Positions 1-64,000 of a DNA stretch of 64,000 nt are shown here, in pieces. The stretch's first letter is position 1, and each line of letters opens with the position of its first letter. This DNA comes from Saccharothrix sp. NRRL B-16314 (GTDB lineage: Bacteria > Actinomycetota > Actinomycetes > Mycobacteriales > Pseudonocardiaceae). The notes beneath the pieces were generated by a model. That model worked only from the letters and a program-made list of their open reading frames with translations, was not told where the DNA came from and made no database searches. Made by a program: the position numbers and the translations under genes. The DNA is taken from the NCBI RefSeq assembly GCF_000716595.1, contig NZ_JNXC01000003.1, positions 535,384 through 599,383 of the forward strand, in the 5' to 3' direction.

Positions 1-900
<900 letters not shown>

Positions 901-921
901 CGGCCCCTGACCTGCGTTGTT

Positions 922-952
922 CCCCTGCGGCAGTGGCGGACCGCCGCAGGGG
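922..952. terminator. Bidirectional terminator between pabB and lsr2
   Basis: A perfect 10-bp stem (CCCCTGCGGC / GCCGCAGGGG) with an 11-nt loop is followed by AAAA on the plus side and preceded by GTTGTT. It lies between the stops of two convergent genes. Confidence 0.7.
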
Positions 953-965
953 AAAACGACGCGAC

Positions 966-1307
966 TCAGGAGGCGTGGGCTTCCTGGAACTGCACGACCA
1001 GGCCCTGGGGAATGCGACCGCGGTCGGAGATCTGGTGGCCCTGCGCGCGCGCCCAGTCCCGAATCGCCTGCGCCTGCGCCTTGTCACCAGCCTTTACCGT
1101 GCTCTTGCCGGTGCCCTTGCGCTGCTTGCGGCCACCCGCGCGGCGCGCCTTGGCGACGAAGTCGGCCAGGGACTCGCGGAGCTTGTCCGCATTGTCCTTG
1201 GAGAGATCGATGGAGTACTCCACTCCGTCCAGCGCGAAGGTCACGGTCTCGGCGGCTTCGCTGCCGTCGAGGTCGTCGATGAGTTGGACGACGGTCTGCT
1301 GTGCCAC
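966..1307 (-). CDS. lsr2: Lsr2-family nucleoid-associated protein (xenogeneic silencer)
   Basis: This 113-aa protein matches Lsr2 in length and layout. The N-terminal beta-sheet/helix oligomerisation region begins VAQQTVVQLIDDLDG, a basic linker (KQRKGTGKSTVK) follows, and the C-terminal DNA-binding helix pair ends with the RGR element (DRGRIPQG) that inserts into the minor groove of AT-rich DNA. The GTG at 1307-1305 is chosen because a GGAGGA ribosome site precedes it by a short spacer; the frame runs open further upstream but lacks support. In actinobacteria Lsr2 coats and silences AT-rich, often horizontally acquired DNA, and many genomes carry several paralogues. Confidence 0.92.
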   Translation of the reverse strand: MAQQTVVQLIDDLDGSEAAETVTFALDGVEYSIDLSKDNADKLRESLADFVAKARRAGGRKQRKGTGKSTVKAGDKAQAQAIRDWARAQGHQISDRGRIPQGLVVQFQEAHAS

Positions 1308-1376
1308 TGTTCCTCCGTGTGTGCTCGCATAGCGCGTGCTGCCTTCGACTTGTTCTGCGCCACACGCTTCGACGAC

Positions 1377-1406
1377 ACCATAGTGCACGAGAGGAATATC
1401 GCCTAA
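1377..1406 (-). promoter_or_regulatory. Candidate lsr2 promoter
   Basis: On the minus strand TATGGT (1382-1377) fits an actinobacterial -10 box; TTAGGC (1406-1401), 18 nt upstream, is a weak -35. It would give a leader of about 60 nt before the lsr2 GTG. Confidence 0.35.
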
Positions 1407-1530
1407 CCTTTCGTGTGGAAAATGTGACGATGCCCCCGGACGGGTCATTTCACCGGCTTAACCGCGCCCGCTGAAATGCGAGGAGCCCGAAGCCTTGCCC
1501 GTGGTGCCGGTCACACCCGGTCGAGTGGCC

Positions 1531-1561
1531 TATCCTGGGAGTCGGGTACCCGCCCAGGGTA
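1531..1561 (+). promoter_or_regulatory. csoR promoter with candidate CsoR operator
   Basis: TATCCT at 1531-1536 fits a -10 box. Starting 10 nt after it is an inverted repeat, TACCC-GCCCA-GGGTA (1547-1561), the C/G-tract-flanked architecture expected of CsoR/RcnR-family operators. Its position over the transcript start suggests autorepression; this is inferred from sequence only. Confidence 0.45.
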
Positions 1562-1577
1562 GGGAAGGTCGGGAGCG

Positions 1578-1859
1578 ATGCACGGTTACACACCGGACAA
1601 GGACGCGTTCCTCAAGCGATTGCGACGCGTCGAAGGGCAGGTCCGCGGCCTCCAGCGGATGGTGGAGAACGACGAGTACTGCATCGACGTGCTGACCCAG
1701 ATCTCGGCCGCGACGAAGGCGTTGCAGGCGGTGTCCCTGGGTTTGCTGGACGAGCACCTGAAGCACTGCGTGGCGCAGGCGGCGGCCGAGGGTGGCGAGG
1801 TGGCGGAGGCGAAGATCGCCGAAGCGTCCGCCGCCATCGGTCGACTGGTCCGGTCCTGA
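1578..1859 (+). CDS. csoR: CsoR-type metal-sensitive (Cu(I)) repressor, DUF156 family
   Basis: A 93-aa all-helical regulator of the CsoR/RcnR/FrmR family. The N-terminal segment KRLRRVEGQVRGLQRMV is the family signature involved in DNA contact. Cys35, His60 and Cys64 reproduce the C-H-C triad that binds Cu(I) in CsoR, which argues against the FrmR (formaldehyde) or RcnR (Ni/Co) branches. No copper ATPase or chaperone gene lies beside it, so its targets are either itself (see the operator upstream) or elsewhere. The ATG at 1578 is preceded by AGGGAAGG. A persulfide-sensing CstR role cannot be fully excluded. Confidence 0.85.
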   Translation: MHGYTPDKDAFLKRLRRVEGQVRGLQRMVENDEYCIDVLTQISAATKALQAVSLGLLDEHLKHCVAQAAAEGGEVAEAKIAEASAAIGRLVRS

Positions 1860-1866
1860 CGCCCGG

Positions 1867-1900
1867 GACCCCCGGCCGTCGTTCCCCGGAGTCGGGGGTC
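1867..1900 (+). terminator. Hairpin terminator after csoR
   Basis: GACCCCCG (1867-1874) pairs with CGGGGGTC (1893-1900) just after the csoR stop. There is no T-tract, as is common in high-GC actinobacteria. Confidence 0.5.
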
Positions 1901-1943
1901 GTGCGGCGGCCGGGCAACCTGATCGAGTAGAGTGCTCCCGCCG

Positions 1944-2017
1944 GCCCCCGTAGCCCAATCGGCAGAGGCAGCGGACTCAAAATCCGTCCAGTGTGCGTTC
2001 GAGTCGCACCGGGGGCA
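1944..2017 (+). tRNA. tRNA with CAA (Leu) anticodon and short variable loop
   Basis: A 74-nt cloverleaf can be drawn: acceptor GCCCCCG/CGGGGGC with discriminator A, anticodon stem GCGGA/TCCGT with loop CTCAAAA (anticodon CAA, reading UUG), and T-stem GTGCG/CGCAC with TTCGAGT loop. CCA is not encoded. The D-arm looks leucine-type (three GC pairs, a non-pairing C13/A22, loop AATCGGCAG). The variable region is only 5 nt, whereas normal tRNA-Leu has a long variable arm. Leucine is the straightforward call; the short variable arm is flagged separately. Confidence 0.85.
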
Positions 2018-2040
2018 CATTCGCACTTCACCTGCTCTGG

Positions 2041-2069
2041 CCCCTGACCTGTGATCTTCGGGTCAGGGG
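2041..2069 (+). terminator. Hairpin terminator after tRNA
   Basis: CCCCTGACC (2041-2049) pairs perfectly with GGTCAGGGG (2061-2069), 24 nt after the tRNA end. The 11-nt loop and following GATCTTGTT are consistent with a terminator. Confidence 0.55.
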
Positions 2070-2179
2070 TCGATCTTGTTCCCGCCCTGGTCGGTTCGTC
2101 GGGGTCGGACCGGGTGCGGGTTGTCGCCGGTGGGCCGACTCGCGTGCCGTAGCCCTTCGGATACGTCACTGGGGGCGGC

Positions 2180-2581
2180 ATGGCGGACATGGCGGGGATG
2201 CTTGTCCGGGCGAGGCGCGCTGCGGGTCTCAGTCAAGAGGAACTCGCACGTCGAGCAGGTACTTCGCGGTCGACGCTGCGTGGTCGCGTGGTCCTCACGT
2301 TGAGTGAGCTTCCCCGGCTTCCGGTGGACCGGGCTTTTTCCGTCGTGACCCTGCCGATCCACTTGAACTGGTCCGATCCTGGGCGGCGGTTCAACCTGGC
2401 CAACCGGTCTGAACGGGCGCGCGTCTAGGAGATCGTGCTTCGCGAGGGTGGGCAGGAGGACGTGATCATGTACGTGGACGGTGCTCTGCTCTTCGACTTG
2501 TGGGATGAACTCGTCCTTCCTCGTGACGTCCGAGCCGCTTGGTCGTCGGTTGTCGGTCGTGCCGGGGCAGAGGCCGCGTGA
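2180..2581 (+). pseudogene. Decayed XRE-type regulator (antitoxin-like partner)
   Basis: The first ~33 codons encode the start of an XRE helix-turn-helix (LVRARRAAGLSQEELARRAG). The rest of the HTH is missing: the frame jumps directly into a C-terminal region beginning RGRVVLTLSELPRLP. This region is interrupted by TAG at 2426-2428 but continues in the same frame (EIVLREGGQEDVIMYVDGA) to a TGA at 2579-2581. Intact actinobacterial relatives, as I remember the family, have a full HTH and a tyrosine at the TAG. An internal deletion plus a nonsense mutation therefore explain the remnant. Its end overlaps the next remnant by one base, the arrangement of an intact two-gene operon. Confidence 0.6.
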
Positions 2582-2741
2582 TGCCCGACGAGTCGTCTCA
2601 AGAGGGCTTGACCGACTTCCAGTTCGCTTGACCGACCGGCCGACCCAGGACTTGGGCTTCTTCGCCGGTCCCGATAGCGGGGATGTCGTTGCCGCTCGTG
2701 ACGGCTTCGAAACGGCTGCGGTCAACGGCTCTGCTGGTTGA
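2581..2741 (+). pseudogene. Decayed nucleotidyltransferase (AbiEii-like) partner
   Basis: ATG at 2581 overlaps the upstream TGA. It encodes MPDESSQEGLTDFQFA and then stops at 2629-2631. In another frame from about 2625 the sequence continues RLTDRPTQDLGFFAGPD and ends at 2741. RPTxDLxFF resembles the metal-binding strand of AbiEii-type nucleotidyltransferases. The middle of the gene is gone and the frames no longer match, so no product is expected. Identification rests on these short motifs and on the pairing with the XRE remnant. Confidence 0.5.
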
Positions 2742-3080
2742 TCACCCTTCGTGGACCGGGCTGTTCGCCATCGGTGCTGTCGATCGTCCAGCTTGACGGT
2801 GGACTCAGAAGGTGTGCGAGCAGTCCGGCTGCGAGCAGGTCACGGGGTTTGGTGAAACTCAAGACTGCTGTGGGCGGTCTGGTGGTGATGAAGATCCGCC
2901 CGTGCACGTTGGATGCCGCAGCCGGAACCGCCGAGTCGTCATGACGACGGGAATGTGGCGCGGTGGGCTGGGCGGACTCCGGTGCCACCGGGTCGGTGGC
3001 AAGGGCTGAATCCCGGTTTCGGCAACAAAGATTGTCAGTGTCTCCACCGCGAGCCGAGCATGGGCGCTCTGATCCACTCA
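2742..3080. other. Gene-free stretch, nothing recognised
   Basis: Short frames exist on both strands, but none has a ribosome site, recognisable motif or convincing codon pattern. The stretch follows two gene remnants and may itself be decayed DNA. Confidence 0.5.
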
Positions 3081-3100
3081 CGCGAAGGAGACCTCCGGAC

Positions 3101-4294
3101 ATGAGCGTCCACACCGCCGAGCGGAAGGCGGACTCGCGCGGGCTGCCGCTCGGCGTCTACCTGCTCGCGTTCAGCCTGTTCGCGATGGGCAGCGCGGAGT
3201 TCCTGGTCGCCGGGGTGCTGCCGCAGGTCGCCGACGACCTGCGGATCTCGTTGTCCTCGGCCGGCGCGTTGATCTCGGCGTTCGCCATCGGCGTGGTCAT
3301 CGGCGGCCCGCCGCTGGCCGTCATCACGCTCCACTGGCCTCGGCGGACCACGCTGGTGGTCACGCAGGTCCTGTTCGCCGCCTCACTGGCGCTCGGCCTG
3401 CTGGTCGACAACTACGCCCTGCTGCTGGCCACCCGTTTCGTCGGTGGCCTTGCCTACGCGGGTTTCTGGGCGGTCGCGGCGGTCACCGCGATCAGCCTCG
3501 TCACCGCCGACCGCACCGCGCGTGCCTCCGGCGTGGTCGTCAGCGGGCTCAGTCTCGCGATGATCGCCGGCGGTCCGGCGGGCGCGCTGCTCAGCCACTT
3601 CACCGGCTGGGAGGGCGGGTTCTGGGCCGTCGTCGCCCTCACCGCCATCGGCGCGGTGTTGACGGCCGTCGCCGTTCCCGCCACCCGGGCCGAGCGGGAA
3701 CCCAGTGTGCGGCGGGAATTGCGCACCATGCGGCAACCGCAGCTGTGGGTCGTTTACGCCGCGACCTTGTTGAGCACGGCCGCCTACATGATCTCGTACA
3801 ACTACTTGGCGGCGTTCCTGGTCGACATCACCGCCGTCCCGGCGGTGTGGGTGCCGGCGATCCTGACGTTGTTCGGCATCGGCGCGTTCTTCGGCCTGTC
3901 GGTCGGCGGCAGGATCGCCGACCGGCGTCCCCATCACGCGCTCCTGGCCGGTGGCGTGGGAATCGCGACGACTTCCGCGCTGCTCGCGCTCCTGGCCGAG
4001 CACTCGGCGGCCGTCATCGTCCTCGTCGTGCTGATGGGCGTCGCGGGATTCGTGCTGAACCCGGCCATCTACGGGAGGGTGTTCACGGTCGCGGCTCAGG
4101 CGCCGACGTTGGCCGGTGCGACCGCCGTGTCGATGTTCCAGCTCGGCATCAGCGTGGTCCCGGTGCTCGCCGGAGTCGCGCTCAACGCCGGCGCGGGCCT
4201 CGTCTCCATCCCGTGGATCGGCGCGGCGCTGGCGGTGGCCGCGGTCCTGGCAGTTCTCTTGGAACGGACGATGTCCCGCCGCACGGGCGCGTAA
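3101..4294 (+). CDS. MFS drug-efflux-type transporter (DHA1, Cmx/CmlR/AraJ-like)
   Basis: A 397-aa membrane protein with about 12 hydrophobic helices. The first helix region MGSAEFLVAGVLPQVADDL is typical of the DHA1 branch that includes chloramphenicol exporters (CmlR, Cmx) and AraJ. The loop 2-3 motif is weak (HWPRRT), and a second conserved loop (GRIADRRPHH) follows helix 8. The ATG at 3101 is chosen because GAAGGAG lies 10 nt upstream; the open frame further upstream has no such site. It probably exports a hydrophobic small molecule by proton antiport. Substrate is unknown. It is convergent with the TetR gene. Confidence 0.8.
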   Translation: MSVHTAERKADSRGLPLGVYLLAFSLFAMGSAEFLVAGVLPQVADDLRISLSSAGALISAFAIGVVIGGPPLAVITLHWPRRTTLVVTQVLFAASLALGLLVDNYALLLATRFVGGLAYAGFWAVAAVTAISLVTADRTARASGVVVSGLSLAMIAGGPAGALLSHFTGWEGGFWAVVALTAIGAVLTAVAVPATRAEREPSVRRELRTMRQPQLWVVYAATLLSTAAYMISYNYLAAFLVDITAVPAVWVPAILTLFGIGAFFGLSVGGRIADRRPHHALLAGGVGIATTSALLALLAEHSAAVIVLVVLMGVAGFVLNPAIYGRVFTVAAQAPTLAGATAVSMFQLGISVVPVLAGVALNAGAGLVSIPWIGAALAVAAVLAVLLERTMSRRTGA

Positions 4295-4363
4295 GTCGGT
4301 CGATCCTCGCGCGTGGGCCGTCGAGCTGGGAGGCGCACGGTCCACTGTGGACGGCGCTGGAGG

Positions 4364-4981
4364 CTAGTCCTGGCCGGGCTGATCCGGGTGTGGCCATGCG
4401 TTCATCGCCGTGCGGACCGCGGCTTCGAGGTCGTCGCGGGTCGCACCGTCACGTGCGGACAGCGAGAGCCCCTGCCAGACCAGGACGACGTAGGTCGCCA
4501 GGTGGCCGGCGTCGACGTGGCGGGGGAGCCTGCCTTCGTCGACGTCGGCCTGGATCTTCCGCTCGACCAAGGCGGCGACGTGGGCTCGGCGGGCTCGTAG
4601 CCCTTCCGCCACCTCGGCCGCGGCGGGGCTGTGGTTGATCGCGCCGTTGATGATCAGGCACCCGGCGGGGCGGTCGGGCAGCGTCTGCTGGCGGGCCGCC
4701 CCGGACAGGAGTGCCGTCACCGCACGTCGAGCGTCGGCCCCACCACCGAGGGACTCTTCGATGTACCCGCCGTAGCGCTGCGCGTACGCCTCGACCGCCT
4801 CCTCGAAGAGCGCCTGCTTGCTGGTGAACGCGTTGTACAGGCTGGGCGCGACGATGCCCATCGCCTCGGCGAGGTCACGGGTCCCCACCGCGTCGTAGCC
4901 GCGCTCCCAGAACAGCACCATGGCGCGCTCCAGCGCCTCGTCCCGGTCGAAGCTGCGCGGCCGTCCTCGTCCTGGGGTCAC
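4364..4981 (-). CDS. TetR/AcrR-family regulator
   Basis: A 205-aa TetR-type protein. The N-terminal helix-turn-helix (about residues 12-58) contains AMVLFWERGYDAVGTRDLAEAMG, followed by SLYNAFTSKQALF, which are diagnostic. The C-terminal ligand domain includes DRPAGCLIINGA, common in regulators of SDR and efflux genes. The start is GTG at 4981. It is divergent from the SDR/MFS pair at 5057-7209, with a 13-bp inverted repeat in the 75-bp gap. Local repression of that pair, relieved by a small ligand, is the likely role. Confidence 0.85.
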   Translation of the reverse strand: MTPGRGRPRSFDRDEALERAMVLFWERGYDAVGTRDLAEAMGIVAPSLYNAFTSKQALFEEAVEAYAQRYGGYIEESLGGGADARRAVTALLSGAARQQTLPDRPAGCLIINGAINHSPAAAEVAEGLRARRAHVAALVERKIQADVDEGRLPRHVDAGHLATYVVLVWQGLSLSARDGATRDDLEAAVRTAMNAWPHPDQPGQD

Positions 4982-4991
4982 CCCCCAATTG

Positions 4992-5042
4992 TATAGCGCT
5001 CGATCAGGAATCGTGTACGGTACTTGTGTATCGACCGCTATA
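4992..5042. promoter_or_regulatory. Candidate TetR operator in divergent promoter
   Basis: TATAGCGCTCGAT (4992-5004) and ATCGACCGCTATA (5030-5042) form an inverted repeat matching at 12 of 13 positions, centred between the divergent tetR and SDR genes. It is AT-rich compared with its surroundings. Confidence 0.5.
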
Positions 5043-5056
5043 AAAAGGTGGAGAGC

Positions 5057-5809
5057 ATGCGACTCGACAACAGGACCGCGCTGGTGACCGGCGGGGGACG
5101 CGGCATCGGACGTGCCGTCTCACAGCGCCTCGCGGCCGAAGGGGCCCGGGTCCTGATCCACTACGGCCGCGACGCCGACGCGGCCGAAGCGACCGCGGCG
5201 GCCGTGCGCGAAGCAGGTGGCCAGGCCGAAACCCTGGGCGTCCCGCTGGGGGAAGCGGACCCCGAGCAGGAAGCGGCCGAGCTCTGGCGCCAGGTCGACG
5301 CCCTGGTGGACGGCGTCGACGTGCTGGTCAACAACGCCGGCATCGCGGACGTCCGGGGCACGATCGACGCGATCGACCCGGCCGGGCTGAACCGCCTCTG
5401 GGCGGTCAACACCGTCGCACCGTTCTTCATCACCAAGCACGCCCTGGGCCGGGTGCGTGACGGCGGTCGGATCGTCAACGTGTCCGCGCACCTGACCCGC
5501 GGCGCCACGCAACCGGACCTGATCGCGTACACGATGACGAAGGCGGCCATCGACGCCTTCACCGCCGCCCTCGCCAAGCAGCTCGGCGCACGGGGCATCA
5601 CGGTCAACGCCGTCGCGCCCGGCGTGGTCGACACCGACATGAACGCCGCCTGGCTCGGCTACGCCCGCGACATGGTGGCGGGGCTCTCGCCCCTGGGCCG
5701 CGTCGCCGACGCCACCGATGTCGCCGACGTCGTGGCGTTCCTCGCGTCCGACGACAGCCGGTGGGTCACCGGTCAGCACGTCGACGCTTCCGGCGGTGCC
5801 CTGCTGTGA
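5057..5809 (+). CDS. SDR-family NAD(P)-dependent oxidoreductase
   Basis: A 250-aa classical short-chain dehydrogenase/reductase. TGGGRGIG at residues 11-18 binds the cofactor, NNAG is at 92-95, and Ser143, Tyr158 and Lys162 form the catalytic set. The C-terminal half has PGVVDTDM and the usual VTGQHVDASGG ending. ATG at 5057 follows GGTGGAG. The next gene, an MFS exporter, starts inside its stop codon (GTGA overlap), so the two are translated together and probably deal with the same compound. The substrate cannot be deduced. Confidence 0.88.
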   Translation: MRLDNRTALVTGGGRGIGRAVSQRLAAEGARVLIHYGRDADAAEATAAAVREAGGQAETLGVPLGEADPEQEAAELWRQVDALVDGVDVLVNNAGIADVRGTIDAIDPAGLNRLWAVNTVAPFFITKHALGRVRDGGRIVNVSAHLTRGATQPDLIAYTMTKAAIDAFTAALAKQLGARGITVNAVAPGVVDTDMNAAWLGYARDMVAGLSPLGRVADATDVADVVAFLASDDSRWVTGQHVDASGGALL

Positions 5810-7209
5810 CCAGCCTCGTGGCCCCGGCCGCCCGACGAAGCCCATGGCTCGGCTTCCTCGTGCTCGGCGGCATCGAGTTCCTCACGGTCATGGACGCCGC
5901 CGTGGTCAACATCGCCCTCCCGGTGATCAAGGAGGACCTCCGCTTCTCCCCGTCCACGATCGCGTGGGTCGTGAACTGCTACCTGATCCCGTTCGCGGGC
6001 GTGCTCCTGCTGGCAGGACGACTCGGTGACGTCCTCGGGCACCGGCGCCTGTTCCTGAGCGGGACGGCGTTGTTCACGCTGGCATCGGCGGGCTGCGGCT
6101 TCGCCGCCGCGCCGTGGCAACTGCTGCTCGGCCGCACGGTCCAAGGGCTCGGGGCGGCGCTCGTCGTCCCCGCGGCGCTGGCCCTCATCACCGGGCTGTT
6201 CGCGGAAGGGCCGGGGCGCAACCGGGCGTTGGCGATCTTCGGCGGCATGGGTGGACTCGCCGCGCCGGTCGGGCTGGTCGTCGGCGGGCTGCTGGCGGGC
6301 GTCGACTGGACGATGATCTTCTGGGTCAACGTGCCGCTCGGCGTCGTCGTGCTCCTGGTCGCCCGCGCGGTGCTGCCGGCACCCGCCAACACCCCGGCGC
6401 GACTCGACGTGGCAGGTGCTGTTGCCGCGACGGGCGCCCTCAGCCTCCTGGCGTTCGCTGCCGCGTCCCTCGAAAGCCCCTCGCCGCTGACCGTGACGCT
6501 GGCGGGCGCCGGTGCGGTGCTGTTCGGGGCGGTGTTCGTGCTGCGGCAGCGCAAGGCGGAGCACCCGCTCATCCCGGGATCGGTGCTACGGCTGCGTTCC
6601 GTCACGGTCGGGAGCGGGATCTTCGTGCTGGTCGGCACGATCTTGTTCGCCACCTTCTACATCGTGACGCTGTACCTCCAGGACGTGCGCGGCCTGGCAC
6701 CGCTTGAGGCGACGCTGGTCTACCTGCCGCTCCCGCTGGCCGTCTTCGTCGGCACGCAGCTCGCACCGCGGCTGGTCGCCAGGCTGACAGCACGCAACGC
6801 TCTCGCGCTCGGCCTCGGGGTACAAGGCGCTGCACTGGTTGGGTGGGCGATGACCAGCACGGAAACGGGCAGCCTGCTGACAGGTCTGATCGCACCCGCG
6901 ACACCGTGGGGCTTCGGGCTGGGACTGTCGATCGTCAGCTCGTTCGTGGTCTGCACGAGCGGTGTCGCCGGACCCGCCGCGGGTGCCGCGTCCGGTGTCG
7001 CCACCAGCGCTTACCAGGGCGGAGGAGCAGTGGGCCTCGCCGCCGTCGCAGCCCTGGCCGCGACCGGCACGAGTCGGGTCGCGGCCGGCGCGGCGGTCGA
7101 CGGCCCGGCGCTGCTCGCCGGCTACCACCTCGCCATGTGGACCCTTGCGGCCGTGGCAGCAGTCGGAGTGGTCCTCACCAGGGCACTGCCGGCAGCGTCG
7201 GCACGCTGA
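5806..7209 (+). CDS. MFS transporter, DHA2 (14-TM) drug-efflux type
   Basis: A 467-aa protein with about 14 predicted membrane helices. VMDAAVVNIALPVIKEDL in helix 1 is the DHA2 signature seen in QacA/EmrB-type exporters, and the loop GRLGDVLGHRRLF is motif A. The GTG at 5806 overlaps the SDR stop by four bases; the upstream in-frame codons lie inside the SDR gene. It likely exports a drug or metabolite handled by the upstream SDR, under the divergent TetR regulator. Confidence 0.85.
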   Translation: MTSLVAPAARRSPWLGFLVLGGIEFLTVMDAAVVNIALPVIKEDLRFSPSTIAWVVNCYLIPFAGVLLLAGRLGDVLGHRRLFLSGTALFTLASAGCGFAAAPWQLLLGRTVQGLGAALVVPAALALITGLFAEGPGRNRALAIFGGMGGLAAPVGLVVGGLLAGVDWTMIFWVNVPLGVVVLLVARAVLPAPANTPARLDVAGAVAATGALSLLAFAAASLESPSPLTVTLAGAGAVLFGAVFVLRQRKAEHPLIPGSVLRLRSVTVGSGIFVLVGTILFATFYIVTLYLQDVRGLAPLEATLVYLPLPLAVFVGTQLAPRLVARLTARNALALGLGVQGAALVGWAMTSTETGSLLTGLIAPATPWGFGLGLSIVSSFVVCTSGVAGPAAGAASGVATSAYQGGGAVGLAAVAALAATGTSRVAAGAAVDGPALLAGYHLAMWTLAAVAAVGVVLTRALPAASAR

Positions 7210-7359
7210 TGTTCGCGCGGTAATAGAGGCGCTTTCGCACGACGTGATCGACACCCGGCGAGGGCGAAACCTCGGCGGTGTACGAAGATCGGGCGGCACC
7301 GGCGGGTCGGCTCGCGAAATTCCACGCGCCGGCAAATCTCACAACGGATGGAGTGGCGC

Positions 7360-7647
7360 ATGGTGATCGTGGCGGGGCACATCGTGGTCGACCCGCAGGA
7401 GCGCGAGGCCTACCTCGCGGACTGCGTGAACGTGGTGGAGCAGGCGCGCCGCGCACCCGGCTGCCTCGACTACGCCATCACCGCGGACCTGGTGGACGCC
7501 GGCCGGATCGTCATCTTCGAGCGCTGGGAGTCGCAGGCGGACGTGGAGGCGTTCCGCGGCAGCGGGCCCGGCGACGAGCAGGGCGCGGCGATCATCGAAG
7601 CCTCGGTCGCCGAGTACGACATCTCGGCCGTGCGCACCCTGTTCTGA
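7360..7647 (+). CDS. Antibiotic biosynthesis monooxygenase (ABM/YgiN-like) small protein
   Basis: A 95-aa protein of the dimeric alpha-beta barrel (ABM) fold: VIVAGHIVVDPQEREAYL at the start, then ARRAPGCLDYAI, FERWESQADVEAFR and a final ISAVRTLF strand. Members oxidise quinols or polyketide aromatics without a cofactor, or act in haem breakdown. ATG at 7360 is chosen over ATG at 7348 because a GGAG lies 6 nt upstream; the longer form adds four residues. It stands alone, about 150 bp after the MFS gene, and ends before a strong hairpin. Confidence 0.75.
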   Translation: MVIVAGHIVVDPQEREAYLADCVNVVEQARRAPGCLDYAITADLVDAGRIVIFERWESQADVEAFRGSGPGDEQGAAIIEASVAEYDISAVRTLF

Positions 7648-7673
7648 ACCCCTCCAACGCCTGGAACCCTCGC

Positions 7674-7691
7674 CCCCGCACTAATGCGGGG
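7674..7691 (+). terminator. Hairpin terminator after the ABM gene
   Basis: CCCCGCA (7674-7680), loop CTAA, TGCGGGG (7685-7691): a perfect 7-bp stem with a tetraloop, 27 nt after the stop. Confidence 0.65.
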
Positions 7692-7749
7692 ATGCTGGGG
7701 CGAGGACCTGCGAAGATCCGTTGATCAGCCTGGGCGAAGGCGGATCCTC

Positions 7750-10497
7750 ATGCGCGGTGATCGCGGAGCGGCGGCCGGTTACGACGCGTTCATGTCGTAC
7801 AGCCACGCGCACGACGGCAGGCTGGCGCCGCTGTTCCAGCGCGAGGTGGAGCGGTTCGCCAAGCGGTGGAACCAGAGCCGGGCGCTGCGGGTGTTCCGGG
7901 ACGACGCGAACCTCGTCGCGAGCGCCGCCCTGTGGCCCTCGATCGTCGCGGCGATGTCCGCGTCCCGGTGGTTCGTGCTGATGGCGTCACCCGACGCGGC
8001 GAGGTCGCCGTGGGTGGACGCCGAGGTCGCGTGGTGGCTGGAGCACCGGTCGGTCGACACCCTGCTGATCGTGGTCACGGCGGGTGACGTCGTGTGGGGG
8101 CCTGGTGGCGTCGACCGGACGGCTTCCACGGCGCTGCCGCCGTCGCTGGTGGCGGCGCTCGCGGTGGAACCGCGGTGGGTCGACCTGCGCGCCCTGGACA
8201 CCGCCGAGGAGGTCGACTGGGCCGATCCGCGGTTGCAGGACCGGGTGGCCGACGTCGCCGGCGCGATCCGCGGTGTCTCGAAGGACGCCGTCGTCGGCGA
8301 GCACGTCCGGCAGCACCGGCGCACCATGCGACTGGCCCGCGGCGGCGCGACCGCGTTGGCCGTGCTGCTGGTCGCGGCCCTGGTCGCCGCGGCCGTGGCG
8401 GTGTGGCAGAACCGGGAGGCCACCCGGCAGGCTCGGATCGCCACCGCACGGCAGTTGGCCGCCACCGCGCTGTCCGAAGTGGACAACCAGCTCGACCTCG
8501 CGCAGCTCCTGGCGGTCGAGGCGCACCGGATGAGCCCCGACGACCCGCAGACGCGGGCGGCGCTGTTCCAGGTGTTCGCCGCGAGCCCGTACCTGAAGCG
8601 GCACCGGCAGGTCGGCCGTCCGGTGAGCGTGATCGGCGGCGGGGAGTCCGTCGCGGTCGCGGGCACGGCGGACGGGCACCTCGTGCGCTGGGACGTGCGG
8701 GACGACCGGACCACGTCCACCGCGGTCGGGGAACGGGCCGTCACCGCGGTGGCCGCATCCGACGACGGTGGGGTGATCGCGGCGGCCGACGGCACCACCG
8801 TGGTCTTGTGGCGCGGCGACGACGGGAAACCCGAGCAGGTCTTCGAGGGCGCGGCGAGCGGCGTGGCCGTGTCACCGTCCGGGAAGACCGTAGCGGTGGT
8901 GGGAGGCGACGCGCCCTTCGACGACGGACCGTTGCCGCTGGTGGTGGTCGACGGGGCCACTGGTGCCGAACTCCGGCGCACCACCCTCCCCTCCGCGCCC
9001 GGCCACCTCGCGCTGCCCGACGACAAGACCCTGATGATCAGCACGGGCGCCGGCTCGTGGCAGCGACGGGCGGTGGCGGACTTCCGCCCACTCGGGGACT
9101 CCGAGACCGGTGCCGGCACCCCTGCGGCTTCCTTCTGCTGCGGCTACTCCCGCAACGGCGCGTACTTCGCCTGGTCGAAGTTCGCGGACTTCCACGTCCA
9201 CCCCCAGTCCACCACTCCGGACCGCGGCGTCCTCGCCGGCTCGTCGCTGCCCATCGAGGAGCCGGAAGAGTTCGCGGTGAGCAACGACGGCAAGATGCTC
9301 GCGGCGGCGGGCGGCGAAGTCCTCTACGTGCAGGGGAACCTGCGGCGACCGATCCCGCAACGGCTGCCGGGCGCGGGCCGGGTCACCGGGCTCACGTTCC
9401 TCGACGCCGAGCGGCTGGTGTCCGGCAGCGGGTCCGCGCTGATCCTGTGGGACCTCACGCAGGTCTCCCGGGCGTTGGCGGGCCCGCCGAGCGCCGCGCC
9501 CGACTCCAGCAACGCGGGTCCGCCGCCGAGGGTGGCGCTGTCACCGGACGGCCGGTGGGTGGCGAGCGCCGGTGAGGGCGAGGACGTGCTCGTCCACGAT
9601 GTCGCCGAACAGCGGGACCTGCCCGTCCAGCACGCGGTGCCGAACGCGCTGCCGGTGTGGTCGGCGGACAGCCGGACGCTGGTGCTGCTGGGCGACGACG
9701 GCGGGCACGACGCGACCCTGTGGTCGGAAGGCGGCGCCTACCGGGGCTGGCCGCGGCAGGTCGGGGGCCGGGTCTTCGCCGCCGCCGCTTCGCCCGACGG
9801 GCGGTCCCTGGTCTCGGTCGGAGAGGCGGGGGTCGTGGAGCGTGACCCGGCCGACGGCGACGTCCGGCTGCACGTGGCCGTCGAGGGCCTGGCCGAGGGC
9901 GGGGGATCGGAGCGGCAGTGGACGGCGTCCGTCCGGCCGGACGCCGGGTTCGCGGCCGTGATCGACGGGAACGGGTCGGTGCACGTCGTCGACGTCGAGG
10001 CTGAGGAGAGCCGGGTGCTCCCGCGGGCCGGCGCGAACGCCGTCACCTACGGACCGGACCACCTGGTGGTGCAGTACGAGGACTCCGGCATCGAGGTGTG
10101 GAACGCGGACGCGTCCGAACGGCTGCGCGTCGAAGCCGCCGACGCGGGCTACCAGCGCGCGATGGCGGTGGTGGCCGAGCACGGCCTGCTGGCCAGGATC
10201 ACCGCGCAGGGCACGGTCGTGCTGTCCGATGTGGCCACCGGCGGACCGCTCGGCGTCGTGGCCCTGCCCATGCCGGAGCGGTCGACCGGCGCGCCGCCGT
10301 GGGGCTCCACCACGGTCGTGGCCGGTGGTCGCGGCCTCGCCACCGCCACGTCGTCCGGCGCGGTGGTCCGGTGGGAACCGGACCCGGCCCGGTGGCGCGG
10401 TTCCGCGTGCGCCACCGCCGGCCGGGACCTGACCGCCGACGAGTGGCGCGGCTACGTGGACCTCGACCCGCCGGAAAACCTCGACTGCGCAAGGTGA
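7750..10497 (+). CDS. Membrane-anchored TIR-domain protein with C-terminal beta-propeller
   Basis: A 915-aa protein. Residues 11-175 form a TIR-type domain: YDAFMSYSHAHD is box 1, and SPWVDAEVAWW carries Glu92 at the position of the catalytic glutamate of TIR NADases. One membrane helix follows at about 197-218 (ATALAVLLVAALVAAAVAVW). A coiled segment with ARQLAATAL repeats leads to roughly 600 residues of WD40/PQQ-like blades (SPDGRWVASAG, SPDGRSLVSVG, WDVRDD). The TIR and N-terminus should be cytosolic, which would put the propeller outside if the single helix is the only one. Such fusions are frequent in actinomycetes; the function is not established. Signalling or NAD+-based defence is plausible. 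Start ATG 7750 is preferred over upstream codons, with a weak ribosome site. Confidence 0.75.
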   Translation: MRGDRGAAAGYDAFMSYSHAHDGRLAPLFQREVERFAKRWNQSRALRVFRDDANLVASAALWPSIVAAMSASRWFVLMASPDAARSPWVDAEVAWWLEHRSVDTLLIVVTAGDVVWGPGGVDRTASTALPPSLVAALAVEPRWVDLRALDTAEEVDWADPRLQDRVADVAGAIRGVSKDAVVGEHVRQHRRTMRLARGGATALAVLLVAALVAAAVAVWQNREATRQARIATARQLAATALSEVDNQLDLAQLLAVEAHRMSPDDPQTRAALFQVFAASPYLKRHRQVGRPVSVIGGGESVAVAGTADGHLVRWDVRDDRTTSTAVGERAVTAVAASDDGGVIAAADGTTVVLWRGDDGKPEQVFEGAASGVAVSPSGKTVAVVGGDAPFDDGPLPLVVVDGATGAELRRTTLPSAPGHLALPDDKTLMISTGAGSWQRRAVADFRPLGDSETGAGTPAASFCCGYSRNGAYFAWSKFADFHVHPQSTTPDRGVLAGSSLPIEEPEEFAVSNDGKMLAAAGGEVLYVQGNLRRPIPQRLPGAGRVTGLTFLDAERLVSGSGSALILWDLTQVSRALAGPPSAAPDSSNAGPPPRVALSPDGRWVASAGEGEDVLVHDVAEQRDLPVQHAVPNALPVWSADSRTLVLLGDDGGHDATLWSEGGAYRGWPRQVGGRVFAAAASPDGRSLVSVGEAGVVERDPADGDVRLHVAVEGLAEGGGSERQWTASVRPDAGFAAVIDGNGSVHVVDVEAEESRVLPRAGANAVTYGPDHLVVQYEDSGIEVWNADASERLRVEAADAGYQRAMAVVAEHGLLARITAQGTVVLSDVATGGPLGVVALPMPERSTGAPPWGSTTVVAGGRGLATATSSGAVVRWEPDPARWRGSACATAGRDLTADEWRGYVDLDPPENLDCAR

Positions 10498-10593
10498 TCC
10501 CGGGAAAAGTCCTGTCCGAAGCAGACCTCCGCCTGGGAGTATGCGCGCACCAGACGCGGCACGCCGCCCGTCGCACACACCCCAAAGGTGGAC

Positions 10594-12936
10594 ATGAGAT
10601 CGTCCGGAAGACCGGGGCGCACCGCGCGCACCGGAGTGCTCGTCGCTGCCCTGATCGGCAGCCTCGCGGTGGTGCCCGGCACCGCCGCCGCGGCCCAGAG
10701 CCCGAACTGGGCCACGCAGAACTCGACGAAGTGGCTCAGCACCGACTCCCGCACCCCGGACGTGGCCGTCACCACCGGTGACGCCCGCGTCGGCTCGTGG
10801 CGGGACGCCGAGGGCAAGCACCACATCGCCAAGTCCTACTTCACGTTCGACCTCACCCGGTTCACGGGCACGCAGCTGTTCACCGCGTCGATCCGCACGC
10901 CGGAGCTCGCCGCGAACGACTGCGCCAAGCCGCGGGCGACCGAGGTGTGGGTCGTGGAGCCGTCGGACGCGATCACGTGGGCGAACCAGCCGCGTGAAGT
11001 GGTCCGGGTGGCCGGTCCCACGGGCCCGGACGGGTGCACGACGCCGTGGCTCAACTGGAACGTCCTCGACGTGGTCAAGCAGGCCGTCGCGGAGGGCCGC
11101 ACGTCCCTCACCGTCGCAGTCCGCGTCGCCGAGGAGTTCCAGGGTGATGTGGCCTACGGCCGCACCCACAACGCGTTCGCGGTCCTGAACACCACGTTCA
11201 ACACACCGCCCGCGACGCCGACCAACCTGCAGGTCGAGCACCAGCCCTGCACCGGCGAGCCGATGTACTTCGCCGGCACACGGCCGTTCGTGTCCGCCAG
11301 GGCGAGCGACCCGGACGGCACCTACGGGCTGGACGGACGGCTGGCGTTCTGGCCGGTGGACGCGCCGGACCGGCGCGTCGAGGTCCGGACCCAGGGCGGG
11401 GACCGGGTGACCGGCTGGTTCCCCGAGGGCATGATCCAGGACGGCGGCACCTACGCCTTCGCCGCCCGCGCGGAGGACGGTTTCGCCAACTCCGAGTGGT
11501 CCGCGCCGTGCGTGTTCACGTCCGACCTCACGGCGCCGGCGAAGGCGCCGACGGTCACCTCCACGGTGTACCGGGAGGACGGCGGCCCGCCCGGTGACGG
11601 CGGCGACGGCATCCCGGGCGACTTCACGTTCAGCGCCGACGGCGACCAGGACGTGGTGGCGTTCGACTACTCGGGACCAGGCATCCAGGGCGGCCGGGTG
11701 GCCGCCGACCAGCCGGGCGGTTCCGCCACGGTGACGGTCACCCCCACCACCGACGGACCGGTCTCCATCCAGGTCAGCGGCATCGACCGCGTGGGCTACC
11801 GGTCACCGGCCCGGACCTACCGGTACTGGGTGCGGTCCACGGCTCCGTCGGTGGAGATGCCGCTGTTCGAGATCGGCGAGCCGCGGGACGTCGTGCTCAC
11901 CGCGACCCAGCCCGGTGCGACGGCGTTCGTCTACCAGCTCGACGGTGGTGCCGAGCAGACGGTGCCGGTCGGCGAGGACGGCACGGGCCGCGTGACGCTC
12001 GTGTTCCCCGAGCCCGGACCGAACAGCCACCACTTCCTGGTGTGGACGGTCGACGCCACCGGCTTCAAGTCGGGCGCCTACGACCAGCACCTCTACGTCG
12101 ACCAGGCGCAGCCGTGGGTGGACGTCGACCCGTGGTGGGGCGTCGTCGGGGAGAAGCGGGTCTTCACCGTCTCGCCGAACCGGACCGGTGTCGTGTCGTA
12201 CGTGTACCGGATCGGCGGGGAACCGGAGGTGTCGGTGCCCGCCGCGCCGGACGGCTCGCTGACCTTCGAGTACACCCCGACCGTCGCGGGCGAGGTCACC
12301 GTGCTGGTGGCGAGCGTCAACGGCGCGGGCATCCGCTCCGGCTGGGGCGAGAGCGGCGTCTACGCGGACGCGCCCGCGCCGACCGTGACCAGCGCCGAGT
12401 ACCCCGGGTACCCGGAAGGCGGCGGTCCCGGCGTCACCGGCACCTTCACGTTCTCCTCGCCGTACCTGCCGGTGGTCTCGTACCGGTACGCGTTCGCCGG
12501 CGGGGCGGAGCAAGCGGTGCCGGCGGGCGACGAGGGCACGGCATCGGTCCAGTGGACGCCCACGAATCCCGGCTTCCACTCGGTGCGGGTCCGCGGCGTG
12601 ACCGCGACGGGCGTCGAGACGGACGAGGCGTACTTCTCGTTCCGGGTCAAGGCATTCCCACCGGCGGTGACCAGCCCGCAGTTCCCGGACGGCGGTCCGT
12701 CGACCGCCAAGGTGGGGCAGCCGGTCGAGTTCACCGTCACCCCGGCGCTGCCCGGTTCGCACGAGGTGCTGTGGTCGATCGCGTTCACCCCGCCGCAGGT
12801 CGTGCCGGTCGGTCCGGACGGCAAGGCGACGTTCACCTACACGCCCCTCGGGTCGTTCCAGCTCACCGTGTCGAGCCGGACGCCCGGAGGCGCCGTGTCG
12901 GGTGACGTGACCCGCTCGTACTACGTGCAGCCGTGA
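10594..12936 (+). CDS. Large secreted protein with DNRLRE-like N-terminal domain and Ig-like repeats
   Basis: A 780-aa exported protein. A signal peptide (RTARTGVLVAALIGSLAVV..., cleavage near TAAAA) precedes a ~170-residue beta domain (SYFTFDLTRF..., NWNVLDVVKQ), which resembles the DNRLRE/disaggregatase-like domains of surface proteins. The rest contains repeated ~90-residue Ig/FN3-like units, each with a pattern such as VSYVYRIGG...VPAAPDGSLTFEYTP. ATG 10594 follows AAGGTGG; GTG 10588 is an alternative. It probably acts in the cell envelope or medium as a binding or adhesion protein. No catalytic site is visible. Confidence 0.65.
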   Translation: MRSSGRPGRTARTGVLVAALIGSLAVVPGTAAAAQSPNWATQNSTKWLSTDSRTPDVAVTTGDARVGSWRDAEGKHHIAKSYFTFDLTRFTGTQLFTASIRTPELAANDCAKPRATEVWVVEPSDAITWANQPREVVRVAGPTGPDGCTTPWLNWNVLDVVKQAVAEGRTSLTVAVRVAEEFQGDVAYGRTHNAFAVLNTTFNTPPATPTNLQVEHQPCTGEPMYFAGTRPFVSARASDPDGTYGLDGRLAFWPVDAPDRRVEVRTQGGDRVTGWFPEGMIQDGGTYAFAARAEDGFANSEWSAPCVFTSDLTAPAKAPTVTSTVYREDGGPPGDGGDGIPGDFTFSADGDQDVVAFDYSGPGIQGGRVAADQPGGSATVTVTPTTDGPVSIQVSGIDRVGYRSPARTYRYWVRSTAPSVEMPLFEIGEPRDVVLTATQPGATAFVYQLDGGAEQTVPVGEDGTGRVTLVFPEPGPNSHHFLVWTVDATGFKSGAYDQHLYVDQAQPWVDVDPWWGVVGEKRVFTVSPNRTGVVSYVYRIGGEPEVSVPAAPDGSLTFEYTPTVAGEVTVLVASVNGAGIRSGWGESGVYADAPAPTVTSAEYPGYPEGGGPGVTGTFTFSSPYLPVVSYRYAFAGGAEQAVPAGDEGTASVQWTPTNPGFHSVRVRGVTATGVETDEAYFSFRVKAFPPAVTSPQFPDGGPSTAKVGQPVEFTVTPALPGSHEVLWSIAFTPPQVVPVGPDGKATFTYTPLGSFQLTVSSRTPGGAVSGDVTRSYYVQP

Positions 12937-12937
12937 C

Positions 12938-12972
12938 GGTGTGGCCCGTCGGTTCGACCGGCGGGCCACACC
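12938..12972. terminator. Bidirectional terminator between convergent genes
   Basis: GGTGTGGCCCG (12938-12948) pairs perfectly with CGGGCCACACC (12962-12972), and the stem continues inward through CGGT/ACCG to a TCG loop. It serves the secreted-repeat gene and the GH43 operon. Confidence 0.75.
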
Positions 12973-12978
12973 CCGGCC

Positions 12979-14352
12979 CTACTGGACGCTCGGCCAGCCC
13001 GCCGAGTCGTAGACGAGGCGGTTGATGCCGAGCAGCGACGCTCCGCTGTCGGCGTAGTAGTGGTAGACCAGCAGATCACCGTCGGTGTCGGCGAGCACCG
13101 CCTGGTGGCCCGGACCGTGGATGCTGCCGTGCGAAGCCAGGATCTGAGTGCCGCCACCGGAGTTCATGGTGACGCCGTTGCGGTCGTGGTACGGGCCGGT
13201 GACGCTGGTGGAACGGCCCACCATCACCCGGTACGTGCTGGACGCGCCCTGGCAGCACCGGTCGAACGAGACGTACTGGTAGTAGTACGACCCGCGCTTG
13301 AAGATGAACGGCGCCTCGATCGCGCCACCGCCCCGGCCGGCGATGGCCAGGAACGTGCTGTTGAGCCGCAGCCCGGTCGACGGGTTCAGCTCGATCATCT
13401 TGATGCCGGACCAGAACGAGCCGAAGCTCAGCCACCACCGGCCCTGGTCGTCCACGACGAGGTTGCCGTCGATGGCGTTCCAGTCGTCGCTCGTGCGCGA
13501 TTCGATCACCAGACCGCGGTGGGTCCAGGTGCCGGCGTCGCCGCTCGGGCTGGTGGCCAGGAAGATCGCTGACCGGTTCGAGCCGAACGACGAAGCCGAG
13601 TAGTACATGTAGTACTGGCCGTTGCGGTACGAGATGTCCGGTGCCCAGAGGTTGCGCCCGCCGTTGGTGTAGGTCGTGGTCCACGACGCGCCGCCGGGGA
13701 ACGCCTGGCCCGCGTTGCGGAACGCGGTCCGGTCGGCCGACGTCTTCAGCGCGATGTTGTCGCCGGTGTGCGCGACCAGGTAGCCGCCGGTGGGCCGCTT
13801 GACCGCGGTCGGGTCGTGCACGCCGATGTCACCGGTGACGTATCCGGGGTTCGGGTAGCCGGCCGACCCCGTGGACCACTTCTGGTTGGGCGTGCCGGTG
13901 CACGTCCACAGGATGACCCTGGTGCCGTTGGCGGTGCCGTGGTCCAGCACGTCCAGGCACAGGCCGGAGTTCGTCGCGGTGACGGAGCCGTCGCCGTTGA
14001 GCCGGAACTTCTGGTTCGCCGCGCCGGTGCAGGTCCAGATCACCAGCCGGGTGCCGGCCGTGGTGCCGTGGTCGTAGGCGTCGAGGCAGCGCGTGTCGTC
14101 GAACGTCCGCAGCTCACCGCCGGAGGTGAAGTGCCAGCCCTGGTTCGCCTGCCCGTTGCAGTCCCAGATGGACACTTCCGTGCCCGGGGCGGTGTTGTTG
14201 CCGACCACGTCCAGGCAACGTCCGGACCCGGTGCCCACCAGCGGTGAGCCGATGACGGCCGACGCCGCGGGCGCCGTGACCAGTGCCGCTGCCAGCGCGG
14301 CCACCAACAACGCGGCTCTGCCGAGCCGAATGGTGCTTCTTGCGGTGGACAT
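12979..14352 (-). CDS. Secreted endo-arabinanase-type GH43 with N-terminal CBM13 (ricin-B lectin)
   Basis: A 457-aa exported enzyme. After a signal peptide (cut near ASA-VIG) comes one beta-trefoil CBM13 with three QxW-type repeats (NQGWHF, NQKFRL, NQKW; about residues 35-165). The catalytic five-bladed propeller follows, with the GH43 acids in HDPTAV (base), IDGNLVVDD (pKa modulator) and GAIEAPFIF (acid). The sequence resembles GH43 endo-1,5-alpha-L-arabinanases. ATG 14352 follows GGGAGGA. It is the third gene of a three-GH43 operon, 23 bp after the second, and should cut arabinan backbones or side chains outside the cell. Confidence 0.85.
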   Translation of the reverse strand: MSTARSTIRLGRAALLVAALAAALVTAPAASAVIGSPLVGTGSGRCLDVVGNNTAPGTEVSIWDCNGQANQGWHFTSGGELRTFDDTRCLDAYDHGTTAGTRLVIWTCTGAANQKFRLNGDGSVTATNSGLCLDVLDHGTANGTRVILWTCTGTPNQKWSTGSAGYPNPGYVTGDIGVHDPTAVKRPTGGYLVAHTGDNIALKTSADRTAFRNAGQAFPGGASWTTTYTNGGRNLWAPDISYRNGQYYMYYSASSFGSNRSAIFLATSPSGDAGTWTHRGLVIESRTSDDWNAIDGNLVVDDQGRWWLSFGSFWSGIKMIELNPSTGLRLNSTFLAIAGRGGGAIEAPFIFKRGSYYYQYVSFDRCCQGASSTYRVMVGRSTSVTGPYHDRNGVTMNSGGGTQILASHGSIHGPGHQAVLADTDGDLLVYHYYADSGASLLGINRLVYDSAGWPSVQ

Positions 14353-14375
14353 CCATTCCTCCCGGAGAACTGCGG

Positions 14376-15743
14376 TCAGTAGCCGATCTGGAACGTGGCG
14401 TCGGCGCGGTCCGCCGCGGTGCCGATGGGGTCGATGCGCAGGACGTAGTCGGCGTGCCGGAGGTGCCGGTCGGGGAAGTTGTGCGACCGGAACGACGTCC
14501 AGGCGCTGTTCGCCAGGCCGGCGACCCGGTGGAACGTGGCGTCCGCCGCGAACGTCGCCGAGCCGTCGTCGGCGGCGAGACCGACGACGTAACCGGCGTG
14601 CCGCAGGTACCGGTCCGGGAAGTTGACCGAGCGGAAGGAGACGCCGCTTGAGGACGCCAAGCCCGGCACCAGGCGCCACTGGGAGTCCTGGTAGGGGTCG
14701 AACGGGTACGGGTCGATGCGGGCCGCGTTGTCCGCGTGCCGGATCAGGTGGTCCGGGAAGTTGTAGGACTTGATCCTGTTCCACGCCGGCGTGCCCCACC
14801 GGGACAGCAGGTTGGCGTGCTCGGTCGCGGTGATCGGGCAGATGGTGGGGTGCTTCGCGTTCAGCGGCTGGGTGTACTGCGCCTTCGTGAGCGGCGTCCA
14901 GCCGTTGGAGTTGACGTCGCCGCTGCGCCACGCGTACAGCTCGCCGTTGACCGGGGAGAACGAGTCACCCCACAGCCACCACTCGTTGCGGTCGTTGGCC
15001 TTCACCACGATCGGCGCCTCGATGCCGCCGTTCACCACGCCGCTGGTGTAGGTGGTGAAGCTGCGCGGGTTCAGCGTGCCGGAGCGCGCCCCGTACAGGC
15101 GCCCGTCGGCGAAGCTCTTGTAGTACAGGAAGTTCGTCCCGCCGCCGACGTGCACGGTGGCGTCGAGGACGTTGAAGCCGGGGTCGAAGAAGAGCTGCGG
15201 CGAGCCGACGTTAACGAAATCGGTGGTGTAGTTGACCCAGATGCCGTCACGGCCGCCGCTGTTGGCGGAGTAGACGATGCCGTACTGGCCGCGGGCGGCG
15301 TCCCAGAACGCCTCGGGCGCCCACGTGTGGGTCGGCATGGAGTGCATCTTCAGCCTGCGGTAGCCCGTGAACGACCGCAGGTCCGCGGAGTCCCAGGCGT
15401 GGATGTACTGGTTCTGCCGGGTGAAGTCGGTGCCGGTCAGGTCGGTCGCCAGGACCACGAACCCGCCGCCCTGCTTGCGCATGATGAACGGGTCGCGCAG
15501 ACCACCCGTGCCCGCGGTGGGCGTGGCGACCGGGTTGTTCTGGTTCAACGGGGTCCAGGTGAGGCCGTCGGTGCTGACCGCCAGGTGCAGCGCGTACCGG
15601 TCGGCGAGCTTCGACGGCGACTCGGTGAAGTAGCCCATCACGTAGGCGGAATCGCCCGGAGCGGCCTGCGCGGTCAGGCGGGACGCCCCCGTGAGGGCGA
15701 CCGCGGACAAGCCGCCGGCCAGGAACGTGCGTCGTTGCAGCAT
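14376..15743 (-). CDS. Secreted GH43 arabinofuranosidase-type enzyme with AbfB (CBM42) domain, Tat signal
   Basis: A 455-aa protein. MLQRRTFLAGGLSAVALTG is a twin-arginine signal (RRTFL), so it is exported folded. The GH43 propeller (about 35-320) shows GLRDPFIM, VLDATVHV and GGIEAPIVV for the three acids. The C-terminal ~135 residues are an AbfB beta-trefoil with three IKSYNFPDHLIRH-type repeats, which binds arabinofuranose side chains. ATG 15743 follows AAGGACG. It probably removes arabinose from arabinoxylan or arabinan. It is the middle gene of the GH43 operon. Confidence 0.85.
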   Translation of the reverse strand: MLQRRTFLAGGLSAVALTGASRLTAQAAPGDSAYVMGYFTESPSKLADRYALHLAVSTDGLTWTPLNQNNPVATPTAGTGGLRDPFIMRKQGGGFVVLATDLTGTDFTRQNQYIHAWDSADLRSFTGYRRLKMHSMPTHTWAPEAFWDAARGQYGIVYSANSGGRDGIWVNYTTDFVNVGSPQLFFDPGFNVLDATVHVGGGTNFLYYKSFADGRLYGARSGTLNPRSFTTYTSGVVNGGIEAPIVVKANDRNEWWLWGDSFSPVNGELYAWRSGDVNSNGWTPLTKAQYTQPLNAKHPTICPITATEHANLLSRWGTPAWNRIKSYNFPDHLIRHADNAARIDPYPFDPYQDSQWRLVPGLASSSGVSFRSVNFPDRYLRHAGYVVGLAADDGSATFAADATFHRVAGLANSAWTSFRSHNFPDRHLRHADYVLRIDPIGTAADRADATFQIGY

Positions 15744-15811
15744 GGACGTCCTTGTCCACTGGGAGGGGGTGGTGGCCGGCGGCGGGAGACGTGCCGCCGG
15801 CCACCGGGCAG

Positions 15812-15888
15812 GGGGTGGTTCGGCCAGGGGTGGTTCCGTCAGGGGTGGTTCGGCCAGGAGGTGGTCTCGGTCAGGAGGTGGGTTCGCC
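15812..15888. repeat. Tandem 15-17-bp repeat between two GH43 genes
   Basis: About five units based on GGGGTGGTTCGGCCA (15812, 15827, 15842, then divergent copies at 15857 and 15874). The last copy runs into the 3' end of the GH43 gene at 15871 and encodes its final residues. Replication slippage is the simplest origin. Confidence 0.6.
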
Positions 15889-17337
15889 GGACGGCGCGGC
15901 GAGCTGGGTGCCGAGCCGGACCGGTGTGCCGAAGTTCGGCGTTCCGTCGGAGTTCCAGGTGAACTTCTGGGCACGCGTGGAGCGGTTCATGTCGCAGCCG
16001 CCGGACGCCGAGTCGTTGGCGTGGTAGACGATCCAGTCCTCGGTGCCGTCGGGCGACTTGAAGAACCCGTTGTGGCCCGGTGCGAACACGCCGTTGCCGT
16101 CGTTGCGCTGGAACACCGGGTTCGGGGACTTCGTCCAGTGCGACCGGTTGAGCGGATCGCTGCCGGTCAGCGTGAGCAGGCCCAGCTTGTAGTCCGGGCC
16201 CCAGCACGCGCTGGCCGAGTACACGATCATCGTGCGACCGTTGCGGTACAGCGGTTCCGCGCCTTCGTTGACCGGAGCGGTCTGCCGTTCCCACGCCAGC
16301 GTCGGCTGGCTGATCGTGCGCCGCGCGCCGCTGATCGTGTACGGGTTGGACAGCGGTGTGATGGTGAGCGACTGGGTGCCGTCCATCGCGCTGCCCATCA
16401 GGTACAGCCGCCCGTTGTGCTGGAGGATGCTCGGGTCGAGCTCCCACGTGCTGCCGAGGTCGGCCTTGAACGTGTACGGGCCCATCGGGTCGGAGCCGGC
16501 GCTCTCGATCACGTGCAGCCGCTGCGTGGGGTTGTAGTCCGACACGTTCTGCCCGGCCACGTAGTACAGGTACCAGCGGCCGTTGAGCAGGAAGAACTCC
16601 GGCGCCCACATGTTGCAGCACCCGTTGGACCGGCCCGCCAGGTTGAAGATCACCTGGTCGGCCGCGGTGGACAGCCCGGCCAGCGTCCGCGACCGGCGCA
16701 TCGTGATGGTCGAGTTCCACGTCGTCGTGGCCAGGTAGTAGTAGCCGTTGTGGTACTGGAGCCACGGGTCGGGGCCGTTGCGCTTGATCGGGTTGGTGAA
16801 CGTGCCCGGCGCGGGCGCACCGAGCTTCACCAGCTGCCACTGCTGGTTCGTGCCACCGGTGTCGGGCCACTGGATGAGCTGCGCGCCGTCGGCGGTGGAG
16901 AAGTCGAGCACGTCGACGGCCTTGCCGCTGTTGCGGTTGACCAACCGGACGAACCCGCCCGCCGAGTCGGCCAACCGGAACTGCTGGTTCGTCGCGCCGC
17001 GGTCGGTCCACTGGATGACGTTCGCGCGGTCGGCGGTCGAGCCGCCCTCGATGTCGAGGACCTTGCCGCTGTGCACGGACCTCAGCCGGTAGTAGCCGTC
17101 ACCGGAGTCCAGGAACTTCCACTGCTGCCACGCGCCGTCGTTGCGCGTGTACTGCGAGATCCGCGCGCCGTCGTTGGTCGCGAGGTCGTAGACGTCCAGC
17201 GCCTTGCCGCTGTTGCGGTTGACCAGCACGTACGTCGCGCTGGTGTCGACCACGGCGGCGGACGCCGACTGCGGCAGGGCGATCACACCACCGCCGAGCA
17301 GGACCGCCGTCGTGGCGAGGGCGAGGGCCGATCTCAT
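15871..17337 (-). CDS. Secreted GH43 alpha-L-arabinofuranosidase-type enzyme with N-terminal CBM13
   Basis: A 488-aa exported protein. A signal peptide ends near ASAA. A CBM13 ricin-type trefoil (about 32-170) has repeats such as NRNSGKALDVYD and QQWQLV. The GH43 catalytic propeller starts at NGPDPWLQY (base Asp); LDPSILQHN and NEGAEPLYR hold the other acids. Closest by eye to GH43 arabinofuranosidases of streptomycetes. ATG 17337 follows AAGGAGA. It is the first gene of the operon, so the two upstream LacI-type operators should control all three enzymes. Confidence 0.85.
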   Translation of the reverse strand: MRSALALATTAVLLGGGVIALPQSASAAVVDTSATYVLVNRNSGKALDVYDLATNDGARISQYTRNDGAWQQWKFLDSGDGYYRLRSVHSGKVLDIEGGSTADRANVIQWTDRGATNQQFRLADSAGGFVRLVNRNSGKAVDVLDFSTADGAQLIQWPDTGGTNQQWQLVKLGAPAPGTFTNPIKRNGPDPWLQYHNGYYYLATTTWNSTITMRRSRTLAGLSTAADQVIFNLAGRSNGCCNMWAPEFFLLNGRWYLYYVAGQNVSDYNPTQRLHVIESAGSDPMGPYTFKADLGSTWELDPSILQHNGRLYLMGSAMDGTQSLTITPLSNPYTISGARRTISQPTLAWERQTAPVNEGAEPLYRNGRTMIVYSASACWGPDYKLGLLTLTGSDPLNRSHWTKSPNPVFQRNDGNGVFAPGHNGFFKSPDGTEDWIVYHANDSASGGCDMNRSTRAQKFTWNSDGTPNFGTPVRLGTQLAAPSGEPTS

Positions 17338-17453
17338 GTTGTTTCTCCTTGCGCCGTTGCAGGGAACGAGGTGATCGGATGTCAACCGGTTGCCCGACCA
17401 GCGGTGGTCGGGCGGGCGGAGACGGCGGCGTGGAGTGCTGCGGTGCCAAGGCC

Positions 17454-17467
17454 TGTTAACGCTAACA
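17454..17467. promoter_or_regulatory. LacI-type operator 1 (hemicellulase operon)
   Basis: TGTTAACGCTAACA is a near-perfect palindrome with the central CG typical of LacI-family repressor sites, about 115 bp upstream of the first GH43 gene. Confidence 0.55.
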
Positions 17468-17583
17468 GCAGAAGTTGGCGAACTTCAACAGGCAAATGGT
17501 CGCGCTGCTGCGTTCGGCCTAGTAGGGCGGCTGTACGGCGGTTTTGTCTTCGTTGTGGCCGATTTCTGGGGATAGCGCCGATC

Positions 17584-17597
17584 TGTTAGCGATAACA
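17584..17597. promoter_or_regulatory. LacI-type operator 2 (hemicellulase operon)
   Basis: TGTTAGCGATAACA matches operator 1 at 12 of 14 positions. It lies 130 bp further from the GH43 start, between that gene and the end of the CE15 gene. The paired sites suggest looping repression released by a sugar. No LacI gene is in the window. Confidence 0.55.
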
Positions 17598-17650
17598 GAG
17601 ATCGTTACTGGCGGGTCATCGCGTCCGTGGTCGATCGGGCGCGCGAACGC

Positions 17651-17688
17651 GGGAGGGGCACCGAGCCGACCGGCTCGATGCCCCTCCC
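17651..17688 (-). terminator. Terminator of the CE15 esterase gene
   Basis: GGGAGGGGCA (17651-17660) pairs perfectly with TGCCCCTCCC (17679-17688); an inner CGAGCC/GGCTCG stem extends it. It lies 20 nt beyond the CE15 stop. Confidence 0.75.
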
Positions 17689-17707
17689 GCGGGTGTTGCT
17701 CCGGGTG

Positions 17708-19372
17708 TCAGCCGGCGGAGCAGGTGGGCGACATGCCCGTGCCCGATCCGGTGGCCTGGTAGCCGAACTCGACCGACTGCCCGGCCGCGATCGAACCGTT
17801 GTAGCTGACGTTCGTGAACTCGACCGCGCCGCTGGTGCCGCTGCGGTTGACGTTCCACGAGTTGGTGATGGTCGCGCCGGACGGGAGGGTCATGGCGACT
17901 TTCCAGCCGTTGACCGGTGCGGAGCCGGCGGTGACGCGCACCGTGGCGACGAAGCCGCCCGTCCACTGGTTGATCGCCGCCGACGCCGTGCAGCCACCGT
18001 TCGGCGAGCTGGTCGTGGTGGTGGTTGTGGTCGTCGTTGTGGTCGTGGCCGTGGTTGTCGTGGTGGTGTCGCTGCTGGTGGTGGTGGATGTCGTGGTGGT
18101 GGTTCCGTCGGTGAGGGTGGGGGTTTGCCAGGTGCGCCATTGGGCGAGGTTGCCGGCGGCTTTGGCGGAGATGCGGATGGTGCCGGTGGCGGTGCCGGTC
18201 TTGTGGAGGAATTTCTGGATGTTCTGTTGGAGGGGGGTGCGCCATTCGGGTCGGTTGGCGCAGTGGCTGCCGTCGGCGACGTCGGACCAGTAGGTGATGT
18301 TGGCGCCGGCGCCGAGTGCTTTGTATACCTCTGCGCCGCCGAGGGCGGCGACGCTGGCGGAGCGGGGGCCGAGGTTGGCGATGTGGGGGTTGTCCATGAT
18401 GAACAGGCCGCGGGGGGCGACCATGGCGACGAGTTGGTGGGTGTCGAGGGGGGTGGTGTTGGGGTTGGTGGTGTAGGGGCTGAAGGCGTCGCCGAACCAG
18501 GGTTGTTCGCCGTAGGCGCTGGTGAGGCTTTGGGCGCCTTCGCCGGGGATGCCGCGGTAGATGGGTGCGCCGGCGGTGCCGGATTCGATGGGCATGGTCA
18601 GGGCGATGCGTTGGTCGAAGACGCCGACGGCGAAGGCGCCTTTGCCGAAGCGGGAGCAGCCGGTGACGCCGACGGCGTCGGCTTTGAGGGTGGTGCCGCC
18701 GGAGGTCTCGATGACGTCGATGATGCGGCTGACGCCCCAGGACCAGGCCATGAGCAGGCCGGTGGTGCTGGTGTTGCCGTAGACGCTGTAGAAGGCGCCT
18801 TGTTTGTTGTTGCGGGGGGTGCCTTCGCGGCCCACGGCGTAGGGGTCGTAGTTGATGACGGCGGCGCCGGCGGCTTTGATGGCGGCGGTGTCGGCGCCGA
18901 AGCCGCCCAGCACGACGACGGCGGGGAAGGGCCCGGTGCCGGACGGCAGTTCGACCTTGGCGGAGAAGCTGCTGCTGCGGCCGTTGTGGGAGACGTTGAC
19001 GGTGATGTTGCTGCCGGACACGGTGCCGGTGACGGTGGAGGGTTTGGCCGGTTTGTCGCCGTAGACGTGCCGTTCGGCAAGTTCCCGGATCTCCGCCCGC
19101 CGGCACCGCCAGTCCGACTTGCTCGTGATCCGCGACCCGTTCAGCTTCGTGAACGGGTCGGGCAGTTGCGAGTTCGACGGGAACGACCCCGGCAACGACA
19201 CCGGGCAGTCCGCCCCGTCGTCCTCGACACCCGCGGCGGCGACACCCACCCCCGCCGCCACCGCGGAGTCGGAAATCGCTATCGCGGTCAGCGTTCCGGC
19301 GAGCGTGAGCGCCGCGACCGCCAGCATGGCAGCCGTCGAACGGATCTTGGAGCGGCCCGAGCTGATGTCCAC
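17708..19372 (-). CDS. Secreted glucuronoyl esterase (CE15) with Thr-rich linker and CBM2
   Basis: A 554-aa exported enzyme. After the signal peptide (about 40 residues) the CE15 hydrolase domain (about 60-415) carries the nucleophile in GCSRFGKGA, an acidic residue in MPIESG and the histidine in DGSHCANR. A linker of about 35 residues, mostly threonine, leads to a C-terminal CBM2 (GGCTASAAINQW... to the end), which binds cellulose or xylan. CE15 enzymes cleave ester bonds between lignin alcohols and 4-O-methylglucuronate of xylan. GTG 19372 follows GAAGGAGAG and is preferred to upstream codons that overlap the neighbouring gene. It fits functionally with the adjacent GH43 operon. Confidence 0.88.
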   Translation of the reverse strand: MDISSGRSKIRSTAAMLAVAALTLAGTLTAIAISDSAVAAGVGVAAAGVEDDGADCPVSLPGSFPSNSQLPDPFTKLNGSRITSKSDWRCRRAEIRELAERHVYGDKPAKPSTVTGTVSGSNITVNVSHNGRSSSFSAKVELPSGTGPFPAVVVLGGFGADTAAIKAAGAAVINYDPYAVGREGTPRNNKQGAFYSVYGNTSTTGLLMAWSWGVSRIIDVIETSGGTTLKADAVGVTGCSRFGKGAFAVGVFDQRIALTMPIESGTAGAPIYRGIPGEGAQSLTSAYGEQPWFGDAFSPYTTNPNTTPLDTHQLVAMVAPRGLFIMDNPHIANLGPRSASVAALGGAEVYKALGAGANITYWSDVADGSHCANRPEWRTPLQQNIQKFLHKTGTATGTIRISAKAAGNLAQWRTWQTPTLTDGTTTTTSTTTSSDTTTTTTATTTTTTTTTTTTSSPNGGCTASAAINQWTGGFVATVRVTAGSAPVNGWKVAMTLPSGATITNSWNVNRSGTSGAVEFTNVSYNGSIAAGQSVEFGYQATGSGTGMSPTCSAG

Positions 19373-19878
19373 GGGTGCTCTCCTTCCGAGTGCGTGGGCG
19401 TGACCAGGCGGCGTCGATCGATGATCACTGAGGGCGAATGACCTAAAGTTTCGGTCGATTGAACGAAACATGGCAATGCCGCCATCCGCGCACCCGGTCT
19501 CACTTGGCCCACCCCCGTGAGTCCTACGTTCACGCCCCGTGAGTCGTACCTACAGAACACCCGTGTCCTACGTTCAGAACCCCCGAGTTCAACGCTCAGT
19601 ACAAGATCGATGGTGGCGGCGAAACGGCCGGGCCGGTCGTACTCGGGGAACGCGGGCGTGGCGCGTTCGTAGGCACGCGCGCTGCGCATCGGACGCACGG
19701 GCCGGCCGGCGACCAGCCAGATCAGCGACCCGACCAGCGGGAAGAACAGCACGATCAGCAGCCAGCCGACCTTCGGCAGGTTCCGCGCGTCACCGTCGTC
19801 GGTGGTGATGACGTCGATCAGGCAGAACAGCCACAGGCCGAGCGTGAGAAGGCCGAAGAAGCCACCGAAGTACAGCAT
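19288..19878 (-). CDS. PLDc_N (phospholipase D nuclease N-terminal) membrane protein, C-terminus rewritten by a repeat element
   Basis: The first ~90 residues are a PLDc_N-type membrane protein: two hydrophobic helices (FGLLTLGLWLFCLIDVI and VGWLLIVLFFPLVGSLIWLV) and then RPVRPMRSARAYERATPAFPEYDRPGRFAAT. Relatives continue with a short charged tail. Here the frame enters the dispersed repeat at 19599 and then reads about 100 residues of low-quality sequence, overlapping the start of the CE15 gene by 85 bp. The natural 3' end seems lost. The protein may still insert in the membrane, but the tail is probably junk. PLDc_N is a short membrane module with no known catalysis. Confidence 0.55.
   Translation of the reverse strand: MLYFGGFFGLLTLGLWLFCLIDVITTDDGDARNLPKVGWLLIVLFFPLVGSLIWLVAGRPVRPMRSARAYERATPAFPEYDRPGRFAATIDLVLSVELGGSERRTRVFCRYDSRGVNVGLTGVGQVRPGARMAALPCFVQSTETLGHSPSVIIDRRRLVTPTHSEGEHPWTSARAAPRSVRRLPCWRSRRSRSPER
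19448..19469. promoter_or_regulatory. Candidate operator upstream of CE15 gene
   Basis: A 22-bp palindrome, GTTTCG...CGAAAC, with 9 of 11 symmetric pairs, 76 bp upstream of the esterase GTG. It differs from the LacI-type sites of the GH43 operon, so another repressor is implied. Confidence 0.45.
19512..19599 (+). repeat. Dispersed modular repeat, single copy (locus A)
   Basis: Three 22-23-nt units built on CCCGTGAGTCCTACGTTCA are followed by a distinct end unit CGAGTTCAACGCTCAG. The same order of units occurs twice, inverted, at 42535-42739. The end unit abuts, and appears to have replaced, the 3' end of the PLDc_N gene. Confidence 0.75.
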
Positions 19879-19937
19879 TCGCCCACATCCCCCAAAGTCG
19901 CCCGAGAGATGCTACCGCAAGGGGCACAAGGCATGGG

Positions 19938-20615
19938 TCAACGATCGAGCTGCCCGACGAGCACCCGCAACGCCGAGCGCACGTGCTCCTCGGCGTGGTG
20001 CGCGACGGCGTCGGGATCACCGGCGTCGAGCAGTCGGACGATCTCCCGGTGCTCGTCCACGACCACCGCGCGGTAGTCGGGGTAGCCCAGGCGAATCCGG
20101 GTGAGCTGGAACAGGTGCACCTGCGAGCGCACGGCGTGCCACGCGTCCAGCAGCCGCCGGTTGCCCGCGGCCTCGTAGATCGTGTCGTGGAACTCGATGT
20201 CCAGCGCCAGCAACTCGCTGCTGGACGCGCCCGACGCGAGTCGGCGGGCCATGGTGTCGACCAGCCGCCCCAGCACGTCGAGGTCGACGCGGCCGATCGC
20301 GCCACGTCCCGCGAGTCCTTCCAGCGCGGCCCGGACCGAGTAGACCTCCTCGGCGTCCCGGACGGTCAGGTCGATCACCTTCGTGCCGCGGTGCCAGGCG
20401 CTGCGCACCAGCCCTTCCCGCTCCAGCTCGGCGAGGCCTTCGCGCACCGACCCCCGGCTGACGTCCAAGGACGCCGCCAGTTCCACCTCGCGCACGGGCG
20501 ATCCGGGCGGGAACACGCCGGCGAGGATCGCTTCACGGATCCGGTCGGCCGCCTCGTCCGCCAGCCCTCGCCGATCGGCCTTACGCAGCAGCTGCACAAT
20601 GTCGAATGTTGACAT
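19938..20615 (-). CDS. GntR-family regulator, FadR/FCD subfamily
   Basis: A 225-aa regulator. The N-terminal winged helix (about 15-80) contains [45 protein letters not shown] (shown only as motif region; key elements [22 protein letters not shown]). The helical FCD domain (about 90-220) has Asp and His residues typical of a metal/ligand pocket ([23 protein letters not shown]). The family usually represses neighbouring catabolic genes until a carboxylate binds. It is divergent from the VOC-SDR-LLM cluster, whose -35 box overlaps the gntR start codon. Confidence 0.85.
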
Positions 20616-20637
20616 CAGCCAAGGCGGTGGTCAAGGT
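20609..20637 (+). promoter_or_regulatory. Leaderless promoter of the VOC-SDR-LLM cluster, overlapping gntR start
   Basis: Consensus -35 TTGACA (20609-20614), 17-nt spacer and -10 CAAGGT (20632-20637), 7 nt before the VOC ATG, so the transcript should begin at or near the ATG. ATGTC-N7-GACAT (20599-20615) is an inverted repeat over the -35 and the gntR start, a candidate GntR operator. Confidence 0.6.
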
Positions 20638-20644
20638 TGGGGTC

Positions 20645-21061
20645 ATGAAACCCGGGTTCCACCTCGCAGTTCCCGTCGACGACCTGGCCGAGGCCCGCGC
20701 GTTCTACGGCGGTGTGCTCAACCTCGAAGAGGGGCGTTCCGCCGACAAGTGGGTCGACTGGAACTTCTACGGCCACCAGTTCGTGACGCACGTCGTGCCC
20801 GGCCCGCGCGCCGATTCCGGCCGCAACCCGGTCGACGGCCACGACGTGCCGGTGCCGCACTTCGGCCTGATCCTGCCGATCCCGGAGTTCCACGCGCTGG
20901 CCGACCGGCTGCGCGCCGCCGGGACGGAGTTCGTGATCGAGCCCTACCTGCGGTTCGCGGGCGAGCCGGGGGAGCAGTGGACGATGTTCTTCCGCGACCC
21001 GGCCGGCAACGCGCTGGAGTTCAAGGCCTTCAAGGACGAGTCCCAGGTGTTCGCGAAGTGA
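20645..21061 (+). CDS. VOC-family (glyoxalase/dioxygenase fold) protein
   Basis: A 138-aa protein with two beta-alpha-beta-beta-beta modules. It opens with [21 protein letters not shown] and ends with [13 protein letters not shown], both typical of the VOC superfamily; His6 and Glu near the C-terminus are likely metal ligands. Members include glyoxalases, isomerases and dioxygenases. The next SDR gene starts in its stop codon (GTGA overlap), so it belongs to a small catabolic or detoxifying cluster with the SDR and a flavin enzyme. Confidence 0.8.
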
Positions 21062-21738
21062 GCCGGGGTGTGCTGGTCACGGGCGGCAACCGGGGCATCG
21101 GCGCGGCGATCGCCGACGCGTTCCGGGAAGCCGGTGACGAGGTCGTCGCGCTGTCGTCGGCGGACGTCGACCTGGCCGATCCGGACGCGATCGCCAGGGT
21201 GGTCGACGCCGCCGCCGACACGCTCGGCGCCATCGACGTCCTGGTCAACAACGCCGGTCTGGTGGAGCTCGGCTCGCTGACGGACAAGTCGTACCAGGAG
21301 TGGCAGGCGTTGTGGCGCCGCACGTTCGAGGTGAACGTCTTCGGCGCGGCGAACATGTCGTACTGCGTGGCGCGGCACATGATCGAGCGGGGTGTTCGCG
21401 GGCGGATCGTGAACGTCGGCTCTCGTGGCGCCTTCCGGGGTGAGCCCGACATGCCGGCGTACGGCGCGAGCAAGGCCGCGCTGCACTCGATGGGCCAGTC
21501 GCTGGCGGTTTCCCTTGCCCCGCACGGCATCGCGGTGACGTCGGTGGCGCCCGGGTTCGTCGGGACCGATCGGGTGGCGCACATGGTGACCGACGACGTC
21601 CGGCGGCAGAGCCCGTTCGGCCGGGTCGCGGAGCCGGCCGAGATCGCCGCCGCGGTGGTCTACCTGGCCTCGCCGGCCGCCGAGTGGGCGTCCGGGACCG
21701 TGCTCGACCTCAATGGCGCTTCCTACCTGCGGACGTGA
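21058..21738 (+). CDS. SDR-family oxidoreductase
   Basis: A 226-aa short-chain dehydrogenase. TGGNRGIG at residues 8-15, NNAG in the centre, VNVGSRGAF and YGASK (Tyr/Lys) form the complete active site. The short N-terminus before the glycine motif supports the GTG at 21058, which overlaps the VOC stop. It probably oxidises or reduces an intermediate shared with the flanking VOC and LLM enzymes. Confidence 0.87.
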
Positions 21739-21749
21739 GGGGAACCGAC

Positions 21750-22706
21750 GTGGACCGGTCCGGAGCGGTCGGGGTGATGCTGCCCCGCGACCTTGCACCG
21801 TCGCAGGTGCTGCCGTACGCGCGGCGTGCGGACGAGCTCGGGTTCGACGAGCTGTGGGTGGTGGAGGACCTCGGTTTCCGCGGTGGCGTCGCCCAGGCGG
21901 CGGCCGTGCTGGCGGCGACGGAGCGGGTGCGGGTCGGCATCGGGTTGCTGCCGGTGGGTGCGCGCAACGCGGCGTTCGCGGCCATGGAGGTGGCGACGCT
22001 CGCCCAGCTGTTCCCCGGCCGGGTCGACATCGGCATCGGGCACGGGATGCCCGCGTGGATGCGGTCGGTGGGCGAGTGGCCGGCGAGCCCGTTGACGTTG
22101 CTGGAGGAGTACCTCCGCGCGGTGATCGCCTTGACGGGCGGCGACGCGGTGGAGCCCGGCGAGTACGTCGCGCTGGACGCCGTTCGGCTGGAAGGCGCGT
22201 GTGTGCCGGACGCACCGCCGCTCGTGCTGGCAGGCGTGCGGGGGCCGCGGTCGCTGGCCGTGTCCGGTCGGGTGGCGGACGGGACGATCCTGGCCGAGCC
22301 GACGACGCCGGAGTACGTGCGCGCGGCCCTGGGGCACATCGACGCGCACCGGCCGCACCGGCTCGTGGGGTACAACGCCGCCGCCGTGCACGCCGATGCG
22401 GCCGTGGCGGTCGATGCGGTCCGCGCCGGGTTGGAGTGGATCGGTGAGCCCGACTGGGCGCCGCACCTGGCACCGCTGCCGTTCGCGGACGAGTTCGCGG
22501 TGCTGAGGCGGGAGTCCGGCAGCCGCGAGGAGTTCGTGCGACGGCTGCCGGAGGAGTGGGTGCGGCAGCTCGCGGTGACCGGCACGCCCGCCGACGCGCG
22601 GGCCCGGCTGGGCGAGCTGTTCGCGGCCGGCGTGGACAGCGTCGTGCTCATCCCGGTGGGCGCGGAGCCCTTCCAGGTCATGGAGAGCCTGGCGGAAGTC
22701 CTGTAA
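21750..22706 (+). CDS. LLM-class flavin-dependent oxidoreductase
   Basis: A 318-aa protein of the bacterial luciferase-like (TIM-barrel) family. GVMLPRDLAPSQVLPYARRADELGFDELWVVEDL is typical of F420- or FMN-dependent members (key elements ARRADELGFDELW and VGIGLLPVGARN). GTG 21750 is preferred because GAGGGG lies 7 nt upstream; GTG 21735, which would overlap the SDR stop, is possible. Cofactor choice between FMN and F420 cannot be made by eye. Its last 29 bp overlap the convergent XRE gene. Confidence 0.82.
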   Translation: MDRSGAVGVMLPRDLAPSQVLPYARRADELGFDELWVVEDLGFRGGVAQAAAVLAATERVRVGIGLLPVGARNAAFAAMEVATLAQLFPGRVDIGIGHGMPAWMRSVGEWPASPLTLLEEYLRAVIALTGGDAVEPGEYVALDAVRLEGACVPDAPPLVLAGVRGPRSLAVSGRVADGTILAEPTTPEYVRAALGHIDAHRPHRLVGYNAAAVHADAAVAVDAVRAGLEWIGEPDWAPHLAPLPFADEFAVLRRESGSREEFVRRLPEEWVRQLAVTGTPADARARLGELFAAGVDSVVLIPVGAEPFQVMESLAEVL

Positions 22707-23469
22707 CGGGGACGTAGACGACCAGGCGGTGGTCCTCGTCACCGGGCACGGTCAGGCTCTCGTAGGCCAGCCGCAAGGTGCCCGCCTCCGGGTGCCGCCA
22801 CTGCTCGACCCCGGTGCCGGCGGGCACGGCCGACGCGGCGAAGCGGCGGCCGAACTCCGCGCCCACCGTGATGGACAGCTCCTCGGCGAGCATGGCCGCC
22901 GCGCCGTCGCCGAGGTCGGCCGCGGCACGCAAAGCGGCGGCCTGTTCGTCGGCGACCTGTTCCCACTCCGGGAACGCTGTGCGCGCCCTGGCGTCACCGA
23001 ACACGAACCGGGCGAGGTTCGGCCGGTCGGCGTCGAGGAGTCCGGCCGGCCCGGCGAGCCACCGGAATCCGTCGGTGCAGGCGAGAACGTCACCCTGCGC
23101 GTCGGCGACGAACGCGGGTGTCGGCTCCAACCGGTCCAGCAGCGCCAGCACGGTAGGGCGCACGGGGCGCGGTGCCGTCGACGCCGGGCACAGCACACCG
23201 CCGCCCGCCTTCACCAGGCGGTGCAGGTGCACGCGTTCGTGCGAAGAGAGGCGCAACGCGTCGGCCAGCGCGCCGAGGACCTGGGCCGACGGGTGGCGGT
23301 CGCGCCCGCGTTCCAGGCGGGTCAGGTACTCGACGCTGATACCGGCGAGGTCGGCGAGCTCGCCGCGGCGCAGACCGGGCGTGCGGCGGCGTGTGCCGGT
23401 GGGCAGCCCGACTTCGGTCGGGGTGATCGCCTCCCGTCGGGCACGCAGGAACCCGCCCAACGCGTTCAT
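22678..23469 (-). CDS. XRE-family regulator with MmyB-like ligand-binding domain
   Basis: A 263-aa regulator. Residues 1-80 are an XRE helix-turn-helix (RRTPGLRRGELADLAGISVEYLTRLERGRD), here noted by the motifs LRRGELADLAGIS and YLTRLERGR. The remainder is the PAS-like MmyB domain (PAFVADAQGDVLA..., YESLTVPGDEDHRLVVYVP), which binds fatty-acid-like ligands in relatives. Such regulators in actinobacteria commonly sit divergent from an oxidoreductase they control; the aldo/keto reductase gene starts 135 bp away. Confidence 0.87.
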   Translation of the reverse strand: MNALGGFLRARREAITPTEVGLPTGTRRRTPGLRRGELADLAGISVEYLTRLERGRDRHPSAQVLGALADALRLSSHERVHLHRLVKAGGGVLCPASTAPRPVRPTVLALLDRLEPTPAFVADAQGDVLACTDGFRWLAGPAGLLDADRPNLARFVFGDARARTAFPEWEQVADEQAAALRAAADLGDGAAAMLAEELSITVGAEFGRRFAASAVPAGTGVEQWRHPEAGTLRLAYESLTVPGDEDHRLVVYVPVTGLPPGSP

Positions 23470-23590
23470 GGTCGCCGAGTGTAGGTCGCCCCGAAGGTGT
23501 CAGGCCGGGAGTCCCAAGCCGAATGTCCAGGGCAGAACTTCCCCGGCAGAGGGTCCCTGGCGGGGCCTCCCTCCGGCGCACGGGCCGTTC

Positions 23591-23603
23591 CAGGCTGTGC
23601 GGC
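23591..23603 (+). promoter_or_regulatory. Leaderless promoter of the aldo/keto reductase gene
   Basis: -10 CAGGCT (23591-23596) lies 7 nt before the ATG, with no ribosome site. The 17 nt CAGGCTGTGCGGCATGA recurs exactly before the DUF2269-like gene at 42820. Confidence 0.5.
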
Positions 23604-24596
23604 ATGAGGTACCGACTCTTCGGCCAGACCGGCCTGCGCGTGTCCGAACTCCTGCTGGGCACGATGGCCTTCACCGATCCCGCCGAGGCACGCCGCATCG
23701 TGGACGCCTACGCCGACGCGGGCGGCAACGTGCTCGACACCGCGTCGGCTTACGGCGACGGCGAGGAACTGCTCGGTTCCGTCGTGGAGCGCCGCGACCG
23801 GTTCGTCATCGGCACGAAGTACACGCTGTCGCGCGACGCCGCCGACCCCAACGCCTCGGGCAACCACCGCAAGAACCTCACGCGGTCGCTGGACCGGAGC
23901 CTGCGCCGGCTGCGCACCGACTACATCGACGTCTACTGGGTGCACATCTGGGACCGGCACACCCCGGTCGAGGAGACGATGCGCGCGCTGGACGACGCCG
24001 TCCGCGCCGGGAAGATCCTCTACACCGGCATCTCCGACGCGCCGGCCTGGGTCGTCGCCCACGCCAACACCCTCGCGCGGTGGCACGGCTGGACGCCGTT
24101 CGCCGGTCTCCAGGTGCCCTACAACCTGCTGAAACGGGACGCCGAGCGCGAACTGCTGCCGATGGCCGAGGCCCTGGGGCTGAGCGTGACCGCGTGGGCA
24201 CCACTCGCCGCGGGCAAGCTGTCGGGCGCGGTCGACGCACCACCCGGGTCGCCCCGCTCGAAGCGCGTGGACGCCGACTCGCTCACCGCACGCGACCGCG
24301 CGGCGGCCCACGCGGTCCGCACGGTGGCCGACGAGCTGGGCGTACGCCCGGCGCAGGTGGCGCTCGCGTGGACGCGCGCCAAGTCCCGCGCCGTGCTGCC
24401 ACTGGTCGGCGTGAGCAGCGTCGCGCAGTTGACCGAGAACCTGGGCGCGCTCGACGTCACCCTGCCCGCCGACGCGGTCCGGCGGCTGGAGGAGGCGGTG
24501 GAGTTCCGGCTCGGCTTCCCCTCCGACTTCATCGCCGAGTGCGAGCCGAGCCCGTTCGTCTTCGGTGACACCGCCACCCGCGTCGAGCCGCGCTGA
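23604..24596 (+). CDS. Aldo/keto reductase
   Basis: A 330-aa (alpha/beta)8 barrel oxidoreductase. GNVLDTASAYGDGEELLG contains the Asp and Tyr of the catalytic tetrad; VIGTKYTL gives the Lys and DVYWVHIWD the His. The C-terminal LVGVSSVAQLTENL segment binds the NADP phosphate. It reduces carbonyl compounds such as aldehydes or methylglyoxal; the substrate is unknown. The upstream, divergent XRE-MmyB gene is the likely regulator. Confidence 0.88.
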   Translation: MRYRLFGQTGLRVSELLLGTMAFTDPAEARRIVDAYADAGGNVLDTASAYGDGEELLGSVVERRDRFVIGTKYTLSRDAADPNASGNHRKNLTRSLDRSLRRLRTDYIDVYWVHIWDRHTPVEETMRALDDAVRAGKILYTGISDAPAWVVAHANTLARWHGWTPFAGLQVPYNLLKRDAERELLPMAEALGLSVTAWAPLAAGKLSGAVDAPPGSPRSKRVDADSLTARDRAAAHAVRTVADELGVRPAQVALAWTRAKSRAVLPLVGVSSVAQLTENLGALDVTLPADAVRRLEEAVEFRLGFPSDFIAECEPSPFVFGDTATRVEPR

Positions 24597-24708
24597 ACGG
24601 TCGGCCACGACCGCCGGCGATCGGAATCCCCGACTTGCGGGTCGCCCGGAACGATCATGGCTTCGGCTGCGTCTGACCGCGTGGTGTCGAGTGGACAGAT
24701 GGGTGGAC

Positions 24709-25056
24709 ATGGCTGGGTTCGGGGCGGTGCCCGAGGAGTTACGACGGGCGGCCGGTGAGATCGGTGACGCGGGCGACAAGACGGCGGGCCTGGTGTGGTG
24801 CGGTCCGAGCGGCGAGTACGGGCACGAAGGCGTCGCCAGTGCGTGGGAGCTGTTCATCGAGGAGATGAAGGCGTACGTGGAGCGCCTGCGGCAGGAGGCC
24901 GACGAGCACGCCATCGGACTCCGCGCCGCCGCGACGTCCTACGTGGACGTGGACGCCGACGAGGCGGTCGGGTTCGGCGGGCTCGGCGGGTCGGCGCACA
25001 CCGACATCTCGCGCCGGCTGGGCGCCGGGACCACGCCGTTGAAGCCGGTGTCCTGA
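24709..25056 (+). CDS. EspC/WXG100-like type VII secretion-associated protein
   Basis: A 115-aa, largely helical protein that starts GFGAVPEELRRAAGEIGDAGDK, as in T7SS EspC-like (type VII secretion target) proteins. A helix-turn-helix hairpin with a glycine-rich break and an acidic second half (ADEHAIGLRAAATSYVDVDADEAVGF) follows. It ends one base into the start of the next gene (TGATG). ATG 24709 is used; GTG 24704 or 24691 are possible. It may form a heterodimeric secretion unit with the 457-aa protein that follows. No ESX core genes are in the window. Confidence 0.65.
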   Translation: MAGFGAVPEELRRAAGEIGDAGDKTAGLVWCGPSGEYGHEGVASAWELFIEEMKAYVERLRQEADEHAIGLRAAATSYVDVDADEAVGFGGLGGSAHTDISRRLGAGTTPLKPVS

Positions 25057-26429
25057 TGGCGGCACGACTGGGCGAGACGAACGACCCGAAGGCGCTGATC
25101 CCCGGCGAGCCCGAGCTGATCACCGGTGACCTGCGCCGACTCGTGCAGACGCTGCGGATGGTGGTGGCGGTCGGCGAGGACCTGGGCCGGATCGACCCCG
25201 GCGGCTGGAGCGGCGACGCGAGCACCGCGTTCCGGTCGGTCTTCCGGTCCGAACCGCCCCGCTGGTTCCAGGCCGGCGACGACATGGGCAGCGGCGGGCA
25301 GGTGCTCGCCGACTACGGCGACGTGCTGGTCAAGTGCCAGGCCGAAGCGCAACGCGCCGTCGAGCTGTACCTGGAGGCACAGGCCGCGACCCGCCTCGCC
25401 GCCGCCCAGCACGACGCGATGGTTCTCGCCGGCGCGCCGACCGCCCCGTTCCAAGACCCGGGGCAGGCGGGCGCGGCCACCGCGCAGAAGGTGCTCGACG
25501 ACGCCCGCACCGGGCTGAGCGGCATCGGGGACGTGGTCGCCAAGGCGCTCGGCTGGGAGTCCGACGGCAAGGGCGGTTACAAGAAGTCGTTCGGCAAGAA
25601 GGAGTTCGGCGCCGCGCACCGCGAGAAGGACGAGAACGGCAAGGACCCCGGCGGCTGGCAGGAAGGGTCGGGCGGCAAGTCGTACCAGGGCAAGACGGGC
25701 AGCGAGTCCGAGCGCCTGCTCACCGAGGCGATCGCCGAGGTCGCCGAGAAGTTCGGCATCGACCTGCACGAGCGGACCGCCGGCAAGGACTGGCAGGTCG
25801 AGGTCGCCGGCGGCGGGAAGGAAGGCGACTTCACGGCCGGGCCGCTGTCCGGCAAGGGCGCCATCAGCGGCTCGGTGCTCGGCGCGGAGGCCGGGGTCAC
25901 CGCGACCGCGAGCGCCGCCGGCGTCACCGTGGGCGCGAACGCGAGCGCGTACCTGGCCAGGGGGCACGCCGAGGGCGAGATCAACCTCGGCAAGCACGCG
26001 GGCGTCTCGGGCAGCGCCGACGCCATCGTCGGTGCGTCCGCCGAGGCCAAGGGCACCGTCGGCTGGCTGGGGGCGAAGGGGAACGCGGAGGCGTTCGCCG
26101 GCGCCAAGGTGTCCGGTGAGGCGAGTGCCGAGGTCGCGGGCATCGGCGCGGGCGTGAACGGCGAGGCGTGGGCCGGTGTCGGCGCGCAGGCGAGCGGGCA
26201 GTTCGGCATGGGCGAGGACGGCAAGTTCCACATCGGCGGGTCGCTGGGCGTCGGGTTGGGCGTGGGTGGCAAGGTCGGCTTCGAGGTCGCCGTCGACCCG
26301 GTCGAGGTCGTGGAGACGGTGGTCGACGTCGCGGACGACGTGGGCGAGATCGCGAAGGACGTCGGGCGCGGCGTGGAGAACGTCGCCGAAGGCGCCGGCC
26401 GCGCCATCGGCCGGTTGTTCGGCCGATGA
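25056..26429 (+). CDS. T7SS-type large protein with N-terminal WXG/LXG-like helical domain and Gly/Ala-rich tail
   Basis: A 457-aa protein. The first ~150 residues are helical, with the WSGDAS turn (GGWSGDASTAFRSVF) typical of T7SS substrates. A lysine-rich hinge (KKSFGKKEFGAAHREKDENGKDP) follows. Residues from about 265 are a long Gly/Ala-rich region of short, repeating beta-like segments (GAEAGVTATASAAGVTVGA and similar) without a recognisable toxin motif. The tail resembles the glycine-rich regions of polymorphic toxins or channel-like proteins. The function is unknown; secretion through an ESX system is inferred. Confidence 0.65.
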   Translation: MAARLGETNDPKALIPGEPELITGDLRRLVQTLRMVVAVGEDLGRIDPGGWSGDASTAFRSVFRSEPPRWFQAGDDMGSGGQVLADYGDVLVKCQAEAQRAVELYLEAQAATRLAAAQHDAMVLAGAPTAPFQDPGQAGAATAQKVLDDARTGLSGIGDVVAKALGWESDGKGGYKKSFGKKEFGAAHREKDENGKDPGGWQEGSGGKSYQGKTGSESERLLTEAIAEVAEKFGIDLHERTAGKDWQVEVAGGGKEGDFTAGPLSGKGAISGSVLGAEAGVTATASAAGVTVGANASAYLARGHAEGEINLGKHAGVSGSADAIVGASAEAKGTVGWLGAKGNAEAFAGAKVSGEASAEVAGIGAGVNGEAWAGVGAQASGQFGMGEDGKFHIGGSLGVGLGVGGKVGFEVAVDPVEVVETVVDVADDVGEIAKDVGRGVENVAEGAGRAIGRLFGR

Positions 26430-26461
26430 CCTACCGCAGGACCCCAGGAGGAGACGCAGGC

Positions 26462-26944
26462 ATGGCCACCACCCTTCCGGTGCCGATCGAGTTCTCGCTG
26501 CCCGCCGGGTGGCTCTCGGCACCTCCCGACGAGGTGGGCGCGCCGCAGGCGGCGTTCGTCGCGCTGCACCCCGGTTCCGCCGCCGGGTTCACCGCGAACG
26601 TGACGATCAGCGGCGAGGTGCGCACCGACGTGACGTTGGCGGAGGTCGCCGCGGAGGCCGTGGCCCGGCTCGAACGCGGCGTCGGCCAGGTCGAGGTCGG
26701 GCGGCGCAACGAGCTGGAGTCCGCGTACACGCAGGTCGTGCGGATGACCGTGCCGATCGACGGCAGGCCGGTGGAACTGGTGCAACTGCAGGTGTTCCTG
26801 GCCATGCCGGACGTGCGCGACGAGAGCCGGCGCGCGGTGCTGGAGATCGTGCTGAGCGCGACGCCGGAGCAGTTCGAGGACCTGGTGGGCGACTTCCAGG
26901 CGTTCCTCGAGACCATCCGCCCGGACGAGGGAGTGGCCCGGTGA
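26462..26944 (+). CDS. LpqN/PsbP-like fold protein of a T7SS cassette
   Basis: A 160-aa soluble protein without a signal peptide. PIEFSLPAGWLSAPPDE at the start, ANVTISGEVRTDVTLAEVA in the middle and VLEIVLSATPEQFEDLVGDFQAFLETI at the end fit the LpqN/LpqT (Mog1/PsbP-like) fold. Similar proteins accompany T7SS genes in Pseudonocardiales. ATG 26462 follows AGGAGGAG. The next gene starts within its stop codon. A role as chaperone or assembly factor is possible but not shown. Confidence 0.6.
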   Translation: MATTLPVPIEFSLPAGWLSAPPDEVGAPQAAFVALHPGSAAGFTANVTISGEVRTDVTLAEVAAEAVARLERGVGQVEVGRRNELESAYTQVVRMTVPIDGRPVELVQLQVFLAMPDVRDESRRAVLEIVLSATPEQFEDLVGDFQAFLETIRPDEGVAR

Positions 26945-27429
26945 CCGAGTCCGCCGACATCCTGTTGCGCCGCATCGAGGCCATCGACACGGCCGCCGCC
27001 GACAACCGGTTGCGCGCGGAGTCGTACCAGCGCATGGCCGAGGGGTTGAAGGACGTGGTGGGCACGGCGACGTCCGGCGACGGCGTCGTGACCGTGGTCG
27101 CCGGGTCGGACGGCGCGGTCAGGTCGATCACGTTCGGCGCCGCGGTGCGGACCACCGACCCGGCGGCGCTGTCGTCCACGACGTTGCGGACGATCGCGTC
27201 GGCCCGGGTGGACGCGGCCCGCAGGCAGGCCGAGGTGGTCCGGTCGGTGCTGGGCGACACGAAGCTGCTGGACCAGGTGCTGGCCGAGGATCGGCGGGGG
27301 TTCGGCGACGAGCCACCGCACGAGCCACTGCGCGAGCCGCAGGCCATCGCTCCCCGCGTCGTCCGACGCGAGCGCCGGGTGGTGGAGGAGGAGCCGGAGA
27401 CGGCCTACCAGAGCCGTCCCGCCTGGTGA
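26941..27429 (+). CDS. YbaB/EbfC-family protein of a T7SS cassette
   Basis: A 162-aa protein starting at a GTG that overlaps the upstream stop (GTGA). The core DGVVTVVAGSDGAVRSITFG followed by a helix is the YbaB/EbfC nucleoid-associated fold. An acidic and proline/arginine-rich tail (VVRRERRVVEEEPE) is added. YbaB-like proteins are common next to ESX/WXG100 genes in actinobacteria, where their role is unsettled. The four genes from 24709 form one translationally coupled unit. Confidence 0.65.
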   Translation: MTESADILLRRIEAIDTAAADNRLRAESYQRMAEGLKDVVGTATSGDGVVTVVAGSDGAVRSITFGAAVRTTDPAALSSTTLRTIASARVDAARRQAEVVRSVLGDTKLLDQVLAEDRRGFGDEPPHEPLREPQAIAPRVVRRERRVVEEEPETAYQSRPAW

Positions 27430-27563
27430 GCGTCGGCTGATCGCCGGCGGGGCGGACGCGGCCCCGCCGGCGACGGCCCCGCTGGTTTCGGCTGCGCCAC
27501 GCCGACCCCGCGCCCCCGCTCACCTCGGGCAGCAGGCCAAGTCCTCCCCGCGCGCGAGCGAAC

Positions 27564-27578
27564 AATCCATTGTGGATT
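27564..27578. other. AT-rich palindrome AATCCA-TTG-TGGATT
   Basis: A perfect 6-bp inverted repeat with a 3-nt centre, in a locally AT-rich patch of an otherwise gene-free 271-bp gap. It could be an operator for the downstream nuclease gene. Nothing else is recognisable in the gap. Confidence 0.3.
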
Positions 27579-27700
27579 AATCAAACCGCTTCCGGCGCAA
27601 GCGATTCCGCCGGACGGGTGATGTGCGAGGCCCGCGCGCGATCCCGGTAACACCCGCCCGCCACCGCCGCGATGTCAGGTCGACTGCCGTGTGAGCGGGC

Positions 27701-29005
27701 GTGGCGCGGGCACGCCTGATGTCGACTCCGATCCCGCGTCGGGGAGTCGCAGTGGTCGCAGGTTATGCGGTGGTCGACGTGGAGACGACCGGAATCCACC
27801 CCGGTTGGCACCACCGGGTGGTGGAGGTCGCCGTCGTCCGACTCGACCCGACCGGCCGGGTCGTCGACGAGTGGTGCACCATCGTCAACCCGGAACGGGA
27901 CCTGGGACCGCAGCACATCCACGGCATCACCGCGGCCGAGGCGCGGCAGGCGCCGACGTTCCCCGAGATCGTCGGGGACCTCGGGGTCCGGCTCGCCGGG
28001 AACGTCGTGGTCGGGCACAACGTGTCGTTCGACGTCCGGTTCCTGGACGCGGAATTCCGGCGCGCGGGCGTCGACGTGCCGCTGACGACCGACGTCGGCC
28101 TGTGCACCATGAAGCTGGCGACCAGGTACCTGGCGACCGCGACCCGATCGCTGGCCACGTGTTGCGAGGAAGCCGGTGTCGACGTGGGACGGGCGCACTC
28201 GGCCTTGCACGACGCACACGCCGCCGCGGGTCTGTTGGCGTTCTTCCTGCGTGAGGCGGGCCTGCCGGAGCCTTGGCGCGACCGGCTGGAGGCCGCCGAG
28301 CACCTGCCGTGGCCGGTCCTGCCGCCGCTCACGGGCCGGGTGATGACGCGGGGCGCCGCCTACACGCAGCCCGCGCACTTCCTGGCGCGCCTCGTCGACA
28401 ACCTGCCCCGCGTGCCACACCCGCCGCGCGCGGACGACTACCTGTCGGTGGTCGACGGCGCGCTGCTCGATCGGCACCTGTCGGTGACGGAGCAGGCCGA
28501 GCTGGTCGGTGTCGCCGGTTCCCTCGGACTGGGCCGCGCCGAGGTCGAGCGGCTGCACCGGCACTACCTGGTGGCGTTGGCGCGGCGGGCCTGGGCGGAC
28601 GAAGTGGTGACGGCGGAGGAGAAGGCGGATCTGCGCCTCGTCGCCACCCTGCTGGGCCTCGACCTGGCCGACGCCGACCACGCGCTGTCGGTCGCCCGCG
28701 AAGCGGAAGCCGGGACCGGTGATCCGGAGCCCGCCTGGGGCGATTTCCGGCTCGAAGCGGGCGATCGGGTCGTGTTCACGGGCCAGATGGACCTGCCGCG
28801 CGAGGTGTGGGAGCAGCGGGCGCTGGAAGCCGGTCTCACCGTGCAGGACAACGTCACCAAGAAGACCCGCCTGGTCGTGGCGGCGGACCCCGACTCGCTC
28901 TCCGGCAAGGCGAAGAAGGCTTCCCGGTACGGCATTCCGATCGTCACGGAAGACGCCTTCGCGCGAATCCTGGGCACTGCCCGGATCGGTTCACACACGC
29001 TGTGA
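27701..29005 (+). CDS. DnaQ-like 3'-5' exonuclease with TerB-like and BRCT domains
   Basis: A 434-aa protein in three parts. Residues ~20-185 form a DEDDh exonuclease: VVDVETTG, GHNVSFDVRFLD and AHSALHDAHAA provide the acidic residues and histidine. The middle (about 235-325) is a helical TerB-like region (LSVTEQAELVGVAGSLGL). The C-terminal ~80 residues are a BRCT fold (GDRVVFTGQMDLPREVWEQ, SGKAKKASRYGIPIVTEDAF), as in DNA ligase and DnaQ-family fusions. Likely a DNA repair or proofreading-type nuclease. The GTG at 27701 or ATG at 27719 may be used; neither ribosome site is strong. Confidence 0.78.
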   Translation: MARARLMSTPIPRRGVAVVAGYAVVDVETTGIHPGWHHRVVEVAVVRLDPTGRVVDEWCTIVNPERDLGPQHIHGITAAEARQAPTFPEIVGDLGVRLAGNVVVGHNVSFDVRFLDAEFRRAGVDVPLTTDVGLCTMKLATRYLATATRSLATCCEEAGVDVGRAHSALHDAHAAAGLLAFFLREAGLPEPWRDRLEAAEHLPWPVLPPLTGRVMTRGAAYTQPAHFLARLVDNLPRVPHPPRADDYLSVVDGALLDRHLSVTEQAELVGVAGSLGLGRAEVERLHRHYLVALARRAWADEVVTAEEKADLRLVATLLGLDLADADHALSVAREAEAGTGDPEPAWGDFRLEAGDRVVFTGQMDLPREVWEQRALEAGLTVQDNVTKKTRLVVAADPDSLSGKAKKASRYGIPIVTEDAFARILGTARIGSHTL

Positions 29006-29182
29006 GCTGCCCGGGACACGCCCGGCACTGCGCTGTGGCGCCGGCGGCACCACGACGTGTACCGTGGGTGCATCGGGGCGATTCATATCTTCTGAACCCG
29101 AAAACCCTCGCGCCGTGTGAGGATCTCCGGCCCGGCACCGCCGGCCGTGAGCACGCAGCGGACGCGGAGAAAGTCGGAACAC

Positions 29183-29335
29183 ATGTCAACTTCGTTCAAC
29201 GAGCTGTTCAGCCACCCGGACACGACCCGGACCGAGACCGCCAACGGTCCCGGCCGGGACGAGCAGCGGTCCTACACCGATCTGTTCCGCGAGCCGGCCG
29301 ACGTGCCGCCGCAGAACACCGGCGAGATGGCCTGA
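29183..29335 (+). CDS. Uncharacterised 50-aa protein with two related halves
   Basis: A short ORF with no homologue that I recognise. The two halves share the pattern [S][FY]xxLFxxP (SFNELFSHP at residues 4-12, SYTDLFREP at 30-38), both followed by polar, threonine/proline-rich tails. It has no cysteine, no signal peptide and no membrane helix. GGAGAAAGTC precedes the ATG at 29183, and a 13-bp hairpin terminator follows 24 bp after the stop, so it looks like an independent transcription unit. A peptide messenger, a RiPP precursor or a small binding protein are all open; no maturation gene is adjacent. Confidence 0.5.
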   Translation: MSTSFNELFSHPDTTRTETANGPGRDEQRSYTDLFREPADVPPQNTGEMA

Positions 29336-29359
29336 CCGCGGTAGGAAGAACCGCTCCAC

Positions 29360-29390
29360 GGAGCCCGTGACCGAAACGGTCGCGGGCTCC
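29360..29390 (+). terminator. Strong hairpin terminator after the 50-aa ORF
   Basis: GGAGCCCGTGACC (29360-29372) pairs with GGTCGCGGGCTCC (29378-29390), 13 bp with one T-G wobble, and loop GAAAC. The rest of the gap up to 29562 holds nothing recognised. Confidence 0.75.
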
Positions 29391-29562
29391 GCTTCAAGCA
29401 TGTCCAAGCACCATCAGCACGGCTGGTGGCCGCTCTCGGTGCACGGCCTGTCGGGCACGATCAGCAGGTCGCGGGGCTGGAGGGGCCGGCACACCGGCCA
29501 CCTCCGCCACCTCGTTCCGCCGCCTGCCCGATCACCCTCCGGTGATCACGTCACAGCGCACG

Positions 29563-30993
29563 TCACAGCGGGATGTTCGTGTGCCGTCCCCGACCGGCCG
29601 GCGCGTTCGCCAGCGCCTTCGCGATCCTGACCCGGGTCTCGTCGGGCGAGATCACCTCGTCCACCACGCCGAGCGCCATCGCGCGGTCGACGCCGCCGGC
29701 GATCCGGCGGTGCTCCTCGATCAGCTTCTCGCGCAGCTCGGCCCGCTCCGCCTCGTCGGCCACGGCGGCCAGCTTCTTGCGGTGCAGGATGCCGACGGCG
29801 GCTTCCACGCCCATCACGGCCACCTCGGCGTCCGGCCACGCGAACACGGCCGTCGCGCCCAGCGAACGCGAGTTCATCGCGATGTAAGCGCCGCCGTAGG
29901 ACTTCCGCGTGATCAGGGTGATCCGGGGCACCGTCGACTCGGCGAACGCGTGCAGGAGCTTCGCGCCGCGCCGCACCACGCCGCCCCACTCCTGGCCGAC
30001 GCCGGGCAGGTAGCCGGGCACGTCCACGAGCACGACCAGCGGCACGCCGAGCGAGTCGCACATCCGCACGAACCGCGACGCCTTCTCCGCGGACAGCGAG
30101 TCGAGGCAGCCGCCCTTGCGCAGCGGGTTGTTGGCGATGATGCCGACGGTCCGCTCGCACAGCCGGCCGAGACCGACCACGACGTTCGGCGCCCAGCCAG
30201 CCTGCAGCTCTTCGAACACGGCGTCGTCCAGCAGCCGGTTGATGATCGGGTGCACGTCGTAGGCGCGACGCGGCGACTCGGGCAGCAACGCGCTCAGGTC
30301 GTCGGGCTCGCCCGCGGACGCCACCTCGACCTCGCCGGGCCGGCTGAAGAACCCGGTGAGCCGCCGCGCCCGCGAGTACGCCTCTTCCTCGGTGTCGACG
30401 ACGATGTGCGCCACACCGGACTTGCGGCCGTGCGCGACGGGACCGCCGAGGCCCGCCATGTCGATCACCTCGCCGGTGACCGTCTTCACCACGTCCGGGC
30501 CGGTGACGAAGATCCGGGCGTCCTCGGACATGATCACGATGTCGGTCAGCGCGGGGCCGTAAGCGGCGGCGCCTGCGGCCGGGCCGAGCACCACGGAGAT
30601 CTGCGGCACGACGCCGGACGCGCGGGTCATCGCCGCGAACATGCGGCCGACGCCGTCCATCGACTCGACGCCGTCGGCGAGCTTCGCGCCGCCGGAGTGC
30701 CACAGGCCGACCACCGGCACGCCCTGCTGGACCGCGGTCTCGATGGCTTCCACGATGTGCATCGCGCCGGGCCAGCCGAGAGCGCCGCCCATCTTCGTCG
30801 CGTCGGTGCAGTAGGCGATCACTGGTTGGCCGTCGATCAGTCCGCTCACCGCGCTCACGCCGCTGTCGTCCGCCTCGTGCAGCGGTTGGGCGGAGTCCTC
30901 GTCCAGCAGCCGGCCGAGCCGGACTGACGGTGCGCGGAAATCGGGCTCGACGTCGCGAGCGTCGACGTGGGCGGGCACGGTCTGCGCCGTCAT
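29563..30993 (-). CDS. accD6: Acyl-CoA carboxylase carboxyltransferase beta subunit, AccD6-like
   Basis: A 476-aa carboxyltransferase. VVGLWHSGGAKLADGVE and GPAAGAAAYGPALTD form the N-terminal acyl-CoA half, and VDVPGYLPGVGQEWGGVVRRGAKLL (key part GYLPGVGQE) with RKSYGGAYIAMNSRSLGA the biotin half. The C-terminal RGRHTNIPL and overall length are as in mycobacterial AccD6, which makes malonyl-CoA for fatty-acid synthesis. Other AccD paralogues use propionyl-CoA, so substrate is inferred. The usual FAS-II neighbours are absent. ATG 30993 follows a GGGGGA ribosome site; the frame extends slightly upstream. Confidence 0.85.
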   Translation of the reverse strand: MTAQTVPAHVDARDVEPDFRAPSVRLGRLLDEDSAQPLHEADDSGVSAVSGLIDGQPVIAYCTDATKMGGALGWPGAMHIVEAIETAVQQGVPVVGLWHSGGAKLADGVESMDGVGRMFAAMTRASGVVPQISVVLGPAAGAAAYGPALTDIVIMSEDARIFVTGPDVVKTVTGEVIDMAGLGGPVAHGRKSGVAHIVVDTEEEAYSRARRLTGFFSRPGEVEVASAGEPDDLSALLPESPRRAYDVHPIINRLLDDAVFEELQAGWAPNVVVGLGRLCERTVGIIANNPLRKGGCLDSLSAEKASRFVRMCDSLGVPLVVLVDVPGYLPGVGQEWGGVVRRGAKLLHAFAESTVPRITLITRKSYGGAYIAMNSRSLGATAVFAWPDAEVAVMGVEAAVGILHRKKLAAVADEAERAELREKLIEEHRRIAGGVDRAMALGVVDEVISPDETRVRIAKALANAPAGRGRHTNIPL

Positions 30994-31090
30994 TGGTCCC
31001 CCGGGTCTGCAGAATGGTGTCAAAGACGGAATATGACCGCCTCCGACTGAGGGGGGAACCCCAGAAAACCCCCTGCACCCACCCCTATGG

Positions 31091-31140
31091 GGCCACTTCC
31101 CCTCGGCGCGGTCGGCGCACCGAGGGGGTCGCGAGTGGCC
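31091..31140 (-). terminator. Hairpin after the dioxygenase gene
   Basis: CCCCTCGG (31099-31106) pairs with CCGAGGGG (31120-31127), nested in GGCCACT (31091-31097) / AGTGGCC (31134-31140). It separates the dioxygenase gene from accD6. Confidence 0.55.
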
Positions 31141-31189
31141 CGGCTCAGCTGTCGATCACGTGTTTCCTCCGGGAGTTCCTACCGGGCGA

Positions 31190-32059
31190 TCACTCCGCGC
31201 GCCAGAGGGCCGGCACGTTCGGCGGCTCCCAGCCCGGCTGGGCGAGGTGGGCTTGGAGGCACGAGTAACCGGTGCCGCCGTACGTGACGCGCGCTCCGAT
31301 CGCGTAGGACGTGCCCGCCGCCCACGTTCCGCCGCCCGGTGACGACGTGGTCGTGGACGTCCGCGTGGTGGTGCCGGTCTGCGTCACGTTCAGCACGAAG
31401 TCGAACGTCGCCTCACGGCCACCGGTCACGTTCCGCACCACCATCAGCAGCCGCGGGTCGAAGAGGCTGTCGGTGTTGTTCCGTGGCTCACCGGGGAAGT
31501 ACAGCTGGGTCGTGAGCACCGGGCGTCCGGGTGCCTGCACCTTCACGTGGAGGTGCCTGGTGCGCCCGGGGTAGAGGCCGGGCACGATCGTGGTCAGCGT
31601 GAACGCGCCGCCGGCGTCGGTGAACTGGTGGCCGCGGAAGCGGAAGCCGGTGTTGTCGTACACGCCGTTGACGTCCGCCTGCCAGAAGTCCAGCAGCACG
31701 TTGCCGAGCGGTTGGCAGGCCAGGCCGAACACGTAACCGGTGACGGTGAGCCGGGTACCCGGCGTGCCGGCGTCGACCAGGGACGTGCGGCGGGGCGAGT
31801 TCGGCTTGAAGTAGGGGCCTTCCATCTGCGGTGGCGTCGGGTCGTCGCCGTCGTCGCACTCCGGGGTCAGGTCCAGCGGGCCGCCGTCCGGGCCGACCGT
31901 GCGGGCCAGCGCGGGCACGCCCATCAGCGCCGCGGGCAACGCGACCCCGGCGGCGAGGGCGGCGCGCAGCACGGTCTTGCGGCTGAGGTGGCGGGGGTCC
32001 GCGCCGTCGGCCGGTGGTCGCCCGGTCGTGCCGCGGTCGTCGTCCATCGGTGCGTCCAT
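31190..32059 (-). CDS. Secreted intradiol ring-cleavage dioxygenase with C-terminal CBM5/12 module
   Basis: A 289-aa protein with an N-terminal export signal (SRKTVLRAALAAGVALPAALMG; the initial SRKT is not a clear Tat motif). The dioxygenase part shows the two-Tyr two-His Fe(III) site: Tyr in MEGPYFKP, Tyr in VPGLYPGRT and the HLH pair in TRHLHVKV. A Thr/Ser linker leads to ~45 residues (WAAGTSYAIGARVTYGGTGYSCLQAH) with the aromatic pattern of CBM5/12 chitin-binding-type modules. Extracellular aromatic-ring cleavage held on a polysaccharide, perhaps on lignin-derived catechols, is a reasonable guess. ATG 32059 follows GAGGAG. Confidence 0.8.
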   Translation of the reverse strand: MDAPMDDDRGTTGRPPADGADPRHLSRKTVLRAALAAGVALPAALMGVPALARTVGPDGGPLDLTPECDDGDDPTPPQMEGPYFKPNSPRRTSLVDAGTPGTRLTVTGYVFGLACQPLGNVLLDFWQADVNGVYDNTGFRFRGHQFTDAGGAFTLTTIVPGLYPGRTRHLHVKVQAPGRPVLTTQLYFPGEPRNNTDSLFDPRLLMVVRNVTGGREATFDFVLNVTQTGTTTRTSTTTSSPGGGTWAAGTSYAIGARVTYGGTGYSCLQAHLAQPGWEPPNVPALWRAE

Positions 32060-32181
32060 ACCTGCTCCTCGTGGTGGGGTTCGCCAGGGACGAACCCGAA
32101 CCTAGGGACGCCGGTCGGGTCGCGACGATGGACTGGCGCCGCGGTTCGTGGTGATCCTCGCGGGCGCTGTTGCCGGTGCCC

Positions 32182-33081
32182 TCACTGTGAACGCGCGTCG
32201 TCGCCGCGTCGGAAGGCACCCGGGCTCACGCCCGTCTCGCGGCGGAAGAAGCGGCAGAAGTACGCCGGGTCGGCGAAACCCGTCCGGGCCGCGACCTGCC
32301 GCACGGTCAGTTCCGTCTTGGCCAGCAACCGCTTCGCCTCGTGCGTGCGGGCCTCCCGGACGAGCTGCGACGGCGTCCGCCCGGTCGCCGTCTTCACCGC
32401 CTCCGTCAGGTAACCGGGCGTGACACCGATCCGCTCCGCGTACGCGGCCACCGACCACAGCGCGTGGTCCGTGCGGTTGGACAGCCGGCCGAACTCCTCC
32501 GCCACCGCGCCGGCCCGCGCCGGAGGGGGTGCGGCCGGTGTCGCGCGAAGCCGGGCCACGCGCACCACGAGCACGTGCAGCAGCGCGCGCAGCACCGTTT
32601 CGACGCCTGCCTCTCCGCGCTGGTACTCGTCGTCCAGTTCGGCGACGAGCCGGGTGATCCGGGTGTGCGCGGGCTCGTCCAGCGTCAGCCAGGGGCGTTC
32701 GCTCAGGCGGCGCAGCAGGTCCCGGTCCGCCGGGTGGTCGAGCAGGAAGTCGTCGGTGAACAGCAGCACGGACCCGGTCAGGTCCCGCGCGTCGTCCCAG
32801 TGGTGCACCTGGCCGGGCGCGATCACGCACAGGTGCGGCGGGCGCAGCTCCCAGCGGGCGAGGTCGACGACGTGCGTGCCCGTGCCGCCGGTGACGTGCA
32901 CGATCTCGTGGAACGTGTGCCGGTGGGGGAACGCCGCGCGCGACAGCGGGCCGATCGTGTCGAACGTGCCGACGGCGAACGGCAGCGCGTTGGGCAGCGG
33001 CACCTCCAGCCGGTGCACGGGCAGCTCGCCCTCGCGCGTCGCCCGGCAGGGCGTTCCCGGTGGCACGGTGGTGCCGCGCAT
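32182..33081 (-). CDS. AraC-family transcriptional regulator
   Basis: A 299-aa regulator. The N-terminal ~150 residues are a cupin-type sensing domain (FPHRHTFHEIVHVTGGTGTHVVDL), and the C-terminal ~100 are two AraC helix-turn-helices (ERIGVTPGYLTEAVKTATG; RQVAARTGFADPAYFCRFFRRETG). ATG 33081 is preferred to an upstream TTG. It is divergent from the sugar ABC operon but the operators there look LacI-type, so its target may be the dioxygenase gene downstream on the same strand or itself. Confidence 0.85.
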   Translation of the reverse strand: MRGTTVPPGTPCRATREGELPVHRLEVPLPNALPFAVGTFDTIGPLSRAAFPHRHTFHEIVHVTGGTGTHVVDLARWELRPPHLCVIAPGQVHHWDDARDLTGSVLLFTDDFLLDHPADRDLLRRLSERPWLTLDEPAHTRITRLVAELDDEYQRGEAGVETVLRALLHVLVVRVARLRATPAAPPPARAGAVAEEFGRLSNRTDHALWSVAAYAERIGVTPGYLTEAVKTATGRTPSQLVREARTHEAKRLLAKTELTVRQVAARTGFADPAYFCRFFRRETGVSPGAFRRGDDARSQ

Positions 33082-33188
33082 CGTCCGATCCTCTCGCCGC
33101 GTGAAGGTCCAGACCAATCATCGCCACCATGGCACGGCGGGGCGGTCGTGGGAACGCCCTTGTGGACCCCTCTCTTCGACTCCGCTCG

Positions 33189-33285
33189 GTAAGCGCTTGC
33201 CTGCTCTCCGTCCGCGATCCGGTGCCCGATCGCCCTCCGTAGCCGTCGCGGTCTGAACCTTTACAACGTTGTATCAACGATGTAA
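33189..33285. promoter_or_regulatory. LacI-type operator region upstream of the sugar ABC operon
   Basis: Three palindromic elements with central CG: GTAAGCGCTTGC (33189-33200), the perfect TACAACGTTGTA (33262-33273), and a related half-inverted copy ATCAACGATGTAA (33273-33285) adjoining it. They sit 60-155 bp before the binding-protein gene. Confidence 0.5.
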
Positions 33286-33344
33286 GAACGGAGCCGCCCT
33301 TGAGAGTGACGCCGCTCACTCACACCCGGATCGAGGAGCGAGAC

Positions 33345-34409
33345 ATGTCCCTGCCTGCCCGTGTCGGTGTCGCGGTACTCGCGACGACCGCCCTGCTGAC
33401 CTCCTGCACGAGCCGTGAAGCCGCGCCGTCCGCCCAGGGCACCGGCGGTCCCGCCGCGTCCGCCGCCGCCTCCCAGGCGAGCGGGCCGGGCTGCGCCCGT
33501 GACCGGATCGGCTACCCGGCGGTCGACGTCAAGAACGCGGTGATCGGGTTCTCCCAGTCCGAGAAGGAGGCCAACCCGTTCCGCATCGCGGAGACCCAGT
33601 CGATCAAGGACGAGGCGGCCAAGCTCGGCATCCCGTCCGACAAGCTGCTCGTCACCAACGCCCAGAGCGACCTGAACAAGCAGATCAGCGACATCAAGTC
33701 GCTGCTCGACCGCGGCGCGCAGCTGCTGATCGTCGCGCCGCTCAACTCCGACGGCCTCCAGCCCGCGCTCGACGCGGCGAAGGCGAAGCAGGTCCCGGTC
33801 GTGACCATCGACCGCAAGGTGACGTCCGACCCGTGCGACGACTACTTGACGTTCATCGGCTCGGACTTCGTGGAGCAGGGCAAACGCGCCGCCCAGGCGA
33901 TGGTGGCGGCCACCGGCGGCAACGGGAAGGTGGCCATCCTGCTCGGCTCGTCGGGCAACAACGTCACCACCGACCGCACCAAGGGCTTCAAGGACGAGAT
34001 CGCCAAGACGCCGGGCATCTCGGTGGTGGCCGAGCAGACCGGCGAGTTCGACCGCTCCAAGGGCCAGTCCGTGATGGAGCAGCTGATCCTGGGCAACCCG
34101 GACATCACCGCCGTGTACGCCGAGAACGACGAGATGGGCATCGGCGCGGTGACCGCCCTGAAGGCGGCCGGCAAGACCCCGGGCCAGGACGTGAAGGTCG
34201 TCTCGATCGACGGCACGCGCAACGCAGTCCAACTCGTCGCCGACGGAGGCTACGACGCGGTGATCGAGTCCAACCCGCGGTTCGGCCCGCTGGCGTTCCG
34301 GACGTTGCAGGACTTCGCCGACGGCAAGGAGGTGCCGCCGACGGTGATCATCTCCGACGACGAGTACGACCGGTCCAACGCCGCCCAGAAGCTCGCGAAC
34401 GCGTACTGA
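33345..34409 (+). CDS. Sugar ABC transporter substrate-binding lipoprotein (YtfQ/furanose-type)
   Basis: A 354-aa lipoprotein with lipobox LLTSC (Cys21) followed by a Ser/Ala/Gly linker. The type-1 periplasmic binding fold begins NAVIGFSQSEKEANPFR and has NNVTTDRTKGFKDEIAK and GEFDRSKGQSVMEQL, closely patterned on YtfQ-type galactofuranose/arabinose receptors. It is the first gene of a four-gene operon encoding a twin ATPase and two permeases, an arrangement identical to ytfQRT-yjfF/araUVWZ systems. ATG 33345 follows GAGGAG. A pentose or furanose, possibly arabinose released by the GH43 enzymes, is the probable ligand. Confidence 0.85.
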   Translation: MSLPARVGVAVLATTALLTSCTSREAAPSAQGTGGPAASAAASQASGPGCARDRIGYPAVDVKNAVIGFSQSEKEANPFRIAETQSIKDEAAKLGIPSDKLLVTNAQSDLNKQISDIKSLLDRGAQLLIVAPLNSDGLQPALDAAKAKQVPVVTIDRKVTSDPCDDYLTFIGSDFVEQGKRAAQAMVAATGGNGKVAILLGSSGNNVTTDRTKGFKDEIAKTPGISVVAEQTGEFDRSKGQSVMEQLILGNPDITAVYAENDEMGIGAVTALKAAGKTPGQDVKVVSIDGTRNAVQLVADGGYDAVIESNPRFGPLAFRTLQDFADGKEVPPTVIISDDEYDRSNAAQKLANAY

Positions 34410-34410
34410 C

Positions 34411-35913
34411 ATGGTGTTGGAGGTCGTCGACGCCACCAAGGAGTTCGTCGGCGTCAAGGCACTGGACGGGGTGTCGTTCTCGGTCCGGCCGGGTGAGGTG
34501 CACGCCCTGGTCGGCGAGAACGGCGCGGGCAAGTCGACGCTGATCAAGGTGCTGACGGGCGTGCACCGGCCCGATTCCGGGCAGGTGCTCCACCGCGGCG
34601 AGCCGGTCGAGTTCCACCGGCCGCTGGACGCGCAGCGGGCCGGCATCTCCACGATCTACCAGGAGGTCAACCTCGTCCCGCTGATGAGCGTGGCGGCGAA
34701 CCTGTTCCTCGGCCGCGAGCCGCGCACCCGGTTCGGCCTGGTCGACCGGGCGCGGATGCACGCGGAAGCGGCCGAAGTCCTGGTGGGTTACGGCATCCAC
34801 GACGACGTGCGGCGCCCCCTCGGGACGCTCGCGGTCGGCGCGCAGCAGATGGTCGCGCTGGCACGGGCCGTCTCGGCGGACGCGCACGTGGTGATCATGG
34901 ACGAGCCGACGTCGTCGTTGGAGCCGCGTGAGGTCGAGACGTTGTTCTCGGTGATCGAGCGGCTGCACGAGCGCGGCATCGCGATCGTCTACGTGAGCCA
35001 CCGGATGGACGAGCTGTACCGGATCTGCGACCGGGTCACCGTGCTGAGGGACGGGCGGCACGTGCACACCGGTCCGCTGGCGGACCTGCCGCGGATCGAG
35101 CTGGTGTCGCTGATGCTGGGCCGCAGCGTCGGCGACATCCGCGAACACGGCGCGACGGCGTTCAGCGAAGAGCACCACGCGGGCGCGGAACCGTTGCTGC
35201 GCGCGGAAGACCTGACCAGCGGACGTCGGCTGGCGGGCGTCTCGGTGTCGATCCGGCCCGGTGAGGTCGTCGGTCTCGCCGGGCTGCTCGGCTCCGGCCG
35301 CACGGAGACGGCGCGGGCGATCATCGGCGCGTTGCCGCTGGACTCCGGCACGGTCCTGCTGGGCGGCAAGGCCTTGCGGGGGAACGTCGGCGCTGCCGTG
35401 CGCGCGGGCGTGAGCCTGCTGGCGGAGGACCGCAAGGCCGAGGGGATCATCCCGAACCTGTCCGTGCGGGAGAACATCGTGCTCGCCGCCCTGCCCCGGC
35501 TGTCCCGCTTCGGGGTGGTCAGCCGGGCGCGGCAGGACCGGGTGGTGGAGACGTTCATCCGTCGGCTGCGGATCAAGGTGTCCGGGCCGGAGCAGAAGGT
35601 GGCCGAGCTGTCCGGCGGTAACCAGCAGAAGGTGCTGCTGGCGCGGTGGCTGTGCACGCAGCCGAAGGTGCTGCTGCTGGACGAGCCGACCCGCGGCATC
35701 GACGTGGGCGCGAAGGCGGAGGTGCAGGCGTTGATCGACGAGCTGGCCCGGGACGGGTTGGCGGTGCTGCTGATCTCGTCCGAGCTGGAGGAGCTGCTGG
35801 ACGGCGCGGACCGGTTGGTGGTGCTGAAGGACGGCGCCGTGGTGTCCGAACTGGTCGGCGACCGGCTCACCCGCGACCACGTCCTCTCCGCGATCGCCGC
35901 GGGGGAGTCATGA
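34411..35913 (+). CDS. Sugar ABC transporter ATP-binding protein (twin ATPase domains)
   Basis: A 500-aa protein with two ABC domains, as usual for CUT2 transporters. The first has Walker A GENGAGKST and Walker B VVIMDEP. The second has signature LSGGNQQKVLLARWL and VLLLDEPTRGIDVGAK, while its Walker A (GLLGSGRTE) is degenerate, typical of this family. It is one base after the receptor gene and overlaps the first permease by four. It energises uptake of the sugar bound by the lipoprotein. Confidence 0.9.
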   Translation: MVLEVVDATKEFVGVKALDGVSFSVRPGEVHALVGENGAGKSTLIKVLTGVHRPDSGQVLHRGEPVEFHRPLDAQRAGISTIYQEVNLVPLMSVAANLFLGREPRTRFGLVDRARMHAEAAEVLVGYGIHDDVRRPLGTLAVGAQQMVALARAVSADAHVVIMDEPTSSLEPREVETLFSVIERLHERGIAIVYVSHRMDELYRICDRVTVLRDGRHVHTGPLADLPRIELVSLMLGRSVGDIREHGATAFSEEHHAGAEPLLRAEDLTSGRRLAGVSVSIRPGEVVGLAGLLGSGRTETARAIIGALPLDSGTVLLGGKALRGNVGAAVRAGVSLLAEDRKAEGIIPNLSVRENIVLAALPRLSRFGVVSRARQDRVVETFIRRLRIKVSGPEQKVAELSGGNQQKVLLARWLCTQPKVLLLDEPTRGIDVGAKAEVQALIDELARDGLAVLLISSELEELLDGADRLVVLKDGAVVSELVGDRLTRDHVLSAIAAGES

Positions 35914-36860
35914 CGGCGGCCACCTGGGACCGGGCGGGTGTCGCCCGGTGGCTCCAGGAGTACGGCGTGTACGTCGCGGTGGCCGGGTTGCTGCTGTTCA
36001 ACATCGCGTTCACGACGAACTTCCTGTCCGTGGGCAACTTCCGCACGCAGCTCGTGCAGGCGGCGCCGGTGTGCGTCGTGGCGTTGGGCATGGCGCTGGT
36101 GATCGGGACGGAGGGGGTGGACCTGTCGGTCGGCGCGGTGATGGCGCTGTCGGCGGCGGTCATCCCGCTGTACCTGGGTTACGGTGCGCTGCCGTCGATA
36201 GCGCTGGCGTTGGTCGCCGGGCTGATCGCGGGCATGTTCAACGGGGTGCTGGTGGCGTACCTGGGCATCCAGCCGATCGTGGCCACGTTGGCGCTGCTGG
36301 TCGGCGGGCGCGGGTTGGCGCTGGTGCTGGCGAACGGGCAGTTGGTGCAGCTGCACGACCCGGCGTTCCTGTTCCTGGGCACGGGTGACGTGCTCGGCGT
36401 GCCGGTCGGGGTGTTCGCCGCGGCGCTGTTCTCGGTGGCGGTGGCGTTGCTGGTCGGTCGGACGACGTTCGGCCGGCACCTGGTGGCGATCGGCGGCAAC
36501 CGGGCGGCGTCGGTGCTGGCGGGCGTGCCGGTGCGGCGGGTCCTGATCGGCGTGTACGCGATCTGCGGTGTGCTGGCGGCGGTAGCCGGTGTGCTGTCGA
36601 CCGCGCGCCTCGGCGCGAGCGACCCGGCCGACGTGGGCCTGCTGATGGAACTGTCCGCGATCACCGCCGTGGTGGTGGGCGGGACGCCGTTGACCGGCGG
36701 TCGGGTGCGGGTGCTGGGGACCGTGATGGGGGCGCTGCTGATGCAGTTGGTGCGGGCGACGTTGATCAAGCACAACCTGCCCGACTCGACCGCGCAGATG
36801 GCGCAGGCCGCGATCATCGTCGGCGCGGTCTACCTGGCGCGTGAGCGGAGCAGCCGATGA
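35910..36860 (+). CDS. Sugar ABC transporter permease 1 (YtfT-like)
   Basis: A 316-aa membrane protein with about 8-10 helices. GMALVIGTEGVDLSVGAVMALSA contains the GxDLSVG element conserved in CUT2 permeases, and the EAA-like region ITAVVVGGTPLTGG lies near the C-terminus. Its ATG overlaps the ATPase stop (ATGA), and the next permease overlaps it in the same way, so all four genes are translationally linked. Confidence 0.88.
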   Translation: MTAATWDRAGVARWLQEYGVYVAVAGLLLFNIAFTTNFLSVGNFRTQLVQAAPVCVVALGMALVIGTEGVDLSVGAVMALSAAVIPLYLGYGALPSIALALVAGLIAGMFNGVLVAYLGIQPIVATLALLVGGRGLALVLANGQLVQLHDPAFLFLGTGDVLGVPVGVFAAALFSVAVALLVGRTTFGRHLVAIGGNRAASVLAGVPVRRVLIGVYAICGVLAAVAGVLSTARLGASDPADVGLLMELSAITAVVVGGTPLTGGRVRVLGTVMGALLMQLVRATLIKHNLPDSTAQMAQAAIIVGAVYLARERSSR

Positions 36861-37834
36861 CCGCCGTCCGTGTTCGCCTCCGGCGTGGGATCGGGCGTGG
36901 GATCGGACGGCAGGGTGCCGCGGTCGCGCTGGTGGTGATGGTGCTGGTGGCGTGGCTGTCGTTCCCGAGGTTCGGCAGCCCGGACAACCTGCGCGACATG
37001 GCGTTGCAGGGGTCGTTCCTGGCGATCGTCGCGCTCGGCATGACGTTCGTGATCATCACCGGGGGGATCGACCTGTCGGTCGGGTCGGTGTACGCCCTGG
37101 GCGGCGTCCTGGCCGCGTACGGCTCGCAGTGGGGTTTCGTGGTGGCTCTCGTGCTGCCGTTGGCGGTGTGCGGGTTGATCGGGTTGCTGAACGGGGTGCT
37201 CGTGGCGCGGACCGGCATGGCGCCGTTCATCGTCACGCTGGCCACGTTGCTGCTCGCGCGCGGGCTGCTGCTGGCGATCACGTCCGAGGGGTCGACGACG
37301 TACCGGATCGCGTCCGGCTCGGCGTTCCTGGAGTTGGGACGGGGGACGGTGTTCGGCTTCGGCTACCCCGTGTTCCTGGCCCTGGCGCTGTGCCTGGCCG
37401 GTGGTCTGGTGCTGCGGCGGACGCGGTTCGGGCAGTCGGTGCTCGCCACCGGTGGTGCGGAGCAGTCCGCGGTGCTGATGGGGTTGCCGGTGGCGCGGAC
37501 GAAGGTGCTCGTCTACACGATGAGCGGGGTGCTGTCCGGCTTCGCGGGTGCGGTGACGGCGGCGTACCTGGAGTCCGGTGTGACGGTGATCGGGGTCGGG
37601 CTGGAACTCGACGCCATCTCCGTCGTCGTGATCGGCGGGACCCTGCTGACGGGCGGCGCGGGGACCGTGCTGGGCACGGTGATCGGCGTGGGGCTGCGGA
37701 CCGTGATCCAGAACGTGATCAACCAGATCGGCACCCTGGACAGCAACTACCAGTCCGTCGTCAGCGGCGCGTTCCTGCTGCTGGTCGTGGTCCTGCAACG
37801 CTCCCTGGCCACCCGAGCCGCCAGAGGCACCTGA
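36857..37834 (+). CDS. Sugar ABC transporter permease 2 (YjfF-like)
   Basis: A 325-aa membrane protein paralogous to the preceding permease: GMTFVIITGGIDLSVGSVYALGG and ISVVVIGGTLLTGGAGTVLGT are the corresponding motifs. A basic N-terminus (RVRLRRGIGRGIGR) precedes the first helix. The pair of different permeases indicates a heterodimeric channel, as in YtfT-YjfF. It ends the operon. Confidence 0.88.
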   Translation: MTAVRVRLRRGIGRGIGRQGAAVALVVMVLVAWLSFPRFGSPDNLRDMALQGSFLAIVALGMTFVIITGGIDLSVGSVYALGGVLAAYGSQWGFVVALVLPLAVCGLIGLLNGVLVARTGMAPFIVTLATLLLARGLLLAITSEGSTTYRIASGSAFLELGRGTVFGFGYPVFLALALCLAGGLVLRRTRFGQSVLATGGAEQSAVLMGLPVARTKVLVYTMSGVLSGFAGAVTAAYLESGVTVIGVGLELDAISVVVIGGTLLTGGAGTVLGTVIGVGLRTVIQNVINQIGTLDSNYQSVVSGAFLLLVVVLQRSLATRAARGT

Positions 37835-37868
37835 CGTCACGCCAACCGGTTTTGTCGGTGCGTCCGGT

Positions 37869-37880
37869 TAGCGTCCGGGC
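37869..37880 (+). promoter_or_regulatory. Leaderless promoter of the macro-domain gene
   Basis: TAGCGT (37869-37874) is a -10-like hexamer 6 nt before the ATG; there is no ribosome site. Confidence 0.45.
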
Positions 37881-38366
37881 ATGGCGCAGATCCACTACCT
37901 CGTCGGCGACGCGAGCAGCCCCCGAGCCGAGGGCTGCAAGATCATCGCCCACGTCTGCAACGACCGGGGCGGATGGGGCAGGGGATTCGTCCTGGCCATC
38001 TCCGGGCGCTGGCCGGAGCCCGAGGCCGACTACCGCCGCTGGTACCGCGACCGTGCCGGCAACGACTTCGGCCTCGGTGCGGTACGACTCGTCCGGGTCG
38101 CTCCCGACGTGCTGGTCGCCAACATGATCGGTCAGCACGGCATCCGGACGAGCCGCGTCGCCGGCCCGCCCGTCCGCTACGACGCCATCCGCCAATCCCT
38201 CCACGACCTCGGTGCCCATGCGGGTCGGCTCCGGGCGAGCGTCCACATGCCGCGCATCGGCTGCGGCCTGGCCGGCGGCCGGTGGGACCGCATCGAACCG
38301 CTCATCACCGGCGAACTGACCGACCGCGGCATCCCCGTGACCGTCTACGACATGCCCGAACGCTGA
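37881..38366 (+). CDS. Macro-domain protein (ADP-ribose binding/ADP-ribosyl hydrolase type)
   Basis: A 161-aa stand-alone macro domain. IIAHVCNDRGGWGRGFVLAI is the ADP-ribose loop region, and MPRIGCGLAGGRWDRIEPLI the second glycine-rich loop, both as in the Poa1p/TARG1/ALC1-like branch. Members remove ADP-ribose from glutamate or nucleobases (as DarG does) or bind ADP-ribose-1''-phosphate. No DarT-type toxin or other ADP-ribosyltransferase is next to it, so a housekeeping hydrolase is more likely than an antitoxin. Confidence 0.8.
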   Translation: MAQIHYLVGDASSPRAEGCKIIAHVCNDRGGWGRGFVLAISGRWPEPEADYRRWYRDRAGNDFGLGAVRLVRVAPDVLVANMIGQHGIRTSRVAGPPVRYDAIRQSLHDLGAHAGRLRASVHMPRIGCGLAGGRWDRIEPLITGELTDRGIPVTVYDMPER

Positions 38367-38394
38367 CCGGAGCCGACGTTCCGCACGCGCGCGG

Positions 38395-39363
38395 TCATCC
38401 GGGTGCCATTGCGGGTGCGGCCGGGCGGCGGAGACTGCCGGGCGGCACGCCGAACGCCCGTTTGAAGGCGCGGGAGAACGCCGCCTCCGACCGGTAGCCG
38501 AAGCTGTGGGCGACGGTGGACAGGGGTTCGGCGGTCTCCCGCAGCCGCGCGCGGGCCAGTTGCATGCGGCACTCGGTCAGGTAGCGCATCGCCGGCTCGC
38601 CGACCAGGGCGGTGAACCGGGCCGCGAACGCCGACCGCGACAGGTGGGCTTGACCGGCGAGTTCGGCGACGGTCCACGGGTGTTCCGGGGCGCGGTGGAT
38701 CGACAGCAGTGCCCGGCCGACGTGCTCGTCGCGCACGGCGGCCAACCAGCCCTGGTCGGCCTCGGGCGCCGAGTCGAGCCACGAGCGGATCGCCTGCACG
38801 ACCAGGATGTCCGCCAAGCGCGTGATGACGGTCTCCCCGCCCGCCCTCGGCGTCCGCGCCTCGGCGGCCATGAACCGCAGCGTGCTGTGCAGCCAACCCG
38901 CCGCGTCGTCGTCCCACGCGTCGACGTGCAGGACCAGCGGCAGCTGCCTGACCAGGCGGTGAGCGGTCAGGTGGTCGAAGCGGACCGCACCGTAGGCGAC
39001 CTGGGTGAGGTCGCCGCCGCCACCGTGGCGCAGCACCTCGTAGCGGTCGCTGATCCGTTCGACCGGTATGTCGAACAGCGGCTCGGTCGGCGTGCCCGGC
39101 GCACTGCGCAGGCGGTGCGGCGTGCCGTGGGGGATCAGGGTCAGGCTGCCCTGCTCCAGCACCCGCGACCCGGCACCGTCGACTTCCAGCACGCACCGGC
39201 CCGAGGTCACCACCTGGAACGTCATCAGCTCGTCCAGGCGGGGCACGGCCACACCCCACGGCGCGGTCAGCTCCGCCCGGCAGTACAGGGTGCCCGTCAG
39301 CCTCAGCAGGTGCAGCACCTCGCCCAACAGGTCGGTGGGCACGGGGAAGTCTCGGCTCGGCAC
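38395..39363 (-). CDS. AraC-family regulator with cupin_6 sensing domain
   Basis: A 322-aa regulator with an N-terminal cupin_6 domain (LIPHGTPHRL, FQVVTSGRCVLEV) and a C-terminal AraC DNA-binding domain (ELAGQAHLSRSAFAARFTALVG; HSFGYRSEAAFSRAFKRAFG). GTG 39363 is chosen as the start because similarity to the family begins there; the open frame continues upstream and no clear ribosome site is visible. It is divergent from the DUF4345 gene and probably controls it, as is common for cupin_6 AraC regulators and adjacent small membrane or redox genes. Confidence 0.8.
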   Translation of the reverse strand: MPSRDFPVPTDLLGEVLHLLRLTGTLYCRAELTAPWGVAVPRLDELMTFQVVTSGRCVLEVDGAGSRVLEQGSLTLIPHGTPHRLRSAPGTPTEPLFDIPVERISDRYEVLRHGGGGDLTQVAYGAVRFDHLTAHRLVRQLPLVLHVDAWDDDAAGWLHSTLRFMAAEARTPRAGGETVITRLADILVVQAIRSWLDSAPEADQGWLAAVRDEHVGRALLSIHRAPEHPWTVAELAGQAHLSRSAFAARFTALVGEPAMRYLTECRMQLARARLRETAEPLSTVAHSFGYRSEAAFSRAFKRAFGVPPGSLRRPAAPAMAPG

Positions 39364-39504
39364 GGTCGGAGCGTGCCACCGGGCGCCGTCGGGCGTCCAC
39401 GGCCCCGGACGAACGGCAATCGTCGGCGGACGCGCGGTCGTTGTCGGGCCTCCCACCCGGCAAGACACTGGATTTCGACATCCGCCGTGGACAAGGAACC
39501 CCAG

Positions 39505-39936
39505 ATGCCCGCCATGCCGAAAGCCCTGCTGTCCGCCTCAGGTCTCGTCTTGGCGGTGATCGGCGCCGTGAGCCTGTTCGCGCCCGTCGCCTTCCACGCG
39601 GTCAACGGCATCGACGCCGCCGGCGATCCGAGCCTGCTGAGCGAACTTCGAGCAGCCGGCGGCGCCCTGCTGGCGATCGGCTCGGTCGTGCTGCTCGGCG
39701 CGTTCGTGCCGCGGCTCACCCCCACCGCCGCCGCGCTCGGAGCCCTCCTCCACCTCTCCTACGGCCTGTCCCGCCTCCTCGGTATGGCGGTGGACGGGAT
39801 GCCTTCCGCCGGTCTGGTCACCGCCGCCGCGGTGGAACTGCTGCTCGGACTGGGGTGCGCGGGGGTGCTCGTCCGCCTCCGCCGCACGGGAGCCGCCGGT
39901 GCCGTGCCGGGCGGGAGTGTCGGAGGGGTCCGTTAG
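39505..39936 (+). CDS. DUF4345-type small membrane protein
   Basis: A 143-aa protein with four predicted membrane helices (LLSASGLVLAVIGAVSLF, AAGGALLAIGSVVLLGAFV, and two more). The N-terminal FHAVNGIDAAGDPSLLSELRAAGG pattern fits DUF4345. Its function is unknown. ATG 39505 follows AAGGAACC. Its TAG stop is contained in the -10 box (TAGGAT) of recQ. Confidence 0.65.
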   Translation: MPAMPKALLSASGLVLAVIGAVSLFAPVAFHAVNGIDAAGDPSLLSELRAAGGALLAIGSVVLLGAFVPRLTPTAAALGALLHLSYGLSRLLGMAVDGMPSAGLVTAAAVELLLGLGCAGVLVRLRRTGAAGAVPGGSVGGVR

Positions 39937-39945
39937 GATCGCGCG
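39934..39945 (+). promoter_or_regulatory. Leaderless recQ promoter overlapping the upstream stop codon
   Basis: TAGGAT (39934-39939), 6 nt before the recQ ATG, includes the TAG stop (39934-39936) of the DUF4345 gene. Confidence 0.5.
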
Positions 39946-41745
39946 ATGGCTTCGCAAGAGGTGCTGCGAAGGATTTTCGGGTACGAGTCCTTCCGCGGGG
40001 AGCAGCAGGACATCGTCGACCACGTCATCACGGGCGGCGATGCGCTGGTGCTCATGCCCACCGGGGGTGGGAAGTCGCTGTGCTACCAGATCCCCTCCCT
40101 GGTGCGCGACGGCACGGGCGTCGTCATCTCGCCGTTGATCGCGTTGATGCAGGACCAGGTGGACGCCCTGCGCGACCTCGGCGTGCGCGCCGGGTTCCTC
40201 AACTCCACCCAGTTCCCGGACGAGCGCGCGCTGGTCGAGGCCGAGTTCCTGGCCGGCGAGCTCGACCTCCTCTACCTCGCACCCGAACGCCTCCGCACCG
40301 AGCAGACCACCCGCCTGCTGGAGCGCGGCAAGATCGCCCTCTTCGCCATCGACGAGGCGCACTGCGTCTCCCAGTGGGGCCACGACTTCCGCCCCGAGTA
40401 CCTCGCCCTCTCCCACCTGCACGAACGGTGGCCGGAGGTGCCCAGGATCGCGCTCACCGCGACCGCGACCCAGGCCACCCACGCCGAGATCGCCGAACGC
40501 CTCCGGCTCGGTGACGCGAAGCACTTCGTCGCCAGCTTCGACCGGCCGAACATCCAGTACCGGATCGTGCCCAAGAACGAGCCGAAGAAGCAGCTGCTGG
40601 AACTGCTCCGCACCGAGCACAAGGGCGACGCGGGCATCGTCTACTGCCTGTCCCGCAACTCGGTGGAGAAGACCGCCGAGTTCCTCACCCAGAACGGCAT
40701 CCCGGCGCTGCCCTACCACGCGGGCCTCGACTCGGGCACGCGTGCGCGCAACCAGTCCCGGTTCCTGCGCGAGGACGGTCTCGTGATGGTCGCCACCATC
40801 GCTTTCGGCATGGGCATCGACAAGCCGGACGTGCGGTTCGTCGCGCACCTCGACCTGCCGAAGTCCGTGGAGGGCTACTACCAGGAGACGGGCCGCGCGG
40901 GCCGGGACGGGCTGCCGTCCACCGCCTGGCTGGCGTACGGGCTCCAGGACGTCGTCCAGCAGCGCAAGATGATCGACGACTCCGAGGGCGACCAGCAGCA
41001 CCGCCGCAAGCTCATGGCCCACCTCGACGCGATGCTCGCGCTGTGCGAGACGGTCGAGTGCCGTCGCGTTCGGTTGCTCGACTACTTCGGCCAGTCCGGC
41101 ACTCCGTGCGGCAACTGCGACACGTGCCTCGTGCCGCCGGAGACGTGGGACGGCACGGTGGCGGCGCAGAAGGTGCTGTCCACGGTGGTGCGGTTGCGCA
41201 ACGAGCGGCGGCAGAAGTTCGGGGCGGGGCAGACGATCGACATCCTGCTCGGCCGCAAGACGGCGAAGGTCATCCAGCACGACCACGACCAGCTGAAGGT
41301 GTTCGGCATCGGCACCGAGCTGAACGAGAGCGGCTGGCGCGGGGTGGTCCGGCAGCTGCTGGCGCAGGGGCTGATCGCGGTGGAGGGCGAGTACTCGACG
41401 CTCGTCGTCACGCCGGGCAGCGACGAGGTGCTGTACCAGGGGCGCAAGGTGCTGATGCGGCGTGAGCCGGAGCGCCTGGCCAAGGTGAAGACCGCGAAGA
41501 GCACGGCGGCGCAGGTGGAGCTGAGTGCCGAGGCGACTCCGGTGTTCGAGCGGCTGCGGGCGTGGCGCGCGGCGACGGCCAAGGAGCAGGGCGTCCCGGC
41601 CTACGTGATCTTCCACGACGCGACGCTGCGGCAGATCGCCACGTCCGGGCCGTCGACGTTGGACGAGCTGGGCACCGTCAACGGCGTCGGTGAGAACAAG
41701 CTGGCGAAGTACGGGCAGCAGATTTTGGACACGTTGAGCGCATGA
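39946..41745 (+). CDS. recQ: ATP-dependent DNA helicase RecQ
   Basis: A 599-aa superfamily-2 helicase. Walker [17 protein letters not shown] box [25 protein letters not shown] and the arginine-finger region [12 protein letters not shown] are intact. The RQC zinc site has four Cys (ETVEC ... [10 protein letters not shown]), followed by a winged helix and a C-terminal HRDC domain ([23 protein letters not shown]). It unwinds forks and recombination intermediates 3'-5'. The pentapeptide-repeat gene overlaps its stop by four bases. Confidence 0.95.
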
Positions 41746-42527
41746 ACGACCTCCGCGCCGACTGCTCGCGTTGCTTCGCTTTGTGCTGCGTGGTGCCCGC
41801 GTTCGCCAAGTCGGTGGACTTCGCGATCGACAAACCGGCCCGCACGCCGTGCCGGAACCTGCTCGCGGACTTCGGCTGCGGCATCCACTCGAAGCTGCGG
41901 GAGACCGGGTTCACCGGCTGCACTGTGTACGACTGCTTCGGTGCGGGCCAGCAGGTGGCGCAGGTGACGTTCGGCGGCACGAGCTGGCGTGACGACCCGG
42001 CGTCGGCGGCGGCCATGTTCGACGTGTTCCCGGTGATGCGGCAGCTGCACGAGCTGCTCTGGTACCTGACCGAGGTGCAGTCCCTGGAGAAGGCCCGCGC
42101 ACTGCACCCCGCCGCCCGTGACCTCGCGGCGAAGATCGAAGCGCTCACCGCCGGCACCTCCGAGGAGCTGCTGGCCCTGGACGTCGGCCCGTACTGGGAG
42201 CAGGCGAACGCGGTGCTGCTGAAGGCGAGCGAGCTGACCCGGGGCAAGGGCAAGAACCGCCGTGGCGCGGACCTGATCGGCAAGGACCTGAAGGGCGCGA
42301 ACCTGCGGGCGTCCAACCTGCGCGGTGCGTACCTGATCGGCGCCGACCTCCGCGGGGCGGACCTGCGGCTGGTGGACTTCATCGGCACCGACCTGCGTGG
42401 CGCCGACCTCTCCGACGCCGACCTGACCGGCGCGTTCTTCCTCACCCAGGCCCAGGTGGACGCGGCCAAGGGCACGCGCACCACCAGACTTCCCGCCACC
42501 CTCACCCACCCTTCCCCCTGGCCCTAA
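41742..42527 (+). CDS. Pentapeptide-repeat protein with N-terminal CxxCxxxCC (YkgJ-like) domain
   Basis: A 261-aa protein. The N-terminus CSRCFALCC is the CxxCxxxCC metal-chelating motif of YkgJ-type proteins, with more Cys in [13 protein letters not shown] and GCTVYDC. After a helical middle, about 14 pentapeptide repeats (A[DN]Lx[21 protein letters not shown]) form a right-handed helix. ATG 41742 overlaps the recQ stop, implying a partnership with RecQ or shared expression. Pentapeptide proteins can mimic DNA and bind gyrase, but the metal domain makes another role possible. Confidence 0.75.
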
Positions 42528-42534
42528 CCCCACG

Positions 42535-42739
42535 CGCCCGTGAGCCCTACCTCCACTCCGCGTGAGTCCTACATTCAGAACACCCGTGTCCTACGTTCAC
42601 GTACCCCGAGTTCAACGCTCAGAACGGCCAGAGCCGGCCGACCTTGTCCTGAGCGTTGAATTCGGGGGTCCCGAACGTAGGACTCACGCGTTCGGAAGGT
42701 AGGACTCACGGGGCGTGAACGTAGGACTCACGCGGAGTG
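42535..42739. repeat. Dispersed modular repeat, inverted pair (locus B)
   Basis: Left copy 42535-42622 has three GTGAGTCCTAC-type units of 22-23 nt and the end unit CGAGTTCAACGCTCAG. Right copy 42649-42739 is the same in reverse (CTGAGCGTTGAATTCG first, then GTAGGACTCACG units). A 26-bp GC-rich centre (42623-42648) separates them. The whole could fold into a very long hairpin. It fills the gap between the pentapeptide gene and the next membrane-protein gene. Confidence 0.8.
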
Positions 42740-42806
42740 GGGTACGTCGGGGGGCGTAGGCGGGGGAGCCGCTGTCGGGCGGACGCGGTGAGGGTGTGGG
42801 ACGGGA

Positions 42807-42819
42807 CAGGCTGTGCGGC
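42807..42819 (+). promoter_or_regulatory. Leaderless promoter of the DUF2269-like gene
   Basis: CAGGCT (42807-42812) is 7 nt before ATG 42820; the sequence through the ATG is identical to that before the aldo/keto reductase gene at 23604. Confidence 0.5.
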
Positions 42820-43260
42820 ATGAAACCGAGAGTGCGGAAGTCGTGGCTGTTGCTGCACGTCATCACGTCCGTCGGCTGGCTCGGCGTCACGATCGGGATG
42901 CTCGTGCTCGCACTGGCGGCGTTCGACGCGCCGCAGCTCTACCAGGCCATGTCACTGCTCGGCGACCTCGTCGTGCTGCCGCTCGCGCTCACCGCGCTGG
43001 CCACCGGCGTCGTCCTGTCCCTCGGCACGAAGTGGGGCCTGGTGAAGTACCGCTGGGTGCTGGTGAAGTTCGTGCTGACCGTCATCGCCGTGATCGCGAC
43101 GACGTTCTCCCTGCGCTCCGGCCTGCACGAGGCGGCAGCCGGAGCGGTCGCCACGGCCGGCCCGGACGTCCTGGTGGCCTGCTGCGTGTCCCTCACCCTC
43201 TACACCTTCAACACCGTGCTGTCGGTGTTCAAGCCATGGGGTCGGACCCGGTGGGGCTGA
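42820..43260 (+). CDS. Four-helix membrane protein, DUF2269-like
   Basis: A 146-aa integral membrane protein with four helices: SWLLLHVITSVGWLGVTIGMLVLAL, LVVLPLALTALATGVVLSL, VLVKFVLTVIAVIATTF and VLVACCVSLTLYTFNTVLSVF. A conserved KPRVRKSWLLLHV start and YRWVLVKF between helices 2 and 3 fit the DUF2269-like set. No function is known. Its 3' end overlaps the convergent NACHT gene by 32 bp. Confidence 0.65.
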   Translation: MKPRVRKSWLLLHVITSVGWLGVTIGMLVLALAAFDAPQLYQAMSLLGDLVVLPLALTALATGVVLSLGTKWGLVKYRWVLVKFVLTVIAVIATTFSLRSGLHEAAAGAVATAGPDVLVACCVSLTLYTFNTVLSVFKPWGRTRWG

Positions 43261-45328
43261 GGCCGGCACGCCGCCGCTCGACGGTCGCCGCCACCTCCAC
43301 CGGATCGCACGACGCGAGGTGGTCGCGGACCAGGTCGTGCGGGAACCGGTGCTCGTCGACCAACAGCACCCGGTCCCGCGCGGACTGGAGAATCGCCTTG
43401 CGCCCCAACGGGAACTCGTCCAGCGCCAACGGTCGCGCGAGCAACCCCGCCACCGGGTCGAACGGCCGGTTCACGACAGGCGCCACCGCCAGCCCGAGCA
43501 GCACGCCGGTCACCGCGCCCAACGCCGAAGGGCGAACCGCGGCACCCGCGAGCGCCGCCGACCCCACCCCGACCAATCCCGCCACCGGCAACCAGCGCAG
43601 CCCGATCGCGCCCCGCGTGTGCAGACCGGCCCACACGCCGCGCAGACCGCCGATGAACGCACCCGCCACCGCCCCCGACGCCAGCCCGATCCCGAGGCCG
43701 ACCGGCAGGTCCGAACCCGGCCCCGTCACCACCATCACCCCGACCGGCACCAACGCGCACGCCAACGCCCAGTACCGGTCACGCGTGTTGCCGTAGGCGA
43801 CGAGCAGCGCGACCACGACGACCACCCCGTACCCGACCGCCGGAGGCCATCCCGGGACGAGCGCACCGAGCAGCCCACCCAGCAAGGCCACGACACCGGT
43901 GATCAACACCCCGGCCACGAAACCCGTTACCGCCCAACGCCTTCCGCGCCGGACATCACCACGAACCGCGATGAACGCACTGCGCGGCACGCCGACCGTG
44001 GCGACAGCGGTGACGGCAGCCGCCACCAGACCGAGCCGCACCCCGACCACGAAGCACAACGCGGTCGCCGCACCCGCCAGCGCACCCGGCGCGGCCCGCC
44101 CGAACAGCCGCCACACCACGTCCGTCCCGACGAAGTCCAGCCACACCTCCCGCGACGGCAACCGGGACCGCGCCTGGAGATCACCCCGACGCCGGGCGAT
44201 CCGGGCCAGGAACCGCAAAGCCCGCACCAAGCGCTCCGAACCGGAGGAACCGGAAGTGCCGGGAGAGCCGGAAGCGCCGGAACGACCAGGAGAGCCGGGA
44301 GAACCAAGAGAGCCCGCAGAGCCGTGAGAGCCGGAAGTGCCGGAGGGGTCACGCGCTACCGACTCCACCAGATACGTGTCCAGCACACCCCGGTACTCCG
44401 CACGCCCCGCCCGGTACGCCAGCGCCAGCAGTCCGAACGCGAGCGGTGTCCGCACTTCGTCCCACAGCTCCGGGTCCTTCTCCAGAGCCTCGCGCAACCC
44501 GTCCAACCGCGGCGCACAAGCCGTGATCAGGTCCAGGACCTCGTTGCGCCCCAACGGATCCACCCGAACCACATCACAACGAGGCAAGTGCCGGTGCTCA
44601 TCGCCCGCACCGCACAGCACGACCTCCCGCAGCTTCAACGCGGTGATCCAGGCCAGGCACTCCACCCGGTCGGCCGGGGACAGGTCGTCCAGCCCGTCGA
44701 ACAACAGCACGAGGTTGCCCTGCCGCAGCCACACCCGCCCCAGCCGCGCCCCGATCCGGTACCGCGACGACAACACCCGCAGCAGCCACTCGCCGAAGTC
44801 GTCGTCCCGCTGCCACCCGCCCAGGTCCACCACCACCGGCACGGGCAGGCTCAGGTCCTGCCGCGCCCGAGCCGCCAACGTCTCCGCGAGCGACAGCAGC
44901 AAAGCCGTCTTCCCGGAGCCGGGTTCGCCCACCACGACCAACGGGTGACGGATGCGCGTGGGCAACCGCGGCCCCACCCGTGGCACGACACCGAGCTTCA
45001 GCCGCACCTGCTCGGCCAACGAACCGTCCACTCGCGCCCGCACGAAACGTTCCACCCGGTCCAGCGCCGCCCGCCGGTTGGCCGGGTGCGAAGGACGCCG
45101 TCGCAGCACAAGCGCGCGAAGCGGTTCCCACGCGGCGAGGCACACGGTGAGCGCGGACAACACGGCCAGCGCTGCCCACAACCACGGCGCGTAAGGGCCG
45201 AGCACCCGCAGCGCCGACCCACCCGTGACCAGGTTGACCGCGACGGGGACGAGCACGAGGAACGTCACCGCGCCCAGCCCGGTCAGCGCGATCAGGCGGG
45301 AGGTGCGGCCGAGCCGTCGCGCGTCCAT
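43229..45328 (-). CDS. Membrane NACHT-type STAND NTPase with Gly/Ser repeat linker
   Basis: A 699-aa protein. Two N-terminal membrane helices (about 12-35 and 46-67) precede the NTPase: Walker A GEPGSGKT at 134-141 and the NACHT-type Walker B LVLLFDGLDD at 206-215. A flexible Ser/Gly/Pro linker (329-364) separates it from about 11-12 further hydrophobic helices in the C-terminal 300 residues. NACHT ATPases oligomerise on ligand sensing; bacterial ones include antiphage proteins. The multi-helix C-terminus would make this a membrane effector or sensor. ATG 45328 follows GGAGGGGG. No partner gene is evident. Confidence 0.75.
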   Translation of the reverse strand: MDARRLGRTSRLIALTGLGAVTFLVLVPVAVNLVTGGSALRVLGPYAPWLWAALAVLSALTVCLAAWEPLRALVLRRRPSHPANRRAALDRVERFVRARVDGSLAEQVRLKLGVVPRVGPRLPTRIRHPLVVVGEPGSGKTALLLSLAETLAARARQDLSLPVPVVVDLGGWQRDDDFGEWLLRVLSSRYRIGARLGRVWLRQGNLVLLFDGLDDLSPADRVECLAWITALKLREVVLCGAGDEHRHLPRCDVVRVDPLGRNEVLDLITACAPRLDGLREALEKDPELWDEVRTPLAFGLLALAYRAGRAEYRGVLDTYLVESVARDPSGTSGSHGSAGSLGSPGSPGRSGASGSPGTSGSSGSERLVRALRFLARIARRRGDLQARSRLPSREVWLDFVGTDVVWRLFGRAAPGALAGAATALCFVVGVRLGLVAAAVTAVATVGVPRSAFIAVRGDVRRGRRWAVTGFVAGVLITGVVALLGGLLGALVPGWPPAVGYGVVVVVALLVAYGNTRDRYWALACALVPVGVMVVTGPGSDLPVGLGIGLASGAVAGAFIGGLRGVWAGLHTRGAIGLRWLPVAGLVGVGSAALAGAAVRPSALGAVTGVLLGLAVAPVVNRPFDPVAGLLARPLALDEFPLGRKAILQSARDRVLLVDEHRFPHDLVRDHLASCDPVEVAATVERRRAGLSPTGSDPMA
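44237..44344. repeat. In-frame 9-nt minisatellite coding the Gly/Ser linker
   Basis: Roughly twelve imperfect 9-nt units (on the + strand CCGGAAGTG, CCGGGAGAG and similar) encode the SGTSGS...SGSSGS linker of the NACHT protein. Unit length divisible by three keeps the frame when copy number changes. Confidence 0.7.
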
Positions 45329-45418
45329 GTGCCCCCTCCGCCAAGTCGCGATCGACGGTAACGGCGTTCGGAGCGGGGTGGTAGAAGGGTTCTCGTGGTC
45401 GACCGGTCACGATCCGTG

Positions 45419-45480
45419 CGGAACCGGAACCGGAACCGGAACCGGAACCGGGATCGGGATCGGAACCGGGATCAGGACCG
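45419..45480. repeat. Hexanucleotide repeat CGGAAC
   Basis: About ten tandem copies of CGGAAC and its variants CGGGAT/CAGGAC, in the gap between the NACHT gene start and the hydrolase stop. A frame through it would read Arg-Asn/Arg-Asp repeats, but it has no coding support. Confidence 0.75.
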
Positions 45481-45509
45481 CGCCCGGAGCCGGACCGGTC
45501 AAGAACCCG

Positions 45510-46313
45510 TCAGGAGCCCGTCAGGAAGTCCACGAGCAGCCGGTTCACGGCCGCGGGCTGTTCCAGGTAACCGAAGTGGCCCGCATCGGCCACCTCCTCG
45601 TACCGCGCGCCCGGGATGACGTCGGCGACCTCTCGCGCCAGGTACGTCGGCAGCACGCGGTCGTCCGCGAAGCCCACCACCAGGCACGGCGCCTTGATCC
45701 CGCGGTACGCGTCGAGCCGGCTCTCGGTCTCGTTCATCCCCATCTGCGCCCGCACGCCCTTGCCGACGGTGGAACCGGACAGCTCCAGGAGGTCCAGCCA
45801 GTCCCGCGCCGCACTCGGGTCGCGCAGCGTCGCGGGGGACAGGTTCAGCACCGCGTTCACCGCCGCGAAGTACTCGCCCGGCAGCGTGATCCCCTGGTCG
45901 TGCAGCGCGCGCTCACCCCGTGACAGGGCGCTCTGCAGGTGGTCGTTGCGGCCGGCCGTCGCGAGCATCACGGCCTTCGAAACCAGGTCCGGACGGGCCA
46001 GCGCCACTTCCTGCGTGATCCGCGCTCCCATGGACGTGCCGACGAGGTGGGCCGGCCCGCCGAGCGATTCGATCAGGGCGACGGTGTCGCCGACCATGTC
46101 CTCGATCGCGATCCCGGACGCGCACTCGTCCGTCGGCGGGATGCCCCGGTTGTCGACGGTGGCCACCCGGAACCCGGCGGCCTTCAGCGCCGGCACCTGG
46201 TGCGCGCGCCACACCCGGCCGGGGCTGCCGGTGCCCATCAGCATGACGACGAGTTCACCCTCGCCGTCCACCTGGTAGCTGAGGTTGATCCCGTTGAGCG
46301 CGACGATCGGCAT
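45510..46313 (-). CDS. Alpha/beta hydrolase
   Basis: A 267-aa alpha/beta-hydrolase fold protein: LVVMLMGTGSPGRVW is the oxyanion loop region, GTSMGARI the nucleophile elbow (Ser), FADDRVLP supplies the Asp and DAGHFGYLEQP the His. Such enzymes include esterases and enol-lactonases; the substrate is not evident. ATG 46313 is chosen because the -10 TAGCCT lies 7 nt before it. It shares a 32-bp divergent promoter with the RidA gene. Confidence 0.82.
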   Translation of the reverse strand: MPIVALNGINLSYQVDGEGELVVMLMGTGSPGRVWRAHQVPALKAAGFRVATVDNRGIPPTDECASGIAIEDMVGDTVALIESLGGPAHLVGTSMGARITQEVALARPDLVSKAVMLATAGRNDHLQSALSRGERALHDQGITLPGEYFAAVNAVLNLSPATLRDPSAARDWLDLLELSGSTVGKGVRAQMGMNETESRLDAYRGIKAPCLVVGFADDRVLPTYLAREVADVIPGARYEEVADAGHFGYLEQPAAVNRLLVDFLTGS

Positions 46314-46345
46314 GGCCCGCAGGCTACTCAATTAGGGTGAACGAC
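46314..46345. promoter_or_regulatory. 32-bp divergent leaderless promoter (hydrolase / RidA)
   Basis: TAGCCT on the minus strand (46326-46321) and TAGGGT on the plus strand (46333-46338) each lie 7 nt from their ATG, with 6 bp between them. Each upstream promoter part would overlap the other gene's coding start. Confidence 0.6.
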
Positions 46346-46726
46346 ATGAGGCGAGTGATCCTTTCGGGCTCCACGTTCGAAGAACAGATCGGCTACGCGC
46401 GGGCCGTGGTCGACGGCGACTGGGTGCACGTGTCGGGCACGACCGGCTTCGACTACGCCACCATGACCATCTCCGACGACGTGGTCGCGCAGGCCGAGCA
46501 GTGCCTGGTCAACATCGGCGCCGCGCTGACCGAGGCGGAGTGCACCTTCGCCGACGTCGTCCGGGTGACCTACTACCTGCCCGACGCCAAGGACTTCGAG
46601 CCGTGCTGGCCCGCGTTGCGCGCGGTGTTCGGCGAGGTGCGGCCGGCCGCGACGATGCTGGAGTGCGGCCTGGCCGACCCCCGGATGCGGATCGAGATCG
46701 AGGTCACCGCACGCCGCCGGGCGTGA
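46346..46726 (+). CDS. RidA/YjgF-family deaminase-like protein
   Basis: A 126-aa protein of the Rid fold: VSGTTGFDYATM, DVVAQAEQCLVNIGAALTEAECTFADVVRVTYYLPD and RPAATMLECGLADPRMRIEIEV are the three family blocks (quoted here as landmarks). RidA hydrolyses reactive imines; the usual Arg in the PxxxxVEIE segment is shifted here (DPRMRIEIEV), so it may belong to another Rid subfamily. The leaderless -10 TAGGGT is 7 nt before ATG 46346; the in-frame GTG at 46337 lies inside that box and is unlikely to be used. Confidence 0.82.
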   Translation: MRRVILSGSTFEEQIGYARAVVDGDWVHVSGTTGFDYATMTISDDVVAQAEQCLVNIGAALTEAECTFADVVRVTYYLPDAKDFEPCWPALRAVFGEVRPAATMLECGLADPRMRIEIEVTARRRA

Positions 46727-46740
46727 TCAGCCGGGCGTGA

Positions 46741-47160
46741 TCAGCGGGGCCCGAGCGCCGACCACTCGATGGCCGGGCAGCGGTCCATGACGACGTCCAG
46801 CCCGGCCGCCGTGGCCCGCTCGTACGCCGCCTCGTCGATCACGTCGAGCTGGAACCACACCGCCTTGGCGCCGATCTCCACCGCCGCGTCCGCGAACTCG
46901 CCCGCCGCCTCCGACCGGCGGAACACGTCCACCACGTCCACCGGGAACGGGATGTCGGCCAGCGACGCGTAGCCCTGCTCGCCGTGGACGGTCGCCGCGT
47001 CGGGGTGCACGGGCACGATCCGCTTGCCGTGCTGCTTGAGGAACCTCGCCACGCCGTAGGCGGCGCGGTGCGGGTGGTCGGCCAGCCCGACCACGGCCCA
47101 GGTCTCGCCGTCCGCCAGGACGCGGCGGATCTTCTCGGGATCACCCCAGGGTTCGGTCAT
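46741..47160 (-). CDS. CoA-binding (Rossmann) domain protein, YccU-like
   Basis: A 139-aa protein with the CoA-binding Rossmann fold: WAVVGLADHPHRAAYGVARFLKQHG and VVDVFRRSEAAGEFADAAVEIG, then VWFQLDVIDEAAYERATAAGLDVVMDRC. Relatives such as YccU bind CoA, but their role is unclear. The -10 TAGGCT on the minus strand (47172-47167) is 6 nt before the ATG, so it too seems leaderless. Its stop is close to RidA's, in a tandemly duplicated GCCGGGCGTGATCA. Confidence 0.8.
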   Translation of the reverse strand: MTEPWGDPEKIRRVLADGETWAVVGLADHPHRAAYGVARFLKQHGKRIVPVHPDAATVHGEQGYASLADIPFPVDVVDVFRRSEAAGEFADAAVEIGAKAVWFQLDVIDEAAYERATAAGLDVVMDRCPAIEWSALGPR

Positions 47161-47172
47161 GGCACCAGCCTA
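47161..47172 (-). promoter_or_regulatory. Leaderless promoter of the CoA-binding protein gene
   Basis: TAGGCT (47172-47167) lies 6 nt before the ATG at 47160. Confidence 0.45.
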
Positions 47173-47265
47173 GAACGACCTGACGTGAAGTTCTTTCGCG
47201 TTTTACCGGTTTCGTGGCTACGCTGGGCGAGCCCGCCGCCGCGGAGCCTTCGAGAGGACTTCTTG

Positions 47266-48579
47266 ATGCGCGCCATTCGATCAGCCCTGATCGTCACGCT
47301 CGCCGCCTCCCTGACCGCCATCGCACCCGCCACGGCACCGGCAATCGCGGCCGTCCAAGCCCAGGCCGCCGACGGCGTCTACTACCTCCAGAGCGTCACC
47401 ACCGGCCTGAACGCCGGCGTGTCCGGCACCTCCGTCCTCCAACGCCGGCCCAAGGGCGACGAGGACCGCCAGCAGTGGACCCTCACCGGGCGAACGTTGC
47501 GCGAAGGCAGCCAGTGCCTGGGCCGCCAAGCCGACCAGGCGGTCGTGCTGTCGTGCGACAGCCCCGACGCGCAGTGGGACGTTCTGCCCGACGGCGACCT
47601 GCCCGACGACGGTCGGCACCGGCTCAAGGTCCCCGGCGTCGACCGCTACCTGATCGCGTCCGGCACGGACCAGGTGCGGATCGGCACCGGCGCCGACCGC
47701 TGGCACCTCACCCCCGTGTCACCCCGACGTGTGCCGGTGCCGGCCGAGGGGGAGCGGCGGCTGGACCAGGTCACCTTCCTCACCGCGCACAACGCCTACG
47801 CCAACGGCGTGGACGGCGGCTTCGCGCCGCCGTTCGTGAACCTCGCGCCCAACCAGGCCCGCGGCATCGAGCAGCAGCTCCGCGACGGTGTGCGCGGGTT
47901 CCAGCTGGACATCCACCAGACGCCGGACGGCGCGATCCTGTGCCACAACAGCTGCACGTGGGTCAGCCGCCCGGTGGCGCTGTGGGTGGACGTGCAGCGG
48001 ATCGTGGACTTCCTGAACCGCAACCCGAACGAGTTCGTCACCGTGTTCCTGGAGGACTACGTCTCCGCCGAGGTGCTGCGCTCCGAGCTGTCCCGCGTCA
48101 ACGGCTTGGCGAACGTGCTGTTCCGCCCCGACCAGGCGGGCGTGCGGACCAACGGCTGGCCGACCCTGAACACCTTGCGCGCCACCAACAAGCGGCTGAT
48201 GATCTTCACCGACCACGGCCGTTCGGGCGACTCGCCGCAGCGCGACGCGTTCGGCGTGATGTACCAACAGGAGTGGACGGTCGAGAACTACTGGTCGATG
48301 GGCTCCGGCCTCGGCGCGTCGGACTGGTCCTGCTACAGCCGCTGGAGCACGCCGCTGAACCGCACCGAGCCCGGTTTCCGGCCGCTGTTCGTGATGAACC
48401 ACTTCCGGGACGTGCCCATCACCGGCACCGCGACCACCGACAACGGCAAGCTGGCCGACCGGGCCCGCAGGTTCTGCGAGCCCGCCGCCCGCAAGACGCC
48501 GACGTACCTGGCCGTCGACCACTACCACCTGGGCAACCCGATGGCGGCGGTCGTCGCCCTGTCCGGCGAGCGATTCTGA
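47266..48579 (+). CDS. Secreted PI-PLC-X-type phosphodiesterase
   Basis: A 437-aa exported protein with a signal peptide (ALIVTLAASLTAIAPATA). About 110 residues of lectin-like beta sequence (YYLQSVTTGLNAGV, QWTLTG) come first. The PI-PLC X-type barrel follows, with its catalytic histidines in FLTAHNAYANG and ILCHNSCTW and conserved QLDIHQ and VFLEDY strands. It should cleave phosphatidylinositol or a related phosphodiester outside the cell. ATG 47266 follows GAGAGGAC; TACGCT (47219-47224) is a possible -10. Confidence 0.78.
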   Translation: MRAIRSALIVTLAASLTAIAPATAPAIAAVQAQAADGVYYLQSVTTGLNAGVSGTSVLQRRPKGDEDRQQWTLTGRTLREGSQCLGRQADQAVVLSCDSPDAQWDVLPDGDLPDDGRHRLKVPGVDRYLIASGTDQVRIGTGADRWHLTPVSPRRVPVPAEGERRLDQVTFLTAHNAYANGVDGGFAPPFVNLAPNQARGIEQQLRDGVRGFQLDIHQTPDGAILCHNSCTWVSRPVALWVDVQRIVDFLNRNPNEFVTVFLEDYVSAEVLRSELSRVNGLANVLFRPDQAGVRTNGWPTLNTLRATNKRLMIFTDHGRSGDSPQRDAFGVMYQQEWTVENYWSMGSGLGASDWSCYSRWSTPLNRTEPGFRPLFVMNHFRDVPITGTATTDNGKLADRARRFCEPAARKTPTYLAVDHYHLGNPMAAVVALSGERF

Positions 48580-48586
48580 GCCGGCG

Positions 48587-49432
48587 CTAAGCCGCGGGCC
48601 GGGGCAGCCCGCAGCCGGGGGCGGTCAGGTCGACCCGGCCGCCTCCGGTCAGGCAGGGCACCATCTGGTGGGTCTGCTGCCCGTACCGGATGCCCTGGCG
48701 CACGGTCACCGCGCCGGTCTCGTCCACCTCGCACGGGTTGCTGAGCGTGCACCGCTCGCCGTCCTCGTTGGCGGTGTTGTTGACCGCCACCACCTTGCCC
48801 GTGGCCACGTCGAGCACCGGTGAACCGGACGTGCCGGCCTTGCTGTCGCACTCCTCGGTGTAGCGCATCGAACCGCGCCAGGTCCACCGGTCCTCGCGCA
48901 GCTCGTGCACGTAACCGTCCGCGTGGCAGGCGTAGATGTGCCGCCAGTAGCCCGACACCAGCCGGATCGCGATGCCGGTCGCCGGGCGTTCGGGCGACAG
49001 CTCCAGCGCCCGCGTGCCCATGGCCTCGACCTCGGCGTAGGTCGACGTCAGCCGGTACAGGGCGACGTCGGTCCCGGACATCGTCGCGTAGGCGAGACCG
49101 GACGAGCGCAGCGTGCCGAGCGTGCCGTCGCCGTCCTTGTCCAGCAACGTGAACACCCGGTCGGACGCTTCCTCCACGAGGACCTCGTCGGCACCCAGCA
49201 TCCGCACGCAGTGCCCGTTGGTCAGCACCAGTGCGGGGTCGGCGGGATCGTGCGCCGGCGGCCGGACCACCGATCCGGAACAGCCGCGCAACGACACGAT
49301 CCCGGTGTAGTCGACTTCGACGGCCGGCGCGGTGGGTGTTGCGAGCGCGGGCGCCGATTCTGCGGCCCAGGCGGGCGCAGCGGGCAGGGACAGCACGAGC
49401 ACGGCGGCGAGAAGGGCAACCAGGTGGCGCAT
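48587..49432 (-). CDS. Secreted trypsin-like serine protease
   Basis: A 281-aa exported protein: signal peptide LVALLAAVLVLSLPAAPAWA, then a chymotrypsin-fold domain with His in LTNGHCV, Asp in GTDVALYRL and Ser in AGTSGSPVLD. Two Cys pairs are likely. The V8/trypsin-like layout suggests an extracellular endopeptidase. It is convergent with the PI-PLC gene and 8 bp from it. ATG 49432 has only a weak ribosome site. Confidence 0.83.
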   Translation of the reverse strand: MRHLVALLAAVLVLSLPAAPAWAAESAPALATPTAPAVEVDYTGIVSLRGCSGSVVRPPAHDPADPALVLTNGHCVRMLGADEVLVEEASDRVFTLLDKDGDGTLGTLRSSGLAYATMSGTDVALYRLTSTYAEVEAMGTRALELSPERPATGIAIRLVSGYWRHIYACHADGYVHELREDRWTWRGSMRYTEECDSKAGTSGSPVLDVATGKVVAVNNTANEDGERCTLSNPCEVDETGAVTVRQGIRYGQQTHQMVPCLTGGGRVDLTAPGCGLPRPAA

Positions 49433-49502
49433 GGACGGAGATCCAATCAGCCACCGCCGGACACCGCAGGGTTGTTCACCCGCAAGCGTCATGCCCCGCG
49501 AG

Positions 49503-50012
49503 TCACTCGCCCTTCTCGCCGTCCGCGAGCTCACGCAGGAAGTCCAGGTGCCCGACGTGCCGCGCGGTCTCCTGCACGACGTGCGCGAGGACCCAGCGCA
49601 CCGTCCGGCCCTTGCCGTCGTGGTCGCCGCGCGTCCGGTCGTCCGCGCCCAACCCGTCGAGCGCGCGCTCCGACCGTGCCCACTCGGCCCGGTACTCGTC
49701 CATCACCGACTCGACCGTGTCGCCCTCGTGCATGCGCCACGACGCGTCGGCGTCCGCGCCCCACAGCGACGGCAGCTCCACGCCGCCCACCTCGATCGAC
49801 AACCACCACCGCTCGACCGCGGTCAGGTGCCGCAGCACGCCCAGCGCGCTCACCACCGGCGACGTGGAGATGGGCGTGGCCGTGGCGTCCGCCCAGCTCA
49901 GGCCCTCGACCTTCGACACGGCGGTGAGCCGCAGGAAGGTCAGGAATCCGGTCATCAACCGCAGCTCGTCCTGGGCGTGGGGAGCAGGCCACGCGCGTTC
50001 GTTCGAACTCAT
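49503..50012 (-). CDS. DinB/DUF664-like four-helix protein
   Basis: A 169-aa helical protein. LRLMTGFLTFLRLT, VLRHLTAVERWWLSIEV and VRWVLAHVVQETARHVGHLDFLREL supply the three His (HLTAVE, AHVVQETARH, HLDFLRE) that bind a metal in the DinB fold. Actinobacterial DUF664 members include mycothiol-dependent transferases and maleylpyruvate isomerase-like enzymes. ATG 50012 is used since a -10 (TAAGGT, 50025-50020) lies 7 nt upstream. Confidence 0.8.
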   Translation of the reverse strand: MSSNERAWPAPHAQDELRLMTGFLTFLRLTAVSKVEGLSWADATATPISTSPVVSALGVLRHLTAVERWWLSIEVGGVELPSLWGADADASWRMHEGDTVESVMDEYRAEWARSERALDGLGADDRTRGDHDGKGRTVRWVLAHVVQETARHVGHLDFLRELADGEKGE

Positions 50013-50025
50013 GTTCGACACCTTA
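50013..50025 (-). promoter_or_regulatory. Leaderless promoter of the DinB-like gene
   Basis: TAAGGT (50025-50020) lies 7 nt before the ATG at 50012. Confidence 0.45.
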
Positions 50026-50288
50026 CCGGTGGGCGTTACACCAAAGTGTCATCATGCCGCCGCGCTCCGCTTCGCGCCGGTCGTCGTCGCCGGACCCGGT
50101 CGGGCTTTGCTATCGTCGGAAGCGGCGTGTGTGAGCAGACGTGAGGCTGGAGCCACTCCCCGGCAAGTGGGTGGCGTGATCCGCTGCGGGGCGTAGGCGC
50201 CCCTGCTCATGAAGACCACTCGAAACCGTTGAACGACGCGTGACGCGTCCTTGTTGCGCCGAGCCGGGCGGCGGGAGCGAGGACTGCC

Positions 50289-51254
50289 ATGGCGCGATCG
50301 TCGTTGACCGAACAGCTGGTCGACCTCCGCCGGACCTACACCGGCGAAAACCTGTCCCAGGCCGTGCCCGCGGTGAAAGCGGTGCTGCACGACCTGCCCG
50401 ACGACCGGCGCGAACGCGTGGTCGACGCCCTGCGCGGCGGCAAGGCCGACGTGCGCGGACTGTTCCTGCCCGACGCGGAGGACGACGACCAGCGCGCGCT
50501 CGAGTCCGTGGTGCTGCAAGCCGGTCTGGACGCCGCCGCGCACCTGCAACTCCGCCCGCCCGCGAGCATGGTGCGGCCGGCGCACGCGTTCGGCGCCGTC
50601 GAGCCGGGCAGGCGGCTGCGCCTGCACCTCACCGAGCACGCCCTGGGTCCGCTGCTCTACGAGCTGCTGCCCAAGCGCGACGGGGACTGGGTGGCGGGGG
50701 CGGCCGGTCTGCGGGTCACCCACCACCCGCGTTCGGTGGAACTCCGACTGCTGGACCTGGACGCGGCCGTGCACCTGGCGGGCGTGGACGAGCGGGCCTG
50801 GGCCACCGGCATGAAGTACGTGCGGAACCTCCTCGCCGGCCGCGACCTGGGCGGGACGTTCCTCGACGGCCCACTGACCCAGGCCGAACGCGACCGCTTG
50901 GACGAGGCGCCGCGCCCGACCGGAGTGGGTAGCGCGGTGCTGCGCCGGTACCACCTGTTCTCCGCCGCGCCGTGGGTGCGGGCGCTGGCCCAGGGTGACC
51001 AGTGGTGGGTCGAGTGGCCCGCGAGCCTCGGCGTGCCGAAGGTGGCCGACCGCCTGCTGCACCCGGTGTTCGGGCTGCCGGGGTCTGTGGAAGTTCCCAG
51101 TGTTGCCGGGGGGCTCGGCATCTCGACGGGCTGGTACGACCTGTTCCTGCGCGAGGTCGAGGGCCCGGACCCGGCGAACGAGCCCGCGCTGGCCGCGTTC
51201 GAGTGGCCGAAGGGCGTGACGGGCTGGTGGGAGCCGCCGCAGGCGGTGCGCTGA
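50289..51254 (+). CDS. Conserved-looking protein of unknown function
   Basis: A 321-aa protein that I do not recognise. It has no signal peptide, membrane helix or Cys cluster. The N-terminal LTEQLVDLRRTYTGENLSQAVPAVK looks like a recurring actinobacterial motif, then comes a helical segment, and a beta-rich centre (LRVTHHPRSVELRLLDLDAAVHL). The C-terminal half has several Trp (DQWWVEWPAS, GWWEPP). ATG 50289 follows GAGGAC. The upstream 276 bp contain only weak hairpins. Isolated between a divergent DinB-like gene and pdtaR. Confidence 0.6.
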   Translation: MARSSLTEQLVDLRRTYTGENLSQAVPAVKAVLHDLPDDRRERVVDALRGGKADVRGLFLPDAEDDDQRALESVVLQAGLDAAAHLQLRPPASMVRPAHAFGAVEPGRRLRLHLTEHALGPLLYELLPKRDGDWVAGAAGLRVTHHPRSVELRLLDLDAAVHLAGVDERAWATGMKYVRNLLAGRDLGGTFLDGPLTQAERDRLDEAPRPTGVGSAVLRRYHLFSAAPWVRALAQGDQWWVEWPASLGVPKVADRLLHPVFGLPGSVEVPSVAGGLGISTGWYDLFLREVEGPDPANEPALAAFEWPKGVTGWWEPPQAVR

Positions 51255-51279
51255 CCTGCGGTGCCGGGCGTCCACGACG

Positions 51280-51412
51280 GGCGCCCGGCACAGGTACGCC
51301 GGCCGCGGATCGGTGTACCTGACTCGGGCTGTCCAGCACGGGCACGCCGGCCGCAGGACTGCGTCGGTGACTGGGCTGCCCGGCACCGGCGCACCGGCTG
51401 CGGGAAGGCTTC
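51280..51412. repeat. Three tandem 47-bp repeats
   Basis: Units begin at 51280, 51327 and 51374, exactly 47 bp apart, each starting GGGC[GT]xCCxGCAC and containing (G/A)CGCCGGC/CACCGGC. The third is cut short. They occupy most of the 322-bp gap between the unknown gene and pdtaR, in which nothing else was recognised apart from the pdtaR promoter. Confidence 0.65.
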
Positions 51413-51576
51413 CGCCTGGCGCGTTCGGTCGATCGGCCGGCCCCGAACCGGGCAAGCCGGCGGCGGTGGCCGCGATCACGGCCACGTCACCCCGGAGTGG
51501 CCCGACCCGCCGGTAGACTGCGGTTTCGTCCGACGCGACCGCGTCGAGCCGCCGTCAGAATGTCAGGAGGACCCCG

Positions 51577-52182
51577 GTGACCCAACCGGCTGCCGAGGCC
51601 CAGCCCGAGGCCGCGCCACGGCGAGTGCTCGTGGCCGAGGACGAAGCCCTCATCCGACTCGACCTGGTCGAGATGCTCCGCGAAGAGGGGTACGAGGTGG
51701 CCGGTCAGGCCGCCGACGGCGACGAGGCGGTCACGCTGGCCACCGAGCTGCGACCGGACCTGGTGATCATGGACGTCAAGATGCCGAAGGTCGACGGCAT
51801 CGAGGCCGCTTCGGTGATCGCGGGCAAGCGCATCGCCCCGGTCGTCATCCTCACCGCGTTCAGCCAGCGCGACCTCGTGGAGCGCGCGCGTGACGCCGGC
51901 GCCATGGCCTACCTGGTGAAGCCGTTCGCCAAGCGCGACCTGGTGCCCGCGATCGAGCTGGCGATGAGCCGGTTCGCCGAGTTGCAGGCGCTGGAGAACG
52001 AGGTCGCCGGGCTCACCGACCGGCTGGAGACGCGCAAGGTCGTGGAGCGCGCCAAGGGATTGCTGATGACCAAGCAGGGTCTGTCGGAGCCCGAGGCATT
52101 CCGTTGGGTGCAGCGGACGGCTATGGATCGCCGCACGACGATGAAGGCCGTGGCCGAAGCGGTCATCGAAAACTTCGGGTGA
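51577..52182 (+). CDS. pdtaR: ANTAR-domain response regulator, PdtaR-like
   Basis: A 201-aa response regulator. The receiver (about 15-130) has the acidic pair in VAEDEALIR, the phospho-acceptor Asp66 in LVIMDVKMP and the Lys in YLVKPFAK. The C-terminal ~60 residues are an ANTAR RNA-binding domain (VVERAKGLLMTKQGLSEPEAFRWVQRTAMD, cited for its AKGLLM and AFRWVQ core). PdtaR (Rv1626) works with the PdtaS kinase to antiterminate transcripts by binding paired hairpins. GTG 51577 follows a consensus AGGAGG (51565-51570); -10 TAGACT is at 51514-51519. The cognate kinase is not adjacent. Confidence 0.88.
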   Translation: MTQPAAEAQPEAAPRRVLVAEDEALIRLDLVEMLREEGYEVAGQAADGDEAVTLATELRPDLVIMDVKMPKVDGIEAASVIAGKRIAPVVILTAFSQRDLVERARDAGAMAYLVKPFAKRDLVPAIELAMSRFAELQALENEVAGLTDRLETRKVVERAKGLLMTKQGLSEPEAFRWVQRTAMDRRTTMKAVAEAVIENFG

Positions 52183-52401
52183 CTAACTCCCGCGAGTGAT
52201 ACACGTTCGAGTATCGGACAGTACGTCGGGTCATTGTTGGTTACTGCCCGCATTGGCCGTGTGACCTGCGGCGATTTGAGCTGGATTTAGGGTTGTTAAC
52301 GCTGGGGCATTTTCCGGTGACTACCGTCACGATGTGGACACAGAGCAGTAAGACCACCTGTTCATCGAACTCACATGAAGCTACGTTCCTGCCCTAACCC
52401 A

Positions 52402-52433
52402 GCCCTCGTGTGAGGGCATCCGCCTACCGGCGG
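52402..52433 (+). promoter_or_regulatory. Two leader hairpins before the branched-chain amino-acid operon
   Basis: GCCCTC-GTGT-GAGGGC (52402-52417) and CCGCC-TACC-GGCGG (52420-52433) lie 30-60 nt before the livJ start. Adjacent small hairpins upstream of a transporter fit an ANTAR target or an attenuator, but that is speculation. The remaining 5' gap from 52183 shows nothing else definite. Confidence 0.35.
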
Positions 52434-52461
52434 CATGGTTGGTGTCATGGGAGGTATTCCG

Positions 52462-53640
52462 GTGTCAGGAGCACGACTCGGCCGAGTTCTGGCGCTGGCG
52501 GCGGCTTCGTCGCTGGTGCTCGCGGCTTGCGCCGGCGGCGGTGGCGGCGGCGGCGATGCGGGTGGCGAAGTCACCTCGGTCAAGATCGGGTTCATGGGTG
52601 ACCTCACCGGTGAGAACTCGGCGATCGTGATCCCGCCGCGCAACGGCGCGAAGATGGCGATCGACGAGTACAACGCCAAGAGCCCCAAGGTCAAGATCGA
52701 GCTGGTGCCGTACGACAGCCAGGGCAAGCCCGACCAGGCGACCTCGCTGATCACGAAGGCCGTCACCCAGGACAAGATCGTCGGCCTCATCGGCCCGGCC
52801 TTCTCCGGTGAGTCGAAGGCCATCGGCGGCCAGCTGGAGGAGAGCAAGCTCCCCAGCGTCTCGCCGTCCGCCACGAACCCCGGCCTGGCGCAGAACGGCT
52901 GGACCTACTGGCACCGCGTCGTCGCGAACGACGACGACCAGGGCCCCGGCATCGCCGAGTTCCTGGTGAAGGCGAAGGCCCCGAAGAAGGCGTTCGTCCT
53001 GTCCGACGACCAGGAGTACAGCGTCGGCCTGGCCGACGCCGTCGCCAAGTCGTTCGAGTCCGCGGGCGTCACGGTCGAGCGGGACAAGTTCGCCAAGGAC
53101 GCGTCCGACTACTCGTCCACCGTCACGAAGGTCGCCGCGTCGAAGCCCGACGTGATCGTCTTCGGCGGTTACTACGCGCAGGCCGGCCGGCTGCTCAAGC
53201 AGCTGCGCGACGGCGGCGTCACGGCCACCTTCGCCTCCGGCGACGGCTCGCTCGACCAGCAGCTGGTGACCGGTGCGGGCGCCCAGGCGGCCGAGGGCGC
53301 AGTCCTCGCCTGCCCGTGCAACATCCCGTCGGCGGACGTGACCGGCCCGTTGAAGGAGTTCTTCGACAAGTACAAGGCGAGCGCCGGCGCCGACCCTGCG
53401 ATCTACGCGACCGAGGGCTACGACGCCGCGACCGCCTTCATCAAGGCCGTCGAGGCGGGCAACACCACCGGTGAGAAGATCAACGAGTACCTGAAGACGA
53501 TCAGCTTCGAGGGCGTCTCCAAGCCGATCAAGTTCAAGGCGAACGGCGAGCCCGAGAACAACGCGATCTTCGTCTACCAGGTCAAGGGCGGCGTCCTCAA
53601 GCTGCTCGGGCCGGCCGAGGAAGCGAAGCTCGAGGGCTGA
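52462..53640 (+). CDS. livJ: Branched-chain amino-acid ABC transporter substrate-binding lipoprotein
   Basis: A 392-aa lipoprotein: lipobox VLAAC (Cys23) and a Gly linker, then a Leu/Ile/Val-binding type-1 fold (IGFMGDLTGENSAI, VGLIGPAFSGESKAIGGQ, FVLSDDQEYSVGLADAVAKSF). GTG 52462 is preferred since GGGAGG (52449-52454) precedes it; ATG 52435 and 52447 would extend the signal. It captures branched-chain amino acids or a related compound for the permeases downstream. Confidence 0.88.
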   Translation: MSGARLGRVLALAAASSLVLAACAGGGGGGGDAGGEVTSVKIGFMGDLTGENSAIVIPPRNGAKMAIDEYNAKSPKVKIELVPYDSQGKPDQATSLITKAVTQDKIVGLIGPAFSGESKAIGGQLEESKLPSVSPSATNPGLAQNGWTYWHRVVANDDDQGPGIAEFLVKAKAPKKAFVLSDDQEYSVGLADAVAKSFESAGVTVERDKFAKDASDYSSTVTKVAASKPDVIVFGGYYAQAGRLLKQLRDGGVTATFASGDGSLDQQLVTGAGAQAAEGAVLACPCNIPSADVTGPLKEFFDKYKASAGADPAIYATEGYDAATAFIKAVEAGNTTGEKINEYLKTISFEGVSKPIKFKANGEPENNAIFVYQVKGGVLKLLGPAEEAKLEG

Positions 53641-53674
53641 TCCGGGACGGATTAGGCAAGCAAGCTGGCGAGCT

Positions 53675-53715
53675 GGGGAGCGGGAGCGTCGTACGAACGG
53701 CTGCTCCCGCTCCCC
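53675..53715 (+). terminator. Partial terminator between livJ and livH
   Basis: GGGGAGCGGGAGC (53675-53687) pairs perfectly with GCTCCCGCTCCCC (53703-53715), a 13-bp stem with a 15-nt loop. It would let the binding protein be made in excess of the membrane parts. Confidence 0.75.
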
Positions 53716-53764
53716 ACCACTATGGCTATGTTCTCTCCCCGCCCGTCTCGTGAGGCAACCTGTC

Positions 53765-54727
53765 ATGCTTGATGATTTTCTCAACCAGTTCCTACCCAGC
53801 ACGGTGGGCGGACTGGTGTTCGGCTCCATCTACGCGCTGATCGCCCTCGGCTACACGATGGTCTACGGCGTGCTGCGTCTGATCAACTTCGCGCACTCCG
53901 AGATCTTCATGATCGGCACGTTCACGTCGCTCGTGGTGATCACCGCGATCGCCCCCGCGTCGCCGCTGACCGGGTTCGCGCTGTTCGGCGTGATGCTGTT
54001 GATCATTCTGTTGTCGGCCGCGATCTCCGGTGGCGCCGCGGTCCTGCTGGAGCTGGTGGCCTACCGGCCGCTGCGCAAGAAGGGCGCCACCCGGCTCACC
54101 GCACTGATCTCCGCGATCGGCGCGTCGCTGTTCCTGCAGGAGCTGTTCGCGCTGGTCATCATCCCGTGGCTGACCGGCAAGCCCGGCCGCAACCAGCAGT
54201 CCGCGCCGCGCATCGTCGACCGCGACACCGTGTTCTCCATCGGCAACGCGGCGATCCGCACCGACCACATCATCGTGATCGTGGCCGCGGTCATCATGAT
54301 GATCGCGCTGGACCGCGTGGTGAACCGCACCAAGATCGGTCGCGGTATCCGCGCCACCGCGCAGGACCCCGAAGCCGCCGTCCTCATGGGCGTGAGCATC
54401 GACAACATCGTGCGGGTCACGTTCCTCCTCGGCGGCGCGATGGCCGGTGTCGCCGGCGCGCTTTACCTGATGGAGTTCGAGAACACCGTCTTCAACGTCG
54501 GTTTCGTGCTCGGCATCAAAGCGTTCACCGCGGCCGTGCTCGGCGGTATCGGCAACCTCCGCGGCGCACTGCTCGGCGGTATCGTGCTCGGCCTCATCGA
54601 GAACTGGGGCGCGATCTTCCTGGGTTCGGAGTGGAAGGACGTGATCGCGTTCACCGTGCTGGTGGTCGTGCTGATGTTCCGCCCCACCGGCATCCTGGGT
54701 GAATCCCTACAGAAGGCCCGCGCATGA
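53765..54727 (+). CDS. livH: Branched-chain amino-acid ABC transporter permease LivH
   Basis: A 320-aa permease with about 8 helices. SIYALIALGYTMVYGVLRLINFAHSEIFMIG (core ALGYTMVYGVLRLINFAH) is the LivH signature; AFTAAVLGGIGNLRGALLGG is the EAA-type coupling region. ATG 53765 is preferred; GTGAGGC upstream serves as ribosome site. Overlaps livM by four bases. Confidence 0.92.
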   Translation: MLDDFLNQFLPSTVGGLVFGSIYALIALGYTMVYGVLRLINFAHSEIFMIGTFTSLVVITAIAPASPLTGFALFGVMLLIILLSAAISGGAAVLLELVAYRPLRKKGATRLTALISAIGASLFLQELFALVIIPWLTGKPGRNQQSAPRIVDRDTVFSIGNAAIRTDHIIVIVAAVIMMIALDRVVNRTKIGRGIRATAQDPEAAVLMGVSIDNIVRVTFLLGGAMAGVAGALYLMEFENTVFNVGFVLGIKAFTAAVLGGIGNLRGALLGGIVLGLIENWGAIFLGSEWKDVIAFTVLVVVLMFRPTGILGESLQKARA

Positions 54728-55890
54728 AAGGCAACGGAGTGACTGGCAACGCGAATCCGTTGAGGCGCGTTGGCGCCCTGGTCGACGGTGCCCGCGACTG
54801 GTGGGAACACGCCAAGGTGTGGCAGCGGTACCTCGTGTACCTGGGCGCGATCGTGTTCGCGCTGATCCTGCCCGCGCCGTGGATCGGCACCTTCATGTCG
54901 CCCGGCTCGGACTGGACCACGGTCCTGATCTACCCGATCGGCACCTACATCCTGCTCGCCGTCGGCCTGAACGTGGTGGTCGGCCAGGCAGGTCTGCTCG
55001 ACCTCGGCTTCGTCGCGTTCTTCGCCATCGGCGGCTACTCGGTGGCCTACTTCGCCACCCAGTACGGCTGGAACTACTGGGCGACGGTGGCGTTCGGCAT
55101 CCTGCTCGCCGCCGTGTCCGGTGTCATCCTGGGCGCGCCGACGCTGCGACTGCGCGGCGACTACCTGGCGATCGTGACGCTCGGGTTCGGCGAGATCGTC
55201 CGGATCACCGCGAACAACACCGACGAGATCGGCGGCGCACGCGGCATCACCAACGTGCCGCACCCGCCCGACATCCCCGGTGTGGTCGAGTTCGCGCTGC
55301 TCCCCGCGCCGTACTACTACCTGATGCTGATCGCCATCATCCTGGTGATCATCTTCTCGGTGCGGCTGCAGAAGAGCCGGGTCGGCCGCGCGTGGGCCGC
55401 GATCCGCGAGGACGAGGACGCGGCCGAGCTGATGGGCGTGCCGACGTTCAAGTTCAAGCTCCTCGCGTTCGCCATCGGCGCCATGATCGGCGGCCTGGCG
55501 GGCGGCATGTACGCGGGCAAGGCCGTGTTCATCGAGCCGAACACGTTCCCGTTCATCCTGTCCGCGACGATCCTCGCCGCCGTCGTGCTCGGCGGCTCCG
55601 GCAACCTGCCCGGCGTCATGCTCGGCGCGTTCGTCATCGCCTGGCTGCCCGAGCGGTTCCGCGAGGTCGAGTGGCTGAAGACCGCCCTCGGCGGCAAGGA
55701 CCCGGCCGAGTTCCGCATCCTGCTGTTCGGCGGCGTGCTGGTGCTGATGATGGCGCTCCGGCCGGAAGGCCTGCTGCCCTCGCGGCGGCGCAAGGCCGAG
55801 TTGCACGAGGGAACCGGCGGCATGGGCACCATGGGTGCCGAGGTCCCGGGTCCGGACACCGATGTGACCACGACGGAGGCGGCCAAGTGA
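54724..55890 (+). CDS. livM: Branched-chain amino-acid ABC transporter permease LivM
   Basis: A 388-aa permease: GLNVVVGQAGLLDLGFVAFFAIGGY and LRGDYLAIVTLGFGEIVRI are LivM hallmarks, and ILAAVVLGGSGNLPGVMLGA the coupling loop. An acidic C-terminal tail of about 35 residues follows the last helix. ATGA overlap with livH and GTGA overlap with livG. Confidence 0.92.
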   Translation: MKGNGVTGNANPLRRVGALVDGARDWWEHAKVWQRYLVYLGAIVFALILPAPWIGTFMSPGSDWTTVLIYPIGTYILLAVGLNVVVGQAGLLDLGFVAFFAIGGYSVAYFATQYGWNYWATVAFGILLAAVSGVILGAPTLRLRGDYLAIVTLGFGEIVRITANNTDEIGGARGITNVPHPPDIPGVVEFALLPAPYYYLMLIAIILVIIFSVRLQKSRVGRAWAAIREDEDAAELMGVPTFKFKLLAFAIGAMIGGLAGGMYAGKAVFIEPNTFPFILSATILAAVVLGGSGNLPGVMLGAFVIAWLPERFREVEWLKTALGGKDPAEFRILLFGGVLVLMMALRPEGLLPSRRRKAELHEGTGGMGTMGAEVPGPDTDVTTTEAAK

Positions 55891-56663
55891 GCACTCCCGT
55901 CCTTCAGCTGGACAACGTGACCATGCGCTTCGGCGGCGTGGTCGCCCTCCGCGAGGCGAAGATCAGCGTCAACCAGGGCGAGATCTTCGCCCTGATCGGC
56001 CCGAACGGCGCGGGCAAGACCACCGTGTTCAACGTGGTCACCGGCGTCTACCAGCCGACCGAGGGCCAGGTGCTGTTCAACGGCACGCGGATCGACGGCG
56101 GCAAGCGGTTCAAGATCACCAAGCAGGGCGTCGCCCGCACGTTCCAGAACATCCGGCTGTTCCACAACATGTCGGCGCTGGAGAACGTGATGGTGGGCGC
56201 GGACGCGCACCACAAGACCGGTGCGATCGGCGCGACGCTGGGCCTGCCCTGGCACCGCAAGGAGGAGAAGCGCGGCCGTGAGCTGGCCCGGGAGCTGCTG
56301 GACTTCGTCGGCATCCCCGGCCGGATGAGCGAGACCGCGAAGAACCTGCCCTACGGCGACCAGCGGCGGCTCGAGATCGCCCGCGCCCTGGCCACGGACC
56401 CGAAGCTGCTCCTGCTGGACGAGCCCGCGGCCGGGATGAACCCGGCCGAGAAGGAATCGCTCCAGGCGCTGATCCGCAAGATCCGCGACAGCGGTCGGAC
56501 CGTGCTGCTGATCGAGCACGACATGAGCCTGGTCATGGGCGTCAGCGACCGCGTGGCGGTGCTGGACTTCGGCCAGCTGATCGCAGAAGGGCTCCCGCAA
56601 GAGGTGCAGAACAACCCGAAGGTCATCGAGGCCTACCTGGGGGTGTCCGAAGATGCTTCTTGA
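55887..56663 (+). CDS. livG: Branched-chain amino-acid ABC transporter ATP-binding protein LivG
   Basis: A 258-aa ATPase: Walker A GPNGAGKTT, GVARTFQNIRLFHNMSALENVMVG, signature YGDQRRLEIARAL, Walker B LLLLDEPAAGMNP. The LivG-specific long insertion and the H-loop IEHDMSLV are present. GTG start at 55887 in the livM stop. It overlaps livF by 11 bp. Confidence 0.93.
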   Translation: MSTPVLQLDNVTMRFGGVVALREAKISVNQGEIFALIGPNGAGKTTVFNVVTGVYQPTEGQVLFNGTRIDGGKRFKITKQGVARTFQNIRLFHNMSALENVMVGADAHHKTGAIGATLGLPWHRKEEKRGRELARELLDFVGIPGRMSETAKNLPYGDQRRLEIARALATDPKLLLLDEPAAGMNPAEKESLQALIRKIRDSGRTVLLIEHDMSLVMGVSDRVAVLDFGQLIAEGLPQEVQNNPKVIEAYLGVSEDAS

Positions 56664-57357
56664 GGTCAACGACATCCACGTGCACTACGGCAAGATCGCC
56701 GCTATCAAGGGCATCAGCCTCCAGGTGGACGAAGGCGAGATCGTGTCGCTGATCGGGGCCAACGGCGCCGGCAAGACGACGACGCTCAAGACGATCTCCG
56801 GCCTGCGCCCGCTGACCAGCGGCCAGATCGTGTTCAACGGCGACGACATCTCCAAGATGGCCGGCCACAAGCGGGTCGTCGCGGGTATCGGCCAGTCACC
56901 GGAAGGCCGCGGCGTGTTCCCCGGCATGACGGTGCAGGAGAACCTCCTGATGGGCGCGTACACCCGCAAGGACGCCCTTGACGCCGACCTGGCCGAGGTC
57001 TACGAGCTGTTCCCGCGCCTCGCGGAGCGGAAGAGCCAGTTCGGCGGCACCATGTCCGGTGGCGAGCAGCAGATGATCGCCATCGGCCGGGCGCTGATGA
57101 CCAAGCCGAAGGTGCTCCTGCTCGACGAGCCGTCGATGGGCCTCGCGCCCATGCTCATCGCGCAGATCTTCGAGATCATCAAGGAGATCAACAAGCGCGG
57201 CACGACCGTGCTGCTGGTGGAGCAGAACGCGCAGCAGGCGCTGAAGCTCTCCCACCGCGCGTACGTGCTGGAGACCGGCCGGGTCGTGAAGAGCGCACCC
57301 GGACCGGAGCTCCTGGACGACCCGCAGGTGCGCGCCGCGTACCTCGGGGGTCACTGA
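56653..57357 (+). CDS. livF: Branched-chain amino-acid ABC transporter ATP-binding protein LivF
   Basis: A 234-aa ATPase: Walker A GANGAGKTT, SPEGRGVFPGMTVQENLLMG, signature MSGGEQQMIAIGRAL, Walker B VLLLDEPSMGLAPM. It pairs with LivG. Last gene of the operon; a hairpin overlapping the convergent lipoprotein gene's end follows. Confidence 0.93.
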   Translation: MLLEVNDIHVHYGKIAAIKGISLQVDEGEIVSLIGANGAGKTTTLKTISGLRPLTSGQIVFNGDDISKMAGHKRVVAGIGQSPEGRGVFPGMTVQENLLMGAYTRKDALDADLAEVYELFPRLAERKSQFGGTMSGGEQQMIAIGRALMTKPKVLLLDEPSMGLAPMLIAQIFEIIKEINKRGTTVLLVEQNAQQALKLSHRAYVLETGRVVKSAPGPELLDDPQVRAAYLGGH

Positions 57358-57363
57358 GGCAGA

Positions 57364-57398
57364 CCCGCCGGCCCGGCCGCTACGGCTGGGCCAGCGGG
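57364..57398. terminator. Terminator after livF, shared with convergent gene
   Basis: CCCGCCGGCCC (57364-57374) pairs with GGGCCAGCGGG (57388-57398) with one mismatch. It overlaps the last codons of the minus-strand lipoprotein gene. Confidence 0.55.
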
Positions 57399-57943
57399 AT
57401 CTCGGTGCTCGACCCGTCCTTCAGGTCGGTCAGCGTCGGACCGCCGTACACGCGCAGGGCCAGCGGCTTCGCGTCCTTCGGCAGGTCGTAGTAGACGTCG
57501 TACTCCAGGCGCACGTTCGCGCCGAGGTCGATCGTCTCCGGCTGCCGCTTCACGTTCATCGCCTGCGTGTCCACGTGGTGCTCGGTCTCGCGGTGGTCGA
57601 CCATCACGTGCCGGCGCGCGTCGAACGACACGCTGCTGCGACCGTTGTTGATCACGCTCAGCCGGATCCGGACGAACTGGCCCTTGGCGTGGTACTCGGC
57701 GTGGCTGCCGATCAGCGTCGGCATCTCCGCGGTCATCCCCAGCAGCGTGAACGCCGTGTCGCCGTCCAACGTGGTGGGGATCTTCAGCACCTTCTCGTCC
57801 GGCCGCACCGCCTGCGCCGGCACCGGGTACGTCGGGACGGGGGACGTCACCGATCCCGGGCCCGCCTCGACCGGCATCCCGCCGCACGCCGTCGCCGACC
57901 CGGCCGCCAGGACCACCGACATCACCGCCACCACCCGCCGCAC
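57380..57943 (-). CDS. DUF4352-like secreted lipoprotein
   Basis: A 187-aa lipoprotein, lipobox ATAC (Cys20), with a Pro-rich linker (SPVPTYPVPA). The rest is an Ig-like beta domain: YHAKGQFVRIRLSVINNGRSSVSFD and LEYDVYYDLPKDAKPLALRVYG fit the DUF4352/telomere-repeat-factor-like fold of actinobacterial lipoproteins. GTG 57943 is used; several in-frame GTGs exist, and the AGGTGGG just before this one favours it. Role unknown. Confidence 0.75.
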   Translation of the reverse strand: MRRVVAVMSVVLAAGSATACGGMPVEAGPGSVTSPVPTYPVPAQAVRPDEKVLKIPTTLDGDTAFTLLGMTAEMPTLIGSHAEYHAKGQFVRIRLSVINNGRSSVSFDARRHVMVDHRETEHHVDTQAMNVKRQPETIDLGANVRLEYDVYYDLPKDAKPLALRVYGGPTLTDLKDGSSTEIPLAQP

Positions 57944-58011
57944 GCCCACCTCCACCTCACGTGTTCCCCCGCCCGGCGGTATTCCACGCCGGCGGGCGAC
58001 CGGACCGACAT

Positions 58012-58434
58012 TCACGCTTTAGGGGCATCCTTGAGGAAGCAGGTGAGCCGGGCCGTGCACGCGCGGCGCCCCTGCTCGTCGGTGATCGCGATCTCGTAGG
58101 TGGCCGTGCTGCGACCGCGGTGCAGCGGCGTGCACACGCCCGTGACGACACCCTCCGTGACGCCCCGGTGGTGCGTGCAGGACAGCTCCAGCCCAACCGC
58201 CAGCCGGTCCGGCGCCGCGTGCATGGCCGCCGCGATCGAGCCCAACGTCTCCGCCAGCGCCGCGTTCGCGCCTCCGTGCAGCAACCCGTACGGCTGCCGG
58301 TTGCCCTTCACCGGCATCGTCCCGACCAGCCGTTCGGCATCCCAATGGGTGATCTCGATGCCGAGTCTCGCGGTCAGCTGCTCGTGGGCCGAGCCCTGGT
58401 CGGCGCCGGGGATCTCCTCGGGTGCTGGCGTCAC
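58012..58434 (-). CDS. Hotdog-fold acyl-CoA thioesterase (PaaI-like)
   Basis: A 140-aa hotdog protein. GLLHGGANAALAETLGS is the active-site helix with Asn/Glu as in PaaI and menaquinone thioesterases; VGLELSCTHHRGVTEGVV is the conserved strand. GTG 58434 is preferred since GTGGAG lies 7 nt before it and the likely transcript start is about 30 nt upstream. The open frame reaches GTG 58473, but that codon lies in the -10 box. It may release CoA from aryl- or acyl-CoA. Divergent from polA. Confidence 0.8.
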   Translation of the reverse strand: MTPAPEEIPGADQGSAHEQLTARLGIEITHWDAERLVGTMPVKGNRQPYGLLHGGANAALAETLGSIAAAMHAAPDRLAVGLELSCTHHRGVTEGVVTGVCTPLHRGRSTATYEIAITDEQGRRACTARLTCFLKDAPKA

Positions 58435-58471
58435 GTGCGTGCTCCACTCGGTGCAGAACTGTCGGACCCTC

Positions 58472-58488
58472 ACCCTAGACTCGCCGGG
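58472..58488. promoter_or_regulatory. Overlapping symmetric divergent promoter (thioesterase / polA)
   Basis: ACCCTAGACT (58472-58481) reads as TAGACT on the plus strand and TAGGGT on the minus, sharing the central TA. The plus-strand box is 7 nt before the polA GTG, so polA should be leaderless. Confidence 0.6.
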
Positions 58489-61164
58489 GTGAGCACTTCA
58501 GAAGCCTCCCGTCTGCTGCTGGTCGACGGCCACTCGATGGCCTACCGGGCGTTCTTCGCGCTGCCCAAGGAGAACTTCCAGACCGGCACGGGCCAGACCA
58601 CCAACGCGGTCTACGGCTTCACCTCGATGTTGATCAACCTGCTGCGCGACGAGAAGCCCACCCACATCGCGGTGGCCTTCGACGTCTCGCGCAAGACGTT
58701 CCGCACCGAGGCCTACGCCGAGTACAAGGCCGGTCGCAGCGAGACACCGCAGGAGTTCCGCGGCCAGGTCAGCCTCATCGAGGACGTGCTCGGCACGCTG
58801 TCCATCCCGGCGCTCTCGAAGGACAACTACGAGGCCGACGACCTGATCGCCACCCTCACCACCCAGGCGACGGCGGCCGGTTTCGAAGTGCTGATCTGCA
58901 CCGGCGACCGGGACGCGTTGCAGCTGGTCACGGACAAGGTGACGGTGCTGTACCCGGTCAAGGGCGTGTCCGAGATGGCCCGGTACACCCCCGAGCTGGT
59001 GCTGGAGAAGCAGGGCGTGCCGCCCGAGCTGTACGCCGACTACGCGGCGGTGCGCGGCGACTCGTCGGACAACCTGCCGAACACGCCCGGCGTCGGCCCG
59101 AAGACGATCGTGAAGCTGCTGACCCAGTTCGGCTCGCTCGACGGCCTCATCGACCACGTGGACGAGGTGCCCGGCAAGGTCGGTGACGCGCTGCGCGCGA
59201 ACCTGTCCAACATCATGCTGAACCGGCAGCTCACCGAGCTGGTGCGGGACGTCGAGCTGCCCCTCGCGCCGGCCGACCTCGAAGCCAGGCCGTGGGACCG
59301 GGACGCGGTGCACCGGCTGTTCGACGAGCTGGAGTTCCGGGTGCTGCGGGACCGGCTGTTCTCGACCCTGTCCACCGCCGAGCCGGAGGCCGAGGAGGGC
59401 TTCACGGTCAGCGGCGGCGCGGTGCCGGTCGGCTCGCTGGCGTCGTGGCTCGACGCGCACGCCCGGTCCGGCCGGGTCTCCGTCGCGTTCCGCTCGTCCG
59501 GCGGTGAGCTGGAGGGCCTGGCGCTCGCGGCGGTCGGCGGCGAGGGCGGGTACGTCGAGGTCGCGTCGCTGACCGAAGAGGACGAGAACGCGCTGGCCGC
59601 CTGGCTGGCCGACGAGTCGGCGCCGAAGGCCGCGCACGACCTGAAGCTGCCGCTGCGCCAGCTGCGGGCGCGTGGCTGGAAGCTGCGCGGGATCACCAGC
59701 GACACGGCGCTGGCGGCGTACCTGGTGCGGCCCGGCCAGCGGTCGTTCGCGCTGGACGACCTCGCCCTGCGCTACCTCAAGCGGGAACTGCGCGCGGAGG
59801 AGCCGGACGACGGCCAGCTGTCGCTGCTGGCCGACGAGGACGAGGAGCGCGAGAAGGTCGCGCAGTCCACCATCGTGCGGGCGTTCGCGGTGGGCGAGCT
59901 GGCCGACGCGCTGGACCGGGAGCTGGTGGCCACCGGGCAGGAGTCGCTGCTGGCGACGCTGGAGCTGCCGCTGATGATGGTGCTGGACGAGGTCGAGGCC
60001 GTCGGCATCGCGATCGACTCCGAGCACCTGGCGGCGTTGGAGGCGCACTTCGCGGCGGGCGTGAAGCAGGCCGCGCAGGACGCGTACTCGGTGATCGGCA
60101 AGGAGATCAACCTCGGCTCGCCGAAGCAGCTCCAGACGGTGCTGTTCGACGAGTTGCAGATGCCGAAGACGAAGAAGACCAAGACCGGGTACACGACGGA
60201 CGCGGACGCGTTGCAGAACCTGCTGGAGGCGACGGAGCACCCGTTCCTCCAGCACCTGCTCGCGCACCGGGACACGACGAGGCTGAAGTCGACGGTCGAC
60301 GGGCTGCTCAAGTCGGTGGCCGACGACGGCCGCATCCACACCACGTTCCACCAGACGATCGCGGCGACCGGGCGGCTGTCGTCCACCGACCCGAACCTCC
60401 AGAACATCCCGATCCGGACGGACGAGGGTCGGCGCATCCGCGAGGCGTTCGTGGTCGGGCCGGGGTACGCCGAGCTGATGACGGCCGACTACAGCCAGAT
60501 CGAGATGCGGATCATGGCGCACCTGTCGGAGGACGCGGGCCTGATCGAGGCGTTCCGCAGCGGGGAGGACCTGCACACGTTCGTCGCGTCGCGGGCGTTC
60601 TCGGTGCCCACGTCGGAGGTGTCGGGCGAGCAGCGCCGGCGGGTGAAGGCGATGTCGTACGGGTTGGCGTACGGGCTGTCGGAGTACGGGCTGGCCCAGC
60701 AGCTGCGGATCTCGGCGGCGGAGGCGCGGGAGCAGAAGGAGGCGTACTTCGCCCGGTTCGGCGGCGTGCGCGACTACCTGCACGCGGTCGTCGAGGACGC
60801 GCGGAAGAAGGGGTACACCGAGACGATCCTCGGCCGGCGGCGCTACCTGCCCGATCTGACCAGCGACAACCGGCAGCGCCGGGAGATGGCCGAGCGGATG
60901 GCGTTGAACGCGCCGATCCAGGGGAGCGCCGCGGACATCATCAAGGTCGCGATGCTGGGCGTGTTCCGCGCGCTGGAGGAGTCGGGGCTGAGGTCGCGGA
61001 TGCTGCTCCAGGTGCACGACGAACTGGTGCTGGAGATCGCGGAGGGGGAGCGGGAACAGGTGGAGGCCCTGGTCCGCGACCGGATGGGTCGGGCGTACGA
61101 GCTGTCGGTGCCGATGGAGGTCTCGGTGGGCGTCGGCCGCTCCTGGAACGCCGCCGCCCACTGA
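58489..61164 (+). CDS. polA: DNA polymerase I
   Basis: An 891-aa polymerase. The N-terminal 5'-3' exonuclease (about 1-290) has LLLVDGHSMAYRAFFAL, EADDLIATL and GDRDALQLV. The middle 3'-5' exonuclease fold lacks the metal-binding acids (APKAAHDLKLPL in place of the DxE pattern), as usual in actinobacteria, so it should not proofread. The polymerase domain (about 510-891) is complete: TADYSQIEMRIMAHLS, RRRVKAMSYGLAYG (O-helix), NAPIQGSAADIIK and LLQVHDELVLE. GTG 58489 lies 7 nt after the -10 TAGACT. Confidence 0.96.
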   Translation: MSTSEASRLLLVDGHSMAYRAFFALPKENFQTGTGQTTNAVYGFTSMLINLLRDEKPTHIAVAFDVSRKTFRTEAYAEYKAGRSETPQEFRGQVSLIEDVLGTLSIPALSKDNYEADDLIATLTTQATAAGFEVLICTGDRDALQLVTDKVTVLYPVKGVSEMARYTPELVLEKQGVPPELYADYAAVRGDSSDNLPNTPGVGPKTIVKLLTQFGSLDGLIDHVDEVPGKVGDALRANLSNIMLNRQLTELVRDVELPLAPADLEARPWDRDAVHRLFDELEFRVLRDRLFSTLSTAEPEAEEGFTVSGGAVPVGSLASWLDAHARSGRVSVAFRSSGGELEGLALAAVGGEGGYVEVASLTEEDENALAAWLADESAPKAAHDLKLPLRQLRARGWKLRGITSDTALAAYLVRPGQRSFALDDLALRYLKRELRAEEPDDGQLSLLADEDEEREKVAQSTIVRAFAVGELADALDRELVATGQESLLATLELPLMMVLDEVEAVGIAIDSEHLAALEAHFAAGVKQAAQDAYSVIGKEINLGSPKQLQTVLFDELQMPKTKKTKTGYTTDADALQNLLEATEHPFLQHLLAHRDTTRLKSTVDGLLKSVADDGRIHTTFHQTIAATGRLSSTDPNLQNIPIRTDEGRRIREAFVVGPGYAELMTADYSQIEMRIMAHLSEDAGLIEAFRSGEDLHTFVASRAFSVPTSEVSGEQRRRVKAMSYGLAYGLSEYGLAQQLRISAAEAREQKEAYFARFGGVRDYLHAVVEDARKKGYTETILGRRRYLPDLTSDNRQRREMAERMALNAPIQGSAADIIKVAMLGVFRALEESGLRSRMLLQVHDELVLEIAEGEREQVEALVRDRMGRAYELSVPMEVSVGVGRSWNAAAH

Positions 61165-61556
61165 GCGGTTCGTGCTCGAAGGGCGGTAGCCGGGACCGGT
61201 CGGCCTGTTCGACCCGGCCTGGCCCGATCGGTCCGACCTGTCTGTTCGGCGCTGCCGGTTCGGTGGAGTCGACGCGGCCCTGTCTGTTCGGCGGTGTCGG
61301 TTCGGCGGTGCCAGCTCGGCGCTGTCGGTTCGGTGCGGTCCTGCTTGGTGGGTCGACGCGGCCCTGCCCTACGCGGCGATGCGCGGAGTGACCTGCTGCG
61401 GGCTGCGCGGTCCGGCGCGGCGCGGCCAACTCGGGGGCTGCGTGATCGGTCAGGCCTGGCGCGGCCGAGTTCGGGCTGCTCGACCGGTGAGGCCCGGCGC
61501 AGCCAAGTCGGGGTTGCCAGACCCGGTTCGGCGGGGCGCGACCCGGTTCGGCCGGT
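61165..61556. repeat. Low-complexity degenerate repeats after polA, no gene
   Basis: Repeated versions of CTGTCTGTTCGGCGxTG and CGGTTCGG(T/C)G occur, most clearly near 61239 and 61280 about 41 bp apart, followed by looser GCGCGGCC/CTGCGxGGCTG copies. Frames through it read Arg/Pro/Ala-rich sequence without support. No promoter or terminator was identified. Confidence 0.5.
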
Positions 61557-62009
61557 TCAGCGTGGGTCGCGTAGCGGCGTCACCCGGACGTCGCGCGCGG
61601 TCAGTTCGGCACCGCACTCCTCGCACGCCACGTGCACCCCGACATCACCCCCACACGACCGGTGGTGCAGGTCGAACGAGGGGCCCTCGTCCGGTGACAT
61701 CCACTTGTCGCCCCACTTCCGCAGCGCCATCAGCACCGGGTACAGGTCGAGGCCCTTCTCGGTGAGCCGGTACTCGTAGCGCGTCCGCACTTCCTTGTAC
61801 GCCTCGCGGCGCAGGATGCCCTCCTCGACCAGCGTGCCCAAGCGCTCGGTCAGCACGCTGCGCGAGATGTCCATCGCCGTCTGGAAGTCCTCGAACCGCC
61901 GCGTGCCCAGGAACGCCTGCCGCAGCAGCAGCAACGTCCACCGCTCACCCAGCAGGGCGGCGGGCAGGGACACCGTGCACAGCTCGTCGGCAACCTTCAC
62001 GTGGGCCAT
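61557..62009 (-). CDS. HxlR-family regulator
   Basis: A 150-aa winged-helix regulator: LLGERWTLLLLRQAFLGTRRFEDFQTAMDISRSVLTERLGTLVEEGIL contains the HxlR core (RRFEDFQ, ISRSVLTERL). A C-terminal extension has CGGDV and CEECGAELTARDV, possibly a small metal site. ATG 62009 is chosen since TATCGT (62023-62018) is 8 nt upstream; ATG 62015 is only 2 nt from it. Divergent from the GNAT gene, with a palindromic operator between. Confidence 0.85.
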   Translation of the reverse strand: MAHVKVADELCTVSLPAALLGERWTLLLLRQAFLGTRRFEDFQTAMDISRSVLTERLGTLVEEGILRREAYKEVRTRYEYRLTEKGLDLYPVLMALRKWGDKWMSPDEGPSFDLHHRSCGGDVGVHVACEECGAELTARDVRVTPLRDPR

Positions 62010-62051
62010 GCCCATCGACGATACCCCTTGCGTTCGGAAAACGGATCCAGC

Positions 62052-62070
62052 TAGGGTTCGGAATCCGAAC
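62052..62070. promoter_or_regulatory. GNAT-gene promoter with candidate HxlR operator
   Basis: -10 TAGGGT (62052-62057) overlaps a perfect palindrome, GTTCGGA-A-TCCGAAC (62056-62070). Another TTCGGAAAACGGA lies 20 bp upstream toward hxlR. Confidence 0.55.
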
Positions 62071-62086
62071 TCAAGGGGCGTACGCC

Positions 62087-62590
62087 ATGAAAGTCCGCGA
62101 ACTCAACGCCGCCGAGGCCGGTGCCGCGGTCGACACCGTCTTCCAAGGCCTGTCCCCGCAGAGCCGCTACCTGCGGTTCCACGCTCCGATGCCGCGCCTC
62201 AGCGCCACCATGCGCCGCCAACTCGCCGACCTCGACGGCCACCGCAAGGCCGCCGTCGTCGCCGAGTGCCGCCGCACGCCCATCGGCATCGCCCGCCTGG
62301 CCGCGACCGGCGACGACACCGCCGAGATCGCCCTCGCCGTCGTCGACCCGTGGCAGCGCAAAGGCGTCGGCACCCGGCTCATCACCGCCCTCGGCCGCCT
62401 CGCCACCGACCTCCACTACACCGGGCTGCACGGCGACGTCCTCGGCCACAACGAACCGATGCTGCGCCTCATCTCCCGCGTGTTCCCCGGTGCGCGGCTG
62501 ATCCGGGACGAGGACGACGTCATCAAGGTGACCTATCCGTTGAACTACCAGTTGACCCACGAAGACCTGGTGGCCGACCTCCGGTGGTGA
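62087..62590 (+). CDS. GNAT-family N-acetyltransferase
   Basis: A 167-aa acetyltransferase. LAVVDPWQRKGVGTRLITALGRLA holds the acetyl-CoA loop (QRKGVGTRL). The FQGLSPQSRYLRFHAPMPRL start is typical of GNATs found fused to CoA ligases or standing alone in actinobacteria. Substrate is unknown; a protein-lysine acetyltransferase (PatA/Pat-like) is possible. AAGGGGCG serves as ribosome site. Likely controlled by the divergent HxlR regulator. Confidence 0.82.
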   Translation: MKVRELNAAEAGAAVDTVFQGLSPQSRYLRFHAPMPRLSATMRRQLADLDGHRKAAVVAECRRTPIGIARLAATGDDTAEIALAVVDPWQRKGVGTRLITALGRLATDLHYTGLHGDVLGHNEPMLRLISRVFPGARLIRDEDDVIKVTYPLNYQLTHEDLVADLRW

Positions 62591-62603
62591 GCACAATGAC
62601 CCG

Positions 62604-63908
62604 ATGCGACGGATCTTCGGGTTGGTGCTCGTCCTGTTCCTGCTGGCACCCCCGGCGATGGCGTCCTCGCCGCCCGGCGACCAGCCGCTCCCCGGCTACA
62701 CGATCAACAACCCGCCGCTGCCGCCCGCCCAGGTCGGCGGCGAACCGTCACGGGTGCTGCAAGGCGTCCACGAGCACGCCGCCTACATCATCGAGGTCCC
62801 GCCGCGGTGGAACGGCCGCCTCGCCATGTGGGCGCACGGCTACCGCGGCGCGAGCACCGTCCTCAAGGTCGACCCGCCCGGCTACGGGCTGCGCCAGAAG
62901 CTCCTCGACCAGGGCTTCGCCTGGGCCGCGTCGAGCTACTACGCCAACACCTACGACGTGAAAGCCGGCGTCCTCGGCACGCGCGACCTCGCCAAGCACT
63001 TCCACAAGCTGGTCGGCAAACCGACGGACACGTTCATCGTCGGCGCCTCCATGGGCGGCCACGTCATCGGCCGGTCGCTGGAGCAGTTCCCCGGCTTCTA
63101 CAAGGGCGCGCTACCCCTGTGCGGTGTGCTCGGCGATCACGAGCTGTTCGACTTCATCCTCGACTACAACCTCGTCGCGCAGGCCGTCAGCGGCATCCAC
63201 GCGTGGCCCGCGCCGGACGACTACCTGAGCGCGGTCGTGCCGCGCATCCAGGCCGAACTCGGCTTGACCGGCGTGCCGAACGAGCGCGGCGCGCAATTCG
63301 TCTCCATCGTCACCAACCGCAGCGGCGGGGCACGTCCGGGTGCGGCGCAGGCGTTCGCGTTCTGGAAGGACTTCGTGTTCGGCCTCGCGGTCACCGCCCC
63401 GGGTGATGACGGCCTGGCCGCCAACCCCGGTCAGCTCGCCACCAACGCCACGACCCGGTACGAGCCCAACGCGCCGGTCGACGTGAACCGGGAGGTCGAG
63501 CGCGTCCTGCCGCAGAACCCCAAGGCCCGGCTGACGCCGAAGCTGACCGAAGTGCCCCGCATCGCCGGCCGCCCGACCGCGCCGGTGCTGTCGCTGCACG
63601 GCCTGGGCGACCTGTTCGTGCCGTTCTCGATGGAGCAGGTCTACTCGCGGGACGTCGAGCGCAACGATCGCGGCCACCTGCTCGCGCAGCGGGCGATCCG
63701 CACGATCAACCACTGCGAGTTCAGCCCGACCGAGGTCGGCACGGCGTGGGACGACCTGGTGACGTGGGTCGACACCGGCCGCCGACCCGCCGCTGACGTC
63801 GTGGACGACCCGGCCGTCGTGGCCGCACCCGCCTACGGTTGCCGCTTCAGCGACCCCGCCGCTTACACCGCGCCGAACACGACCCGCCGCCTGTTCCCCG
63901 CCTGCTAG
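62604..63908 (+). CDS. Secreted alpha/beta hydrolase
   Basis: A 434-aa exported protein: signal peptide IFGLVLVLFLLAPPAMA, then an alpha/beta-hydrolase fold with LAMWAHGYRG (oxyanion), GASMGGHVIG (nucleophile Ser), LSLHGLGDLFVPF (Asp) and NHCEFSP (His). The layout resembles secreted tannase/feruloyl-esterase-like or DUF-type peptidase S15-like hydrolases; I cannot choose. Two Cys near the C-terminus may form a disulfide. ATG 62604 starts 14 bp after the GNAT stop, so co-transcription is likely. Confidence 0.75.
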   Translation: MRRIFGLVLVLFLLAPPAMASSPPGDQPLPGYTINNPPLPPAQVGGEPSRVLQGVHEHAAYIIEVPPRWNGRLAMWAHGYRGASTVLKVDPPGYGLRQKLLDQGFAWAASSYYANTYDVKAGVLGTRDLAKHFHKLVGKPTDTFIVGASMGGHVIGRSLEQFPGFYKGALPLCGVLGDHELFDFILDYNLVAQAVSGIHAWPAPDDYLSAVVPRIQAELGLTGVPNERGAQFVSIVTNRSGGARPGAAQAFAFWKDFVFGLAVTAPGDDGLAANPGQLATNATTRYEPNAPVDVNREVERVLPQNPKARLTPKLTEVPRIAGRPTAPVLSLHGLGDLFVPFSMEQVYSRDVERNDRGHLLAQRAIRTINHCEFSPTEVGTAWDDLVTWVDTGRRPAADVVDDPAVVAAPAYGCRFSDPAAYTAPNTTRRLFPAC

Positions 63909-63929
63909 ATGAGTAAGTCCAAGGGCTCG

Positions 63930-64000
63930 TTAGTGGTCGTAGGCGGTCAGTGATCGCTTGACGGGCTGGTCGGTGTGGTCGTTGTGCCAGATGGCGGCGG
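63930..64000 (-). CDS. Transposase C-terminus (partial, cut by window edge)
   Basis: Only the last 23 codons are visible, reading AAIWHNDHTDQPVKRSLTAYDH and stop. This WHN...RSLxAYDH ending is common to actinomycete transposases of the IS982/IS5-like DDE group as I recall them; the family is uncertain. The rest, and any terminal repeats, lie to the right. Confidence 0.5.
   Translation of the reverse strand, partial: AAIWHNDHTDQPVKRSLTAYDH

Follow-up and report, generated by a model that had tools for sequence, protein, structure and literature searches.

Polar repeat arrays at the 3' ends of genes in Saccharothrix sp. NRRL B-16314 and other Pseudonocardiaceae, with a candidate role in transcription termination

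The described repeats closest to the arrays reported here are the REP/BIME sequences and the neisserial DNA uptake sequences (DUS). According to the available text of PMC2817692, REP/BIME elements usually occur in more than 100 copies, mainly extragenic and often as pairs of opposite orientation, and have been reported to facilitate Rho-dependent termination. DUS, in the accessible portion of PMC3630211, are 10-mers (12 with two flanking bases) that are common inside genes; they form lineage dialects around a core, and their inverted pairs are associated with terminators. In the Beggiatoaceae, TAACTGA heptamers form abundant intergenic direct-repeat sets for which a role at the RNA level has been proposed (PMC4679880, available part). 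Satellites of Amycolatopsis mediterranei are given in PMC6749651, the accessible text of which contains neither '21 bp' nor '22 bp'. In the parts available of other papers the word 'repeat' is absent (PMC3469384), no relevant term occurs (PMC3733652), or the repeats mentioned are island inverted repeats and assembly repeats only (PMC4210621). We found no description of such stop-anchored arrays in the open-licence PMC literature, where the string GTGAGTCCTAC appeared only in papers unrelated by title.

The arrays share with REP/BIME a high copy number (437 units), an extragenic position (one of 134 arms lies in a gene) and facing pairs, but their repeat is direct and non-palindromic with a period of 21-22 nt, and they carry a distal end unit and are anchored to stop codons. 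Membership of the REP/RAYT group was rejected, as the three arms tested fold like their shuffles and this genome has no PF01797 RAYT-type gene. Like DUS they have a lineage-specific spelling around a core and inverted pairs, although their units, three or more per array, keep a fixed period and polarity and only that one arm is intragenic. The Beggiatoaceae heptamers lie mostly upstream of start codons in the text available, whereas here units of 21-22 nt follow stops. The strong hairpin of the focal pair, and the arrays found at one site (site C, below) in the place of a hairpin in relatives, recall intrinsic terminators; however, a single arm folds like its shuffles and the focal hairpin has no T-run. 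For a Rho-dependent terminator a long, unstructured RNA rich in C and poor in G would be expected after the stop; the RNA of the arms is weakly structured, with C 0.326 and G 0.257 (0.35 and 0.32 elsewhere). As with MITEs or other non-autonomous transposons, whole elements are copied and empty sites exist, but no clear terminal inverted repeat with target duplication was seen and ten genomes have just one arm at one of the elements (el1). REP/BIME and DUS each resemble the arrays in part, but a defining feature of each fails here, and the polar arm of direct repeats, with its dedicated last unit and its stop anchoring, looks like an undescribed kind of gene-end element.

The focal element and a second copy

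The window, a stretch of 64,000 nt, contains the focal element at 42535-42739 and a second copy at 19512-19599. The features are as follows.

41742..42527, + strand: upstream gene, encoding a pentapeptide-repeat protein (PF00805), which ends at the element (Pfam scan, ORF list)
42525..42527, + strand: TAA stop codon of the upstream gene, inside a CTAACC motif that often precedes arms (sequence)
42538..42625, + strand: left arm, three GTGAGTCCTAC-type 22-nt units followed by the distal unit CGAGTTCAACGCTCAG at 42607-42622 (sequence)
42604..42667, no strand: the two distal units with the centre, able to form a long hairpin on either strand (folding)
42623..42648, no strand: 26-nt centre; a near-identical reversed centre is found in L052:15141-15332 (sequence, alignment)
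42646..42733, - strand: right arm, distal unit CGAATTCAACGCTCAG and three exact units, facing the start of the next gene (sequence)
42742..42759, + strand: leftover of the old end of the upstream gene (GTACGTCGG...GCGTAG), severed by the element (alignment with empty sites)
42820..43260, + strand: downstream gene, 146 aa from the ATG at 42820 (sequence)
19512..19599, + strand: second copy, a single arm with half a pair centre up to about 19612; its unit side faces a gene start (sequence)

The head-to-head inverted pair of a modular repeat proposed in an earlier sequence-only reading is real, with a register of 22 nt, and its two arms of three units and an end unit face one another across a 26-nt centre, as read from the letters and located by script. 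In the left arm the unit at 42540 is GTGAGCCCTAC, with one mismatch, that at 42562 is exact and that at about 42584 is the degenerate CCGTGTCCTAC; the right arm has its distal unit at 42649-42664 on the minus strand and exact units at 42677, 42699 and 42721. While the order of units claimed for each arm stands, the end unit is not quite invariant, since the right arm spells it CGAATTCAACGCTCAG. The pair in L052 matches the focal pair in reversed orientation with 88.7% identity over 195 nt, and the alignment with G000:C2:15140-15334, again in reverse, gives 89% over 195 nt.

The core at 42604..42667 folds with -42.7 and -43.9 kcal/mol (z -8.56 and -7.55 against shuffles), and no T-run is read behind this hairpin. 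The left arm as RNA (42536-42625) gives -14.0 kcal/mol with a z of -0.12. All three arms of the window, taken as arms and not as isolated units, fold no better than shuffles (z -0.12, -1.25 and -0.96), the arm at 19510-19602 among them. Besides the gene ends, frames of 39-68 aa overlap the focal element, but nothing marks any of them as a gene; as 22 is also no multiple of three, a coding role of the repeat was rejected. At gathering score, Rfam matches only a tRNA in the window (1944-2017) and not the repeat. The ORF list starts the frame of the downstream gene at the GTG at 42796 instead, and no Pfam match was obtained for this gene (region scanned, 42823-43257). Convergent with this gene is a minus-strand gene (43232-45328) for a NACHT-domain protein with a collagen-like stretch.

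The second copy repeats the unit order of the focal arms, as had been claimed. Directly behind it, by eye, lies roughly one half of a pair centre (TACAAGATCGATG, also seen in L084), so that the copy looks like a truncated pair. A PLDc_N gene (PF13396; 19288-19878, minus strand) appears to read into this array, and since its frame enters the truncated array the C-terminus of the protein may derive from repeat sequence. Nearby, at 17708-19471 on the minus strand, are a glucuronyl-esterase domain (PF22244) and a cellulose-binding domain.

Copying, polarity and attachment to stop codons

That the repeat is not random, and that further copies exist, was confirmed genome-wide: the 8.93-Mb genome (G000; 273 contigs, 98.97% complete) holds 437 exact GTGAGTCCTAC units against 0 for a reversed control, and 204 end units with at most two mismatches against 3. 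Their arrangement was read in 60 stretches of about 20 kb which, with the window, make 61 (1.26 Mb); these were picked around the first listed sites and are element-rich by design, so that they inform on arrangement and not on per-genome rates. The script found 92 clusters, of which 88, with 134 arms, pass the arm filter. The four dropped are L045:19241, L079:8434 and L088:11655, which are chance-like, and L068:7336, apparently genuine but with no unit other than a diverged one. Single arms make up 42 of the 88 clusters (a few with a lone opposite unit that does not pass) and two-arm clusters the other 46. Within a search that allowed steps of 21 or 22 nt only, the step is 22 nt in 371/380 cases in G000 and 21 nt in 123/123 in G006, a genome of another genus. 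Units abut at 22 nt with no spacers; a CRISPR array was rejected, as the units are contiguous and unique spacers are absent. The arms are richer in A+T (0.417) than the sequence overall (0.291), with C at 0.326 and G at 0.257; in arrays of other loci C is 0.35 and G 0.32.

Aligned by eye, the end unit proves to be a variant form of the repeat itself, GAGTyC.ACGyTCAG, with GAGTTC and GAATTC spellings. With identical arrays counted once, chains below 55% mean neighbour identity dropped and only 21- or 22-nt steps admitted, a T occupies position 5 of the GAGTC word in 3/135 first, 7/245 middle and 130/135 last units of G000. The relatives in the genus give 0/50, 3/102 and 46/50 at syntenic loci, and G006 gives 2/47, 27/76 and 45/47. 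The rule is weaker in the small loci from other genera (9/39, 21/78 and 23/39).

Gene calls came from a codon model that had been trained on the sampled stretches and that misses some small genes, such as PLDc_N at about 19620-19878. With these calls one arm of 134 lies inside a gene, one at an edge and 132 are intergenic. A gene on the same strand ends on the unit side in 108 of the 132, compared with about 44% for random oriented intergenic points, while 24 face a gene start, including the copy at 19512 and the focal right arm. Among the 108 after-stop arms, 83 are within 15 nt of the stop or hold it (53 begin 2-15 nt past it and 30 contain it) and the remaining 25 are 24-180 nt away. The gene's stop is the TGA of unit 1, 2 or 3 in 24, 5 and 1 arms, respectively; as 22 leaves a remainder of 1 on division by 3, the TGA shifts by one frame from each unit to the next. 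The clusters have 48 convergent, 37 tandem and 1 divergent setting, with 1 at an edge and 1 in a gene (n = 88), compared with 128 convergent, 421 tandem and 202 divergent among all gaps of at least 30 nt (n = 751). In convergent gaps with an array, less than 25 nt of other sequence is left in 29/47. Pairs are head-to-head in 40 cases (25 convergent, 15 tandem) and tail-to-tail in 6. In tandem gaps, which reach 767 nt, 13 of 17 paired after-stop arms hold the stop or begin no more than 15 nt from it, their partner arms being 22-567 nt from the gene start, and single arms follow a stop in 14 cases and point toward a start in 6.

The stop before an arm is TAA in 34/53 cases compared with 67/1089 genes in G000, and in 13/29 compared with 39/317 in G006. 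CTAACC is found within 30 nt of 36/134 arms, where about 0.001 per arm is expected, and it precedes 4/30 arrays that hold the gene's stop compared with 3/1163 gene ends. This suggests that the motif is brought along by the element. It accompanies 34/109 after-stop arms but only 2/24 start-facing arms, however, so selection for TAA is also possible.

The copying of the element as a whole, claimed earlier, is borne out by a comparison of the 41 clusters with units on both strands. Pairs recur in either orientation, the best whole-pair match being 97% over 175 nt (L071:16966 and L072:9882), with another of 95% over 200 nt, and 925 of 1311 alignments of at least 150 nt extend less than 6 nt beyond the array at the left end, the only end counted. 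Pair centres (n = 40) measure 15-17 nt in 20, 25-27 nt in 14, 36-61 nt in 5 and 13 nt in 1, and by eye centre sequence is common within a length class. The arms are less alike within pairs (identity 0.821) than between pairs (0.851), with 2000/2000 permutations reaching the within-pair mean, and maintenance of a hairpin by co-change of the two arms was rejected on this comparison. Perhaps long perfect palindromes are unstable, which would fit the lower likeness within the 40 head-to-head pairs. The basic unit is the polar arm and not the pair; it is tied to stop codons, and its spelling varies by lineage.

Per nucleotide, sense arms fold with -0.242 kcal/mol (n = 125), antisense arms with -0.310 and the 83 nt after ordinary stops with -0.407 (n = 331). 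The weak folding of arms is largely a matter of composition (lower GC), since the tested arms fold like shuffles. An apparent depletion of hairpins at arrays (9/47 compared with 49/81 convergent gaps) was dropped, as no length class was significant.

Orthologous sites and spelling across the family

Orthologous sites were compared in 24 relatives of the genus, a subset being read at each site. At the focal site G000, G060 and G061 have the array and 16 counted genomes do not: nine read on both flanks (G059, G065, G069, G070, G072, G074, G077, G071 and G079) and seven on the left flank only (G056, G063, G064, G073, G075, G076 and G078). The count leaves out G068 (L372, none seen) and G057, G058, G062, G066 and G067. 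The pentapeptide gene is five codons longer (CACTGG/GTACGTCGGCAGGCGTAG) in G059, G065, G069, G070, G072, G074 and G077, the empty sites with which the remnant at 42742..42759 was aligned, and ends differently in G071 and G079. In the filled genomes the gene stops at the TAA just 5' of the array and its old tail survives downstream. No clear terminal inverted repeat with target duplication was found at the aligned empty sites, where edges are ambiguous, with a possible TGG at the focal site.

At site C (L071:16966; 11 relatives) arrays are present in G000, G059 and G061, that of G061 being a single-unit palindrome. Of the nine array-free genomes (G060, G063, G064, G067, G069, G070, G072, G073 and G074), eight have by script a hairpin of 12-18 bp in the interval bounded by the same two stops; in G064 the corresponding hairpin is broken and fails the script. 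Since G060 has the focal array and the site-C hairpin and G059 the reverse, gains or losses at the two sites were separate. At site A/B (9 relatives) arrays are found in G000 and eight relatives, G060 with a one-unit form, while G062 has a 16-bp hairpin. Between one arm and the array pair of this site G000 carries about 530 nt with an ORF (L071:2335-2862); this stretch is absent in the nine relatives fetched, and alignments pass through it in G061 and G065. Arrays are thus present at sites that are empty or hairpin-bearing in relatives.

A single arm makes up el1 (L098:6706) in ten genomes, several with another spelling; four have none and G079 is diverged. Arrays are likewise present at el2 (L098:13121) in ten genomes (G074 in a one-to-two-unit form) and absent in 11, with G079 diverged, and at el3 (L098:15849) they are present in G000, G071 and G075 and absent in G057, G061, G066 and G068, G065 being unreadable. 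Spelling and unit number differ at the same place, with GAGTGTCGAACGCTCAG in G069, GTGTCCAACGTTCAG in G071 and GTGTCCTCCACTC in G075. A conserved hairpin is kept beside the arrays in eight of the ten array-bearing genomes at el2, and in G000 hairpins of 16 and 13 bp lie between gene and array at el1 and el3, all of which argues against a simple replacement of hairpin by array.

The spelling of G000 itself occurs in 12 of 390 genomes of the family. A less strict pattern of three GAGT words spaced by 21-22 nt matches 209/390, many just a few times, and by a tally of the table about 74/390, in 14 genera, have at least 20 matches and at least four times the reversed control; long arrays yield several matches each, and anchoring was checked in G000, G006 and stretches of about ten others. 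High counts are seen in Amycolatopsis acididurans (207, control 0), Pseudonocardia terrae (174, control 8), Prauserella muralis (88, control 20) and Lentzea sp. NBRC 105346 (53, control 4), and low ones in A. bullii (6, control 1) and Amycolatopsis sp. CA-128772 (7, control 2); the genus members G069 (30, control 35) and G075 (34, control 9) fall under the cut. From other families, with one genome each, Streptomyces gives 2 matches, Kribbella 1 and Nocardia flavorosea 9, and Actinomadura, Virgisporangium, Phytohabitans and Modestobacter give 0. Unit spellings include GAGTCGCCCCTCCAGGCAAGT (21 nt, G006), GAGTCGTACSTTCCCGTCGCGC (22 nt, G041) and GAGTCCAACGCCCAGAACCCGC (22 nt, G043), and in Prauserella a 21-nt array behind recQ has a last unit starting GAGTTC.

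Of the 42 arrays in G006 that have a neighbour, 38 come after a stop, which 27 of them contain or trail by at most 13 nt; four more arrays are at edges. With duplicates removed, arrays in loci L273-L349, which take in G006 and one stretch of the genus member G064, follow a stop in 70 cases, face a start in 13 and lie in a gene in 1. Both stop anchoring and the distal-unit rule hold in this second genus (G006). An unusual expansion is seen in G226 (genus g23), which has 760 matches genome-wide and one array of 21 units (L333:747-1182). In a class-wide sample of 394 genomes only G635 (86) and G675 (71) reach 20 matches outside the family; both belong to one other family, have other unit spellings and may represent an independent or a related array system.

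Possible roles of the arrays

The elements are copied whole, are anchored to stops and change spelling by lineage while the distal unit is kept. Our leading reading, which we hold tentatively and would not yet call probable, is that they are copied polar arrays at gene 3' ends that most likely aid transcription termination, a candidate role. An arm would start at the stop codon and run 5' to 3' with its gene, usually as two to four 22-nt units and one distal unit; copies may have been spread and homogenised by recombination (gene conversion), a putative transposase or both. The weakly structured arm in the 3' untranslated RNA could then provide a track on which a termination factor, be it a sequence-specific protein or Rho, loads or binds, and where two arms face each other a hairpin may be added that serves both convergent genes. 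Polarity, stop anchoring, the distal rule, the hairpins that array-free genomes have at site C, the little other sequence left in convergent gaps with an array, weak sense folding and the focal hairpin favour termination, and the transcription-stopping structure suggested by the sequence-only reading agrees, as a putative role, with the attachment to stop codons. Against it are the 42 of 88 clusters that consist of one arm, single arms having no hairpin, the hairpins kept at el2 and those between gene and array at el1 and el3, the 24 of 132 start-facing arms, the weaker distal rule in small loci of other genera, the hairpin depletion that is gone after length matching, the unmatched arms within pairs and a C content that barely exceeds G. 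A broader proposal appears unlikely as a whole: that the arrays are a family-wide gene-end signal of the Pseudonocardiaceae, in which the shifting preference of a sequence-specific factor drives the dialects, the signal supplants hairpin terminators gene by gene and recombination keeps it uniform.

It is quite possible, though on balance doubtful, that the arrays are dispersed selfish repeats that do nothing for the host; gene conversion or a putative transposase would spread them, and they would persist mainly at the 3' ends of genes, where an insertion does no harm, the TGA of a unit or the CTAACC edge supplying the stop. Whole-pair copies, presence that varies site by site among close species (G060 and G059), stops inside units 1, 2 and 3, CTAACC near arms and at stop-holding arrays, and arrays added next to kept hairpins at el2 in 8/10 genomes would all be expected of such repeats, whereas selfish spread alone does not account for the single direction and close stop attachment of arms in long tandem gaps, for the distal unit kept in a second genus or for the el1 arrays of ten genomes, several in another spelling. 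Of the earlier proposal of a non-autonomous mobile unit, the copying stands but no partner was found: PF01797 (Y1 transposase), the only transposase family searched, is absent from the 98.97% complete draft of G000 although present in 5/25 genomes of the genus, G061 included, and there was no plasmid or phage match at E 1e-5. The constant register (371/380 at 22 nt; 123/123 at 21 nt in G006) could reflect, in line with the protein-binding array of the sequence-only reading, a sequence-specific protein that covers units of 21-22 bp, about two helical turns, on DNA and blocks RNA polymerase or organises the chromosome, the spelling tracking its specificity. The grouping of centre lengths around 16, 26 and 37 nt, in steps of roughly one helical turn, fits this idea, as would a unit conservation that seems above the needs of loose Rho loading, but centre classes share sequence by eye, so the spacing may be ancestry, and chromosome organisation needs no coupling to the stop of the coding strand; we consider it improbable. 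Least credible, and very improbable, is a DNA-uptake or recombination signal kept by transformation bias: DUS do resemble the arrays in having dialects around a common core and inverted pairs close to terminators, but in the accessible text of PMC3630211 DUS are short and commonly intragenic, in contrast to fixed-period arrays with 1/134 arms in a gene.

If the arrays end transcripts, a bacterial family would have evolved a modular, polar gene-end signal with species-specific spelling, which would bear on termination in GC-rich actinomycetes and on the concerted change of hundreds of dispersed non-coding elements; if they are selfish, they would be an unusually polar repeat that supplies stop codons. 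The dialects offer a handle for finding the factor.

Two further arrangements were observed at these gene ends. At el2 and its orthologues, facing arrays enclose the conserved hairpin in several species, giving the layout stop-array-hairpin-array-stop. In G078 and G073, where el1 and el2 hold no array, another kind of repeat, self-complementary and some 150-250 nt long, lies at or near the same gene ends (L218:1257-1498 and 8212-8446; L217:7919-8087 and 8370-8519).
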